Below, piece by piece: positions 1 through 38,874 of a stretch of 38,874 bases of DNA. The notes beneath the pieces were generated by a model. That model ran no database searches, had not been told where the DNA came from, and saw only the letters and a list, made by a program, of their open reading frames with translations. This DNA comes from a virus. The translations under genes and the position numbers were made by a program. The stretch is from positions 1 through 38,874 of IMG/VR virus record IMGVR_UViG_3300017971_000144. The stretch is one strand, 5' to 3'. Numbering within the stretch: position 1 is the first letter of the stretch; every line of letters begins with the position of its first letter.

Positions 1-39
1 AATTTAGATGGTGCTACTCAAAATACGTTGCCGCATTAG
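1..39 (+). CDS. 3' end of the 120-aa capsid-associated protein (duplicate of 38752-38790)
   Basis: The window opens inside a reading frame that ends NLDGATQNTLPH and TAG at 37-39. It is the same sequence as the end of the gene at 38428-38790, which runs across the circle junction. It is not a separate gene. Confidence 0.93.
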   Translation, partial: NLDGATQNTLPH

Positions 40-123
40 TTTGAGTTGCTTTAAGCTAATTATGTAGTTTTAATATTTAAATAGGGGATGTAATGGCAGA
101 TTCAACCTTAGATGCTATACGTA
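1..123. repeat. Terminal direct repeat, left copy (circular closure)
   Basis: Bases 1-123 are identical to 38752-38874. This means the sequence closes on itself: the unique genome unit is 38,751 bp. The repeat covers the last 13 codons of one structural gene and the first codons of the next, with the natural spacer between them. That is what an assembler leaves when it joins a circular or circularly permuted genome. It does not look like a dedicated packaging end. Confidence 0.97.
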
Positions 124-1067
124 CTAAAGTAAGGAGACTTACTCGTAGCCCATCAGAAGCTCAAATTACTACTGATCAGATTGATGAGTATGTAAATACC
201 TTTGTTTTGTATGATTTTCCAGAACAGCTAAGATTGTCTTCGTTAAAAACCACATTTACTTTTTATACAGAGCCATATATAGATTCATATGATAGTTCTA
301 ATACTGCAACTGAGTTAGACAACTTTATTAATACGTATTTAACATTTCATGAGCCAGTTTATGTAGATGGCAAGCAAGTACGATTTTACCAAGATAGAGA
401 ACGATTTTTCGGTGATTATCCTAAGGTGAGCTCTCGGGTGACTATAGCGACTGGCGATGGTGCGACGCTCAATTATACCGGAACTTTAAGCGCTGTTCCT
501 ATTTTAAGAAATGAGGTACTGTTTAGCTCGCGAGATTCTAACAACGACAGTCTAGAATTGCATGATCAGCCAGTTGACAACTCTGTGGGCCTTCTTAATG
601 GTTCTGGCGGTACGGGCGCTATAGACTATGTGACAGGTGAATATGCGATTGATTTTACTAACGCGCCGGCTGCAAGTGTAGATATAGTTGCGCATACTGT
701 TCCTTATGTGGCAGCTGTGCCAGATGCAATACTCTTTTATGATAATACTTTTACAGTGCGCCCAATCCCTCAACAGGCTTATAAAATTGAAATGGATGCA
801 TATAAAAGGCCAACAGAATTGCTAGCAAATAACCAGTCCCCTGAGCTAGAAGAATGGTGGCAATATATATCATACGGCGCCGCAAAGAAGATCCTAGAGG
901 ATAGATTGGATATGGAAACCATACAAATTATAATGCCAGAATTTAAAACACAAGAGCGCCTTATTTTAAGAAGAAGTATAGTGCAACAAGCAGACAAGCG
1001 AGTTGCAACAATTTATACGGATCACTTAGATGGTCAGATTCGTAATAACTGGAATCGAAGGGGTTAG
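93..1067 (+). CDS. Putative head-tail connector (adaptor-like) protein
   Basis: A 324-residue protein starting at an ATG behind the purine-rich site AGGGGATGTA. The N-terminal 60 residues (LDAIRTKVRRLTRS, then a D/E-rich helix) and the C-terminal 90 residues are helical and charged, as in gp4/adaptor-type connector proteins of podoviruses. Residues about 105-210 form a beta-rich insert. It lies between the capsid cluster (across the circle junction) and the nozzle-like gene, where head-completion proteins are normally encoded, and is 2 bp from the next gene. I infer the role from position and overall build. I cannot see a diagnostic motif, so another head-tail joining role is possible. Confidence 0.55.
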   Translation: MADSTLDAIRTKVRRLTRSPSEAQITTDQIDEYVNTFVLYDFPEQLRLSSLKTTFTFYTEPYIDSYDSSNTATELDNFINTYLTFHEPVYVDGKQVRFYQDRERFFGDYPKVSSRVTIATGDGATLNYTGTLSAVPILRNEVLFSSRDSNNDSLELHDQPVDNSVGLLNGSGGTGAIDYVTGEYAIDFTNAPAASVDIVAHTVPYVAAVPDAILFYDNTFTVRPIPQQAYKIEMDAYKRPTELLANNQSPELEEWWQYISYGAAKKILEDRLDMETIQIIMPEFKTQERLILRRSIVQQADKRVATIYTDHLDGQIRNNWNRRG

Positions 1068-1069
1068 TT

Positions 1070-1654
1070 ATGGCATATCAAGATCAGATTCCACAACCTA
1101 TTGACGAGCTAAAAACTTCACAGAATGATATACTAAATAATTTTATAGCAATTAAGGCTGCATGGGATGTAAATCACGTAACTTTTGATCTTGCAAATCA
1201 AGGTAAGCATAATTATGTAACATTACCTGAACAAGCAGGAGATCCAACTACTAGTACCGATGAGGTTGCTCTATATTCAAAAGAGTCGGCGCTTACTGGA
1301 AAAGCAGAGTTATTTATTAAAAAGGAAACGCCTACGGGAGATGTGATTGAATTTACTTCTGCTATAAAAGCTACTCCTGGATGGACTAGATTGCCTTCTG
1401 GAATATTGCTAAAGTGGGGAGCTGCGACAGCGACTGGAGCAGGAACAATAATATTTCCTGTAGGAGCGACTATTCCTGCATTTACTACTGTTTTTTCTGC
1501 ACAACTAACTGTTTTAGATGCTACAGCTGCAGATGCTGATGAGGCTATTAGGTTAACAGCCTTTACAGCTGCGTCTATAAGTGTGTGGGGATCTCCTAGG
1601 TCGACAACCGGTTCAAAGGCGGTTAATTTTGAATATCTAGTAATAGGAGAATAA
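1070..1654 (+). CDS. Tail fibre/receptor-binding protein with gp53-like C-terminal domain
   Basis: A 194-residue protein. The N-terminus (about 1-60) is polar and helical. Residues about 105-194 match the pattern of the gp53-like tail-fibre C-terminal domain: GWTRLPSGILLKWG, then alternating small hydrophobic strands with IIFP and F.TVFSAQLTV, ending in FEYLVIGE. Domains of this family trimerise at fibre tips. The gene abuts the nozzle-like gene with its stop TAA directly followed by the next ATG, so the two are translationally coupled. A short fibre or a plug-like tip at the tail is likely; the receptor is unknown. Confidence 0.68.
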   Translation: MAYQDQIPQPIDELKTSQNDILNNFIAIKAAWDVNHVTFDLANQGKHNYVTLPEQAGDPTTSTDEVALYSKESALTGKAELFIKKETPTGDVIEFTSAIKATPGWTRLPSGILLKWGAATATGAGTIIFPVGATIPAFTTVFSAQLTVLDATAADADEAIRLTAFTAASISVWGSPRSTTGSKAVNFEYLVIGE

Positions 1655-3844
1655 ATGGCTTTTGATAAGTTCTTATTGGCCCCAATAACTGATGGTGTTA
1701 GGGAAGACGTAAAACCATGGTTAATACCAGATAGAGCTTTTGAAAAGCTTAGTAATGCATATAATTTTCGTGGCAGAATAAAAAAAAGAGTTGGTTCTAG
1801 AAATGTTGGTGATATTGATATAAAACCATCTACGCGCTTAAGAATAAAGTTGTCGGCGGCCTCAGGAACAGTTCCTCTAGGGTCAAGTGTCGCCTCTGTA
1901 GGGCAAATGTTTTCGATTGGCGAGCACACATTGACTGCAAATATAGCAGGAAACCCGGCACTTCTTTTGAGCTCAGGAGGAGGACTATCTGGAACCTACG
2001 ACACTACTACCGGTGCATATGTAATAAATGGTGCTGGCGCAACTGATATATATTTTTATCCTGTGTTGCCAGTAATGGGGTTTACAAATTTTGAGCGTGC
2101 TGAAGTTAACGAAGAGCGCACTTATGCCTTTGACACGAAATTTTCATATATTCTTTTAGATTCTGGATGGGAACGTATTGGAGCAGGATTATTGGTTGCT
2201 GATCCAGATACATGGAGTGGCTCTGATAGTAAGTTTTTTTGGAGCGAAAACTACAGAGGAGTAGATGATTATAATTACCTTTTATTTACTACAAACTATA
2301 ATGTGAAGGATCATATTAAATATTATGATGGTTTTACATGGAATTTTTATAGGCCTCAGTATGCCTCTAACGCCGCCGACCTTATTGAGGGATGCAGACT
2401 AATAGTTTATTTTCAAAACAGATTGCTTTTATTAAATACTATTGAATATAATTCGATCAGCGGAACTACTAATACTATAGTTAATAGGTGTAGATATTCT
2501 GCTATAGGAAGCCCTTTCCCTAGCGTTGGACCACCTGCGTATTGGCCATTTAGGGAGGATATCGCTGGGAGCGGTAGTTTTATAGATGCGCCGACCAGAG
2601 AGGCAATAATTAGCGCAGTAAAACTAAAAAATAGGTTGATTGTCTTTTTTGAGAGAAGCACTTATGAACTTGTATATACGGGAAATCAAGTGTATCCCTT
2701 TATTTGGCAGCAAATTAACTCTACATTAGGTTGCGAATCAACTTTTTCGGTGATACCGTTTGATCAAGTTTCTCTTGGGGTAGGGGAAAATGGTATTCAT
2801 GCATGCAATGGAGCAAATGTACAAAGAATAGATAGTAAAATACCCGACGACATATTTAAAATACATAATGAGGATGAAGGTGTCTTTCGGGTGCATGGCA
2901 TAAGAGACTATTATAATGAAATGACCTATTGGGGAATGCCATCAAAAGGACAGCATGAAAAATTTCCGGACACTATCTTAGTGTATAATTATAATAACGA
3001 TACATGGGCCTATTTTGATGATAGTACTACTGCTTTTGGCTATTACTATCGTCATAATGAACAAACTTGGACAGAGTCATCAGGAACTTGGGAAGAAAGC
3101 AACTTTGTATGGAATTCTGGCACACAAGAATCAAACTTTAGATATGTTATTGCAGGCAATCAACAGGGATATACCTTTTTAATGGATAGAGGTATATCAA
3201 AAAATGCTCTATCACAACAAATAACTGATATTACAGAGGCTGCGGGGGTTGTGACAATCACCTCATATAATCATAACCTTTCTACGGGAGATTGGATCCA
3301 AATAGAAAATGCTACAGGGATTACCGAGCTTAATGGAAATATATATAAGATAAAACGTGTAATTGGTGCTGACGCTGCTAATACTTTTACCATAGATAAT
3401 GCTCCAGTTGTTACGGGAACTTATAGTGGCAGTGGTACAATTAGATTAGTCTCAATGATTGATATTCGAACAAAAAGATTTAACTTTTATTCAGGAAACG
3501 GTTTAAATACTAACATTCAGAAAACAGATTTTCTTGTAGATAAAGTTGATGGTGGTGAGATTACTATAGACTATTTAACAGGAGCTTCACAGGTCTCTTT
3601 GAGGGATGCTGGAGTCGATACTGGTGCAATTCTTGGTTCTGGAATGCTAGAAACTAGCTCATTTAACGCGTTTGAAGAATCGCAAGCTCGATTTTGGCAT
3701 GCAGTATATTTGCAGGCTCAAGGCGAATCTATCCAGCTAAGAATATATTGGAGTGATTCTCAAATGGCTAAGCCTAATATTTCTCAGAGATGGTTAGAGA
3801 TACATGGTATTCTGTTTCATGCATCGCCTACTCAAGATCTCTAG
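1655..3844 (+). CDS. Tail nozzle-like structural protein (P22 gp10 / T7 gp12-type)
   Basis: A 729-residue, almost entirely beta-structured protein with many W/Y/F-rich repeats, as expected for the beta-propeller nozzle or DNA-stabilisation proteins of podoviruses. The N-terminus (LLAPITDGVREDVKPWLIPD followed by RGRIKKRVGSR) resembles the opening of those proteins. The segment around residues 325-400 (KNRLIVFFERSTYEL, then QINSTLGCES and GVGENGIHACNG) fits the propeller blades that recur in that family. Residues about 525-600 form a separate module starting ITDITEAAGVVTI with LSTGDWIQI, the small beta domain often named FCCH-like in phage proteins. Its stop codon touches the stop of the opposite-strand gene with no terminator between them. 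Confidence 0.66.
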   Translation: MAFDKFLLAPITDGVREDVKPWLIPDRAFEKLSNAYNFRGRIKKRVGSRNVGDIDIKPSTRLRIKLSAASGTVPLGSSVASVGQMFSIGEHTLTANIAGNPALLLSSGGGLSGTYDTTTGAYVINGAGATDIYFYPVLPVMGFTNFERAEVNEERTYAFDTKFSYILLDSGWERIGAGLLVADPDTWSGSDSKFFWSENYRGVDDYNYLLFTTNYNVKDHIKYYDGFTWNFYRPQYASNAADLIEGCRLIVYFQNRLLLLNTIEYNSISGTTNTIVNRCRYSAIGSPFPSVGPPAYWPFREDIAGSGSFIDAPTREAIISAVKLKNRLIVFFERSTYELVYTGNQVYPFIWQQINSTLGCESTFSVIPFDQVSLGVGENGIHACNGANVQRIDSKIPDDIFKIHNEDEGVFRVHGIRDYYNEMTYWGMPSKGQHEKFPDTILVYNYNNDTWAYFDDSTTAFGYYYRHNEQTWTESSGTWEESNFVWNSGTQESNFRYVIAGNQQGYTFLMDRGISKNALSQQITDITEAAGVVTITSYNHNLSTGDWIQIENATGITELNGNIYKIKRVIGADAANTFTIDNAPVVTGTYSGSGTIRLVSMIDIRTKRFNFYSGNGLNTNIQKTDFLVDKVDGGEITIDYLTGASQVSLRDAGVDTGAILGSGMLETSSFNAFEESQARFWHAVYLQAQGESIQLRIYWSDSQMAKPNISQRWLEIHGILFHASPTQDL

Positions 3845-4390
3845 TCATTCTTTTATGAACTCAAAAACAACTGAAGACTTTGTGAATGAAGTTCTATCGC
3901 TTCCTGTTGTAATAATTATGTTGGTAGCGTCTACGCGTAGCTCTATGTTGTTTGCAAGCACTGGAGATGCATACGGAAGAGGTATGTTTGTTGAGCTTGT
4001 AGGATCTGTAGCTGTCCCATATATTTCTATAGCCTGATACGTATCAGGAGATGGGAATGTTATGCCATGAGCAACTGATTTTGTTCCAGTGTTTGGCAGC
4101 GATCCAAAATCAATCACTTTTCTGAATCCTTGTCTTTGTATAGGTTTTTTTGGTGTTTTACTAGTAAGAGCTGGATCTGGAAACCATACTTTTCCACTTA
4201 CTATTTCAGTAGGATCATATATTGCAGTTTCTTTGATGTTCACCATAAGAGATAGATTGTTTACAGATTGACGTAGTCTTATAAGAAAATCTTTAAATTC
4301 TGGGCTATTAATTGAAATATTTTGTATGTCTTCTATTTCAAATATTGTTGTGGTGGGTAAAAATGCTCCAAATCTATCATTAACTGACAT
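3845..4390 (-). CDS. Conserved phage protein of unknown function, reverse strand inside the late block
   Basis: A 181-residue protein reading leftward, preceded by AAGGAG ten bases before the ATG. Residues 1-60 are helical, with a possible coiled segment around SPEFKDFLIRLRQSVNNL. The C-terminal half is beta-rich and contains FGSLPNTGTKSVAHGI, a motif I associate with virion or fibre-associated phage proteins. Its stop TGA abuts the stop of the nozzle-like gene, so transcripts of the two would collide. It is driven from a palindromic promoter region at 4416-4444 shared with the rightward gene at 4488. Function is unknown; a virion component is a guess. Confidence 0.8.
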   Translation of the reverse strand: MSVNDRFGAFLPTTTIFEIEDIQNISINSPEFKDFLIRLRQSVNNLSLMVNIKETAIYDPTEIVSGKVWFPDPALTSKTPKKPIQRQGFRKVIDFGSLPNTGTKSVAHGITFPSPDTYQAIEIYGTATDPTSSTNIPLPYASPVLANNIELRVDATNIIITTGSDRTSFTKSSVVFEFIKE

Positions 4391-4415
4391 GCATACTACT
4401 CCTTAATAAAATTTT

Positions 4416-4444
4416 ATTATAATGCATCGTTAATGCATTATAAT
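4416..4444. promoter_or_regulatory. Symmetric divergent promoter/operator palindrome
   Basis: A perfect 12-bp inverted repeat, ATTATAATGCAT and ATGCATTATAAT, separated by cgtta. Each arm contains a TATAAT hexamer pointing outward, one toward the minus-strand gene at 4390 and one toward the plus-strand gene at 4488. No convincing -35 box is seen at 17 bp. The site may be a paired extended promoter, an operator, or both. Confidence 0.5.
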
Positions 4445-4487
4445 ATGTAAGTGGTGTTGGTTGAAAGTCGTAATTATAGGAAACAAT

Positions 4488-5204
4488 ATGAGTGCTTTTT
4501 CAAAAATAAAAAATTTAATTAAGAAGGTAGGCTCTCCAGTAGTTAATTGGGTCAAAGAGAATGTTTTTGGAGTATACACTCCTAGGACAGAAGAGGGGCC
4601 AGGAGGAATAAAAACGCATACAACAGCTAAGGGCACAGAGGTAACGCAAGTTCCTAAGCTTGATCCAAAAATGCAAGCACAATTAGATGCGTTATTGCCT
4701 GATCTAATAAATGAGCTGCAGTCTGACCAGACGGCATTTTCTGACTTCCAAGACTTGATTGGGGAAACGAAAGAAGCTTTTGGTTCTCAGGGTGATATGT
4801 TTGCACCCCTTGAACAGTTGGCAACTCAAAAATTTGAACAACAAATAATCCCAGGATTAGCGGAAAGATTTACTAGTATGGGGGGAGCAGGGCAGAGAAG
4901 CGGTGCTTTTGCAAGGCAGGCTACGCAGGCTGGCCAAAATTTAGCGACCTCTTTGGCTGCTTTAAAAGGTGAATTGGGAATGAAACAGCAGAGAAATCTT
5001 CTAGATCAAACACAATTAGCATTAAAGCATCAAGCGCTTCGTGGATCGGTTGGTGAATCGCGCAAAGCTCGCTTACAACAATTGCTACAGCAAGGATTAG
5101 CGCTTCCGTATGATACAACGGCACGCGGTTCGAAAAGCCTTCTGCAAACTGGCGCTGAGTCGTTAGGGCAAGCTATTCCATATTTAATTCAAATGAAATT
5201 ATAA
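4488..5204 (+). CDS. Putative internal virion (ejection-type) protein
   Basis: A 238-residue protein. I chose the ATG at 4488 (MSAFSKIKN) because GGAAACA precedes it; an upstream TTG at 4461 has no site. The N-terminal 20 residues are basic and amphipathic. The body is rich in Q, A and L with helical heptad character (EQLATQKFEQQIIPGLAERF, then a GGAGQRSGAFARQ stretch). This composition is typical of the small internal proteins that podoviruses eject before their DNA. It is followed at once by two further genes of the same kind at 5221 and 5859, so the three likely form an ejection set. Confidence 0.55.
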   Translation: MSAFSKIKNLIKKVGSPVVNWVKENVFGVYTPRTEEGPGGIKTHTTAKGTEVTQVPKLDPKMQAQLDALLPDLINELQSDQTAFSDFQDLIGETKEAFGSQGDMFAPLEQLATQKFEQQIIPGLAERFTSMGGAGQRSGAFARQATQAGQNLATSLAALKGELGMKQQRNLLDQTQLALKHQALRGSVGESRKARLQQLLQQGLALPYDTTARGSKSLLQTGAESLGQAIPYLIQMKL

Positions 5205-5220
5205 AAGAGAAGGGTTTTTT

Positions 5221-5856
5221 ATGGCATTTATACAGTTGCCTGATAGAGAAACGTTTGGTTCTGGATTCGGAAGAGGTCTTTCGACAGGAATAGGAAATCT
5301 TATCGATATGAAACTGAAAGACATGGAAAAGCAACAACAGGTTAAAACAACACAAGAAGGATTGTCTCAATATCTAGGCAAAGAAAAGGCCGAAGCAATT
5401 GCTCCTTTAGCGGTTGAAAATCCTCAATTAGCTATGTCTTTAATTGATGCAGATATGCGCGGTGTGCAACAAGACACTATTGGAGGAGCATTGAGTCAGT
5501 TAGGGTATAATAAAGAAGAATCGGAGGTTTTAGGGGGACTTCCAAGAAATATATTAAATTCTTTGATTAGAAAAGGTGTTGTTCCTGGAAAAAAGCAGAA
5601 AGACCTGTTAGGCCCGCCACCTTTAAAAAGCAGAATGTCACACTTAAAAAAAATAAGAAAAGCCCTTTTAAAAAAGAATATTTTAGCAGAAGATGCTATA
5701 TCTGATCTTAAAAATAAGGGATTTAGCGATTCTGATATAAAAATTGCTACAAGTGTAGAAATAACTGATGATATTATTCGGTATTTTTTAGATAAGACAA
5801 ATAATGATCCTAAGAAAGCCATGAAAATTGCTAAAAGTTTTGGCTATAAGGTTTAG
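5221..5856 (+). CDS. Putative internal virion protein
   Basis: A 211-residue helical protein between two likely ejection proteins. It opens with FIQLPDRETFGSGFGRGLSTGI, then a charged coiled segment (MKLKDMEKQQQVK) and a lysine-rich C-terminal half containing repeated short helices (LKKIRKALLKKNI, AISDLKNKGFSDSDIKIA). The last pattern, a short helix ending in GFSD or similar, recurs at the C-terminus of the next protein (LLDRGVSKQKISWI), which suggests a shared module. The start is supported by GAGAAGGG a few bases upstream. I infer virion location only from context. Confidence 0.5.
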   Translation: MAFIQLPDRETFGSGFGRGLSTGIGNLIDMKLKDMEKQQQVKTTQEGLSQYLGKEKAEAIAPLAVENPQLAMSLIDADMRGVQQDTIGGALSQLGYNKEESEVLGGLPRNILNSLIRKGVVPGKKQKDLLGPPPLKSRMSHLKKIRKALLKKNILAEDAISDLKNKGFSDSDIKIATSVEITDDIIRYFLDKTNNDPKKAMKIAKSFGYKV

Positions 5857-5858
5857 TT

Positions 5859-8800
5859 ATGGCTAATAGGTTTGAGATATTGGCAGATGAAAAGAGGCCT
5901 AATAGGTTTGAAGAACTCGCAAAAGAGCATGAAGTTGTACCTAAAACAAAAAAAACTATGTTTAAAGACCTTGCAGAAAAAGAGAAGCTGCTAGATCTTT
6001 CTAATCCTTGGTCAGAAAATTATGATCCAGTTGCTGCAACAGATTTATCAATTAAATTAAAAAAGCCTGCAATAGATGTTACACCTCTTAAAGAAGCGTT
6101 CACTAGAGGAGGGAGATCTGGGGTCAGTGGTTTATTGCTTGGTTATAAGCCAGATGAGGCTCCAAAAGATGAAAATTGGTTAGAGCATATGGCGGCACTT
6201 GCAGGAGAATTGATCTCTGACGTTCCTGGTTTTTGGGCAGGTGGCAAGTTAGGAGCATTGGTTGGTGGAGGAATAGGATCTGTGATACCTGGAGTTGGGA
6301 CTGCAGGAGGTATTTTAGGAGGGGGCGCAGCTGGTGCTATGGCCTTCCCGTCACTGATTAAGCATTCATTTCAGGAATATAGAGATTTTGTTGAAAAAGG
6401 TAACAACTTATCATTTGGAGAATTTTTAGAGAGAGCTGGTCGTATATCTAAGGAAACAGGGAAATCTGCTACAGTAGGCCTTGTAACTGCTGGGATGTCT
6501 AAATTTTTACCTTTTATGAAAAAAATTCCAAAATTTAATAAGTTGCTTGATACAAGGCCTGGAAGAGCTGTTGCTGGTACAGCGCTTGAGTATGCTGGAC
6601 TTACAGGTGGGCAAGCTCTTGTTGAGGGCAAGCTTCCAACAGCTCAGCAAATGTTTGATAATGCAGCTCAGCTTATGATGCTTAAGTTGACACATGGAGC
6701 AAGAGCTAAAACTAGTGAGTTTTTCAAGGAGCTTTCAAAGCCAACACAGAAATCTAGAACTAAAGCGTTTATGAAGATGCTCCCTAAGAGTGTGCAGGAA
6801 TCAATAAAACAACGTTTTCCAGATATCGGAAAAGAAACACAGCAGCAAAAGTTTAAAGAGATATTAAGAGATAATTTAGGAGTAAGAGAGAGAAAAATAT
6901 ATGAAAATCAAATGGAAGTTAAAGAAGCTCTAGAAAGGGCCCAGGGCAAAAGCAAATTTACATCAAAGCAGTTAGAGGAAATGATTTACTACAAACAAAA
7001 AACTGGCAATCCTTTTGTTGAAGGAGATTCATTAGAAAAACTTGTAAAGAGATTGCCAAAATCAGCGCGTGAGTTTGTTGATAAAGATGTTACTAATCAT
7101 TTTGCAAAAATGGCAGCAGAATGGAATAAGCATCCGCGCACTAAAAATATGAATCCTCGTGAAGTGTTGCGTGAAATATATATGCCAGGTCTTTTTGAGT
7201 ATAATACTAAGCAGTTTAATAAGGCATGGGATCGCGTTACATCTAAATTTAAAATAAAAAATCCTTTTTCTAAGCCAAAACAATTCCTTACTTTTTTAGA
7301 GGCATTTAGAGAGGCGGGATTAAAACCTAGGTATGATAATATTATTGATTTTATAAATAGTTATGACAATAGAATTATAAGAACAATATCTAATATTAAT
7401 CTTCTTGATGATGTTGCTAAACATCAAAAAAATAATCCTGAGCCACTCATTGTTAATTCATTTGATGGGGATGCATATAGAGATGCAAAGCTTGCAGGAT
7501 ATGTTCCTATGGATGATGTTTTTTTGAGAACCTATAAATTAGAGCCTAGTTCTAAAGGGCAGGTTGCGAAAAAGTTATGGAAAACGTCAGATTCTCCAGC
7601 GTTGGTACATCCAGCGTTTGCAGAAGCATTCCAGGGTGTCTTTTCTAAAGAGTCATATAGAGCTCCTACTAAACTTGGTAAAATACTCGAAAAAACTGAT
7701 CAGCTTAGGGATATTATACGATTTACTCGTGTAGAGTTATCCCCATTTCATTATTTTTCTCTTTTAGAGTCGCAACTTGGTTCAATGGGGTTTAAAAATC
7801 CGCGCTGGTATAGTGAAGGTGGTAGGCTTAAACAGAATAAAGCAATAATGAAAGATGCTATAGAGCATGGGCTTAAATTAGATTATCGTGCACGTGAATC
7901 AGGGCAAAAAGCAACAGGTTTGCTTGCTAAGGGTACAGAGTTGCTTTCCAAGGGTGTAGAGCAGCTTCCAGAAAATCTAGCTACAAAGGGGGCGAAAAAG
8001 AGTCTTCGTGTGATTGAGAAGGGTACAAATCATCTTTTCGAAGAGTTTCATCCTCGACTAAAGCTTTCAACTTATAATCATTATGTCAATTCAGAAATAA
8101 TTGAGCGTATTAATAAAGGCGAAAAGTTATCTAATAGAGAAGTAAAGTTGATCAAGCAAGATATTGCAGATTTATGCAATAATATGTATGGTGGTCAAAA
8201 TTGGGAATATATGAATTTTTTTAATTCTAAACGAAATTTAACAGGTCTTAGAAGGCTAGTTGGATATCCGGATTGGACAATGTCAACTATAAGACAGGCC
8301 CTAGATTTTACAGCACCTGGAATAAAGGGAAAGCTTTCTCGTAATGCTTGGAAGAGATATGGTGTTTTTATGGTAGGCGTTCATGGAGGGTTAAAATTTT
8401 TCAATTCAGGATGGAAGCAAACAGATGATAAAGACAAATCTATTAAAGGTCTTAAGTTTGATGTTAATAAAGCGCTGCGCGGCTTGATGACAGGTGGTCC
8501 AAAATGGGACAACTTTCCGCTTCCTGATATAGATGTAAAAATAGCAGGTCAGATATTTAATCCTGGAAGGGATGCAAAAGGCAAAAAGCTTGTTGGTCAT
8601 TTTGGTAAGCAGGCAAAGGAGATTCTTAGGCACTTTGTGGATCCAATAAGCTCATTTTTCAGTAAGACTAATCCATTAATACAGATGGCTACAGATCAAA
8701 TATTTGGTGGTACTCCTAGAAAAGGAGGGGGGATGTGGCTTGCTGAACCTGCCTGGAAATATGGAAAATCAGTTCCATGGGAAGGAAAAGAAGGACTAGC

Positions 8801-9233
8801 ACAAATTCCATCTAGGGTTAAGCATCTTCTTAAGGGATTACTCCCATATAGTACGTCTACGCTTACAGATAAAGGACTTGCTCCGTATGTAGGATCATTA
8901 TTTGGAGCCTTTCCAGTTTCTCAGGCAATAACTTCATATTCTGCTACACCTTATATAGAAGATGCAATTCGTGAACCAAACAATGCTCGAAGTAAGGAGA
9001 AGTTAGAGTCAATAAGAAGCTTGATGAAGGATGGTGGGATACCACAAGGTGCTATAAATAAACGTATTAATACTGTAAGAAATGCGATAGAAGAAGAAAA
9101 TGTTATGGATGATATGAAGTCAGCAATACGTTCTAATAATACAAAGGAAATTTCTCGCTTGAGAAAACATCTTCTGGACAGAGGGGTTTCTAAGCAAAAG
9201 ATATCTTGGATAATAAAGAAAGCTAGGCGCTAA
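5859..9233 (+). CDS. Large internal virion protein (DNA ejection type)
   Basis: The longest gene of the genome, 1,124 residues. Residues 1-60 hold three copies of a short motif (NRFEILA, NRFEELA, MFKDLAE). Residues about 117-155 form a glycine zipper (GGKLGALVGGGIGS, then GTAGGILGGGAAGA), a feature of proteins that insert into membranes. The rest is basic and helical with no visible transglycosylase or polymerase motif. Size, composition and location after two smaller internal-type genes fit the large ejection protein of podoviruses that forms the trans-envelope channel. No clear Shine-Dalgarno precedes the ATG, which lies 2 bp after the previous stop, so coupling is probable. Confidence 0.58.
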   Translation: MANRFEILADEKRPNRFEELAKEHEVVPKTKKTMFKDLAEKEKLLDLSNPWSENYDPVAATDLSIKLKKPAIDVTPLKEAFTRGGRSGVSGLLLGYKPDEAPKDENWLEHMAALAGELISDVPGFWAGGKLGALVGGGIGSVIPGVGTAGGILGGGAAGAMAFPSLIKHSFQEYRDFVEKGNNLSFGEFLERAGRISKETGKSATVGLVTAGMSKFLPFMKKIPKFNKLLDTRPGRAVAGTALEYAGLTGGQALVEGKLPTAQQMFDNAAQLMMLKLTHGARAKTSEFFKELSKPTQKSRTKAFMKMLPKSVQESIKQRFPDIGKETQQQKFKEILRDNLGVRERKIYENQMEVKEALERAQGKSKFTSKQLEEMIYYKQKTGNPFVEGDSLEKLVKRLPKSAREFVDKDVTNHFAKMAAEWNKHPRTKNMNPREVLREIYMPGLFEYNTKQFNKAWDRVTSKFKIKNPFSKPKQFLTFLEAFREAGLKPRYDNIIDFINSYDNRIIRTISNINLLDDVAKHQKNNPEPLIVNSFDGDAYRDAKLAGYVPMDDVFLRTYKLEPSSKGQVAKKLWKTSDSPALVHPAFAEAFQGVFSKESYRAPTKLGKILEKTDQLRDIIRFTRVELSPFHYFSLLESQLGSMGFKNPRWYSEGGRLKQNKAIMKDAIEHGLKLDYRARESGQKATGLLAKGTELLSKGVEQLPENLATKGAKKSLRVIEKGTNHLFEEFHPRLKLSTYNHYVNSEIIERINKGEKLSNREVKLIKQDIADLCNNMYGGQNWEYMNFFNSKRNLTGLRRLVGYPDWTMSTIRQALDFTAPGIKGKLSRNAWKRYGVFMVGVHGGLKFFNSGWKQTDDKDKSIKGLKFDVNKALRGLMTGGPKWDNFPLPDIDVKIAGQIFNPGRDAKGKKLVGHFGKQAKEILRHFVDPISSFFSKTNPLIQMATDQIFGGTPRKGGGMWLAEPAWKYGKSVPWEGKEGLAQIPSRVKHLLKGLLPYSTSTLTDKGLAPYVGSLFGAFPVSQAITSYSATPYIEDAIREPNNARSKEKLESIRSLMKDGGIPQGAINKRINTVRNAIEEENVMDDMKSAIRSNNTKEISRLRKHLLDRGVSKQKISWIIKKARR

Positions 9234-9364
9234 GAGCTTTTAATTATTGCTCTTATTACAAGTTTTGTGATTGTTATATTTCGTCCTTTTGCTGCTACTT
9301 TTAATTTTTCATGTAGCCATATAGGTATGTCCATAGATAATCTTTTACGGCCTTTGCGGCTCAT
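9230..9364 (-). CDS. Small ribbon-helix-helix (Arc/MetJ-type) DNA-binding protein
   Basis: A 44-residue protein with AAGGAG nine bases before the ATG. After a basic start (MSRKGRKR) comes the strand LSMDIPIWL, then helix HEKLKVAAKGRN and helix ITKLVIRAIIK. This is the ribbon-helix-helix layout with nothing else attached. Its stop overlaps the last codons of the opposite gene by four bases. A perfect palindrome lies 32 bp upstream of its start, a likely autoregulatory operator. It is placed between ejection and fibre genes and could regulate the rightward fibre transcript. Confidence 0.72.
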   Translation of the reverse strand: MSRKGRKRLSMDIPIWLHEKLKVAAKGRNITITKLVIRAIIKSS

Positions 9365-9395
9365 ATTCTAATCTCCTTGTTAAGAAACATCTACA

Positions 9396-9407
9396 TTGTG
9401 TACACAA
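9396..9407. promoter_or_regulatory. Palindrome TTGTGTACACAA, candidate operator
   Basis: A perfect 12-bp palindrome in the 127-bp gap between the minus-strand ribbon-helix-helix gene and the plus-strand fibre gene at 9492. Proteins of this family dimerise and bind short inverted repeats near their own promoters, so this is the natural candidate site. Confidence 0.45.
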
Positions 9408-9491
9408 ATAATCTTAATTGTTTGCATTAGATAATTTCAACATATTTCACTTAATATAGTAGATTTTTAATCTTTAATAAGGAGGGCCAGT

Positions 9492-12170
9492 ATGGCTGTT
9501 AATCGAATTAGAAAAAATGTGGGTTATGGGCTTGGATCGCCTTTAATTGATTTAGCTCCAACGCCAATTATAGCTAATAGAGCTCCAACTGCTAATGATA
9601 TGGCGGAAATAGGTGTCTTATGGGTAGATACTGCAAATGACAATGTATACGTATTAGCATCTGTTGCATCCAATGCAGCTTCCTGGCAAATAACCACGGC
9701 TGAGGGAACTGGGGGTACGGACGGCCAGTTGCTTATTGGTGAAACGGGTGCTGACCCATCATGGGCAAATCTCACCTCAAGTGGTGGAACATTAGTTATA
9801 ACTAATGGCGCAGGTTCCATTAATATGGAAGTATCTGGTGCTACAACGAGCTCGTTTCCAACAGATAGTGGCACAGCGAATCCACTTTTAGGGGCTACCA
9901 ATATAGCTGGTGGTGCCAATATGAACACAACCGGAGTAGGTAACACGGTAACGCTTAATCTGGATGCGAACCCGGCTATAACTGGATCTTTGACGGTTGC
10001 TGATAGTTTTACCATGTCGGCAGGCACTTGTACCATAACAGCAGATGATAATACAGCGGATGTAATATATTTACATGCAGATGGCGGTACTACCGAAACT
10101 ATCAGGCTTCATGCTGACCAGGGAACAGGTGTAGCTTCCGTTGCGCTTATATCAGATGTCGGAGGAATAACCCTAGATGCAGGAATAGCTAGCGCAGATG
10201 CTATTAATATAGATGCGTCAGATGCAGCAGGTGGTATAGACATAGATTATGGCACAGGCGGCTGTGCTGTTGATGGTGCAAACGGTGCGTTTACACTTCA
10301 AACAGGAACCGGAGCAATTAGCTTGGGGGCTGACGCAGTTGCTAAAACAATCACTTTAGGCAACGCAACTGGTGCAACGCAGGTGAATGTTGATTGTGGA
10401 ACTGGTGGAGCATCATTTGGAGCTTCTGCAACTGCGCATACAACAACAGTAGGTGGAACAAATACAACTTCGGCGACAGTTATACAGTCTGGTACGGGTG
10501 ATGTTACAGTTACCTCTACAGATGCTATTCTTTTAGATTCTGCAGGCGTGCTAGAACTTAACTCTTCTGCAGGTATTATAGGAATTGGTAATGATGCGGT
10601 TGCTCAGAATATTAATATTGGTACAGGCGCAGCTGCTCGTGTGATTGCTATAGGAAATACTACTGGTGCAACAGGCATAGCAATGAGTGCTGGGACAGGC
10701 GATATTACAATAGAGGCGCCGGCAAATAGGGTAACAGTAGGAGATTTAGCTGGTGCAAGTGACACTATTATATATGCTGGTTCAGGCGGAATATTAATAC
10801 AGTCTCTCGGTGACAATATAATTGATACAACTGGCGATACGTTCATAAACTGTGCCGGTACAATTAATATTGGCGATGATGCTGATGCGCAACCAATAAA
10901 CATTGGTACGGGTGCAGCTGCAAGAACAATCACAATAGGAAATATTACGGGTGCTACTGCAGTTAATATAAACACTGGTTCAGGTGGTTGCGCGATTACC
11001 ACAACGGATGCAACGTTAGCGCTAAATTCTGGAACTGGAGCGGTAAATATTGGAACTGATGCGGCCGCTCATACAGTAACTGTGGGTTCAAACACCGGAG
11101 CTGCTGATACTGCGATACAGTCTGGTACTGGCGGTATTGACATGAATACTTATACTGGTGACTTTGACCTTAATACTGGTGGTGGAGCTGTTACTATTAA
11201 TTCTGGTACAGGTGCTATGGATATAGCAGCAGATGCAACAGCACATATATTAACACTTGGAAGTACAAACACAACGTCGCAGACAATAGTTCAGTCAGGG
11301 ACTGGGGATGTTAACATAACATCAACAGATGCGGTTACAGTTGATGCAGCAGGTGTTCTAGAATTGAACTCAAGTGCAGGTGTAATAGGAATAGGAAATG
11401 ACGCGGTAGCTCAAAACATTAACATGGGGACTGGGGCAGCCGCAAGAACTATAACAATCGGTAATATTACTGGTGCGACAGCATTGGCTCTAAACTCAGG
11501 AACAGGGCATATAACTCTTACTTCGACAGGTGCTGGTGACATTGTCCTTGTTGGAGGCGATGCCATTACATTGGATGCAGTAGGTGTAGTTGAGCTCAAC
11601 TCCTCTGGTGCAGCAATAGGAATAGGAACTGACGCGGATGCGTTTGCAATTAACATAGGTACCGGCGCATCAGCTAGAACAATCACTGTAGGAAACGCAA
11701 CCGGAGCAACTTCTGTTGTGTTAAATGCAGGAACTGGTGCTGTTAATATTGGTACAAACGCGATTGCTCATACAACAACTGTTGGCACAACAACGGGCGC
11801 AGCGGACACAACAATTCAAGCAGGTACAGGTGGGATTACTTTGTCAGCAGCTGGTATATGCGACGTTGTTCCGGCAACTAATTCGGTAGCAGGTGTAGCG
11901 CTTACTATTGATGCAAACGTTGGCGTAGGGACATTTACAGGGCAAGTAACAGCATCAGGAGCGCAGGTTACGTTTACTATTACTAATAGTGTTGTTACTG
12001 TTAATTCTGCCATTTTGTGCACTGTTGCTAATAAGGGTGCAAATGACGCAAGGCTTACTATAGAGCGGGTACAACCAGCAGCTGGATCGTTTACAGTTCA
12101 GTGTCAGAATAATGGAGCTGCAGCACTTAACGGCGATGTTATCATTACATTTTGGGTGCTAGCGGTTTAG
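9492..12170 (+). CDS. Large repetitive tail fibre protein
   Basis: An 892-residue protein with a strong site (GGAGG) before the ATG. Residues 1-75 form an anchor module (ANRAPTANDMAEIGVLWVDT) that recurs in the fibre at 17021. From about 130 to 810 the chain is built of short repeats such as SGTGAVNIGTDAAAHT and TITIGNITGATAV, rich in G, T, A, N and D and almost free of charge or aromatics: a beta-solenoid or triple-stranded shaft. The last 80 residues (VTFTITNSVVTVNSAILC, then VQCQNNGAAALNGDVIITFW) form a distinct C-terminal head. The repeats explain long spurious reading frames on the other strand. A terminator follows directly. Confidence 0.85.
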   Translation: MAVNRIRKNVGYGLGSPLIDLAPTPIIANRAPTANDMAEIGVLWVDTANDNVYVLASVASNAASWQITTAEGTGGTDGQLLIGETGADPSWANLTSSGGTLVITNGAGSINMEVSGATTSSFPTDSGTANPLLGATNIAGGANMNTTGVGNTVTLNLDANPAITGSLTVADSFTMSAGTCTITADDNTADVIYLHADGGTTETIRLHADQGTGVASVALISDVGGITLDAGIASADAINIDASDAAGGIDIDYGTGGCAVDGANGAFTLQTGTGAISLGADAVAKTITLGNATGATQVNVDCGTGGASFGASATAHTTTVGGTNTTSATVIQSGTGDVTVTSTDAILLDSAGVLELNSSAGIIGIGNDAVAQNINIGTGAAARVIAIGNTTGATGIAMSAGTGDITIEAPANRVTVGDLAGASDTIIYAGSGGILIQSLGDNIIDTTGDTFINCAGTINIGDDADAQPINIGTGAAARTITIGNITGATAVNINTGSGGCAITTTDATLALNSGTGAVNIGTDAAAHTVTVGSNTGAADTAIQSGTGGIDMNTYTGDFDLNTGGGAVTINSGTGAMDIAADATAHILTLGSTNTTSQTIVQSGTGDVNITSTDAVTVDAAGVLELNSSAGVIGIGNDAVAQNINMGTGAAARTITIGNITGATALALNSGTGHITLTSTGAGDIVLVGGDAITLDAVGVVELNSSGAAIGIGTDADAFAINIGTGASARTITVGNATGATSVVLNAGTGAVNIGTNAIAHTTTVGTTTGAADTTIQAGTGGITLSAAGICDVVPATNSVAGVALTIDANVGVGTFTGQVTASGAQVTFTITNSVVTVNSAILCTVANKGANDARLTIERVQPAAGSFTVQCQNNGAAALNGDVIITFWVLAV

Positions 12171-12210
12171 GATTGACGCTCCTGGCCGACGATATAAAAA
12201 AATCGCTTTT

Positions 12211-12238
12211 CCCCGGCCAATTGGTCGGGGTTTTTTTT
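12211..12238 (+). terminator. Intrinsic terminator after the large fibre gene
   Basis: CCCCGgCCAA pairs with TTGGtCGGGG and is followed by eight T. It ends the fibre transcript 41 bp after the stop codon. Confidence 0.9.
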
Positions 12239-12305
12239 GCTCTATATCGTTAAGTAAAGATACGCTTTTACTTGATAACATTATTAACATTTAAAAAGGG
12301 TTATT

Positions 12306-12506
12306 ATGACGCAAAAAGCTGTTGTCAAACTTGTAAAAGAAGTTGACGAAAAAGTATATTCTTTTGAAATGCCTATTGGAGCTCCATTTGGGCAATCTTA
12401 TGATGTTTTGTTTGAGATGCTGCAAGAGGTGATAGAGATGTCTAAAACTGCAGCTGAAAAGGCAAAAAGAGAAGAAGCAAAAGGTGATGGAGAAGAGTCT
12501 GAGTAG
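12306..12506 (+). CDS. Small acidic protein of unknown function
   Basis: A 66-residue protein with AAAGGG before its ATG. Residues 1-25 are strand-like (AVVKLVKEVDEKVYSFEMP), followed by IGAPFGQSYDVLFEMLQEVI and a charged coiled tail rich in K and E. It sits just after the terminator of the large fibre and before two small beta proteins. I recognise the build as common in phage structural regions but not its function; a chaperone or linker for the fibre is only a guess. Confidence 0.7.
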   Translation: MTQKAVVKLVKEVDEKVYSFEMPIGAPFGQSYDVLFEMLQEVIEMSKTAAEKAKREEAKGDGEESE

Positions 12507-12534
12507 TTGAGCGATACCTTAATAAGGAGGAATG

Positions 12535-12873
12535 ATGTCAAAAAGTTTTATTTTGCCACTTGAGTTAGACTCAATCGATTCGGCAACATTTACAGGTGCT
12601 CTGCAGGCTATTAATCCAGCTGGAAACGCAGAGGCGTGTGTGATATTGCGTATTATTAATGATTCTGATGTTGATATTGAAATAAGTTTTGATGGTATTA
12701 CGGATCATGATTTTCTTGGGGCAGGTGAAACGCTTCAATTGGATTTTCAAACAAATTCGTTGCCTAATGGTAATGTTGGAGTGTTAAAAAAGGGTACTGT
12801 GGTATGGGTTGCTAGTACAACTGGAGCAGGTACGGGATTGGTATATCTTGCAGGATATTATCAACCTGAGTAG
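12535..12873 (+). CDS. Small beta-sandwich protein, fibre-associated (paralogue 1)
   Basis: A 112-residue protein. Two ATG codons lie in a row at 12532 and 12535; AGGAGG is too close to the first, so I chose the second. Nearly all predicted structure is beta strand. The central segment IEISFDGITDHDFLGAGETLQL matches FSFDGVNDHVPLA in the next gene, so the two are diverged paralogues with an F-DG--DH motif. Location inside the fibre cassette suggests a virion decoration or fibre collar protein. Confidence 0.72.
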   Translation: MSKSFILPLELDSIDSATFTGALQAINPAGNAEACVILRIINDSDVDIEISFDGITDHDFLGAGETLQLDFQTNSLPNGNVGVLKKGTVVWVASTTGAGTGLVYLAGYYQPE

Positions 12874-12885
12874 TGAGGGCGTATA

Positions 12886-13230
12886 ATGTATGGAATATTG
12901 AGCAGAGCTGCATTTGAACCGGTTAAGTCTTTAGCTTTTGGTTCTATTGGCGCAGCATATATGGGTGTTGGCACTGCGTTTAGTAAGCCAATACGTATTT
13001 TGATTTTACAAAATTTAACAGATGGAATTGTATGGTTCTCATTTGATGGTGTTAATGATCATGTGCCACTAGCTAGCATCAGTTATATAATACTTGATCT
13101 TACAAGCAATAAAGGTTCTGGTGGTGGATGGTTTATTGATGAGGGTACTCGAGTATACGTAAAACAGCTTGGTGCAGCGCCTACAAGTGGCTCAGTATAT
13201 GTTTCAGCATTATATGGTAAGGAGCGCTAA
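12886..13230 (+). CDS. Small beta-sandwich protein, fibre-associated (paralogue 2)
   Basis: A 114-residue protein preceded by GAGGG. It carries the motif FSFDGVNDHVPL at residues about 54-65 and a strand-rich C-terminus (GTRVYVKQLGAAPTSGSVYV) that parallels the preceding gene (GTVVWVASTTGAGTGLVYLA). Its stop TAA is followed immediately by the ATG of the next fibre, so translation is coupled. Function is unknown; a trimeric or pentameric attachment protein would fit. Confidence 0.72.
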   Translation: MYGILSRAAFEPVKSLAFGSIGAAYMGVGTAFSKPIRILILQNLTDGIVWFSFDGVNDHVPLASISYIILDLTSNKGSGGGWFIDEGTRVYVKQLGAAPTSGSVYVSALYGKER

Positions 13231-15021
13231 ATGTCGCAAATGGGAAAATTCTCCGGAGGTATTCTGGGGATACCAATAAATACAATTACGGGTAATATTG
13301 GTGGTGCAGTTGGTCCGGATGCATTTTCGAATGTTGATCTTTTAGGTTCTTCGCCTATAACAGTTACGGGTAATCCGGCGGCGTGGACATTAACGATAAC
13401 GGTTGATTCGGCTACTACGACTTCTGAGGGTGTGGTTGAATTGGCAACTGATGCTGAATCGATAGCGGGAGCTGATACGACGCGTGCTATAGTTCCGAGT
13501 TCTTTGGTTGCAAAATTGGGCACTATGACAGCAAATGGTGTGGCATATGGTGCAGGTACGGCAGCTGCTGTTAATTGGACTGCGGCGGGTACTGATGGCC
13601 AGGTGCTTATAGGGGCAACTGGTGCGGCGCCGGCATTTGCAACAATGGCTTCTGCGGGAGGCACGATAGTATACACGCCGGGTGCCAATACATTGAATTT
13701 AGAAGTCGGTGGTATGTTTGTGCAGTCTTTTGCGACAGATGTTGCGGGCCCAGTGGTACCATTAGCTGGTACAATCACTATGGCAGGCGGCAGTAACATT
13801 AGTACTGATGGCTCTGTAGCGAATACAGTTACGTTTAATCTTAGTGGTACAACGGATCATGCGGTTCAGATAGGGAATGCTGGTGGTAGTTTAACGTCGG
13901 TAGCTGTTGGAACGGATGGCCAGGTGCTTATAGGGGCAACTGGTGCGGATCCTGCTTTTGCTACTATAGCGTCCGCAGGAGGAACGATAGCATTTACACC
14001 TGGCGCTAATACTCTAAATATGGAAACTGGCGGCACAGTGGCAATTTCGTTTGCTACAGACGCAGCTGGGCCTCAATCTCCGCTGGCGGGTACTATAACG
14101 ATTGCTGGTGGTAATAATATAACTACTGATGGTAGTACGGCTAATACGGTTACTATAGATTTAACTGGAACTACTCAGTATGCATTACAAGTTGGAGATG
14201 CTACGGGCAGTTTAGATTCTTTGGCTATAGGTACAGCAAATCAAGTTTTAATGTCAGGTGGTGCTGGAGCAAATCCTGCATGGAGTACGGCGACATATCC
14301 AGCTACAGCAGCTACGGGAGACGTGTTATATGGGTCTGCTGCTAATACCATAACTGCCTTGGCATTTGATAATACAGCTACGCGTTATTTGGCTAATACT
14401 GGTGGTGGTGCGACAATTCCGGCCTGGGATCAGATTAATTTAACGAACGGGGTAACGGGCATTTTGCCGGTTGCTAATGGTGGTACTGGAGTTGCTAATC
14501 CGACAGATCATTCCTTGCTCGTTGGGTCGGGTGCTGGAGCTATGACAGAATTGGGAGCTGCAACTAATGGCCAGATTCCAATTGGCTCGACTGGTGCGGA
14601 TCCAGTCTTGGCTACTATCACGCAGGGTGCGAATATTACCGTAACGAATGGTGCAGGTTCTATAACAATAGCATCTACGGCTTCAGGCGGTATTTCGTGG
14701 TCGGAGGTCACAGGAACATCGCAAGCTGCAGCTGTTGATTCTGGCTATATATGTAACAACGCGGCGTTAGTTACCGTTACATTGCCTGACACTGCAGCAG
14801 TTGGCTCTATAGTCGCGGTAACTGGAAAAGGTGCTGGCGGTTGGCGTATAGCACAGAATGCAGGTGAAACAATTTATTGGGATGAAAGTAATGCAACTAC
14901 AACTGGTGTAGGTGGAAGGTTAGACTCTACTGACGATTATGATTCAGTAAGGCTGATTTGTATAACGGCAGATACTGATTGGGGAGTTTTGAGCTCTAAG
15001 GGAAATATTAGTATTACGTAG
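13231..15021 (+). CDS. Tail fibre protein with repeated shaft and conserved C-terminal head
   Basis: A 596-residue protein with AAGGAG before the ATG. The N-terminal GNIGGAVGPDAFSNVDLLGS recurs in the fibre at 17021 (GDVGGAVGPDVLGNIDITGG). The shaft has long repeats, each starting near TDGQVLIGATGA and followed by GGTI.(Y/F)TPGANTLN, at residues about 125-165, 228-270 and again, diverged, near 440. The last 110 residues (ISWSEVTGTSQAAAVDSGY to TDWGVLSSKG) form a head domain with VTVTLPDTAAVGSIVAVTG and GGWRIAQNAGETI, widespread at the ends of phage fibres. It is probably a trimeric receptor-binding fibre. Confidence 0.83.
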   Translation: MSQMGKFSGGILGIPINTITGNIGGAVGPDAFSNVDLLGSSPITVTGNPAAWTLTITVDSATTTSEGVVELATDAESIAGADTTRAIVPSSLVAKLGTMTANGVAYGAGTAAAVNWTAAGTDGQVLIGATGAAPAFATMASAGGTIVYTPGANTLNLEVGGMFVQSFATDVAGPVVPLAGTITMAGGSNISTDGSVANTVTFNLSGTTDHAVQIGNAGGSLTSVAVGTDGQVLIGATGADPAFATIASAGGTIAFTPGANTLNMETGGTVAISFATDAAGPQSPLAGTITIAGGNNITTDGSTANTVTIDLTGTTQYALQVGDATGSLDSLAIGTANQVLMSGGAGANPAWSTATYPATAATGDVLYGSAANTITALAFDNTATRYLANTGGGATIPAWDQINLTNGVTGILPVANGGTGVANPTDHSLLVGSGAGAMTELGAATNGQIPIGSTGADPVLATITQGANITVTNGAGSITIASTASGGISWSEVTGTSQAAAVDSGYICNNAALVTVTLPDTAAVGSIVAVTGKGAGGWRIAQNAGETIYWDESNATTTGVGGRLDSTDDYDSVRLICITADTDWGVLSSKGNISIT

Positions 15022-15030
15022 GAGATAGAT

Positions 15031-15183
15031 ATGCCTTGGAAATTAGGATCAAAAAAAGCTAAAGGGTGGCCCATTTTAAAGAATGAAAATGGGCGCTGGA
15101 AGGTTGTTGGATATTCAAATTCAAAAGCTAAGGCAGAGGCTAGTATTAGGGCTCGATATGCTTCTGAAAATAAGAAGGGATAG
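15031..15183 (+). CDS. Small basic protein, unknown
   Basis: A 50-residue protein starting at ATG 15031 behind GGAGATAG, just after the fibre stop. It is rich in K and W: MPWKLGSKKAKGWPILKN, then NGRWKVVGYSNSKAKAEASIRAR. The pattern GWPI-----GRWKVVG-S-SK--A-AS is that of short phage proteins that carry one copy of a small beta-hairpin and helix. It is short but well supported by the ribosome site and tight spacing to both neighbours. Function unknown. Confidence 0.66.
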   Translation: MPWKLGSKKAKGWPILKNENGRWKVVGYSNSKAKAEASIRARYASENKKG

Positions 15184-15187
15184 TTGT

Positions 15188-15391
15188 ATGATTAAGTTAG
15201 TTGGAATAATTGTAGTTGCTTCGGCAGTGGTAGTTGGGGTAGCGTCTCGTTTTCTTTTTAAGAAGTCTGACAATGTTGTTGAAGAGATAGCAGAGAAGGT
15301 TATTAAAGAGAAGACTGGTTATGATGTAGATTTAAGTCCAGATACACCAGAAAAGGAAAAGCATGGCAAAGATAAACGCAATAGGAAATAA
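15188..15391 (+). CDS. Small single-pass membrane protein
   Basis: A 67-residue protein from ATG 15188 (site AAGGGA). Residues 1-22 (IKLVGIIVVASAVVVGVASRF) are a hydrophobic segment with a basic end, and the rest is charged with the motif VEEIAEKVIKEKTGYDVDLSPD and a basic tail. This N-terminal anchor plus conserved acidic helix recurs in phages as a small protein of unknown role. It overlaps the next gene by 29 bases. A lysis accessory role is possible but nothing proves it. Confidence 0.68.
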   Translation: MIKLVGIIVVASAVVVGVASRFLFKKSDNVVEEIAEKVIKEKTGYDVDLSPDTPEKEKHGKDKRNRK

Positions 15392-16019
15392 GTCTGCTGA
15401 GTTGACGATTGATCCTGGTGCTTCTGGAGATAGCTTTGTACAATTTGATATTAATGGAACTGGAGAATTTAGAATTGGTGTAGACGATGACGATTCAGAT
15501 AAGTTTAAAATATCAGCAGGGTCGGCTCTTGGGTCTAGTGATACATTTGTTATAACAGCATCTGGTGAAATCACTAAGCCGTTACAGCCGGCATTTTTGG
15601 CTATCGTGACGTCGCAAATTGATAATGTCACTGGTGATAATACTACATATGCTGTTGCATATGATACAGAGGTTTTTGATGTTGGTGGTGATTTTAGCTC
15701 GACAACATTTATAGCTCCGATAACTGGAAAATATCTGTTGACGACGATAATAGGTTTTGGAGATATATCTTCTCATACAGGAGCGCTAGCATATTTCAAT
15801 ACTAGCAATCGAAATTATCTATTTATGCAAACTGATCCTGAGGCAGTAGACAACTCATCTGATCAGTATTCTACTAGTTGTTCAATGATTTGTGATATGG
15901 ATGCGTCTGATACAGCAGTAGTGCAAGTTAATATTTCTGGTGGTGCTAAAACTGTAGATATGATATCGAATGGGTCAACGGATCCTTATAATGCCTTTGC
16001 TGGGTCGCTGCTTGTGTAG
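15363..16019 (+). CDS. Short tail fibre with C1q-like head (paralogue 1)
   Basis: A 218-residue protein. Residues 1-75 form a small N-terminal module (SAELTIDPGASGDSFVQFDI through ASGEITKPLQP) almost identical to the next gene. Residues about 80-218 have the C1q/TNF-like jelly-roll pattern common in phage fibres: an F-A or FL start, NVTGDNTTY, FDVGGDFSS, then FIAPITGKYLL, TSNRNYLFM and a closing GSLLV. Such heads assemble as trimers at fibre tips. The gene overlaps its upstream neighbour and lies 8 bp from its paralogue, which looks like a recent tandem duplication with diverging heads. Confidence 0.8.
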   Translation: MAKINAIGNKSAELTIDPGASGDSFVQFDINGTGEFRIGVDDDDSDKFKISAGSALGSSDTFVITASGEITKPLQPAFLAIVTSQIDNVTGDNTTYAVAYDTEVFDVGGDFSSTTFIAPITGKYLLTTIIGFGDISSHTGALAYFNTSNRNYLFMQTDPEAVDNSSDQYSTSCSMICDMDASDTAVVQVNISGGAKTVDMISNGSTDPYNAFAGSLLV

Positions 16020-16027
16020 GGGGAGGT

Positions 16028-16693
16028 ATGAGTAAAGTAAATGCAATAAATAATAAGTCTGCAGAGTTGACGATTGATCCTGGGGCGTCAGGAGATAGCT
16101 TTGTGCAGTTTGATATAAATGGAACGGGTGAGTTTCGTATTGGTGTTGATGATGATGCGTCTGATTCGTTTAAGATAAGTCAAGGTTCGGCTCTTGGGAG
16201 TAATGATACATTTGTTATAACAGCATCTGGTGAAATCACTAAGCCGTTACAGCCGACTTTCTTTGGAGAGGTTGGGGCGGCTTTTTTAACGAATGTTACG
16301 GGTGACGGGACGGCTTTTAATGTTACGTATGGTCAGGAAAGATTTGATCTTGGAGGTGATTTTTCTAGTCCGACGTTTATTGCGCCTGTAACTGGTAAGT
16401 ATTTGTTGAATGCGTTTGTACTTCGAAATGATTTAACATCTTCTCATGTAGATGAAGAAATGTATATTACCACCTCAAATAGGGTGTATAAGTTATTTTG
16501 TAATCCCTATGCGCAAATTTTTGGTGGGAGTGATCAGTGGAATGGAACTAAAATATCGATATTGTGTGATATGGATGCGTCTGATACTGCTACTTTATAT
16601 ATTGATATATCTGGTGGAACAAAGGTGGTTGATATTGGTTATTATGATGGTTCAACATGTAGGGGAACTTTAAACGGATCTTTAATTTGTTAG
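16028..16693 (+). CDS. Short tail fibre with C1q-like head (paralogue 2)
   Basis: A 221-residue protein behind a strong site (GGGGGAGG). The first 75 residues nearly repeat the preceding gene. The head keeps the framework (FDLGGDFSSPTFIAPVTGKY, TSNRVYKLF, CDMDASDTATLYIDISGG) but differs at loop positions, the usual place for receptor contact. Conserved framework with changed loops in tandem copies suggests that the phage displays two tip specificities. Which fibre shaft it binds is not visible. Confidence 0.8.
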   Translation: MSKVNAINNKSAELTIDPGASGDSFVQFDINGTGEFRIGVDDDASDSFKISQGSALGSNDTFVITASGEITKPLQPTFFGEVGAAFLTNVTGDGTAFNVTYGQERFDLGGDFSSPTFIAPVTGKYLLNAFVLRNDLTSSHVDEEMYITTSNRVYKLFCNPYAQIFGGSDQWNGTKISILCDMDASDTATLYIDISGGTKVVDIGYYDGSTCRGTLNGSLIC

Positions 16694-16705
16694 AAGGATA
16701 TAGTG

Positions 16706-17005
16706 ATGATAGTGAAAGTTGGCGATAAAGTGTTGTTCACACTAACGGACATACAAAAGAAGGTTCTAAAGAATGACATTAAGTCAGAGATATTTGAAGA
16801 AGATATGAAGCGTCGTTTGTTTTATATTATTAATCACAAGTATGAGCAGTGTTATAAGCGTTTAAAGCAGGAGTGGGAGCCTAAGTTGGCGGCTCGTGGT
16901 GTTCAGTCTATTCCTACTGACAAGGATGCCTTTGCGCAGTTGGTATTTTCTCAGGAAGATTATAAGGATAGGGCTGCAAGGGATGCAGAGGTGTTGAAGG
17001 TTTAG
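16706..17005 (+). CDS. Conserved small helical protein among fibre genes
   Basis: A 99-residue protein. I chose ATG 16706, seven bases from AAGGA, over the GTG at 16703. It is helical and charged, with KNDIKSEIFEEDMKRRLFYI, then HKYEQCYKRLKQEWEPKLAA and IPTDKDAFAQLVFSQEDYKD. I know this pattern from phage fibre regions, where the function is not settled; a chaperone or assembly role is plausible because it lies between fibre genes. No signal or membrane segment is present. Confidence 0.72.
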   Translation: MIVKVGDKVLFTLTDIQKKVLKNDIKSEIFEEDMKRRLFYIINHKYEQCYKRLKQEWEPKLAARGVQSIPTDKDAFAQLVFSQEDYKDRAARDAEVLKV

Positions 17006-17020
17006 TTAAAGGAGAGTGTA

Positions 17021-18025
17021 ATGGCATCAAGAAGGGATAGTAGAAGGACGGGTTTGAATCCGTTGGCCTATTTGGGTGTAGAGCCTGTGTCTCCGCCTTT
17101 ATTGTTGACTATGGATAGGGCGCCTACGGCAAATGATTATGCTAACTATAATGTTGGAACAATTTGGGTTGATAGGAGTACGGCTCCGACAGAAGATATT
17201 TGGATGTTGGTTAACAAAGATAATAATGTGGCTCGGTGGATTCATTTTGATACTGGTACTGAGAATATAAGAACATTGACGGGAGATGTTGGTGGAGCTG
17301 TTGGGCCAGATGTTCTTGGTAATATTGATATTACTGGTGGGAATAGTATTACTATCACTGGGGCTCCAGCATCAAATAGTATGAATGTTAGTGTATCTGG
17401 TACTACGCAGTATATTTTACAGATTGGAGATGCTAGTGGGGCATTGGATAATTTGCCAGCTGGGACTGGTACGGATGGTCAGAGGTTGACGTCGAATGGT
17501 CCTGGATTAGCGCCTACATGGCAGGATACGACTATACGTTTGAATGGTTTTCAGGCATATATGGGGTCTAGTGTGAATAATGTGACTGGAGACAGTACAT
17601 ATTTTACTCTTACTTTAGATACAACAGAGTTTAATTTTGGAGGGAATTTTGACGTCTCTAATTATTGGTATGTAGCGCCATCGGATGGTTATTATCAGTT
17701 TGTGCATACGGTATTTTTTCGGGGTATAGATCCTGCTGGGGGCTTTACGGATTGTGCAATATTTTTAACTAGGTTTAGGCCCAGTACGGGTGTCACTAGG
17801 AGGTATACTCATACTAATATTAATCCATCGCCAATTACTGACAATACTACTCCTCCGTCATATGAGTTTGATATGTGTAATATAGATATTATTGAGTTGC
17901 AGGCTGGTGATCAAGTTAGGTTAGATGCTTTGGTTGGAGGTGGGGCAAAAACAACGGGCTTTACAGGATTGTTTTCTGGTGAAATAAGAACGAGGTTGGC
18001 AGGTTGGTTGTTGACTGAAATTTAA
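17021..18025 (+). CDS. Mosaic tail fibre: shared N-terminal anchor and C1q-like head
   Basis: A 334-residue protein behind AAAGGAG. Residues about 20-85 match the anchor of the 892-aa fibre (DRAPTANDYANYNVGTIWVD). Residues about 88-150 match the 596-aa fibre (GGAVGPDVLGNIDITGG, TQYILQIGDASGALDN). Residues about 175-334 are a third C1q-like head (NVTGDSTYF, FNFGGNFDVS, WYVAPSDGYYQF, closing GEIRTRLAGWLL). It therefore combines pieces of the other fibres in one gene and is the last of the rightward late cluster. It faces the ERF gene tail-to-tail. Confidence 0.82.
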   Translation: MASRRDSRRTGLNPLAYLGVEPVSPPLLLTMDRAPTANDYANYNVGTIWVDRSTAPTEDIWMLVNKDNNVARWIHFDTGTENIRTLTGDVGGAVGPDVLGNIDITGGNSITITGAPASNSMNVSVSGTTQYILQIGDASGALDNLPAGTGTDGQRLTSNGPGLAPTWQDTTIRLNGFQAYMGSSVNNVTGDSTYFTLTLDTTEFNFGGNFDVSNYWYVAPSDGYYQFVHTVFFRGIDPAGGFTDCAIFLTRFRPSTGVTRRYTHTNINPSPITDNTTPPSYEFDMCNIDIIELQAGDQVRLDALVGGGAKTTGFTGLFSGEIRTRLAGWLLTEI

Positions 18026-18076
18026 AAAGTCTCATCAACTCTCTTTTCATTTTCTTATTTTTTCTCCTTTTTTGGT

Positions 18077-18105
18077 TAAGGAGGGGCCACGTGGCCCCTC
18101 TTAAG
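18077..18105. other. Long GC-rich hairpin between convergent genes
   Basis: GAGGGGCCAC pairs perfectly with GTGGCCCCTC and is extended by TTAA on both sides with one bulged base. It sits between the fibre stop at 18025 and the ERF stop at 18142. There is no T-run after it on either strand, so it is not a standard intrinsic terminator, but it may block both converging transcripts or protect their 3' ends. Confidence 0.6.
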
Positions 18106-18141
18106 CAAGCAGTTCTCCCATATAAGGAGAAAAAATAATAT

Positions 18142-18897
18142 CTATTTACCGTCTCTTAGTTGTACTATTTGTCTGATTCTTTGGATTGCCGTGAGAAATT
18201 TTGACTTAGGGATATCGCTCAAGCTTTGTATTTTCATTTTATCTAGGATTTCTTCGGCTAGGTCGGTATGTGATTTTAGTTCGTATCTGATTTCTTCTAG
18301 TTGTTCTTTGGTGATGGTTTCGTATGATTGTTCTTTGGGGTTGTATTTGTGGTTTAGTTTTTTGCCTTCGTTGAAGTCTTTACGTTGTTGGTGTACGGCT
18401 ACTTCGCCGTCATCGTCTTCGTCTGAGGATACTACGCCTACGAGTGATGCGTATGCGTATCGTTTTAGGTATGTTATGTAGCTGCCTAGAGATTGTACGT
18501 CATTTTTGGGTGGTACTATTCTCATTCTGGACTCTATCCATTGTCCTGAGCTGTGTAGTAGTATTGTGTTTAGGATGTTTGCTCCGTCTTCGTTTTGTAC
18601 TATTTGTTGTAGGACGGATAGTCCGTTTTTGGCTAGTGCTGGGCGTGATACTTTGACTATTTCGGCTAAGTCTGAGTATTTGGATTTGAAGTAAGGGTTT
18701 TCTTTTGTAAGGCCGGCAATTTTGAATTCTGCTTGCGCTTTTGCTAGTGCAGTGCTCAAGTCTTTGATTGACTCAGAGCGTGCGGGAGCGATGATTTTTG
18801 GCGCCCTGTCATTGACGTTGTCTCCTATTAGGGATATTTGTTTTGATAGTTTTGCTATTGCTTCTAGCATGGTTGTTAGTAGTTCTTTATTTTCCAT
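18142..18897 (-). CDS. erf: ERF-family single-strand DNA annealing protein
   Basis: A 251-residue protein of the ERF superfamily. The core is seen at residues about 45-165: LSTALAKAQAEFKIAGLTKE, NPYFKSKYSDLAEIVKVSRP, NGLSVLQQI, GQWIESRM and LGSYITYLKRYAYASLVGVV followed by the acidic run SSDEDDDGE. These are the hallmarks of phage annealing proteins, which pair complementary single strands in recombination and in circularising or concatenating phage DNA. It is the last gene of a leftward operon of small genes and overlaps the zinc-finger gene by 11 bases. Confidence 0.93.
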   Translation of the reverse strand: MENKELLTTMLEAIAKLSKQISLIGDNVNDRAPKIIAPARSESIKDLSTALAKAQAEFKIAGLTKENPYFKSKYSDLAEIVKVSRPALAKNGLSVLQQIVQNEDGANILNTILLHSSGQWIESRMRIVPPKNDVQSLGSYITYLKRYAYASLVGVVSSDEDDDGEVAVHQQRKDFNEGKKLNHKYNPKEQSYETITKEQLEEIRYELKSHTDLAEEILDKMKIQSLSDIPKSKFLTAIQRIRQIVQLRDGK

Positions 18898-19102
18898 AGT
18901 TTAGTTTTCCGTTGTTAACTATTAGTAGTTCTAGTTCGTACATAGATACTTTATGTGCTGTTTTAGGCCCAGCTAAGTTCATGAATAAATCTCGGCATTT
19001 TTTGCAGCAAAACATTGTTTGCCTATCTCTTGGTTCAGTCTTTCTGCACTGTAGACACTTCATAGTTTTACTACTGCTTCTAGAATTGTTGTTAATAGCC
19101 AT
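18887..19102 (-). CDS. Small zinc-finger protein
   Basis: A 71-residue protein with AAGGAT before its ATG. It has MKCLQCRKTEPRDRQTMFCC followed by KKCRDLF: two Cys pairs, CxxC and CCxxC, spaced about 15 residues apart, a treble-clef-like metal site. The C-terminus is amphipathic (YELELLIVNNGKL). It overlaps the ERF start, so the two are translationally coupled, and a role as recombination partner or regulator is possible. I do not recognise a named family. Confidence 0.72.
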   Translation of the reverse strand: MAINNNSRSSSKTMKCLQCRKTEPRDRQTMFCCKKCRDLFMNLAGPKTAHKVSMYELELLIVNNGKLNYGK

Positions 19103-19110
19103 GATTATCC

Positions 19111-19350
19111 TTATTCATTATTAGGTTCCTGCAATTCTTTTAGTGCGTCAAATAATTGTACCTTATCTGGATGCTGCGCTCTAATAAGTGCATCGACTGG
19201 TTCTAGTTCTTTTAGTATGTCTGCCATTTTTAGGTGTGTTTTGTCTAGTTGTTCTCGTAGTTTTTTGGCTTCTTTGCCTAGGGCTGTAAATAGTTCTAGT
19301 GGTTTGTCTATGAGTTTTTGTAGCTCTGCTGCTTTTTGTTTAATTGTCAT
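19111..19350 (-). CDS. Small coiled-coil protein, unknown
   Basis: A 79-residue all-helical protein. Residues 3-50 alternate K/E with leucine at heptad spacing (QKAAELQKLIDKPLELF, then KKLREQLDKTHLKMADILKE). Its ATG lies inside the end of the preceding gene, behind GAGGA, an operon-type overlap. Nothing indicates an enzyme. It may bind a partner protein of the host or of the ERF set. Confidence 0.7.
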   Translation of the reverse strand: MTIKQKAAELQKLIDKPLELFTALGKEAKKLREQLDKTHLKMADILKELEPVDALIRAQHPDKVQLFDALKELQEPNNE

Positions 19351-19552
19351 CGTTTTGGTCCTCTAGTGCGCCTTCTTTTATTGTGTGTTCTGTGTCTAGG
19401 CGTGCATTTTCTATTTTATTTTTGCAGTGATCGCATAGTGTTACTTTTAGTGTGTTTTCTAAAAGCCATTCGGCATGCTCCAATTGTATGTTTAATTCTT
19501 GTATTAATGCCTCAGCCTTGGATGGTATTTTAAATATGTTTTTTTTACTCAT
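19340..19552 (-). CDS. Small CxxC helical protein (paralogue of the next upstream gene)
   Basis: A 70-residue protein. The frame stays open upstream, but AAGGATT points to the ATG at 19552 (MSKKNIFKIPSK), one base after the stop of the preceding gene. Residues about 30-60 read LLENTLKVTLCDHCKNKIEN, which matches EHVLKHHLCDHCINEII in the neighbour. The CDHC pair inside two helices suggests a metal- or disulfide-linked dimer. The pair arose by tandem duplication. Function unknown. Confidence 0.68.
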   Translation of the reverse strand: MSKKNIFKIPSKAEALIQELNIQLEHAEWLLENTLKVTLCDHCKNKIENARLDTEHTIKEGALEDQNDDN

Positions 19553-19553
19553 A

Positions 19554-19748
19554 TTATTTAATCCTTTCTCTTCTTTCTGCGAGTGTATCGTATTCGCTTT
19601 CTTTGATGTGTTGTTTTTCTCTTTCATATCCGTCTATTATTTCGTTTATGCAGTGATCGCATAGGTGATGTTTTAGCACGTGTTCTATGAAGTGCATTGT
19701 GTTTTCGTATTGATCATCTAGTTCTTTTAGGGGTGTTTTGTTTGACAT
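19554..19748 (-). CDS. Small CxxC helical protein, first gene of the leftward operon
   Basis: A 64-residue protein. I chose ATG 19748 (MSNKTPLKELDDQ) because GAGGAG lies seven bases before it; a start at 19799 would lie within the promoter. It contains HHLCDHCINEIIDGYEREK and is a paralogue of the next gene. As the first gene behind a strong promoter it is probably made early, a position where phages often encode host-takeover proteins, though that is inference. Confidence 0.72.
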   Translation of the reverse strand: MSNKTPLKELDDQYENTMHFIEHVLKHHLCDHCINEIIDGYEREKQHIKESEYDTLAERRERIK

Positions 19749-19789
19749 AATATACTCCTCTATAGGGGTTAAACTGATTACTTGGTTAT

Positions 19790-19818
19790 ATAGTAACATT
19801 AAGTATACAAAGCGTCAA
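19790..19818 (-). promoter_or_regulatory. Sigma70-like promoter for the leftward ERF operon
   Basis: Read on the minus strand: TTGACG, a spacer of 17 bases, then TACTAT. It starts about 40 bases upstream of the first gene of the operon and is divergent from the promoter at 19841. Confidence 0.8.
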
Positions 19819-19840
19819 GTAATTTAAATAATAAAAGTGC

Positions 19841-19869
19841 TTGTCATTATAATATAAGTTTGTTATGAT
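19841..19869 (+). promoter_or_regulatory. Sigma70-like rightward promoter of the small RNA unit
   Basis: TTGTCA, a spacer of 17 bases, then TATGAT. Transcription should begin near 19876. The first feature reached is not a gene but a structured segment ending in an intrinsic terminator at 20000. Confidence 0.78.
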
Positions 19870-19875
19870 ATTGTT

Positions 19876-20001
19876 AAGAGTAAAAAGCTACTACGGGTTC
19901 CTTCTTAGCTCAGGGCTAAGTGATTCTTAGCTTATTTTTGAAGAACTGTAGATGTTTTTGATTAGGGTGTCCCTCTAGAGGATTGGGGGTCACCCTTTTT
20001 A
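19876..20001 (+). ncRNA. Candidate small RNA or attenuator leader
   Basis: About 126 bases lie between a strong promoter and a strong terminator with no convincing reading frame. The 5' part holds three segments: CTTAGC at 19904-19909, GCTAAG at 19915-19920 and CTTAGC again at 19926-19931. The middle one can pair with either neighbour, giving two exclusive hairpins as in attenuators. The 3' end is the terminator hairpin. It could act as a free small RNA or control read-through into the short gene at 20018. Confidence 0.5.
19965..20000 (+). terminator. Intrinsic terminator of the small RNA unit
   Basis: GGGTG-CCC pairs with GGG-CACCC around one T/T mismatch, loop TCTAGAGGATTG or close to it, followed by TTTTTAT. 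Confidence 0.75.
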
Positions 20002-20017
20002 TGTGTGGAGTATAAAG

Positions 20018-20167
20018 ATGAGAGAGATTCTATATAATATAAATAAAAAATTATTAGCCCTATTGTATGAAAAATTGAGCCTTTGGTTTGCAGAGCTAGT
20101 ACTTCTGTTTAAATTGTGGTTTCAGAAAGAAAAGTTTTCTACAGTAGGGTTATTCTGTTCTGCCTGA
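20018..20167 (+). CDS. Possible 49-aa hydrophobic peptide
   Basis: Open frame from ATG 20018 with GGAG seven bases upstream. The product is leucine-rich and amphipathic (KKLLALLYEKLSLWFAELVL, then LFKLWFQKEK), with a possible single membrane helix at residues about 10-34. It lies just after the small RNA terminator and could be expressed on read-through. Small membrane-active peptides of this kind can be lysis or toxin factors, but nothing confirms it. The composition may also arise by chance in this AT-rich stretch. Confidence 0.35.
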   Translation: MREILYNINKKLLALLYEKLSLWFAELVLLFKLWFQKEKFSTVGLFCSA

Positions 20168-20241
20168 GTAGCTCTAGGAGCTACATTGCAGTATGCTCCC
20201 TGTTGCTATTTGTAACCCTGCTTTATCAAAGAAAAAAAAGC

Positions 20242-20271
20242 TTGACAGAGCAAAAATACTATGATTATACT
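20242..20271 (+). promoter_or_regulatory. Sigma70-like promoter for the rightward packaging/recombination genes
   Basis: Consensus TTGACA, spacer of 18 bases, TATACT. The transcript would have a leader of about 430 bases before the first gene at 20706. Confidence 0.75.
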
Positions 20272-20547
20272 GTATTACATCCTTACGAGGCATGCGCATG
20301 CTTGAATCAATTCTTCCTTAACAGTCAGAATAGATTAAAGGCTTGCTTATGCCTATTCTCTATGCGATACAACGATACATTATGTTTCGACTTGTTGTTG
20401 TATATCCTCTGTGAATCTTTCTTCCTCTATTTTTTGAAAAAAATATCAGATGCGATGACTTCCCAAGATTATCCGCTAGTTGGATATCAAATGACTTTAG
20501 ATAACTTCTCTCCGAGTGATTATCTAAATCATTCAAAAGCAACAAGC

Positions 20548-20579
20548 AAAAAAACATTCCCGCTTGCCTTAAGCAGGGG
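20548..20579 (-). terminator. Possible leftward intrinsic terminator
   Basis: On the minus strand CCC-GCTT pairs with AAGC-GGG around a short loop with a two-base bulge, then AATG and seven T. It would end a leftward transcript starting near 20640, where TTGACA (20672-20667) and TATGAA (20650-20645) lie 16 bases apart. Confidence 0.42.
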
Positions 20580-20705
20580 TCTAAGGGCTAGCTCTTTTCT
20601 TTTCAATCAGTGTTTTAATGTCGTCCAGTTGGAATAATCTTCTATTCATATAGTATCTTAAAGCAGTGTCAAAAAAAGATAGTAATAAAGAATAGAAGGA
20701 CAATA

Positions 20706-21794
20706 ATGAGCGAAGCATTCCACAGTGTAATAGAACACAAACTTAAGTTTCTTAAACTTACCAGAAACGGTAAAATCAAACTCACACCCTTTGCAGTCAA
20801 AGTACTATACAAAGCATACAGCCGTATGCTACAGACATACGACAAAACCCCCGAATACCCATTCAACCACTTCTACGCACTCTCCCTTTTAGAAACAAAA
20901 CGAATGCAACTCGAACCAGACTGGAACATGCTAACCCAATTTGCCAACTATAACGATAAAGCCGCAGCGACAGCTGACGGCGAAACACTAGACATGAAAA
21001 AATGCCACACGGTTATCGATAACCTTAACTCATACAACAAAAACAAAAACAAATACAAAAAAGTATACCACTCCGCTAAAGGAACCCTCGGACCAACATT
21101 CAACGAAAACGTAACCTACTGGAAACACGGCCGAACATACCAATACCCCGACCAAGCCCTAGACGAAAACTCAGCCCCAACACAACCAATAAGCAACTAC
21201 AAAAAACCATTACCACAAGACGACCCATACCGATACACCATAAACCCCCACGACGAACTAAAAAAAGCCATTCGATCAAACAAAATAAATACACAAGGAC
21301 TCTCCATTTTAAGAGAAACCTTCCAAAAAGAACCAGAACTATTGCAAATCATAGACGCATATCTCCAAAATAATGTTGCTGGGCTTTGCCCAGCCAATAA
21401 AGAAATTACTCCTGAAAAGGGAGCCTGCGATGACGACCCAACCGATGAACCACATACCCACATACACACACTCTTGAAGGTTGAAAAAATAGGTGATACC
21501 ATACCTTATAACCATCCACTCAAGAAGGAGACCGATATTGAAATACCTCAAAGACCCAAATACCGTATTTCATTACGTAGCCCCCGGCGAACCAATACCA
21601 CTATGCAAAGTTGTCGAAACCCCAGAACCACGAGAGTGGAGCCACTACAAACAACGACGATTCCATTTCGCCCAAACAATAAAGAACCAACACGAAAAAT
21701 ACTTTGTAAACTGCTGCTTCGAGGAAGGCGCCACAAACCACCGCCAATTCATTCCAGGACCAATACAACTAGAGGTAACATTCTTTATGCCTAA
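20706..21794 (+). CDS. Unknown protein, first gene of the rightward middle operon
   Basis: A 362-residue frame behind AGAAGG. Residues 1-230 look like a real, mostly helical polar protein (FHSVIEHKLKFLKLTRNGKI, HFYALSLLETKRMQLEPDW). Its position first in an early or middle operon next to a recombination gene would suit a replication or recombination accessory, but I recognise no motif. From about codon 278 the frame runs on the same strand through the RusA-like gene, and this last part is basic and proline-rich, as expected from an overprinted frame. A perfect hairpin (GCTGGGC-ttt-GCCCAGC, 21378-21394) lies within it. The true C-terminus may be earlier if a frameshift exists. Confidence 0.6.
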   Translation: MSEAFHSVIEHKLKFLKLTRNGKIKLTPFAVKVLYKAYSRMLQTYDKTPEYPFNHFYALSLLETKRMQLEPDWNMLTQFANYNDKAAATADGETLDMKKCHTVIDNLNSYNKNKNKYKKVYHSAKGTLGPTFNENVTYWKHGRTYQYPDQALDENSAPTQPISNYKKPLPQDDPYRYTINPHDELKKAIRSNKINTQGLSILRETFQKEPELLQIIDAYLQNNVAGLCPANKEITPEKGACDDDPTDEPHTHIHTLLKVEKIGDTIPYNHPLKKETDIEIPQRPKYRISLRSPRRTNTTMQSCRNPRTTRVEPLQTTTIPFRPNNKEPTRKILCKLLLRGRRHKPPPIHSRTNTTRGNILYA

Positions 21795-21981
21795 ACCAAA
21801 AACACGCAAACGAAAAGAACCTCACACCGAAACACCACCAGCATACGTACTCTACAACTTCGTAGACCATACCCTTCAAGGCATACTATACAAAAAAGAT
21901 GTAACCATCTCGATAGCAAAAATGAAAAAACTATACGACACCAAACCACGAACCGAAATTACCATTACGAGGCTTAAATGA
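21538..21981 (+). CDS. RusA-like Holliday junction resolvase, active site altered
   Basis: A 147-residue protein. I place the start at TTG 21538 because AAGGAG lies seven bases before it; a GTG at 21493 has no site. The fold pattern of RusA is visible: YVAPGEPIPL, then GPIQLEVTFFMPKP, then VDHTLQGILYKKDVTISIAK and LYDTKPRTEITIT at the end. In active RusA the segment before the VxDxLxG-type helix holds PDxDN; here it reads PPAYVLYN, so two acidic metal ligands are missing while the D in YKKD remains. It may bind junctions without cutting, or use other residues. Coupled to the next gene by an ATGA overlap. Confidence 0.62.
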   Translation: MKYLKDPNTVFHYVAPGEPIPLCKVVETPEPREWSHYKQRRFHFAQTIKNQHEKYFVNCCFEEGATNHRQFIPGPIQLEVTFFMPKPKTRKRKEPHTETPPAYVLYNFVDHTLQGILYKKDVTISIAKMKKLYDTKPRTEITITRLK

Positions 21982-22511
21982 AAAAGAAAACAACCAAAAC
22001 TAAAACCCCTAAGCCTATCAAGCACAAAATGCCAGGTAAAAAACAGGCACCGCTTTACAAGATAGAAAACATGAACTACTACCTATCTAATGGAAACGCA
22101 ACCGCAGTAAGCATCGAGCGATTCGCCGACGAACAACTAGAATATATCCTCCAAAACGAACATGTGCTGCACATTAATAAATTCTACCTCTCCAAAGGCT
22201 TAAGGCGAGACCTGTATTATAGATGGACCCAGAAAAGCGCGTACCTCAAAAAAATACACGACTTATGCATGGAAATCCTAGGACTAAGACGCGAAGAAAA
22301 AATGGCCCAGGACAACTCAACCACACTTAAACATACACTGCATATGTATAGCCATGACTGGGCAATTGCCGACAAATACCACGACCAACGTAAACAAGCC
22401 GAAGAAGATAAAACCGCCAACATTAAAGTAATCGTCCAAAAACCAGAAGAAGTAATCGATAGAAACAAATACAAACCAATCAAACCAAAGGAAAACAATG
22501 AACCCAAATAA
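21978..22511 (+). CDS. terS: Terminase small subunit
   Basis: A 177-residue protein with a basic N-terminus and a helix-turn-helix-like core: INKFYLSKGLRRDLYYRWTQ, then AYLKKIHDLCMEILGLRREE, followed by the DNA/TerL-contact style segment YSHDWAIADKYHDQRKQAEE. This order (FY--KG, RW, RRE, then W and D residues) is that of phage small terminase subunits that recognise the packaging site. It lies two genes upstream of the large subunit, as usual. The start overlaps the RusA-like stop. Confidence 0.72.
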   Translation: MKKKTTKTKTPKPIKHKMPGKKQAPLYKIENMNYYLSNGNATAVSIERFADEQLEYILQNEHVLHINKFYLSKGLRRDLYYRWTQKSAYLKKIHDLCMEILGLRREEKMAQDNSTTLKHTLHMYSHDWAIADKYHDQRKQAEEDKTANIKVIVQKPEEVIDRNKYKPIKPKENNEPK

Positions 22512-22824
22512 TGTAGTACTCCTAGCCGTAACCCTATTAATTATCGCCGACATCATAATCACATACGTATCATACATACAATCCTCCAAAGATATTACCA
22601 AACTAGACAAGAAACTTAAGGACCTAGTTTACGACGTAGCAGAACAACAAGGCGCACTGCGCAACACCTTTGAAGAATTAGAAAAACAAACATCCCGAAT
22701 AGGCACTCTGCGCAGACAACATAATACACTTAAGAAAGAATTTGACTCGCTTGTACTTAAGAATGCGCACGCTGTTAAGGGGGAGCAGGACAAGCCTAAA
22801 GTATTGCCAAAGAAGGATAAGTGA
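22498..22824 (+). CDS. Membrane-anchored coiled-coil protein (possible inner-membrane spanin)
   Basis: A 108-residue protein with one N-terminal membrane helix (NNVVLLAVTLLIIADIIITY) followed by a long heptad-patterned coil (DITKLDKKLKDLVYDVAEQQ to LRRQHNTLKKEFDSLV) and a basic tail. This is the build of an Rz-type inner-membrane spanin, but no partner lipoprotein gene is evident and it sits between the terminase subunits. A different membrane role is possible. Its start overlaps the end of terS. Confidence 0.62.
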   Translation: MNPNNVVLLAVTLLIIADIIITYVSYIQSSKDITKLDKKLKDLVYDVAEQQGALRNTFEELEKQTSRIGTLRRQHNTLKKEFDSLVLKNAHAVKGEQDKPKVLPKKDK

Positions 22825-23106
22825 GTGATAGACGATCCGGACTTGAGCGAAGAAGGGCTACTTGCAGTCGGGGACACTATTGTGAAGGAATATAAGGTCC
22901 CGCGCATACGTCAACGCGCAACGCTTACTCCCCCTATACCGCATGCGCCTCCAGCTGGGTTTGGGTGGAAATGGGTGCAAGCGGTGCACGATGACGGCTA
23001 TTGGGAGCTCTTTGATATCGCAGAGAAAAGGCGCGAAAAGGCGCGTATTGCAGAGTTGTACAAAAAATTATATGCCGCAGAAAAAGAGAATTCGTCAGCA
23101 GACTGA
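22825..23106 (+). CDS. Unknown protein between terminase genes
   Basis: A 93-residue protein starting at GTG directly after the TGA of the preceding gene. It opens acidic (IDDPDLSEEGLLAVGDTI), has a proline-rich middle (TLTPPIPHAPPAGFGWKWVQ) and a charged helix at the end (RREKARIAELYKKLYAAEKE). It contains no catalytic signature that I recognise. The immediate coupling to its neighbours argues that it is translated. Confidence 0.62.
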   Translation: MIDDPDLSEEGLLAVGDTIVKEYKVPRIRQRATLTPPIPHAPPAGFGWKWVQAVHDDGYWELFDIAEKRREKARIAELYKKLYAAEKENSSAD

Positions 23107-23127
23107 CGCGACGTCACAGGAGAATAT

Positions 23128-24501
23128 ATGCAACTAACCCCCGAAACAGAAGTACATCTAAATAAGTTTAAACCACGTGAGTATCAGAAAGCCGCTTTTG
23201 ATGCCATAATCAACATGGGCTATAAGAAAGTCATGTGCATTTGGCCGCGCCGCGCAGGGAAAGATTTGACAGCTTGGAACATATGCATCCATGAAATGAT
23301 ACGAAAAGTACAAACAATTTATTATGTATTTCCGACATACTCTTCGGGCCGTCGTATACTGTGGGACGCTATAAGTAACGACGGCTTTCGCATACTTAAC
23401 TACTTGCCAGAAGAATTAATTGAGTCTAAGAACGAACAACTTATGCGTATTAGGCTCAAGAATGGCTCCCTTTTTCAGGTGATTGGTTCCGACAACTATG
23501 ATAATGCTCTAGTCGGAACCAATCCCCAAGGTGTAGTCTTTAGCGAATTTGCAATAAGTAATCCAAACGCTTACTCCTTTGTGAGGCCCATCCTGTCCGC
23601 AAATGACGGGTGGGCTTTAATTGTTAGCACTCCACGTGGCCGTAACTTCCTTTGGGAGATGTACAACGTAGGACTAGAAAACCCACAGTCGTGGTTTGTG
23701 TCTAAGTTAACAGTTGATGACACACTACACATTCCCTTTGAGGTAATTGAACGTGAACGCATAGAAGGCGAGATGTCCGAAGATTTACAGCTTCAAGAAT
23801 ACTGGACGTCGTTTGAGATGGGCGTAGAAGGTGCATATTATACAAAATATATTGATAGGGCTCGGCTAGATGGCAGGATAGCAGATGTACCTTGGGAGCC
23901 CGGATTACCTGTGCATACCAGCTGGGACATAGGCTGCAGGGATATGACTTCCATCATCTTCTTTCAGGTTGCGAATAATGTAATACGAATAATTGATTGC
24001 TATGAGAAGAACAAAGAGGGCTTAGAGCATTACATTAATGTGCTTAAATCCAAAGATTATACGTATGGTAAGCACATAGGGCCGCATGATATAAGAAACA
24101 TGGATTTTAGTACTGGTATCACAAGATGGGAAAAGGCGCGTAGGCTGGGCTTTACGTTCGTTGTGGCTGATAAGATAAGCATTGTCGATGGTATTGAGGC
24201 TGTTCGCTCGAAGTTGCCTACCATGTGGTTCGACCAAAAGAAGTGTGCGCCATTAATAAAAGCTTTGGAGAATTATAGACAGGAGTTTGATGCCAAGAAA
24301 AAAGTGTACAAGGATAAGCCGCTCCACGATGTTTTTTCTAATTTCGCTGATTCCATGCGCTATTTATGCATATCTCTTCATAAGGTGCGTATGGGAAGTA
24401 GTCCTGAGGATATAAACAAGCGCTATAGGCGCGCCATGTATGGTGATGAAGCGAATATTCCTCCCATTTTTAGGGATCATCAAAAAAATCCTTATCGATA
24501 A
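23128..24501 (+). CDS. terL: Terminase large subunit (packaging ATPase and nuclease)
   Basis: A 457-residue protein behind AGGAG. The ATPase domain shows the adenine-binding FKPREYQKAAFDAI, a Walker A-type WPRRAGKD near residue 39, VFPTYSSGRRI, a Walker B strand GVVFSEFA near residue 137 and the coupling motif VSTPRGRNFL. The nuclease domain begins at SWDIGCRDMTSIIFF (first catalytic Asp), continues through GPHDIRNMDFSTG and closes with DVFSNFADSMRYL. It powers DNA translocation through the portal and cuts concatemers. The portal gene is nearly 4 kb away, separated by accessory genes. Confidence 0.96.
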   Translation: MQLTPETEVHLNKFKPREYQKAAFDAIINMGYKKVMCIWPRRAGKDLTAWNICIHEMIRKVQTIYYVFPTYSSGRRILWDAISNDGFRILNYLPEELIESKNEQLMRIRLKNGSLFQVIGSDNYDNALVGTNPQGVVFSEFAISNPNAYSFVRPILSANDGWALIVSTPRGRNFLWEMYNVGLENPQSWFVSKLTVDDTLHIPFEVIERERIEGEMSEDLQLQEYWTSFEMGVEGAYYTKYIDRARLDGRIADVPWEPGLPVHTSWDIGCRDMTSIIFFQVANNVIRIIDCYEKNKEGLEHYINVLKSKDYTYGKHIGPHDIRNMDFSTGITRWEKARRLGFTFVVADKISIVDGIEAVRSKLPTMWFDQKKCAPLIKALENYRQEFDAKKKVYKDKPLHDVFSNFADSMRYLCISLHKVRMGSSPEDINKRYRRAMYGDEANIPPIFRDHQKNPYR

Positions 24502-24507
24502 ATATAC

Positions 24508-24536
24508 TTGACGTTACGGCTGTAATATGGCATTAT
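24508..24536 (+). promoter_or_regulatory. Sigma70-like promoter upstream of the small secreted proteins
   Basis: TTGACG, 17-base spacer, CATTAT; a TATGAT at 24534-24539 gives a less favourable spacing. It starts seven bases after the terL stop and separates the accessory genes from the terminase transcript. Confidence 0.6.
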
Positions 24537-24590
24537 GATTGTGTGATAAGTCAGTGTTTTATTAATAACCATTATACGAGGGAGTAAAAT

Positions 24591-24824
24591 ATGGTTAAAC
24601 GCACAGTTTTGGTGCTTATGTTGTTGTTGAGTTTTAGTTCATCTTATGCAGTGGGCAATAAGACGAGTACGGCTATTGTACTTCGAAGTAGTCGTTCATT
24701 GGCGGGAACGTTGTTAGCGGTGATTGTTGGGTTGCTTAAGCATAAAAACAAAAAAGAACGTCAAAAGAAGTTGGTAGTGGGAATGGCCAAGACGTTAAGG
24801 GATATTCCTTGTTGTATATTATAG
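24591..24824 (+). CDS. Small membrane or exported protein
   Basis: A 77-residue protein with a classic signal peptide: basic VKR, hydrophobic TVLVLMLLLSFSS, and a likely cut after SSYA. A second hydrophobic stretch (SLAGTLLAVIVGLL) is followed by a strongly basic segment (KHKNKKERQKKL). It has its own promoter and a terminator right after it, so it is a single-gene moron-like unit. Candidates are superinfection exclusion or a lysis factor; no evidence picks one. Confidence 0.68.
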   Translation: MVKRTVLVLMLLLSFSSSYAVGNKTSTAIVLRSSRSLAGTLLAVIVGLLKHKNKKERQKKLVVGMAKTLRDIPCCIL

Positions 24825-24835
24825 TGATCGTCGTA

Positions 24836-24864
24836 TAGGGCATCTTCGGATGCCCTATTTTTTT
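24836..24864 (+). terminator. Strong intrinsic terminator with UUCG loop
   Basis: TAGGGCATC and GATGCCCTA form a perfect 9-bp stem around a TTCG loop, followed by seven T. It closes the gene at 24591; the next ribosome site begins within the same few bases. Confidence 0.93.
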
Positions 24865-24874
24865 AGGAGTTATT

Positions 24875-25132
24875 ATGTACATAAAAAAAATGCTATATGT
24901 TTCATTGTTTTTAGTTAGTTTTAATGCGTTAACTCTTATAAGAACGCAGGAGTTTGACGAAGAGTCATTCGACCGTGCACGTGACATTCCGCATGAGTTA
25001 ACTAAAGAAGAGCTACAAGAAGCGCTTGATCTATTAGAAACGCAGATTGAGTGTAATCAAGAGCTTTTAGATGCGATAGAGAAACAAATTGAGGATAACG
25101 AGCACAAGCCGGAGTCCGATCAAAAAAGTTGA
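24875..25132 (+). CDS. Small exported acidic protein
   Basis: An 85-residue protein behind AGGAG. Residues 1-20 form a signal peptide (MYIKKMLYVSLFLVSFNALT). The mature part is acidic and helical (LTKEELQEALDLLETQIE, CNQELLDAIEKQIEDNEHK), a coiled coil that would lie in the periplasm. There is no lipobox, so it is not an obvious outer spanin. It follows the terminator of its neighbour and likely depends on read-through. Confidence 0.66.
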   Translation: MYIKKMLYVSLFLVSFNALTLIRTQEFDEESFDRARDIPHELTKEELQEALDLLETQIECNQELLDAIEKQIEDNEHKPESDQKS

Positions 25133-25157
25133 CGCTGTGTTGACGTAGCGCTATACT
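25129..25157 (+). promoter_or_regulatory. Sigma70-like promoter for the regulator/methyltransferase operon
   Basis: TTGACG, 17-base spacer, TATACT, overlapping the stop of the preceding gene. Transcription should start near 25164. Confidence 0.85.
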
Positions 25158-25195
25158 GATACAAAATGACAATTCTATGCCAAGAAAGTAGAGAG

Positions 25196-25390
25196 ATGGA
25201 AAATCAAAAAAAAACAAGGTCCTATGAAGGCAAGTTAAGATTTACTGTTTATTTAGATCCGGACGTCGAAAAGATGTTTAACGAGCTTTACGCTTTCCGG
25301 ATTGTTTCTGGCCTTAGTGGTACAAAGTCTAGTATCATCTGTGAGGCGCTACGTCAATATTATACGCGGGAGATGAAGTCTTTTAATTAA
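25196..25390 (+). CDS. Ribbon-helix-helix regulator
   Basis: A 64-residue protein from ATG 25196 (GAGAG upstream). An ATG at 25166 lies only two bases from the predicted transcript start and would make a leaderless product. The strand GKLRFTVYLDPDVE, helix KMFNELYAFR and helix GTKSSIICEALRQYY show the ribbon-helix-helix layout. It is the first gene behind a strong promoter and probably controls this operon. It is the second such protein in the genome, unrelated in detail to the one at 9230. Confidence 0.72.
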   Translation: MENQKKTRSYEGKLRFTVYLDPDVEKMFNELYAFRIVSGLSGTKSSIICEALRQYYTREMKSFN

Positions 25391-25402
25391 AGGAAAATGA
25401 GT

Positions 25403-25642
25403 ATGGAACAAGAAAAAAACTATATAGAATGGGATGGTCAATATATTGGGGGTTCGATACCTTTATTCAAAGCAGTAACGTTTGCGCACCATATGCTGTG
25501 TGAGGGAAGAACTCGCAAAGAGGCAATTGGTATCGCAAGTTCGCATTATAAGCTCGAGGCATCTCAGGTTGCTATAGAGTTGATGGTAAGAGATTATCTT
25601 ATGGAAGATGAGATTCCTGAAAGTGAAGCTGAGGAGAAATAA
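25403..25642 (+). CDS. Small protein, unknown
   Basis: A 79-residue protein. AAAGGA is too close to the ATG at 25397, so I chose the in-frame ATG at 25403. It has YIEWDGQYIGGSIPLFKAVT, then a helical part with HHMLCEGRTRKEAIGIASSH and an acidic tail. The TRKEAIGIAS segment resembles the first helices of a helix-turn-helix but the second helix is not clear. Context suggests a DNA-related accessory. Confidence 0.65.
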   Translation: MEQEKNYIEWDGQYIGGSIPLFKAVTFAHHMLCEGRTRKEAIGIASSHYKLEASQVAIELMVRDYLMEDEIPESEAEEK

Positions 25643-25646
25643 TAGT

Positions 25647-26066
25647 ATGGAAAATTATGATGATCGCCGTACAAGGATCGTTAAAAGTTATAAACCGGGT
25701 ACCCGCGAGTATAAGGTGCGTCTAGGGAAAATGCTAGGCAAAACGTTTCCTCCTTTTAAGATCTTAGAATTTAACGATGTCTACGCTTCGAATTATCGTT
25801 TTAAAGCGGAGTGTCTTAATTGTGGTTATCTAGGGGTATATCTAGGAAGCAAGATTAAGCATGGGGACGTCGCGTGCCAATCCTGCGGAGCGGACGCAAA
25901 GAATTATACCGATCGCCGACAACTCTCTTCTGCGGATACTTCATCCGCCTCGGTGACAATATCGCAACAGTTACCATCTGAGGCTTATATAGCTGAGTTT
26001 AAAAAAATGAATGAACATTTAAGCGATATTGTCAAAGAGTTAAGAGAGATTAGCTTTAGATTGTGA
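25647..26066 (+). CDS. Zinc-ribbon-type protein, possible HNH-associated or DNA-binding
   Basis: A 139-residue protein from ATG 25647 with GAGGAG upstream. Residues 30-85 have FPPFKILEFNDVYASNYRF, ECLNCGYLGVY and ACQSCGADAKNY: two CxxC pairs about 24 residues apart, as in the zinc ribbon found near phage homing-type nucleases. No HNH residues follow; the rest is a linker and a short helix (FKKMNEHLSDIVKELREI). It may bind DNA without cutting, or be the remnant of a nuclease. Confidence 0.66.
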   Translation: MENYDDRRTRIVKSYKPGTREYKVRLGKMLGKTFPPFKILEFNDVYASNYRFKAECLNCGYLGVYLGSKIKHGDVACQSCGADAKNYTDRRQLSSADTSSASVTISQQLPSEAYIAEFKKMNEHLSDIVKELREISFRL

Positions 26067-26084
26067 GAATGAATAAGGAGAATT

Positions 26085-26282
26085 ATGGATCGCAATGAGA
26101 GTTTAGATGAGTTAATTAAAGGCATAATTAGCGAACATTCTTATTACATAGTTAATTTATTGGAGCCGTTTAAGGACTACTTGCAAGAGTTTCACCCGGC
26201 AGAATTCGAAGTGTATCAGTCAATGGATAGTATGCTAAGCTATCTGAGGAAAAGTGCGGAAGAGAGAAAAGCGGCAAACTAG
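26085..26282 (+). CDS. Small acidic helical protein, unknown
   Basis: A 65-residue protein behind AAGGAG. It is helical (LDELIKGIISEHSYYIVNLL, FEVYQSMDSMLSYLRKSAEE) with no cysteine or catalytic motif. It lies in tight order between the zinc-ribbon gene and the methyltransferase gene, so it belongs to the same operon. Confidence 0.66.
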   Translation: MDRNESLDELIKGIISEHSYYIVNLLEPFKDYLQEFHPAEFEVYQSMDSMLSYLRKSAEERKAAN

Positions 26283-26290
26283 GAGATGTT

Positions 26291-27313
26291 GTGGTGATAG
26301 TAAGAGAAGTATTTCAGAAGCTCATTCCACCTCTGAGTGAGGAAGAGTTTAAACTTTTAGAGCAATCGATTTTAGAAGAAGGGTGTCGAGACCCACTAAT
26401 ATTGTGGGGCGAAATACTAGTCGACGGGCATAATAGATATCAAATTTGCAAAAACCATGATATTCCCTATGAAACAACACAAATAGAATTTGATGATGAG
26501 AGCGATGCTACACTTTGGATAATACGCAATCAATTGGGACGGCGTAATATAAACAAGTTTGTGAGGGGTGAGCTAGCTCTTAAGATGAAACCGTTATTAA
26601 CTGAAAAAGGCAAAAGGCATATGGCGGAAGGTTTGCAGAATTCTGCAAACCTAGATACGCGTGAAGAATTAGCAAAACAAGCGGACATTTCCCACGATAC
26701 CATCCACAAAGTAGAGAAAATACTCGAAGAGGCACCTCCAGAGATTATTGAAGAAGTGCGTAGTGGCGAAAAAAGCATTCATAGAGCATATCAAGAAGTC
26801 AAAAAGCCTCATGTGTCGCATAACAGTGGCAACAATGAATGGTATACGCCCAAGCCATATATTGACGCTGCGCATAGGGTTATGGGTCGAATTGATTTAG
26901 ATCCGGCTTCTAGTGCCATGGCAAATGAAACAGTTGGGGCTCTTAAGTATCATACAATAGAAGACGACGGCTTGACGCATGCATGGTTAGGAAAAATATG
27001 GATGAATCCACCATATTCATCGGATAAGATAGAAGCGTTCTGTACGAAGCTTGTTAGTCATGTTAATGATTGCCTCGTAGAAGAGGCGATTGTGTTGGTT
27101 AACAACGCAACAGAAACGCAATGGTTTCAGAGCCTTATAGACGTATCTTCCGCTGCTGTGTTTCCAAGCAAGCGTATTCGGTTTGTAACTCCGGATGGCG
27201 CGCACGGTTCCCCGCTTCAAGGACAAGCAATAATATATATAGGTAACAATGTCGCTGCCTTTCTAAAGGAGTTTTTATCCTTTGGTTGGGGAGCATCGAT
27301 ATGCAAAATGTAG
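26291..27313 (+). CDS. ParB-like domain fused to Dam-type DNA adenine methyltransferase
   Basis: A 340-residue protein starting at GTG behind AGGAGA. Residues 1-85 are a ParB/sulfiredoxin-like domain: LSEEEFKLLEQSILEEG, PLILWGEILVDGHNRYQIC, with the DGHNRY core. Residues about 85-165 are helical and include a helix-turn-helix (LAKQADISHDTIHKVEKIL). Residues 175-340 are a phage Dam-family methyltransferase: NNEWYTPKPYIDAAHRVMG, DLDPASS, the catalytic NPPYS and FLKEFLSFGWG. It probably methylates adenine in phage DNA, with the N-terminal half choosing the site. It overlaps the next gene by 13 bases. Confidence 0.88.
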   Translation: MVIVREVFQKLIPPLSEEEFKLLEQSILEEGCRDPLILWGEILVDGHNRYQICKNHDIPYETTQIEFDDESDATLWIIRNQLGRRNINKFVRGELALKMKPLLTEKGKRHMAEGLQNSANLDTREELAKQADISHDTIHKVEKILEEAPPEIIEEVRSGEKSIHRAYQEVKKPHVSHNSGNNEWYTPKPYIDAAHRVMGRIDLDPASSAMANETVGALKYHTIEDDGLTHAWLGKIWMNPPYSSDKIEAFCTKLVSHVNDCLVEEAIVLVNNATETQWFQSLIDVSSAAVFPSKRIRFVTPDGAHGSPLQGQAIIYIGNNVAAFLKEFLSFGWGASICKM

Positions 27314-27831
27314 CGTTTTCGAAGTCTCTTAAGTACGGACAGATTGGGGAAGGTAGAATTGCTAATTGGCTCAGAGGGAAGGGCTACAGTGTTCTTCCTG
27401 TTTATGATGTTCAAATAAATAGTGGGAAAGGCCCCCAGTTATTTACTCCAACAGAAAGCCTAGTTGCTCCGGACATGCAGATATATCGCGAAAAGGATGT
27501 GTTGTGGGTTGAAGCTAAGAGAAAAACGGCTTTTGCATGGCATAGAATTACTAGATCATGGACGACCGGAATCGATTTGCGACACTATAAAGACTATTGC
27601 AAGATTGATACAGAATCCCCATTTCGTGTATATATGTTGTTTTTGCACGGAGGAGGCCAAGCAAAAGACAGCCCTCCTAACTCCCCTTCCGGATTATACG
27701 GCAATTGGTTATCATATTTACGCGAGCATGAACACCATAGGCATATGAATTGGGGCAAGAGTGGTATGGTATATTGGGGTTTAGATGCCCTGAGGAAGAT
27801 AGCAGCGCTTAAGGCATTAGAGATCTCATAA
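27301..27831 (+). CDS. PD-(D/E)xK-type nuclease (resolvase or VRR-like)
   Basis: A 176-residue protein. ATG 27301 has GGAG eight bases upstream. The sequence has YGQIGEGRIANWLRGKGYSV (the helix with the first acidic residue), then APDMQIYREKDVLWVEAKRK, the D...ExK metal-binding core of this nuclease fold, followed by IDLRHYKDYCKI. This layout is used by phage nucleases that process branched or linear DNA. It overlaps the methyltransferase gene, which could pair the two as a modification/nuclease unit, but recombination is equally likely. The last 62 bases before the stop recur 529 bp downstream. Confidence 0.72.
   Translation: MQNVAFSKSLKYGQIGEGRIANWLRGKGYSVLPVYDVQINSGKGPQLFTPTESLVAPDMQIYREKDVLWVEAKRKTAFAWHRITRSWTTGIDLRHYKDYCKIDTESPFRVYMLFLHGGGQAKDSPPNSPSGLYGNWLSYLREHEHHRHMNWGKSGMVYWGLDALRKIAALKALEIS
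27757..27818. repeat. 62-bp perfect direct repeat, left copy
   Basis: Bases 27757-27818 (within the 3' end of the nuclease gene) are identical to 28286-28347, offset 529 bp. The right copy carries no open gene of its own. The intervening 467 bp contain a repeat array and a 78-aa gene, so this looks like a segment inserted by, or leaving behind, a target duplication or homologous exchange. Confidence 0.95.
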
Positions 27832-27894
27832 GAATCTCACAAAAATTTTAGCCTCTGAAAAGAGCCTCTCAGAGAAGCAAATTGAATTTGCTCA

Positions 27895-28012
27895 CTGCAA
27901 AGAATTACGGTAAACACTGCAAAGAATTACGTAAAGTGTTTTTAAGTACTTTAGGTAAAGTGTTTATTCTATGCTACGTTTACCAAACTGCAAAGAATTA
28001 CGTAAAGTGTTT
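27895..28012. repeat. Short repeat array (iteron-like)
   Basis: The 25-base unit CTGCAAAGAATTACGTAAAG plus TGTTT occurs exactly at 27917-27941 and 27988-28012; the first 15 bases occur again at 27895-27909 followed by GGTAAA. A half unit GGTAAAGTGTTT lies at 27954-27965. AAACACT at 27912 can pair with AGTGTTT of the first full unit. The array fills the 217-bp gap before the gene at 28049. Confidence 0.85.
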
Positions 28013-28048
28013 GGTGGAGTTTCTTGGGGCTACCAACAAGGAGTTAAT

Positions 28049-28285
28049 ATGGAAAAAGAAAAGTTTATAAAAGGATTGAAAGATTTTAAAGATGCAGTTG
28101 GGCGTGAGTTTTTAGACAATTGTCTACATGGACTCCCTATTGAGCCAAAACATATAAAGAGAATGTCAGAAATTGAAAACTATAGGCCTTTTATTGATTC
28201 CGTGATCAAGCGCCTAGAAAATGATGAAGAGTTAACAGAAAAAGATAAAAAACGCCTAGATGAAATGTATGTAACGCGAATTTAA
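28049..28285 (+). CDS. Small charged helical protein in the duplicated segment
   Basis: A 78-residue protein from ATG 28049 behind AAGGAG. It is charged and helical (KEKFIKGLKDFKDAVGREF, MSEIENYRPFIDSVIKRL, ELTEKDKKRLDEMY), without a known motif. It sits between the two copies of the 62-bp repeat, with the iteron-like array just upstream. The unit of array, gene and flanking repeats reads as a recent insertion between nuclease and portal. Function unknown. Confidence 0.66.
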   Translation: MEKEKFIKGLKDFKDAVGREFLDNCLHGLPIEPKHIKRMSEIENYRPFIDSVIKRLENDEELTEKDKKRLDEMYVTRI

Positions 28286-28347
28286 AAGAGTGGTATGGTA
28301 TATTGGGGTTTAGATGCCCTGAGGAAGATAGCAGCGCTTAAGGCATT
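28286..28347. repeat. 62-bp perfect direct repeat, right copy
   Basis: Identical to 27757-27818. Here it begins two bases after the stop of the gene at 28049 and ends 79 bases before the portal start, so it is probably non-coding. Confidence 0.95.
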
Positions 28348-28426
28348 GTAGAGAGAGTTGTCTTTAAGGCTTTATCTGTTCTACACTGTTTCCGATGGGT
28401 TTAATTATAATTCAAAGGATAGTAGT

Positions 28427-30508
28427 ATGGCGTTGTTTCCGCAGATCGGCCCCGCTTATTACGATGAGAAGCATCGTGGTATATTGGAGCGTATGGAAAG
28501 CTTTTATAGCGAAGCAATTTCAATTAATCAGAGTTTCTGGGCTGAGGCCGATACTGACACGAGGTTCGAAGCGGGCGATCAAACCGTTTGGAATGATATA
28601 TATGGTAATGTGCCTATAAATCGTCGACGACAATTCAATTTTAATCGCATACGGCGCGCAAAGAACATGATAAGTGGGCATCAACGCAGAAATAGAAAGT
28701 CGACCACTGTTGTTCCTGTAGAAAATGGCGATGAGGTTACGGCCGACCAGTTTACCAAGATCATGATGTGGCTTAATCAACAGGAAGGTGTTTTAGAAAC
28801 CATATCTGATGCCTTTGACGGTGCATTAGTTACTGGAATGAACCTTCTGCATGTTTGGGTAGATTATCGCTCAGATCCTGTTTCAGGGAACATAAAAGTA
28901 GACAATTGCAGCTACAATAGTTTTTTAATTGATCCATTCTTTAGAAAACATGACTTGTCAGATTGCAAAGGCCTTTGGAAGCGCTCATTTTTAACTAAAT
29001 CTGAATGCATATCTCTTTTGCCAGACTATAAAGACGAAATAATAGGGCTTCAAGGCAATGATACACGTGATAATAAGTTCCAGTTTATGCCAGAGAATTA
29101 TAATTACGGTCCTAAAAATTTATTAACATATGATGAGTTTTATTATCGCGATTATCGCACTCAAAAAATGCTTATTGACTCGCAAACTGGCGAGACGATG
29201 GAATGGAAAAGCGAGGATCAAGATGCATTAAAAGAGTTTATGCGCATGTATCCTCAAGTAACAATAGCAGATCAAGAAATTCCTACGGTTCGTGTTGCGA
29301 TCGTGGTACAAGGAAGGGTGATTTATGATGGGCCAAATCCGATCGGGATCGATAGCTATCCTTTTGTCCCTGTGCTTGCATATTATACTCCTGAGTTACC
29401 TTACTTCCCTTGGCGTGTTCAGGGCGTTGTTAGGGGCCTTAGAGATGCCCAGTACTTATACAACCGTCGTAAGGTTGTTGAGCTCGATATTTTAGAGAGC
29501 CAAATAAACTCTGGGTGGAAGTACAAAGAAAATGCATTAGTTAACCCGGAAGATGTCTTTCTTTCTGGCCAAGGTAAGGGCTTAGCGCTTAAAGAAGAAG
29601 CGTTAATGACAGATGTAGAGAAAATTCCTCCGGCAGGTTTAGATCCTTCTATGATGCAGCTTTCGGAATCCCTAGGACGAGAAATAATGGAGATATCTGG
29701 GGTTAATGAAGAACTATTAGGCAGCGCAGTGGATGATAAAGCCGGCGTACTGGCTATGCTTCGTCAAGGTGCCGGATTAACTACTTTGCAGAATCTTTTT
29801 GACCGTTTAGATTATTCGCAAAAGCTGCTAGGCAAGATAATATTAGATATTGTACAAACTAATTTCACTCCTGGTAAGGTTCAGCGAATAATCGAAGAAG
29901 AGCCTTCCCCGCAATTTTATAACAAGGCTTTTGGCACATATGATGCTGCTATAGAAGATGGGCTAAATACTACCACACAGCGACAGATGCAGTTTGCGCA
30001 GCTTATGCAGATGAAAGAATTAGGTATTGAGATACCAGATAAGGTTATTTTTGAAGCTTCTACTGTACAGAATAAGAAAGAGTTGCTCCAAGCGGTTGAA
30101 GAAGCGGCGCAGCAGAAAGCTCAGATGGAACAACAGCAAGTGGAAACTCAGATACGCCTACAAGAAGCGCAAATTAAACTTGCTGAAGCAAGGGCAATTG
30201 CAGATAAAGGCTTAGGCCTAGAGCGCGCTAGCCGTGTTGAAGAGAATGAAGCGTTTGCTACTGAACGATACGCTGAAGCTGAAAAAGATAGAGCCTTGGC
30301 AGATCTAAATATTGCAAAAGCGATGAAGGAGCTTGAAGATGTCGATTTGTCACAGCTAGAGAAGCTTATTCAGCTCTCCCGAGTAGTTTCAGCTGAAAAT
30401 ATTGTAGATGAAAAGAGACAAAGTGCAGCAAAAAAAGGTACAATGGTTGAAGCCGCCCGAGTTGCAAAAGGGGCTGTTGCCGGTGAGCCGATGAAAAACA
30501 ACATTTAA
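28427..30508 (+). CDS. Portal protein (P22 type)
   Basis: A 693-residue protein. I chose ATG 28427 (MALFPQIGPAYYDEKH) because AAAGGAT precedes it; an upstream TTG has no site. The pattern of P22-like portals is clear: RRAKNMISGHQRRNRKSTTV near residue 85, VTGMNLLHVWVDY, NSFLIDPFF, a stem and wing region with LPYFPWRVQGVVRGLRDAQ, and EISGVNEELLGS. The last 130 residues are a long helix (EEAAQQKAQMEQQQVETQIR to YAEAEKDRALADLNIAK), the barrel that projects into the capsid. Twelve copies form the packaging channel engaged by TerL. Confidence 0.93.
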   Translation: MALFPQIGPAYYDEKHRGILERMESFYSEAISINQSFWAEADTDTRFEAGDQTVWNDIYGNVPINRRRQFNFNRIRRAKNMISGHQRRNRKSTTVVPVENGDEVTADQFTKIMMWLNQQEGVLETISDAFDGALVTGMNLLHVWVDYRSDPVSGNIKVDNCSYNSFLIDPFFRKHDLSDCKGLWKRSFLTKSECISLLPDYKDEIIGLQGNDTRDNKFQFMPENYNYGPKNLLTYDEFYYRDYRTQKMLIDSQTGETMEWKSEDQDALKEFMRMYPQVTIADQEIPTVRVAIVVQGRVIYDGPNPIGIDSYPFVPVLAYYTPELPYFPWRVQGVVRGLRDAQYLYNRRKVVELDILESQINSGWKYKENALVNPEDVFLSGQGKGLALKEEALMTDVEKIPPAGLDPSMMQLSESLGREIMEISGVNEELLGSAVDDKAGVLAMLRQGAGLTTLQNLFDRLDYSQKLLGKIILDIVQTNFTPGKVQRIIEEEPSPQFYNKAFGTYDAAIEDGLNTTTQRQMQFAQLMQMKELGIEIPDKVIFEASTVQNKKELLQAVEEAAQQKAQMEQQQVETQIRLQEAQIKLAEARAIADKGLGLERASRVEENEAFATERYAEAEKDRALADLNIAKAMKELEDVDLSQLEKLIQLSRVVSAENIVDEKRQSAAKKGTMVEAARVAKGAVAGEPMKNNI

Positions 30509-30523
30509 TATGAAAGGATTTTT

Positions 30524-30817
30524 ATGAAAACATTAAAGATTGCAATTGCAGCGCTATTAATAGCTTCTAGTTTCAGTATAAGGCCTCAAAATGAAATAAA
30601 GAGAGGTAGAGTAAGTACTTGTTACCATAAAGTTGTAAATAAATGTTCGAATCATAAAGGTAAAGTTGGCTTAGCGGTAGGTGCCATTGGTACGACTGTA
30701 GTGACGCGTATTTTTAGAACTGAAATTGATAGCTATGTTAAGCCATTTTTTAAAAGCGTATGGAAGAAGACTACAAACTTTTTCAGACGTATATTTAATA
30801 GAGAAGAGAAGGCTTAA
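30524..30817 (+). CDS. Small exported or membrane basic protein
   Basis: A 97-residue protein behind AAAGGA. Residues 1-18 are a signal peptide (KTLKIAIAALLIASSFS). A second apolar segment (KVGLAVGAIGTTVVTRIF) is followed by a strongly basic tail (FFKSVWKKTTNFFRRIFNRE). It resembles the product at 24591 in general build. It could act on the envelope at lysis or in exclusion; no specific function is shown. Confidence 0.64.
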   Translation: MKTLKIAIAALLIASSFSIRPQNEIKRGRVSTCYHKVVNKCSNHKGKVGLAVGAIGTTVVTRIFRTEIDSYVKPFFKSVWKKTTNFFRRIFNREEKA

Positions 30818-30831
30818 CCGGGAATGTATAT

Positions 30832-31002
30832 ATGTTGAATTCAATGAATGACTGGCGAACTGCAGAGGCTATAGAAAAGATTGCTAAAAATATGCTAACA
30901 GAAGAGCAAGTAAGAGAGCGGCAAGAAGAGAATAAGCTGTTAGCGGCCGAAAGATTAGCGGAATATTCATGCAAGAAAAAAAGTAAGGCCTCTTTTGGTT
31001 AG
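30832..31002 (+). CDS. Short charged helical protein
   Basis: A 56-residue protein from ATG 30832 (GGGA upstream); an in-frame ATG at 30844 is the alternative start. It is helical and charged (DWRTAEAIEKIAKNMLTEEQ, ERQEENKLLAAERLAEY) with a basic end. It fits the spacing of the row of small genes between portal and tRNA. Function unknown. Confidence 0.55.
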   Translation: MLNSMNDWRTAEAIEKIAKNMLTEEQVRERQEENKLLAAERLAEYSCKKKSKASFG

Positions 31003-31040
31003 AGGTTAGTAACCTTATCGGCTTATAAGCCGGTGGTTTC
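31003..31040 (+). other. Two hairpins before the 84-aa gene
   Basis: AGGTTA-g-TAACCT and CGGCTTATAAGCCG follow each other between the stop at 31002 and the ribosome site of the next gene. With ACC before and GGT after the second one, they may form a longer stem. There is no T-run, so they are more likely mRNA processing or stability elements than a terminator. Confidence 0.4.
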
Positions 31041-31052
31041 CAAGGAGATAGT

Positions 31053-31307
31053 ATGGCAAAGAAATATTATGACAATGCAATGTATGCGGGCATGGATGCA
31101 CGTAGAGCAATGGAAAGACAGGATGCAGGAATGCTTCCGTCAAAGCGTGGTATTGCAATGATGCCTCAGGGTGTTGTTATAAGAGAATATCCAAAACAAA
31201 TGTATACAGCTCCTGAAAATCTAAACGACACAATGCGTGGTATAGATGCTCAGGTTAGAGACGACATGAAAGAAAAGAAGCGTAAATCATATCCTGAAAA
31301 GTATTAG
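31053..31307 (+). CDS. Small conserved phage protein, unknown
   Basis: An 84-residue protein behind AAGGAG. It reads KKYYDNAMYAGMDARRAMER, then GMLPSKRGIAMMPQGVVIRE and YPKQMYTAPENLNDTMRGID. Short proteins of this build (KYY, a Met/Gly-rich centre, P-NL-D---GID) occur in several podovirus head regions near the portal, role not known to me. It is probably virion-associated. Confidence 0.68.
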   Translation: MAKKYYDNAMYAGMDARRAMERQDAGMLPSKRGIAMMPQGVVIREYPKQMYTAPENLNDTMRGIDAQVRDDMKEKKRKSYPEKY

Positions 31308-31315
31308 GAAAGCTT

Positions 31316-31465
31316 ATGCCTATAATGCCTAGGGTCAAAGGAAAAGCCAAAACAATAGCATACAAGATACTTGGCACTCCTCCGAATATGCGGAAAACAA
31401 AAGCAGTACGGAATGGTAAGTTGAAGAAACGGCTTCAGTTTGAAGAAACTAGGCTAGTACGGTAA
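31316..31465 (+). CDS. Small basic protein
   Basis: A 49-residue lysine- and arginine-rich protein from ATG 31316 with AGGAA upstream (MPIMPRVKGKAKTIAYKILG, then MRKTKAVRNGKLKKRLQFEE). The charge suggests nucleic-acid binding. It ends 14 bp before a strong terminator, so it closes the portal transcript. Confidence 0.6.
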   Translation: MPIMPRVKGKAKTIAYKILGTPPNMRKTKAVRNGKLKKRLQFEETRLVR

Positions 31466-31478
31466 AAGTGCTTCATTA

Positions 31479-31523
31479 GGTCGGGATCATAGTTTTTAAA
31501 CAGTTCTATGGTCCCACCTTTTT
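31479..31523 (+). terminator. Intrinsic terminator ending the portal operon
   Basis: GGTcGGGAtCATAG pairs with CTATGgTCCCaCC around a short AT loop, then TTTTTAT. Confidence 0.88.
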
Positions 31524-31554
31524 ATCCGTAATGGAAAAATGATTAGGAGAGATT

Positions 31555-31587
31555 ATGGCAAAAAAAAGAAAAAAAAGAAAAAAATAG
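31555..31587 (+). CDS. Ten-residue polybasic micro-ORF
   Basis: ATG with a good site (TAGGAGA, four bases away) opens a frame MAKKRKKRKK and stops just before the tRNA. The peptide is entirely lysine, arginine and two small residues. The site argues for translation; the length is too short to be sure. It may be the remains of a longer gene. Confidence 0.3.
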   Translation: MAKKRKKRKK

Positions 31588-31591
31588 TCTA

Positions 31592-31668
31592 GGCCCTGTC
31601 GTCTAGTTGGTTAGGACGTTGCCCTTTCACGGCAAAAACAGTAGGTTCAAATCCTCTCAGGGTCGCCA
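31592..31668 (+). tRNA. tRNA-Glu (UUC)
   Basis: A complete cloverleaf. Acceptor GGCCCTG pairs with CAGGGTC (one G-T), the D arm is GTCTAG...GGAC, the anticodon stem TTGCC/GGCAA encloses CTTTCAC with anticodon TTC, and the T loop is GGTTCAAATCC with one mismatch in the stem. The 3' CCA is encoded. Order and D-arm resemble bacterial tRNA-Glu. It lies between the portal terminator and the leftward RuvC gene; it may support A-rich phage codons, since glutamate GAA is frequent. Confidence 0.92.
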
Positions 31669-31682
31669 CAAAGGAAAAAATG

Positions 31683-32147
31683 TTATAGTCTCCATAAAGC
31701 GCATAATGCTATAGCTATAGCGTCTGTTATATCATCTCTTTTAGGCTTCTTTATCTTAAAAAATCTCAAAATCATATTAGATACTTGCTCTTTCGAAGCT
31801 TTTCCGTAACCAGTTACGGCTTGTTTTACTACCGATGGCGCATACTCAGATAATTTAAGCTTATTTTGATAGGCTATGAGATATAAGATACCCCTCACAT
31901 AGCCCAATTTAAGAAATGTACTAGCGTTTTTATATAGAAATGGAGTTTCTAGAGCCAGATGTGTGACTTGATGTCTTTTCACTTTTTCAGAGATTAACCC
32001 ATACAAATCACCGATTTTATTAATAAGTCCCCCCGATTTATGTACATCAAAGCACCCGGCATCGATAAGACATGTCTTTTGATTAGCTTTTTTTAGGACT
32101 GCGTATCCTGCATACCGAGTGCCTGGATCTATTCCAAGTATAATCAC
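31683..32147 (-). CDS. RuvC-type Holliday junction resolvase
   Basis: A 154-residue protein on the minus strand. All four catalytic acids of RuvC are in place: D in LGIDPGTRYAGYAV (residue 6), E in LALETPF (near 67), and two Asp in RDDITDAIAIA near the C-terminus. The KQAVTGYGKASKEQV segment is the conserved DNA-contact region. It resolves four-way junctions left by recombination and replication before packaging. It lies apart from ERF and the RusA-like gene and seems to have been acquired separately. Confidence 0.93.
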   Translation of the reverse strand: MIILGIDPGTRYAGYAVLKKANQKTCLIDAGCFDVHKSGGLINKIGDLYGLISEKVKRHQVTHLALETPFLYKNASTFLKLGYVRGILYLIAYQNKLKLSEYAPSVVKQAVTGYGKASKEQVSNMILRFFKIKKPKRDDITDAIAIALCALWRL

Positions 32148-32165
32148 ATTTCTCCTTTAAAGGGG

Positions 32166-32192
32166 GTGGCTAGCAGGGGAGCTACTAGCCAC
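32166..32192. other. Hairpin between the two minus-strand genes
   Basis: GTGGCTAG and CTAGCCAC form a perfect 8-bp stem with an 11-base loop, located between the stop of the gene at 32197 and the start of ruvC. On the minus strand only CCCCTTT follows, so termination would be weak; it may set relative expression. Confidence 0.5.
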
Positions 32193-32196
32193 GGGA

Positions 32197-32481
32197 CTAT
32201 CTTGCACCAGCCAAAACTATGCCGATGATTGACGCTATAACTGTAACAAATATTTTAGATATATCTAAGCATTTTGTCATTTGACGGTCGCGCTCTAAAC
32301 TACGCTCCATGCTTATACTCCGCGCTCTTCTGGCATCCATAGCTTCGTGCGCCCTAGGTTCTCTCGTTTCTATTACTGTGTTTTTATGCACTTTTCTTTT
32401 TGTAAGCAGTTTTTTCATTGGTGTTGTTGATGCAGGTACTCCCACGCAAAAGATTATGAGTAAAAAGACTTTGTATTTCAT
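32197..32481 (-). CDS. Small two-pass membrane protein
   Basis: A 94-residue protein behind GGAGG. Residues 1-18 are a signal-type hydrophobic segment (KVFLLIIFCVGVPAS), the middle is strongly basic with many R (ETREPRAHEAMDARRARSI), and the C-terminus has a membrane helix (IFVTVIASIIGIVLAGA). Its build is like a small holin or envelope protein, and no other holin is evident, but this is inference. It begins an operon with ruvC. Confidence 0.65.
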   Translation of the reverse strand: MKYKVFLLIIFCVGVPASTTPMKKLLTKRKVHKNTVIETREPRAHEAMDARRARSISMERSLERDRQMTKCLDISKIFVTVIASIIGIVLAGAR

Positions 32482-32502
32482 AGAACCTCCTTCATTTAAA
32501 CG

Positions 32503-32535
32503 ATAAACATTCTTTGTGTTTACTCAGATGTTTAT
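32503..32535. promoter_or_regulatory. Inverted repeat between divergent genes
   Basis: ATAAACAT and ATGTTTAT, 17 bases apart, lie between the leftward gene at 32481 and the rightward gene at 32576. The position suits a shared operator or promoter region; no consensus -35/-10 pair is convincing. Confidence 0.35.
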
Positions 32536-32575
32536 TCATTAGTAATATAGCATAAAATAACGATAGAGGAGAAGC

Positions 32576-33073
32576 ATGAGTAATAAAGAAGTGACTACGG
32601 GTAAGCTTATTCACGATCATTTAGTTAAAAATTGGGATCGATCAGACGGATCAACAATCAGAGATCAGATCGCTGAAAGATCAAAAAGCTATCGCGATGA
32701 ACTAATAAAATGCGTAGAAAACAATAAAGATAAAGTTGACGACGATCTTTGGATTGATGTTCAAAAAAAAGAAGAACGCTTGTTTAAAGGCAAAACGCAT
32801 CGGCTTTATTTTATAGCAAAACGCGCATGCCCGTCCCCGACAAACGATCAAGATGTATTTAAATATAATAAAAAAGACGACAAAATCGAGTATATATGGT
32901 CCGTACCAGATGTTAATACCTGTCGACAAATGATGGCTGATCCGCTGGGGGTACCTGCAGATCAGAAATGCTTACTTAATTTTGTTATCGATTTTAAAGA
33001 AGGAAAGCTTTTAGAAAGAGCTAAAAAATTAAACGGCGAAACGAAGCCATCGCCAGTAATAATGAAAGGATAG
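32576..33073 (+). CDS. Conserved protein of unknown function upstream of the scaffold
   Basis: A 165-residue protein behind GAGGAG. It is mixed in structure: basic and acidic helices (WDRSDGSTIRDQIAERSKSY), then a strand part (KGKTHRLYFIAKRACPSP, DKIEYIWSVPD) and a final helix. It is the first gene of the capsid block and overlaps the scaffold start by a single-base spacing, so it may be a head protein or maturation factor. I do not recognise a family. Confidence 0.66.
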   Translation: MSNKEVTTGKLIHDHLVKNWDRSDGSTIRDQIAERSKSYRDELIKCVENNKDKVDDDLWIDVQKKEERLFKGKTHRLYFIAKRACPSPTNDQDVFKYNKKDDKIEYIWSVPDVNTCRQMMADPLGVPADQKCLLNFVIDFKEGKLLERAKKLNGETKPSPVIMKG

Positions 33074-33074
33074 T

Positions 33075-33824
33075 ATGGAGCAAAATTTAGAAAACAGTTT
33101 GGAATCAGTACAAGAAGCACCTGCAGCACAAGAACCAGCCGTCGATAATACAGAGGCAACTGCCGACAACCAGTCGACAGTCGAACAAGCACCCATTGAA
33201 GATCCACAAGCAAAAAACATCAGAGAAATGCGCTTAATTAAAGAAAGAGCTGAAAGAGAACGCGATGAAGCTTATGCTATGCTTCAGAAAATGAAAGAGC
33301 AATCTGTCAAAAAATCTGAGTCTTCCGATGAAGATTTAAACATTGGTATTGGCGAAGAGGACCTCGTAGAGGGTAAACATCTAGGTAAAGTAGCCAAAGA
33401 AATAAGAGAGCTAAAAAAAGAACTCAATCAGTATAAGCAAACATCTACTGCAGCTACCACGGAAGCCAGATTAAAAACTAAGTACAATGATTTTGATAAA
33501 GTTGTAAGCAAAGAAAATGTTGAATCTTTAGTGCGTCTTCATCCTGAACTTGGTGATACCTTAAGAGCGAATACTGATTTATACAGTCAAGCTGTTTCTG
33601 CATACACTATGATTAAGCAAATGGGCATATATAAGGAAGATAAGTATGCTAGAGAGAGACAAGTAGCAGAAAAAAATATTGCGAAACCTCGTCCATTATC
33701 GAGCGTTTCTCCACAACAAGGCGAAAGTCCACTTTCTCATGCAAATGCATTTGCAAACGGGTTAACAGAAGAGCTAAAAAGCCAGCTACTTAAGGAAATG
33801 ATGGAAGCGCGATCTAGAAGATAG
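33075..33824 (+). CDS. Capsid scaffolding protein
   Basis: A 249-residue protein behind AAAGGA. The N-terminus is acidic and disordered (rich in E, A, Q, P), the centre is a coiled coil (NIREMRLIKERAERERDEAY, VAKEIRELKKELNQYKQ) and the C-terminus has a basic helix (LKSQLLKEMMEARSRR) of the type that docks on coat subunits. Its position right before the capsid gene supports the role: it guides shell assembly and leaves before packaging. Confidence 0.85.
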   Translation: MEQNLENSLESVQEAPAAQEPAVDNTEATADNQSTVEQAPIEDPQAKNIREMRLIKERAERERDEAYAMLQKMKEQSVKKSESSDEDLNIGIGEEDLVEGKHLGKVAKEIRELKKELNQYKQTSTAATTEARLKTKYNDFDKVVSKENVESLVRLHPELGDTLRANTDLYSQAVSAYTMIKQMGIYKEDKYARERQVAEKNIAKPRPLSSVSPQQGESPLSHANAFANGLTEELKSQLLKEMMEARSRR

Positions 33825-33852
33825 GCTTTATTCATATTCATTCTTTCCTTTG

Positions 33853-33890
33853 CCCCCTAGTTTTTTTGTAATTTTTTCCTAGGGGGTTTT
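33853..33890 (+). terminator. Intrinsic terminator after the scaffold gene
   Basis: CCCCCTAG and CTAGGGGG form an 8-bp stem around an 18-base T-rich loop, followed by TTTT. It limits transcription from the scaffold gene into the capsid gene, so the leader beyond it probably has its own promoter, or read-through sets the ratio. Confidence 0.82.
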
Positions 33891-33922
33891 GCATCAGATA
33901 TTTAATGCGATATAAAATCAAA

Positions 33923-33999
33923 TTGGCAGTACGGGAATTCGCCAACCCACGAGCAGTATGGGCATCGCTCACCCAATAGGCTGTAGGGAATCGCCTCCC
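33923..33999 (+). ncRNA. Three tandem H-type pseudoknots in the capsid mRNA leader
   Basis: Three copies of a unit with period 26-27 bases. In each, an outer stem encloses a loop GGG that pairs with CCC just downstream. Unit 1: stem TTGGC (33923) / GCCAA (33941), GGG 33933, CCC 33946. Unit 2: GAGC (33951) / GCTC (33967), GGG 33960, CCC 33972. Unit 3: AGGC (33978) / GCCT (33993), GGG 33986, CCC 33997. The loops share GTA before GGG and AT.C after. The stems differ in sequence but keep pairing, which is internal covariation. It lies 115 bases before the capsid ATG. Confidence 0.72.
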
Positions 34000-34002
34000 C
34001 GT

Positions 34003-34114
34003 CGAACATTCGTTCGGTTGATAGTTACCTTATAACAAACCCCTAGCAGGAAAACAATGTAAATTGATATACATAAATAACATGCTAGCGAAAGGTTAAT
34101 TTTAGGAGATAGTA
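34003..34114 (+). promoter_or_regulatory. Rest of the structured capsid leader
   Basis: A hairpin CGAAC-attc-GTTCG at 34003-34016 follows the pseudoknots. CTAGCA at 34043 can pair with TGCTAG at 34083, enclosing an AT-rich loop. The ribosome site AGGAG lies at 34104. No promoter was identified with confidence in the leader. Confidence 0.5.
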
Positions 34115-34378
34115 ATGGCAATAACCACTACAACGATACTTCCGCCCCCAGTCCAGCAAAGCTTTAGCTATAAATTATTGTCGGTACCCGTTCCCTCAAT
34201 GATTCACAAGGTACCCGCGATGAAGAAAAGGATGCCGGCAAAAGGCGGTAATACTCTTCGTATGAGAAGATATAATGCACTTGATACTGCAATGGTACCA
34301 CTCGGCAACACCGGAATAACCCCTCCAGCTCAGACACTCACTGCGGTAGACATAGATGCTAAAGTAGATTTCTACGGT
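34115..34378 (+). CDS. Major capsid protein, exon 1 (codons 1-88)
   Basis: Start of the N4-gp56-type major capsid protein; strong site AGGAG and ATG. It encodes the N-arm and start of the E-loop region (AITTTTILPPPVQQSFSYKL, GGNTLRMRRYNALDTA) and ends in KVDFYG. The frame stops two codons later, inside the intron. The complete protein is join(34115..34378, 35085..35174, 35371..35964), 315 residues, which reads without interruption: DFYG-TYVELNEQ, then GVSLR-QTEDQLTRD. The exon end CTACGGT pairs with the intron guide to form P1. Confidence 0.93.
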
Positions 34379-35084
34379 TTCGCATAGGTGCCGTAGTAAA
34401 ACCCGTTCTGATTGCGAGGAACCCTAAACATATGTTATACTTGAGTGGTACATATATAAAAAGACATAGAAAGGATTACATATGCAAGGCAACTCGAGGG
34501 AAGATTTGATTTACTTCGCAGGTTTATTTGATGGTGAAGGTTCAATTATGATAGTGAGAAACGCTTCAGAGTCATTTATGAAAAACAGAAAGCATCCCCA
34601 TTACGGGCTAGTGTGTAGGATTGGAATGATAGATAAAGACTTAATATATCAATTCCATGCGGCTGTAGGATTAGGGTCTGTTTATGAAGAGAAACCTTAT
34701 CACCACAAGCGCGCTATAACGCGTTGGATGTGTAGAAGAGTTGACGAAGTACCTCTTTTTTTAGAAAAGATGATTCCATTTTTAAGGTCTAAGAAAAAAA
34801 ATGCATTATTAGCGCAGGAATTTATAAAAGAGTGTGTTGATAATCGAAGAAGAAAAATCAGCGAAGAAGTGCACAAAAAACAGCATGATTTTTATCTTAA
34901 GATGAGAATATTGAATGGAATAGTTGAATCGCCCGCAACGACTGAGCGAATGGGCAAGCGTGGTCGAGATAAAGGCATACGCTTGAAGCAACAGTCTGAT
35001 CTCATATGAAAGTATGAGAGAGAAATCCGAAGAGGTTTCTCCGCCAAGTAGAGAATATTTGGTCAGAAAAGTAACAGATTATTG
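34379..35084 (+). mobile_element. Group I intron 1 with homing endonuclease gene
   Basis: A 706-base intron in phase 0. The guide GCCGTAG (34390-34396) pairs with the exon end CTACGGT (34372-34378), including the U-G wobble that marks a group I 5' splice site. The guide continues 5' as ATAGGT, which pairs with the first six bases of exon 2, ACATAT, at five of six positions (P10). The intron ends in G at 35084. ATTGCGAGGAACCC (34414-34427) looks like the P4-P5 element; CTGATC (34996) and GGTCAG (35061) may form P7. The rest of the core is not resolved. The endonuclease gene fills most of it. Confidence 0.85.
34482..35009 (+). CDS. LAGLIDADG homing endonuclease inside capsid intron 1
   Basis: A 175-residue protein with AAAGGA before its ATG. 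One LAGLIDADG motif is seen near residue 12, YFAGLFDGEGSIMI, with the catalytic acid in DGEGS. The rest has the expected beta saddle (YGLVCRIGMIDKDLIYQF) and helical C-terminus. A single motif means it should act as a homodimer on a near-palindromic site in an intron-less capsid gene. It spreads the intron and may overlap the intron's 3' structural core with its last codons. Confidence 0.9.
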   Translation: MQGNSREDLIYFAGLFDGEGSIMIVRNASESFMKNRKHPHYGLVCRIGMIDKDLIYQFHAAVGLGSVYEEKPYHHKRAITRWMCRRVDEVPLFLEKMIPFLRSKKKNALLAQEFIKECVDNRRRKISEEVHKKQHDFYLKMRILNGIVESPATTERMGKRGRDKGIRLKQQSDLI

Positions 35085-35174
35085 ACATATGTTGAATTAA
35101 ACGAACAAGTGACTCTGCAGAGCCAAGATCCAACATTAAATGAAGCAGCGGCGAGATTAGGAGTTTCACTCCGT
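35085..35174 (+). CDS. Major capsid protein, exon 2 (30 codons between two introns)
   Basis: This exon is only 90 bases long and codes for TYVELNEQVTLQSQDPT, then LNEAAARLGVSLR. It starts with ACA after the intron-1 terminal G and ends with CGT. The residues are those of the N4-gp56 capsid family at this place (a Y-----E--TL--QDP-LNE pattern), joining DFYG before and QTEDQLTRD after. Gene finders would miss it because it is shorter than most limits and lies in a frame closed at both sides. Confidence 0.92.
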
Positions 35175-35370
35175 TAATTTGGCGGAGTATAAATTTCTGG
35201 TAATTGACTTGGAAGCCTAAGGCGATAGCTATGGCGACAAGGCGCAAGGGTAAAGCTAGCGTGAGAGACTAAACCCAGAAACCCGTAAGGGATGTGATAG
35301 TCCGAACAGCACGACGAAAGGTGCTGAGATGCACAGAAATGATGTATCCCCCGTAAGGGAGTAACAAATG
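35175..35370 (+). ncRNA. Group I intron 2, 196 nt, without ORF
   Basis: The full core can be drawn. P1: exon end CTCCGT (35169) with GCGGAG (35182), U-G at the splice site. P10: exon 3 CAAA with TTTG (35178). P3: TTTCTGG (35194) with CCAGAAA (35275). P7: GACTA (35267) with TAGTC (35298). P8: CCC-GTAA-GGG (35282-35291). P9: CAGCAC (35307) with GTGCTG (35321). A second CCC-GTAA-GGG lies at 35350. The intron ends in G at 35370. Both GUAA loops are of the GNRA kind that dock in group I cores. Confidence 0.93.
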
Positions 35371-35964
35371 CAAACCGAAGATCAGCTAACACGTGATATG
35401 TTGGCAGCAACCGCTGGTGCGATAAACTGCGTTGGCGGTAACAATGGTGACAACCCAACAAATATTGATCGGTCTGACGTTGATGACGTTGTTAGAACTC
35501 TTCTTTCGAACGATGCGTATACCGTAATGGATAACATCGAAGGTGAAGATAAGTTTGGCACCGGTCCTGTGCGTGATGCGTACTTTGCGCTGTGTTCAAC
35601 GCAGCTAACAGGTAACTTAGACGCTGTTGCTGGTTTCTTACATAAAAATCAGTATCCAGCTCCAATGAATGCATTAAGAACAGAGTGGGGTTCAATTGGT
35701 AACCTTAGGTTCTTAGTGTCGTCTATTGGTTCGATTACTGCAAATAGCTCTAACTTGGGTGCAGATGTCTATAATATTTTCTGCGTTGGTATGGAAGCAT
35801 ATGCTTGTATCGAGCAGGATCAGTATTCTGCGCACTTTATTTATCTGCCTCCTGAATATTCTGGGCCGTTAGCGCTTAACTGTACAGTTGGTTATAAGTT
35901 TGCAGAAGTGCCAAGAATTACAAACGATCTCTGGGTAATTAATCTACGTGCAACAAGAGCTTAA
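35371..35964 (+). CDS. Major capsid protein, exon 3 (codons 119-315)
   Basis: Begins QTEDQLTRDMLAATAGAINC and ends ITNDLWVINLRATRA before TAA. It contains the P-domain and A-domain of the N4-gp56 family (DDVVRTLLSNDAYTVMDN, VRDAYFALCSTQLTGNLDAV, LRTEWGSIGNLRFLVSS, YNIFCVGMEAYACIEQ). The ATG at 35368 that seems to open this frame is not a real start: it straddles the splice site, with only its G in the intron end, and no ribosome site precedes it. Without splicing the virion would lack a usable coat protein. Confidence 0.93.
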   Translation, partial: QTEDQLTRDMLAATAGAINCVGGNNGDNPTNIDRSDVDDVVRTLLSNDAYTVMDNIEGEDKFGTGPVRDAYFALCSTQLTGNLDAVAGFLHKNQYPAPMNALRTEWGSIGNLRFLVSSIGSITANSSNLGADVYNIFCVGMEAYACIEQDQYSAHFIYLPPEYSGPLALNCTVGYKFAEVPRITNDLWVINLRATRA

Positions 35965-35975
35965 GGGAGATAATT

Positions 35976-36932
35976 ATGTCATATAATACTTATACTCAAC
36001 AAGGTTCTTTTGTTTCTACTGGCGCAAGAAAAACATTATTGCTTCGTGGCGATATTGATTGGATTCATACATGGAACCTTACGACTCTCGCTGCGGGCGG
36101 TGCTGGTACTGGGGTTGAGTTCAGATGGATGCGTGGATTTGAAGATGATACCGCTATAGAATATACAAAGTTGGCTGCTGATGATTCAATTGCAATTGAT
36201 ACAATTGCTTCTGGTGGTTTTACACCTATCGATTCGTCAAAAACGCCTAAGTTATCGGCAATTAATTCAACGGTAACAGCTGTTTCAAATGCGTCGCCTC
36301 CGTTAGTTTCTCTAACATCGACAGCTGGTCTAGAAGAAAATGATATTATTCGAATCATTAATGTAACGGGTGCGCAGCAATTGGGTGGTATCGATTTTAC
36401 AATTGATACAATAACAGCAAATACAAGCTTTGAACTAGCTTTTGCGCCAACAATTGTTGCAGGTACAATTGGTTCATTTAGAAGGGTAATTAAGAATCCG
36501 CTTTATTATCCGCGTCATAGATATATTTCTGCGATTACACAGGCTACAAACGCTGTTATAACGCTAACTGTTACCCACGGATTTACTGTTGGCCAAATAG
36601 TTAGATTCCAAGTACCAGCAGCCTTTGATATGACAGAAATGAATAACCTTCAAGGAACAATTACTGCTGTAAGTGCAGTAAATAATACTATCACAGTAAA
36701 TATTGATTCGTCAGGATTTACAGCTTTTGCATGGCCACTAACAACTGACGTTCCATTTACTCCTGCAATGGTTATTCCTCTGGGCGATGAGGCTACAGTA
36801 CTTGATGGTGCTACGTATAACCAAGGTTACATTGGAGTTGAATTGGCAGCTGGCGTTGATAGCCCAGCAGGTGTGTTAAATGACGATATATTTTGGATGG
36901 CCGGCAAGGGTTTTTCTGTAAATAATGAATAG
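35976..36932 (+). CDS. Capsid-associated beta protein (paralogue 1)
   Basis: A 318-residue protein behind GGGAG. The N-terminal 70 residues (SYNTYTQQGSFVSTGARKTL, GDIDWIHTWNL, EFRWMRGFEDDTAIEYTKLA) are shared with the next gene. Two small beta modules follow (about 95-165 and 180-250), each starting near a T-V--V or IS-IT strand, with EENDIIRI or TVGQIVRF; they resemble the FCCH-like domain of phage structural proteins. The C-terminus has GVLNDDIFWMAGKGFSVNNE. Position right after the coat gene suggests a decoration or head-fibre protein. Confidence 0.72.
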   Translation: MSYNTYTQQGSFVSTGARKTLLLRGDIDWIHTWNLTTLAAGGAGTGVEFRWMRGFEDDTAIEYTKLAADDSIAIDTIASGGFTPIDSSKTPKLSAINSTVTAVSNASPPLVSLTSTAGLEENDIIRIINVTGAQQLGGIDFTIDTITANTSFELAFAPTIVAGTIGSFRRVIKNPLYYPRHRYISAITQATNAVITLTVTHGFTVGQIVRFQVPAAFDMTEMNNLQGTITAVSAVNNTITVNIDSSGFTAFAWPLTTDVPFTPAMVIPLGDEATVLDGATYNQGYIGVELAAGVDSPAGVLNDDIFWMAGKGFSVNNE

Positions 36933-36944
36933 GCCATAGTTAAT

Positions 36945-36966
36945 GCCGGGCTTAGCCCGGCTTTTA
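36945..36966 (+). terminator. Intrinsic terminator between capsid-associated paralogues
   Basis: GCCGGGC-tta-GCCCGGC followed by TTTTAT. The next ribosome site (AAGGAG) begins within its last bases, so the terminator likely reduces rather than stops downstream expression. Confidence 0.85.
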
Positions 36967-36978
36967 TAAGGAGATATC

Positions 36979-37956
36979 ATGTCATATAACACATATATTC
37001 AACAGGGAAGCTTCCTTGCTGATGGTGAGCGAAAGACCGTTAATCTGCGTGGTGATATTGATTGGATGCATGTATACAATATAACTGTTCTTGCTGCAGC
37101 AGGTGCCGGAACAGGCGCTGAGTTTAGATGGATGCGTGGCCTTACTGACAATACTGCAATTGAATATACAAAATTGGCTGCTGATCAGTCACTTTCTCCT
37201 GATTATGTAACACCAGGTTTTAGGTATTTTAACGATCAGGATGATAGTGAGCTTGGTGCGCCTAATACAACGGTAACTAGAATAACTGCTGCAGGAGCTG
37301 TCTCGTGTACTAGTACTGCAGGACTGCTTGAAGGATCGATTGTACGATTTTTTAACGTAGAGAATGCAAATCAAATCAGTGGAATGGATTTTACTGTAAG
37401 TACAATTGTAACTAATACTAGCTTCAATATATCTGCTCTTCCATCAAATATGGTCGACACTGGTGCTGGAATTACTGGCACATTTAGGATTGTTAATAAA
37501 GATCCTATGTATAGCCCTACAAAAGGTGTAATTACTGATGTTACTACGGGCGTTAATACGTTTATTACAACCTCTCGCAACGTAAGCGATATATTTTCAG
37601 AGGGGCAATACGTACGGTTTAATATACCGGCCGGATGTGGGATGCCAGAGCTTAACGGTTTAGTGGGTAGAATTCTAGGCGTATCATCAGGATTAAATTT
37701 GATAGAGGTAGATATCGATTCATCGGCATTTACAGCATTTGCATTTCCACTGCATGCAGCGGTACCAGTTTCACTTCCGGAAGTTGTTCCGGTTGGTGAT
37801 TATGGGTATGATTTGCTAGTTAACAACATTGGCCAAACACAGAATCTATACAACATTGGAATGATTCTAGAGCCGGGTACTGATGCTCCTGCAGGTTCTG
37901 CCGGAGATGAAATCTATTGGATTGCAGGAAAATCTTTCTCTGTGACAAATGAATAA
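36979..37956 (+). CDS. Capsid-associated beta protein (paralogue 2)
   Basis: A 325-residue protein behind AAGGAG, clearly homologous to its neighbour over the whole length (SYNTYIQQGSFLADGERKTV, GDIDWMHVYNI, GAEFRWMRGLTDNTAIEYTK, GDEIYWIAGKSFSVTNE). The two beta modules (LLEGSIVRFFNVENANQI; FSEGQYVRFNIPAGCGMPEL) are kept but loops have changed. Tandem duplication next to the coat gene gives two related surface proteins. It ends just before another terminator. Confidence 0.73.
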   Translation: MSYNTYIQQGSFLADGERKTVNLRGDIDWMHVYNITVLAAAGAGTGAEFRWMRGLTDNTAIEYTKLAADQSLSPDYVTPGFRYFNDQDDSELGAPNTTVTRITAAGAVSCTSTAGLLEGSIVRFFNVENANQISGMDFTVSTIVTNTSFNISALPSNMVDTGAGITGTFRIVNKDPMYSPTKGVITDVTTGVNTFITTSRNVSDIFSEGQYVRFNIPAGCGMPELNGLVGRILGVSSGLNLIEVDIDSSAFTAFAFPLHAAVPVSLPEVVPVGDYGYDLLVNNIGQTQNLYNIGMILEPGTDAPAGSAGDEIYWIAGKSFSVTNE

Positions 37957-37962
37957 CAATCT

Positions 37963-37984
37963 GGGGCGTTCGCGCCCCTTTTAT
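37963..37984 (+). terminator. Intrinsic terminator with TTCG loop
   Basis: GGGGCG-TTCG-CGCCCC followed by TTTTAT, 6 bp after the stop. The following gene's ribosome site AAAGG starts at its end. Confidence 0.88.
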
Positions 37985-37998
37985 GAAAGGTAGTGTTA

Positions 37999-38421
37999 AT
38001 GATAAAAAAAACAACAGATAATAAAAAGAAAATGCAAGAAAGCTTAAAATATCAACGAGACAAAGATCGTCAAATGGTAAAAGGGATATTTAGGTTTTAT
38101 GAAGTACCTGGCGGTTCTATGAGCTTTAATTATAGAAAATACAAAGAGGATCCAATTGAGCGATACGATTTTGTTGATGGCCAAGTCTATACAATACCAC
38201 TTGGTGTTGCTAAACATTTAACCAAAAATTGCAGCTATCCTGTGCATAAGCATTTAAAAGATGAGAGCGGTAAGGTTTCAATGCGTATTGGCCAAAAGGT
38301 GAACAGGGTTGGCTTTGAGAGTTTAGAATTTATGGATATTGACGACTTGCCTAACAACTCTGATAGTATTGTTATTGTAGATGAAGTTACAGATGATAGT
38401 GCATTTAAAAAAGTAAAGTAG
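37999..38421 (+). CDS. Conserved head-region protein
   Basis: A 140-residue protein. I chose ATG 37999, nine bases from AAAGG; an upstream GTG at 37993 is too close. The basic N-terminus (IKKTTDNKKKMQESLKYQRD) is followed by a beta-rich body with FRFYEVPGGSMSFNYRKYKE, YDFVDGQVYTIPLGVAKHL and VGFESLEFMDIDDLP. I have seen such YEVPGG---F---KY and D-G--YT-P---A--L patterns in capsid-region proteins of podoviruses, but the role is not known to me. Head completion or minor capsid protein is likely. Confidence 0.68.
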   Translation: MIKKTTDNKKKMQESLKYQRDKDRQMVKGIFRFYEVPGGSMSFNYRKYKEDPIERYDFVDGQVYTIPLGVAKHLTKNCSYPVHKHLKDESGKVSMRIGQKVNRVGFESLEFMDIDDLPNNSDSIVIVDEVTDDSAFKKVK

Positions 38422-38427
38422 GTAAAA

Positions 38428-38790
38428 ATGGCAAGATTCACTGCTGAAGAAAACCCAACATTTCAGAGAGCAATGAGGCTAATTAGTGCCATAACAAATG
38501 ATAACCCGGCGCAGGTTACAACCACATTTGATCATGACTATGGAACTGGTGATATTGTACGGCTTAATATTCCAAAATGGTACGGTATGATTCAAGCGGA
38601 TAAGCTTGTTGGGACAATTACTGTTACTGGAACAGATACTTTTACAATCGATATTAATACTACTAAATTTGATATATTTTCTGTTCCGGCGCCTGTTCCA
38701 TGGTACGTGAATGCATCTGCTAGCGTTACGCCTGTTGGAGAAGTGACAGAAAATTTAGATGGTGCTACTCAAAATACGTTGCCGCATTAG
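38428..38790 (+). CDS. Single-module beta protein related to the capsid-associated paralogues
   Basis: A 120-residue protein. One beta module (LISAITNDNPAQVTTTFDHD, GTGDIVRLNIPKWYGM, DTFTIDINTTKFDIF) matches the second module of the 318- and 325-aa proteins, including the closing motif ENLDGATQN against LDGATYNQ. It is a stand-alone version of that domain and probably a third surface protein. The gene runs over the circle junction: its last 39 bases are repeated at 1-39. The connector gene follows. Confidence 0.73.
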   Translation: MARFTAEENPTFQRAMRLISAITNDNPAQVTTTFDHDYGTGDIVRLNIPKWYGMIQADKLVGTITVTGTDTFTIDINTTKFDIFSVPAPVPWYVNASASVTPVGEVTENLDGATQNTLPH

Positions 38791-38874
38791 TTTGAGTTGC
38801 TTTAAGCTAATTATGTAGTTTTAATATTTAAATAGGGGATGTAATGGCAGATTCAACCTTAGATGCTATACGTA
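38752..38874. repeat. Terminal direct repeat, right copy (circular closure)
   Basis: Identical to bases 1-123; see the left copy. Confidence 0.97.
38844..38874 (+). CDS. 5' end of the connector gene (duplicate of 93-123)
   Basis: The first ten codons of the 324-aa connector gene, MADSTLDAIR, cut by the window end. It is the same gene as at 93-1067. Confidence 0.95.
   Translation, partial: MADSTLDAIR

Follow-up and report, generated by a model that had tools for sequence, protein, structure and literature searches.

The window, that is, the whole 38,874-base IMG/VR virus record analysed here, carries a gene matching the major head protein family PHROG 1357 and, in the leader of this gene, three tandem minimal H-type pseudoknots, which were read from the sequence (33923-33999; Table 1). 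In every unit, a stem with a one-base bulge (S1) encloses a loop containing GGG, and a CCC placed just behind S1 pairs with this GGG (S2). All three pseudoknots had been proposed for the capsid leader in the first-pass annotation and are present. Of the layout given there, the stems and the GGG/CCC pairs stand, but the units start 28 and 27 nt apart and each S1 has an additional pair, formed by the G that follows the one-base bulge and the C that precedes the 3' arm. The motif GTA..GGG.AT..CGC has three matches in the 38,874-base record, all within the array, and none on the other strand; the reversed control gave none either. Nested RNA folding of the window gave no signal (z = 0.35), as expected for pseudoknots, because the GGG-CCC pairs cross S1 and such folding is blind to them. 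The structure of the array is close to certain, and its function is inferred.

The array lies between a terminator-like hairpin and the capsid start, as the first-pass annotation had placed it. The terminator-like hairpin upstream separates a putative scaffold gene from the capsid transcription unit; it was missed by a simple scan because its 8-bp stem has an 18-nt loop. It is followed by a sigma-70-like promoter candidate that predicts a +1 at about 33923, the first base of unit 1. This candidate is weak, with 8/12 matches, and falls below the threshold of a standard scan. Two group I-like introns appear to split the capsid gene (34379-35084 and 35175-35370), their limits resting on exon ends inferred by aligning relatives. 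The first contains an HNH endonuclease ORF (34482-35009, PHROG 5046) and, at 34884-35018, a group I match from Rfam that stays below threshold (27 bits). In many relatives, introns interrupt the same capsid gene at other points (e.g. L014, L051, L061). The phage genome also carries a tRNA-Glu (TTC) gene at window positions 31592-31668.

Table 1. Features of the capsid locus, in window positions
Feature	Position	Strand	Sequence, pairing or basis
Terminator-like hairpin	33853-33890	+	CCCCCTAG...CTAGGGGG-TTTT, read from sequence
Sigma-70-like promoter candidate	33889-33918	+	TTGCAT 33889-33894, 16 nt, TATAAA 33911-33916
Alternative -10 of the promoter candidate	33913-33918	+	TAAAAT
Pseudoknot unit 1	33923-33948	+	TTGGC(A)G TAC GGG AATT CGCCAA CCC
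Unit 1 pairing		+	S1 TTGGC(A)G/CGCCAA; S2 GGG 33933-33935 + CCC 33946-33948; sequence, family covariation
Pseudoknot unit 2	33951-33975	+	GAGC(A)G TA TGGG CAT CGCTC A CCCA
Unit 2 pairing		+	S1 GAGC(A)G/CGCTC; S2 TGGG 33959-33962 + CCCA 33972-33975; sequence, family covariation
Pseudoknot unit 3 (last)	33978-33999	+	AGGC(T)G TA GGG AAT CGCCT CCC
Unit 3 pairing		+	S1 AGGC(T)G/CGCCT; S2 GGG 33986-33988 + CCC 33997-33999; sequence, family covariation
Linker and capsid ribosome-binding site	34000-34114	+	TTTTAGGAGATAG
Major capsid protein gene (PHROG 1357)	34115-35964	+	Three exons, by alignment to relatives
Capsid exons	34115-34378, 35085-35174, 35371-35964	+	Alignment to relatives

Relatives of the locus were collected by several routes: 80 came via the C-terminal exon of the window capsid gene and 80 via capsid alignment, while a motif pattern run on 2.9 million viral contigs gave 83 stretches and another pattern 61. 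Once duplicates were removed, 140 distinct leaders of the major-capsid family were compared. A strict descriptor found at least two units in 112 of them, whereas none of 140 mononucleotide-shuffled and none of 140 reverse-complemented leaders reached two units under the same descriptor. The set was partly fetched by motif, so this prevalence is not unbiased, and the leaders share descent, so that the counts are not independent. Arrays most often have three units and at most eight, and they were found down to 38% capsid identity (L196, 58%; L170, 49%; L175, 38%).

The units have a median length of 25 nt (22-29), with an S1 of 4-6 bp, a first loop (L1) of 2-6 nt that mostly begins with UA or CA, an S2 of 3-6 bp, an L2 of 1-4 nt with a terminal U and an L3 of 0-2 nt; the linkers between consecutive units are mostly short. 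Units diverge within one array, and S2 varies from unit to unit. Some positions are invariant beyond what pairing needs, namely the inner C-G and G-C, the A of UA/CA and the U before CG. This invariance is partly imposed by the extraction rule, and is prominent in a separate comparison of units too. The longest array (L200, 4589-4782) has eight tandem units with a 24-nt period, of which the first seven are nearly identical; it looks like a recent expansion of copy number.

For the analysis of S2, units were extracted by S1 and its conserved bases alone, without selection on S2, which avoids choosing units by their own pairing. (A free-descriptor search for S2 had given false units with long loops and was discarded in favour of this extraction.) The loop and the 3' tail were found to pair in a single fixed register, much more often than base composition predicts: with a loop length of 13, pairing was 0.81, 0.97, 0.91 and 0.88, against 0.39, 0.49, 0.60 and 0.37 from base composition. 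In 63 distinct fixed-length units of 26 nt, S1 was paired in 100% of cells, by selection, and S2 in 83%. The covariation score of these units was 0.599, compared with 0.219 +/- 0.016 after shuffling (0/500) and at most 0.160 when the partners were slid. Both sides of a pair had changed in 106 cells of S2, and in 143 across S1 and S2. A cruder swap test was concordant (mean S2 score 3.96 vs 1.89 +/- 0.14). An attempt to assign the strand from G-U versus A-C counts failed, with 23 of each in S2.

Bulged units, the kind present in the window, have S2 in the same register, with an excess over base composition, and bulged and unbulged units occur together in 11 arrays. Within the clade of the window itself, S2 hardly varies, being GGG/CCC almost throughout, so the evidence from S2 covariation comes from the wider family, by homology. 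A covariance model of the unbulged units, built without S2 because pseudoknots cannot be modelled, recovered relatives, including the one at 38% capsid identity. It did not pick out the bulged units of the window, whose link to the family therefore consists of their position and the 11 mixed arrays. Uncompensated changes in homologues, which would have refuted the structure, were looked for and did not prevail, given the proportion of paired S2 cells and the number changed on both sides; the structural claim is supported, whereas the functions suggested alongside it in the first-pass annotation were conjecture.

The array occurs almost exclusively before this capsid gene. The loci that had been fetched, about 2 Mb in all, were searched on both strands; 192 of 214 clusters of at least two units end no more than 250 nt upstream of a PHROG 1357 capsid gene on the same strand, and the other 22 are mostly capsid leaders interrupted by an early intron or truncated at a contig end. 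Among the pattern matches from the 2.9 million viral contigs, 71/81 precede the capsid gene and three more are capsid leaders at contig ends; most of those not before a capsid gene are chance matches in coding sequence. A loose pattern found no second array elsewhere in the same phages in 38 virus records. DNA similarity searches gave nothing useful, whether the window leader was compared with annotated phages or the array of a relative was searched, and neither did a comparison with plasmids.

Some observations bear on the possible hosts. A scan of 84,980 species gave a Parachlamydiaceae MAG (Chlamydiota) as its sole genome match, and capsid relatives were found in 8 of 232 genomes of that phylum; in five cases the contig measures 35-41 kb, roughly what a complete phage genome would take. 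The relatives concerned are L166/L295 and the MAG contigs G061:C388, G261:C102, G200:C1, G159:C19 and G179:C2. Capsid relatives on phage-sized MAG contigs are a hint that these phages may infect Chlamydiota, but the contigs may have been mis-binned, and this phylum was searched more sensitively than any other.

The position of the array relative to promoter-like sequences was compared across the family. Boxes resembling a -10 element peak 10-13 nt upstream of the first unit, with 47 matches at these four offsets against 44 in 40 control offsets, and such a box occurs at -20 to -9 of the first unit in 53/102 leaders, compared with 9/102 in a control interval. The -35 signal is weak (mean 3.04 of 6 vs 2.54 shuffled). 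The peak places the start of transcription on the first or second base of the array, which is thus predicted to be the 5' end of the capsid transcript; this start is inferred from -10 boxes only, without transcript data. Presence of the array also follows the length of the leader. Only 2/102 leaders of 120-500 nt had no unit by the descriptor, and both have units on reading, whereas no unit was found in 7/11 leaders shorter than 60 nt, where the capsid gene is close behind the upstream gene. Cultured distant relatives with short gaps have no array either (Bacillus phage Page, Paenibacillus phage API480, Pseudoalteromonas phage vB_Pun_Y3 and ct7QV12). As the array is usually absent at short gaps, it appears to accompany capsid genes that are transcribed as a separate unit. 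Members of the same family without an array, with the capsid directly behind the upstream gene, are L239, L240, L241, L251, L263, L275 and L296, the last having a capsid with 72% identity to that of the window.

Many relatives have a hairpin that starts with the S2 strand of the last unit and holds the Shine-Dalgarno sequence in its far arm. The arms are, for example, CTTAAG..CTTAAGGA, CTTGAAAG..TTTTCAAGGAG and CTTAGA..TCTAAGGA; some members of the clade to which the window belongs have CCCC..GGGGA. An anti-Shine-Dalgarno stem of at least 7 bp was found for the last unit in 55/115 leaders, against 5/218 for earlier units and 16.1 +/- 3.0 leaders after 3' parts were swapped between leaders. Taking the S2 strand out of the hairpin costs a median of 4.3 kcal/mol and raises the unpaired fraction of the Shine-Dalgarno sequence from 0.34 to 0.57 (control block, 0.35). 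The stacking of S2 amounts to -5.8 kcal/mol, leaving out loop costs, so the two folds are comparable in energy. The last pseudoknot and the Shine-Dalgarno hairpin are mutually exclusive in about half of the family. This pairing is not present in the window or in its closest relative (L004); the gate therefore belongs to the family and not to this window.

No known family accounts for the array. A search of the whole window against Rfam 15 gave only the tRNA at gathering score, the window array matched nothing at E up to 10, and four relatives (L200, L052, L059 and L165) had no match. Likewise, no matching description was found in the open-access literature, in line with the suspicion of the first-pass annotation that no named family has this layout; absence there and from Rfam is not proof. 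We would class the array as a new RNA family within a known kind, that of structured cis-acting leaders, without excluding an unnamed entry in a published catalogue of structured viral and phage RNAs.

Several known systems resemble it in part. Tandem short H-type pseudoknots in variable copy number are found in type III antitoxin RNAs (ToxI, AntiQ, CptI) and in phage pseudo-ToxI. ToxI units are 34-36 nt long and conserved in sequence within an array, and a terminator and the gene for an endoribonuclease toxin come after them, whereas the capsid-leader units are about 25 nt, divergent and compensating, and the array runs straight into the capsid ribosome-binding site. The mRNA of T4 gene 32 has an autoregulatory pseudoknot at its 5' end that is bound by gp32. 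It likewise concerns a heavily needed phage protein and translational control, the latter inferred here, but it is a single pseudoknot with gp32 as binder, while the capsid array has 2-8 units before a different gene and no known binder. Translational riboswitches such as those of the preQ1 and SAM-II type also contain pseudoknots. They share with about half of the leaders, though not the window, an exclusive choice between pairing of a pseudoknot strand and of the Shine-Dalgarno sequence; they differ in that the pseudoknot hides the Shine-Dalgarno sequence where that of the array frees it, and the array has no conserved ligand pocket that we could see, no metabolic tie and no Rfam match. Tobamovirus RNA carries three consecutive pseudoknots upstream of its tRNA-like end. 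The row of three small H-type pseudoknots is similar, but it lies in the 3' UTR of a plant RNA virus and is unrelated to the capsid array in sequence and place. The ompA leader has a 5'-terminal stem-loop that stabilises its mRNA. A structure at the predicted 5' end of the capsid mRNA is expected, as with ompA-type stem-loops, to block 5'-end-dependent decay (for the principle, see PMC3997798). Unlike the ompA leader, it is a pseudoknot array and not a simple hairpin, and stabilisation is only inferred.

We hypothesize, with a probability of roughly one half, that the array is a cis-acting 5'-terminal leader that protects the capsid mRNA and in many members gates its translation, a function inferred from the comparisons above. 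Bacterial mRNAs are stabilised by structures at the 5' end, since both RppH and RNase E require this end to be single-stranded (PMC3997798). The leader would form the 5' end of a dedicated capsid mRNA. With transcription predicted to start at, or within 1-2 nt of, the first unit, the 5' triphosphate end would abut a knotted helix; this block may slow 5'-end-dependent decay of the RppH/RNase E or RNase J type, and slower decay would keep a heavily used structural mRNA alive. In the half of the family with the gate, which does not include the window, a formed last pseudoknot would free the Shine-Dalgarno sequence and a melted one would hide it. Since the S2 strand is common to both folds, the folding of the array is inferred to be coupled to capsid translation. 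Against the leader reading, the promoter match in the window is weak, the gate is absent from the window and L004, and there are no transcript, start-site, half-life or probing data. One stable hairpin would, moreover, already suffice to block a 5' end, so the presence of 2-8 repeats whose inner C-G pairs, A and U are conserved points to a further role, for example with a bound partner.

A bound protein is indeed the strongest rival reading. A capsid, scaffold or other RNA-binding protein of phage or host could bind the repeats cooperatively and switch capsid translation off or on (autoregulation), acting through the Shine-Dalgarno hairpin where this is present. Similar units repeated up to eight times in variable number resemble binding sites, their tie to a single structural gene is strict, and the invariant C-G, G-C, A and U, though partly a product of extraction, exceed the needs of pairing. 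Nevertheless, no RNA-binding partner has been identified, S2 and most loop bases vary freely and leave few bases for recognition, and we know of no tailed-phage capsid protein that binds its own mRNA, which makes such an operator unlikely in our judgement, if worth keeping in mind. The mutual exclusion of two pairings of comparable energy would also suit a riboswitch-like sensor, with every unit a binding site for a small ligand or ion and the last one controlling access to the Shine-Dalgarno sequence, and some riboswitches do have tandem sensing units. We find this improbable, as each 25-nt unit has very few conserved unpaired bases and the array occurs only before a phage capsid gene, with no metabolic link and no Rfam match.

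Tandem H-type pseudoknots are a hallmark of ToxI, and the array might be a trans-acting decoy, comparable to ToxI or pseudo-ToxI, against a type III toxin of the host. Phage PhiTE evades ToxIN through expansion of pseudo-ToxI repeats (PMC3475682; PMC5086642), and the eight-unit array with seven nearly identical units has the appearance of such an expansion. The capsid-leader units are, however, about 25 nt and not 34-36 nt, they diverge within an array that no terminator and toxin gene follow, and they are fixed before the capsid gene, with the last coupled to its Shine-Dalgarno sequence. An antitoxin mimic is therefore very improbable. The repeats could, finally, act as DNA, as a cruciform or a packaging or replication signal. 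G-T and A-C cells are equally rare in S2, so base-pair statistics alone cannot say which strand or molecule folds. A DNA element can hardly be credited, though, since the array has a single orientation between a promoter-like box and a Shine-Dalgarno sequence, is usually absent where the capsid gene is directly behind the scaffold gene, and has in its last unit a Shine-Dalgarno coupling that is sensible only in RNA.

The finding adds to phage biology an apparently unnamed and well-supported family of structured RNA. This family is modular and very small, with units of about 25 nt, and a pseudoknot and a ribosome-site hairpin compete within it. We raise more tentatively the possibility that the modular 5' pseudoknot row is a new class of regulatory RNA that senses assembly, through free capsid, scaffold or portal protein, with the last knot opening or closing the Shine-Dalgarno sequence; if true, such an array would make shell production follow assembly. 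The unit is also a candidate part for synthetic mRNA stabilisers or switches. How tailed phages dose their major capsid protein is poorly known. The array offers a concrete, mutable element for this question, and nature already supplies an experimental series for it, running from 1 to 8 units, both with the Shine-Dalgarno gate and without it.

What the first reader, a model, noticed from the sequence alone, without database searches (positions are those of the whole stretch)
34115..35964. Major capsid gene split by two group I introns only 90 nt apart
Seen in sequence: three exons (88, 30 and 197 codons) join in frame into one N4-gp56-type coat protein of 315 residues, and both junctions are fixed by P1 (guide pairs with the exon end, U-G at the cut) and P10 (guide pairs with the next exon). 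Two self-splicing introns this close in an essential virion gene force two ordered splicing events on one very abundant mRNA. The 30-codon middle exon would be missed by gene callers, so the coat protein would be annotated as two fragments.
Basis: partly seen in the sequence, partly recalled or inferred. Interest (0 to 1): 0.9.

Follow-up and report, generated by a model that had tools for sequence, protein, structure and literature searches.

The report
Capsid gene introns, some without ribozymes

Summary
Confirmed. Window 34115-35964 encodes one 315-aa N4-gp56 major capsid protein in three exons. An uninterrupted relative (97% protein identity) fixes both joins to the base. Intron 2 is a complete 196-nt group I intron (121 bits with a model built without it). 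Intron 1 is a group I intron whose core is split by, and overlaps, a LAGLIDADG homing-endonuclease ORF. Capsid introns, and genes with several introns, are already known in phages, so the window's case is a new member of a known kind.

The larger result comes from relatives. In 110 IMG/VR capsid genes the window's first intron site holds a 28-65-nt insert, and in 10 the second site holds 4-5 nt. These keep the group I splice-site marks (P1 with U.G at the cut, covarying P10) but have no catalytic core. None of 95 distinct inserts is in frame and stop-free. All but one of the 110 demonstrably run into a full-size group I intron 26-86 nt downstream, and the insert's tail pairs, with covariation, to the exon directly beside that intron's P1. 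Records of 20 insert-bearing phages all hold group I cores; 20 intron-free relatives hold none. Best model: core-less mini-introns excised by the neighbouring intron's ribozyme. RNA evidence is lacking.

The parts
34115..34378 (+). Exon 1 of the major capsid protein gene (88 codons)
34379..35084 (+). Group I intron 1 (706 nt), site 88.0 of the protein; the site where 110 relatives carry a 28-65-nt mini-intron
   Evidence: relatives
34372..34378 (+). P1 of intron 1, exon strand CUACGGU (U at the cut)
   Evidence: sequence
34390..34396 (+). P1 of intron 1, guide strand GCCGUAG
   Evidence: sequence; same P1 conserved in relatives
34383..34389 (+). P10 strand of intron 1 (CAUAGGU, pairs with 35085-35091, one mismatch)
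   Evidence: sequence
34402..34408 (+). P3 5' strand of intron 1 (CCCGUUC, pairs with 34948-34954)
   Evidence: sequence; family covariation of P3
34482..35009 (+). LAGLIDADG homing-endonuclease ORF (175 aa, one motif YFAGLFDGEGSI) inside intron 1; its 3' end overlaps P7, P3, P8 and P9 of the ribozyme
   Evidence: PF00961 E 0.003, below cut-off; phrog_5046 E 2e-16
34940..34944 (+). P7 5' strand of intron 1 (GACUG, pairs with 34992-34996 CAGUC)
   Evidence: sequence
34948..34954 (+). P3 3' strand of intron 1 (GAAUGGG)
   Evidence: sequence
34955..34985 (+). P8 of intron 1 (CAAGCGU...ACGCUUG)
   Evidence: sequence
34992..34996 (+). P7 3' strand of intron 1 (CAGUC)
   Evidence: sequence
35085..35174 (+). 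Exon 2 (30 codons)
35168..35174 (+). P1 of intron 2, exon strand ACUCCGU
   Evidence: sequence
35175..35370 (+). Group I intron 2 (196 nt, no ORF), site 118.0; the site where 10 relatives carry a 4-5-nt mini-intron
   Evidence: relatives
35182..35188 (+). P1 of intron 2, guide strand GCGGAGU
   Evidence: sequence
35194..35200 (+). P3 5' strand of intron 2 (pairs with 35275-35281)
35267..35271 (+). P7 5' strand of intron 2 (GACUA, pairs with 35298-35302 UAGUC)
35282..35291 (+). P8 of intron 2 (CCC GUAA GGG)
35298..35302 (+). P7 3' strand of intron 2 (UAGUC)
35371..35964 (+). Exon 3 (197 codons and stop)

Best explanation
Window: the capsid mRNA carries two group I introns, each with its own ribozyme core, which splice to give one 315-aa coat protein (probability about 0.95). 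Intron 1 is probably mobile through its LAGLIDADG endonuclease (inferred). Phage group: at the same two sites, relatives carry core-less mini-introns (28-65 nt at site 88.0, 4-5 nt at site 118.0) that keep only the splice-site part of a group I intron. I propose that they are excised by the group I ribozyme of the full-size intron just downstream. A guide pairs with the end of exon 1 (P1, U.G at the cut) and with the start of the next exon (P10). The mini-intron's tail pairs with the exon up to the base where the partner's P1 strand begins, so both P1 helices leave one junction and either can dock in the same core. After the mini-intron is removed the tail is gone, and the partner splices with its own P1. 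Shown: the anatomy, the base pairing by covariation, the missing core, the linkage to a partner, and the open reading frame after removal. Inferred: that removal happens in RNA, that the partner does it, and its order (about 0.75).
For: Window joins. Core models: (P3-P8 of 44 introns 98.5% paired, 20 of 27 pairs covary, 0/500 shuffles). Mini-introns: 110 loci, 95 distinct; U.G at the cut in 95/95; third base of the ACN exon codon pairs with the guide in 94/95, in four pair types; 0/95 are in frame and stop-free. Formal covariation of P1, P10 and the tail helix: 96.8% paired, covariation score 0.36 against 0.10 for shuffles (0/500) and 0.04-0.07 when slid; the exon side of these helices is coding sequence. 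The tail helix stops where the partner's 8-nt P1 strand begins in 71 of 87 pairs and for four partner sites; for 96.2, own duplex -11.5 against -6.3 kcal/mol with swapped exons. Partner: 102 of 110 are followed by an intron 26-86 nt on, 7 more contigs end inside its start, 1 ends at the site. Partners occur without minis in more than 20 loci, and full introns at 88.0 never have these partners (0/8). 4-5-nt introns: the guide GGCGGAGU lies beside the partner's P1 strand in 10/10, in 0/10 loci with partner 144.0 but no mini, and in 2/80 intron-free genes. Group I cores: 20/20 mini records have them, nearly all clustered in one stretch that fits the capsid gene; 0/20 intron-free records do. Spliced frame open from Met to stop in 70/70 fully covered genes.
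Against: No RNA or protein data. All relatives are metagenomic contigs. The final G of the mini-introns was partly forced by my search patterns, and the alignment program favours T at exon ends and G at intron ends, so those two marks are not independent evidence for the minis. P10 of the 4-5-nt introns is only 2-3 bp. The penultimate bases of mini and partner do not clearly agree (p = 0.06), so P9.0 sharing is untested. Mini-intron presence changes often on the capsid tree (at least 13 changes on well-supported branches), so co-inheritance with the partner by co-conversion could account for part of the linkage.
Confidence: 0.8

Rival explanations
1. Programmed translational bypassing: the ribosome skips the 28-65-nt insert, as in T4 gene 60, and no RNA is removed.
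For: Inserts of similar size exist in T4 gene 60 (own knowledge); stops lie within most inserts (87 of 95), and a hairpin surrounds the take-off codon.
Against: The triplet before the resumption point is never the take-off codon GGU (AAG, ATG, TTG, TAG and others). Bypassing gives no reason for a constant U.G pair, for P10 complementarity across the junction, or for a full group I intron close by in every case.
Confidence: 0.06
2. A separate trans-acting ribozyme or protein encoded elsewhere in the phage or host removes the mini-introns; the nearby intron is incidental.
For: Not excluded by sequence; guided group I ribozymes can act in trans in engineered systems.
Against: In 20 mini-bearing records nearly all recognisable group I cores cluster in one stretch that fits the capsid gene. 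The tail helix is specific to the neighbouring intron site, for four different sites.
Confidence: 0.12
3. Defective genes or assembly artefacts: the inserts are decaying intron remnants in dead capsid genes.
For: Mini 5' ends resemble those of full introns at the same site, as a remnant would.
Against: Open spliced frame in 70/70 genes, with differences concentrated at third codon positions; base pairing kept by compensatory changes; many independent samples.
Confidence: 0.03
4. For the window only: the insert between exons 1 and 2 no longer splices because the endonuclease ORF overlaps the core, and the coat protein is made from fragments.
For: Intron 1 scores weakly (24.3 and 15.8 bits) and its P10 has a mismatch.
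Against: P1, P3 (7 bp), P7 (5 bp) and P8 are all present; the exons stay 97% identical to an intact relative.
Confidence: 0.04

Closest known systems
Group I intron in the major capsid gene of mycobacteriophage LittleE (PMC3706429)
   Same: Group I-like intron in a phage major capsid gene with a LAGLIDADG ORF; splicing shown there by RT-PCR and protein sequencing.
   Different: One intron, in another phage group; no mini-introns reported in the passages read. Here there are two introns in the window and up to six in relatives.
Jug phages with about 18 group I introns per genome (PMC12363816)
   Same: Phage genomes dense in group I introns, essential genes split in 2-3 pieces; splicing of 37 of 76 introns supported by metatranscriptomes.
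   Different: Introns of about 206 nt on average spread over many genes; here the introns crowd in the capsid gene and some lack a core.
Engineered trans-excision-splicing ribozymes and spliceozymes (PMC4094466)
   Same: A group I core excises a short internal segment that has no core, using P1, P10 and P9.0; earlier designs removed 1-28 nt.
   Different: Man-made and acting in trans with the guide in the ribozyme; here natural, the guide lies in the substrate and the core lies in the next intron of the same transcript.
Trans-spliced split group I introns of mitochondria (PMC3873408, abstract only)
   Same: A group I intron whose parts are not contiguous.
   Different: There the pieces of one intron reassemble one core for one splice event; here a second intron with no core of its own would use a complete neighbour's core.
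Translational bypassing in T4 gene 60 (own knowledge)
   Same: Short coding gap with stops in a phage gene.
   Different: Needs matching take-off and landing codons; not found here.

Membership tests
Group I intron (window introns 1 and 2) | 5' exon ends in U and intron ends in G, P1 with U.G at the cut | tested here: met
   221 full introns of relatives: T/G ends in all (favoured by the program), P1 of at least 6 bp in 218
Group I intron (window introns 1 and 2) | Conserved core P3-P8 with P3/P7 pseudoknot | tested here: met
   Family covariation; model R1 built without the window: 121.5 bits (intron 2), 24.3 + 15.8 bits (intron 1); Rfam RF00028 27.1 bits for intron 1, below cut-off, none for intron 2
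Group I intron (window introns 1 and 2) | Guanosine-dependent self-splicing | not testable with these tools
   Needs in vitro transcription
N4-gp56 family major capsid protein (TIGR04387) | Profile match over the curated cut-off for the spliced product | tested here: met
   141.1 bits against 60, residues 4-310; PF25209 33.1 against 27
LAGLIDADG homing endonuclease (34482-35009) | LAGLIDADG domain over the curated cut-off | tested here: inconclusive
   PF00961 18.9 bits against 23.1, E 0.003; motif YFAGLFDGEGSI present; related ORF annotated as intron homing endonuclease in StenR_269
Autonomous group I intron (mini-introns of relatives) | Own catalytic core P3-P8 | tested here: not met
   Inserts of 28-65 nt and 4-5 nt cannot hold a core of about 140 nt
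Autonomous group I intron (mini-introns of relatives) | P1 with U.G at the cut, and P10 | tested here: met
   U.G 95/95; P10 of at least 3 bp in 93/95; covariation
Translational bypassing element (mini-introns) | Matching take-off and landing codons | tested here: not met
   Take-off GGU, last triplet never GGU in 95 distinct inserts

The most novel reading that the evidence does not exclude
Nature holds group I introns that have lost their ribozyme and survive as bare splice-site guides, down to 4 nt, excised by the ribozyme of the neighbouring intron through a shared junction of two P1 helices: a natural counterpart of engineered trans-excision splicing, and a group I parallel to the idea that spliceosomal introns arose when self-splicing introns lost their cores and relied on shared catalytic RNA.
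Probability: 0.75. Interest if true: 0.95.

Novelty: new variant of a known kind. Interest (0 to 1): 0.87.

Why it matters
If true, one ribozyme serves two introns. Loss of the catalytic part of a self-splicing intron is then not the end of it when a neighbour can do the work, which is the step proposed for group II introns on the way to the spliceosome, here seen repeatedly in a phage gene. It also means that gene callers misread the capsid gene of a widespread environmental phage group, since introns of 4-65 nt cannot be found by intron models. The system is small enough (one transcript of about 1 kb) to test in a tube.

Tried and rejected
(1) Rfam at gathering score: only a tRNA in the window and nothing in 16 relatives; the general group I model is too insensitive here, so I built a family model.
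(2) Endonuclease-protein and intron-2 core searches in viral contigs found no relatives.
(3) The first spliced alignment gave 14-16-nt introns near codon 116-118; with a lower minimum length these resolved to 4-5 nt at 118.0.
(4) A 76-nt intron at 214.0 in L243 and 63-nt ones at 116.2 in L106/L140 are cut-up full introns, not minis; 91 nt at 52.1 in L222 is a contig-edge effect.
(5) Co-conversion tract in the window: synonymous differences to L001 are raised around codons 60-150 but also at the start of the gene; not conclusive.
(6) Match of the bases before the final G between mini and partner: not significant.
(7) Cultured relatives with mini-introns: none; nearest cultured phage capsids share about 25% identity.

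Full report
WHAT WAS CLAIMED AND WHETHER IT HOLDS. The finding states that the capsid gene at 34115-35964 is split by two group I introns 90 nt apart. The three exons join in frame to 315 residues, and the product is an N4-gp56 family major capsid protein (TIGR04387, 141 bits, cut-off 60). The strongest check is an intron-free relative: L001 encodes the same protein in one piece (97% aa, 86% nt), and both junctions are contiguous there. The program favours T at exon ends and G at intron ends.

THE INTRONS OF THE WINDOW. Intron 2 (196 nt) has P1 ACUCCGU/GCGGAGU with U.G at the cut, P10 CAAA/UUUG, P3, P7 (GACUA/UAGUC) and P8. I aligned 43 small full-size introns of relatives with it: six helices including the P3/P7 pseudoknot are 98.5% paired, 20 of 27 pairs show changes on both sides, and no shuffle of 500 comes near. 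A covariance model built from 21 relatives without the window finds intron 2 with 121.5 bits. Intron 1 (706 nt) is found in two halves, 24.3 bits (P7-P9) and 15.8 bits (P3-P6 side), because a 175-aa LAGLIDADG ORF (34482-35009) lies in between. Reading the sequence directly, P3 (34402-34408/34948-34954), P7 (34940-34944/34992-34996) and P8 (34955-34985) are intact, and the last codons of the ORF overlap them. Rfam finds intron 1 below its cut-off (27.1 bits) and misses intron 2. No other group I core is in the window. Introns in phage capsid genes and genes with several introns are known, so this part is a new member of a known kind.

WHAT RELATIVES SHOW. I searched IMG/VR for capsid genes interrupted at the window's two sites, with patterns that exclude the uninterrupted gene and, as a counter-check, at a third site. 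Mapping all genes with the spliced alignment gave about 40 intron sites. Full-size introns are 193 nt or longer. At site 88.0 (the window's intron 1), 8 relatives carry 333-794 nt but 110 carry 28-65 nt; at site 118.0 (intron 2), 13 carry 195-438 nt and 10 carry 4-5 nt. Apparent short introns elsewhere were artefacts, apart from one unexplained 6-nt gap in L153. Of 80 uninterrupted controls, 79 showed no intron.

THE MINI-INTRONS KEEP SPLICE SITES BUT NO CORE. Among 95 distinct inserts at 88.0, the exon always ends in GGU (nearly always UACGGU or UAUGGU) and a guide in the insert pairs with it, with G opposite the last U in 95/95. Bases just before the guide pair with the start of the next exon: the third base of the ACN codon and its partner in the guide take all four combinations and pair in 94/95. 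One locus (L247) changes the exon start to CAA and the guide to UUG. No insert is in frame and stop-free. Every gene covered in full (70/70) has an open frame from Met to stop once the insert and introns are removed, with changes concentrated in third positions. The 5' parts of mini and full introns at this site look alike (window UUCGCAUAGGUGCCGUAG, L157 UUCGCGUAGGUGCCGUA), so minis are probably full introns that lost everything after P1 except the end (inference).

THE PARTNER. Of 110 minis, 102 are followed by another intron at 96.2, 104.0, 104.2 or 116.2, 26-86 nt downstream; 7 contigs end inside the start of such an intron and one ends exactly at the site. For one of these (L103) the longer record shows a core about where it is expected. 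The 8 full introns at 88.0 have no such neighbour. Partner introns without a mini are common. The 4-5-nt introns at 118.0 always have an intron at 144.0 (10/10), while 144.0 introns also occur without them. So the dependence runs one way. Records of 20 mini-bearing phages all contain group I cores, which cluster in one stretch of at most about 2.4 kb per record (the size of the interrupted capsid gene), apart from one extra in G015; 20 intron-free relatives contain none.

THE LINK BETWEEN MINI AND PARTNER. The tail of each mini, after the guide, is complementary to the coding sequence just upstream of the partner. The helix stops where the partner's 8-nt P1 strand starts in 71 of 87 cases, and it does so for four different partner sites, each with its own tail. 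For the commonest partner the own duplex averages -11.5 kcal/mol against -6.3 with exons of other loci and -5.6 with shuffled tails. On an alignment of 52 loci the named structure P1 + P10 + tail helix is 96.8% paired with a covariation score of 0.36, against 0.10 in shuffles and 0.04-0.07 when slid. The exon side is protein-coding, so codon choice follows the intron. In the 4-5-nt introns the guide is not in the insert at all: it is GGCGGAGU in the exon, directly beside the partner's P1 strand UAACGGU, present in 10/10 such loci, in 0/10 loci with the partner alone and in 2/80 intron-free genes. Both designs place the first P1 and the partner's P1 at one junction with about the same length.

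MECHANISM. The simplest reading is that the partner's ribozyme accepts either P1. It first excises the mini-intron, which also removes the tail helix, and then splices itself out. Excision of short core-less segments by a group I ribozyme with P1, P10 and P9.0 is an established engineered reaction (up to 28 nt in vitro, 1 nt in cells, 100 nt for the spliceozyme). I found no report of a natural case in the papers searched, which cover open-licence papers only. Not shown: RNA products, the order of events, and whether the partner acts before or after leaving the transcript.

LIMITS. The final G of the minis was partly required by the search patterns, so it is not independent evidence. The relatives are metagenomic, and no cultured phage near them is in the phage collection. 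The capsid tree needs at least 13 changes of mini state on well-supported branches, so gain, loss or transfer is frequent.

Noticed in passing
Relatives' introns at site 96.2 (e.g. L088, L089, L116): Many carry an extra segment in the P1 loop (TTCTTTGAAATTTCTTGGTTTTG) antisense to about 13 nt of the 3' exon, like a greatly extended P10 (mean -13.7 against -9.4 kcal/mol with shuffled exon).
   Followed up: partly
L116, L150 (intron at 96.2): The LAGLIDADG ORF of the partner intron lies on the strand opposite to the capsid gene, as reported for LittleE.
   Followed up: no
window 33830-34060: Between the ORF upstream and the capsid gene: a terminator-like hairpin CCCCCTAG...CTAGGGGG and three similar short hairpins (GGCAGTACGGGAATTCGCC, GAGCAGTATGGGCATCGCTC, GGCTGTAGGGAATCGCC).
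   Followed up: no
L202 (Stenotrophomonas phage StenR_269, OR838459) 3959-5420: A free-standing relative of the intron-1 endonuclease sits directly upstream of an intact N4-gp56 capsid gene.
   Followed up: no
L257 (GTDB genome contig PLSG01000101.1): The only capsid relative in the bacterial genome collection is in a bog Parachlamydiaceae MAG, a weak hint of the host.
   Followed up: no
window 35976-37956: Two tandem paralogous genes (318 and 325 aa, both starting MSYNTY.QQGSF), the first with a weak match to a major tail protein family.
   Followed up: no
Record G015 (holds L104), 15001-15130: A group I core outside the main cluster, the only one among the 20 mini-bearing records.
   Followed up: no
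L153, codon 199: The spliced alignment places a 6-nt gap (CTCAAG) in the capsid gene; possibly two extra residues rather than an intron.
   Followed up: no
window 31592-31668 and 31683-32147: A tRNA-Glu (TTC) next to a RuvC-like ORF on the minus strand.
   Followed up: no
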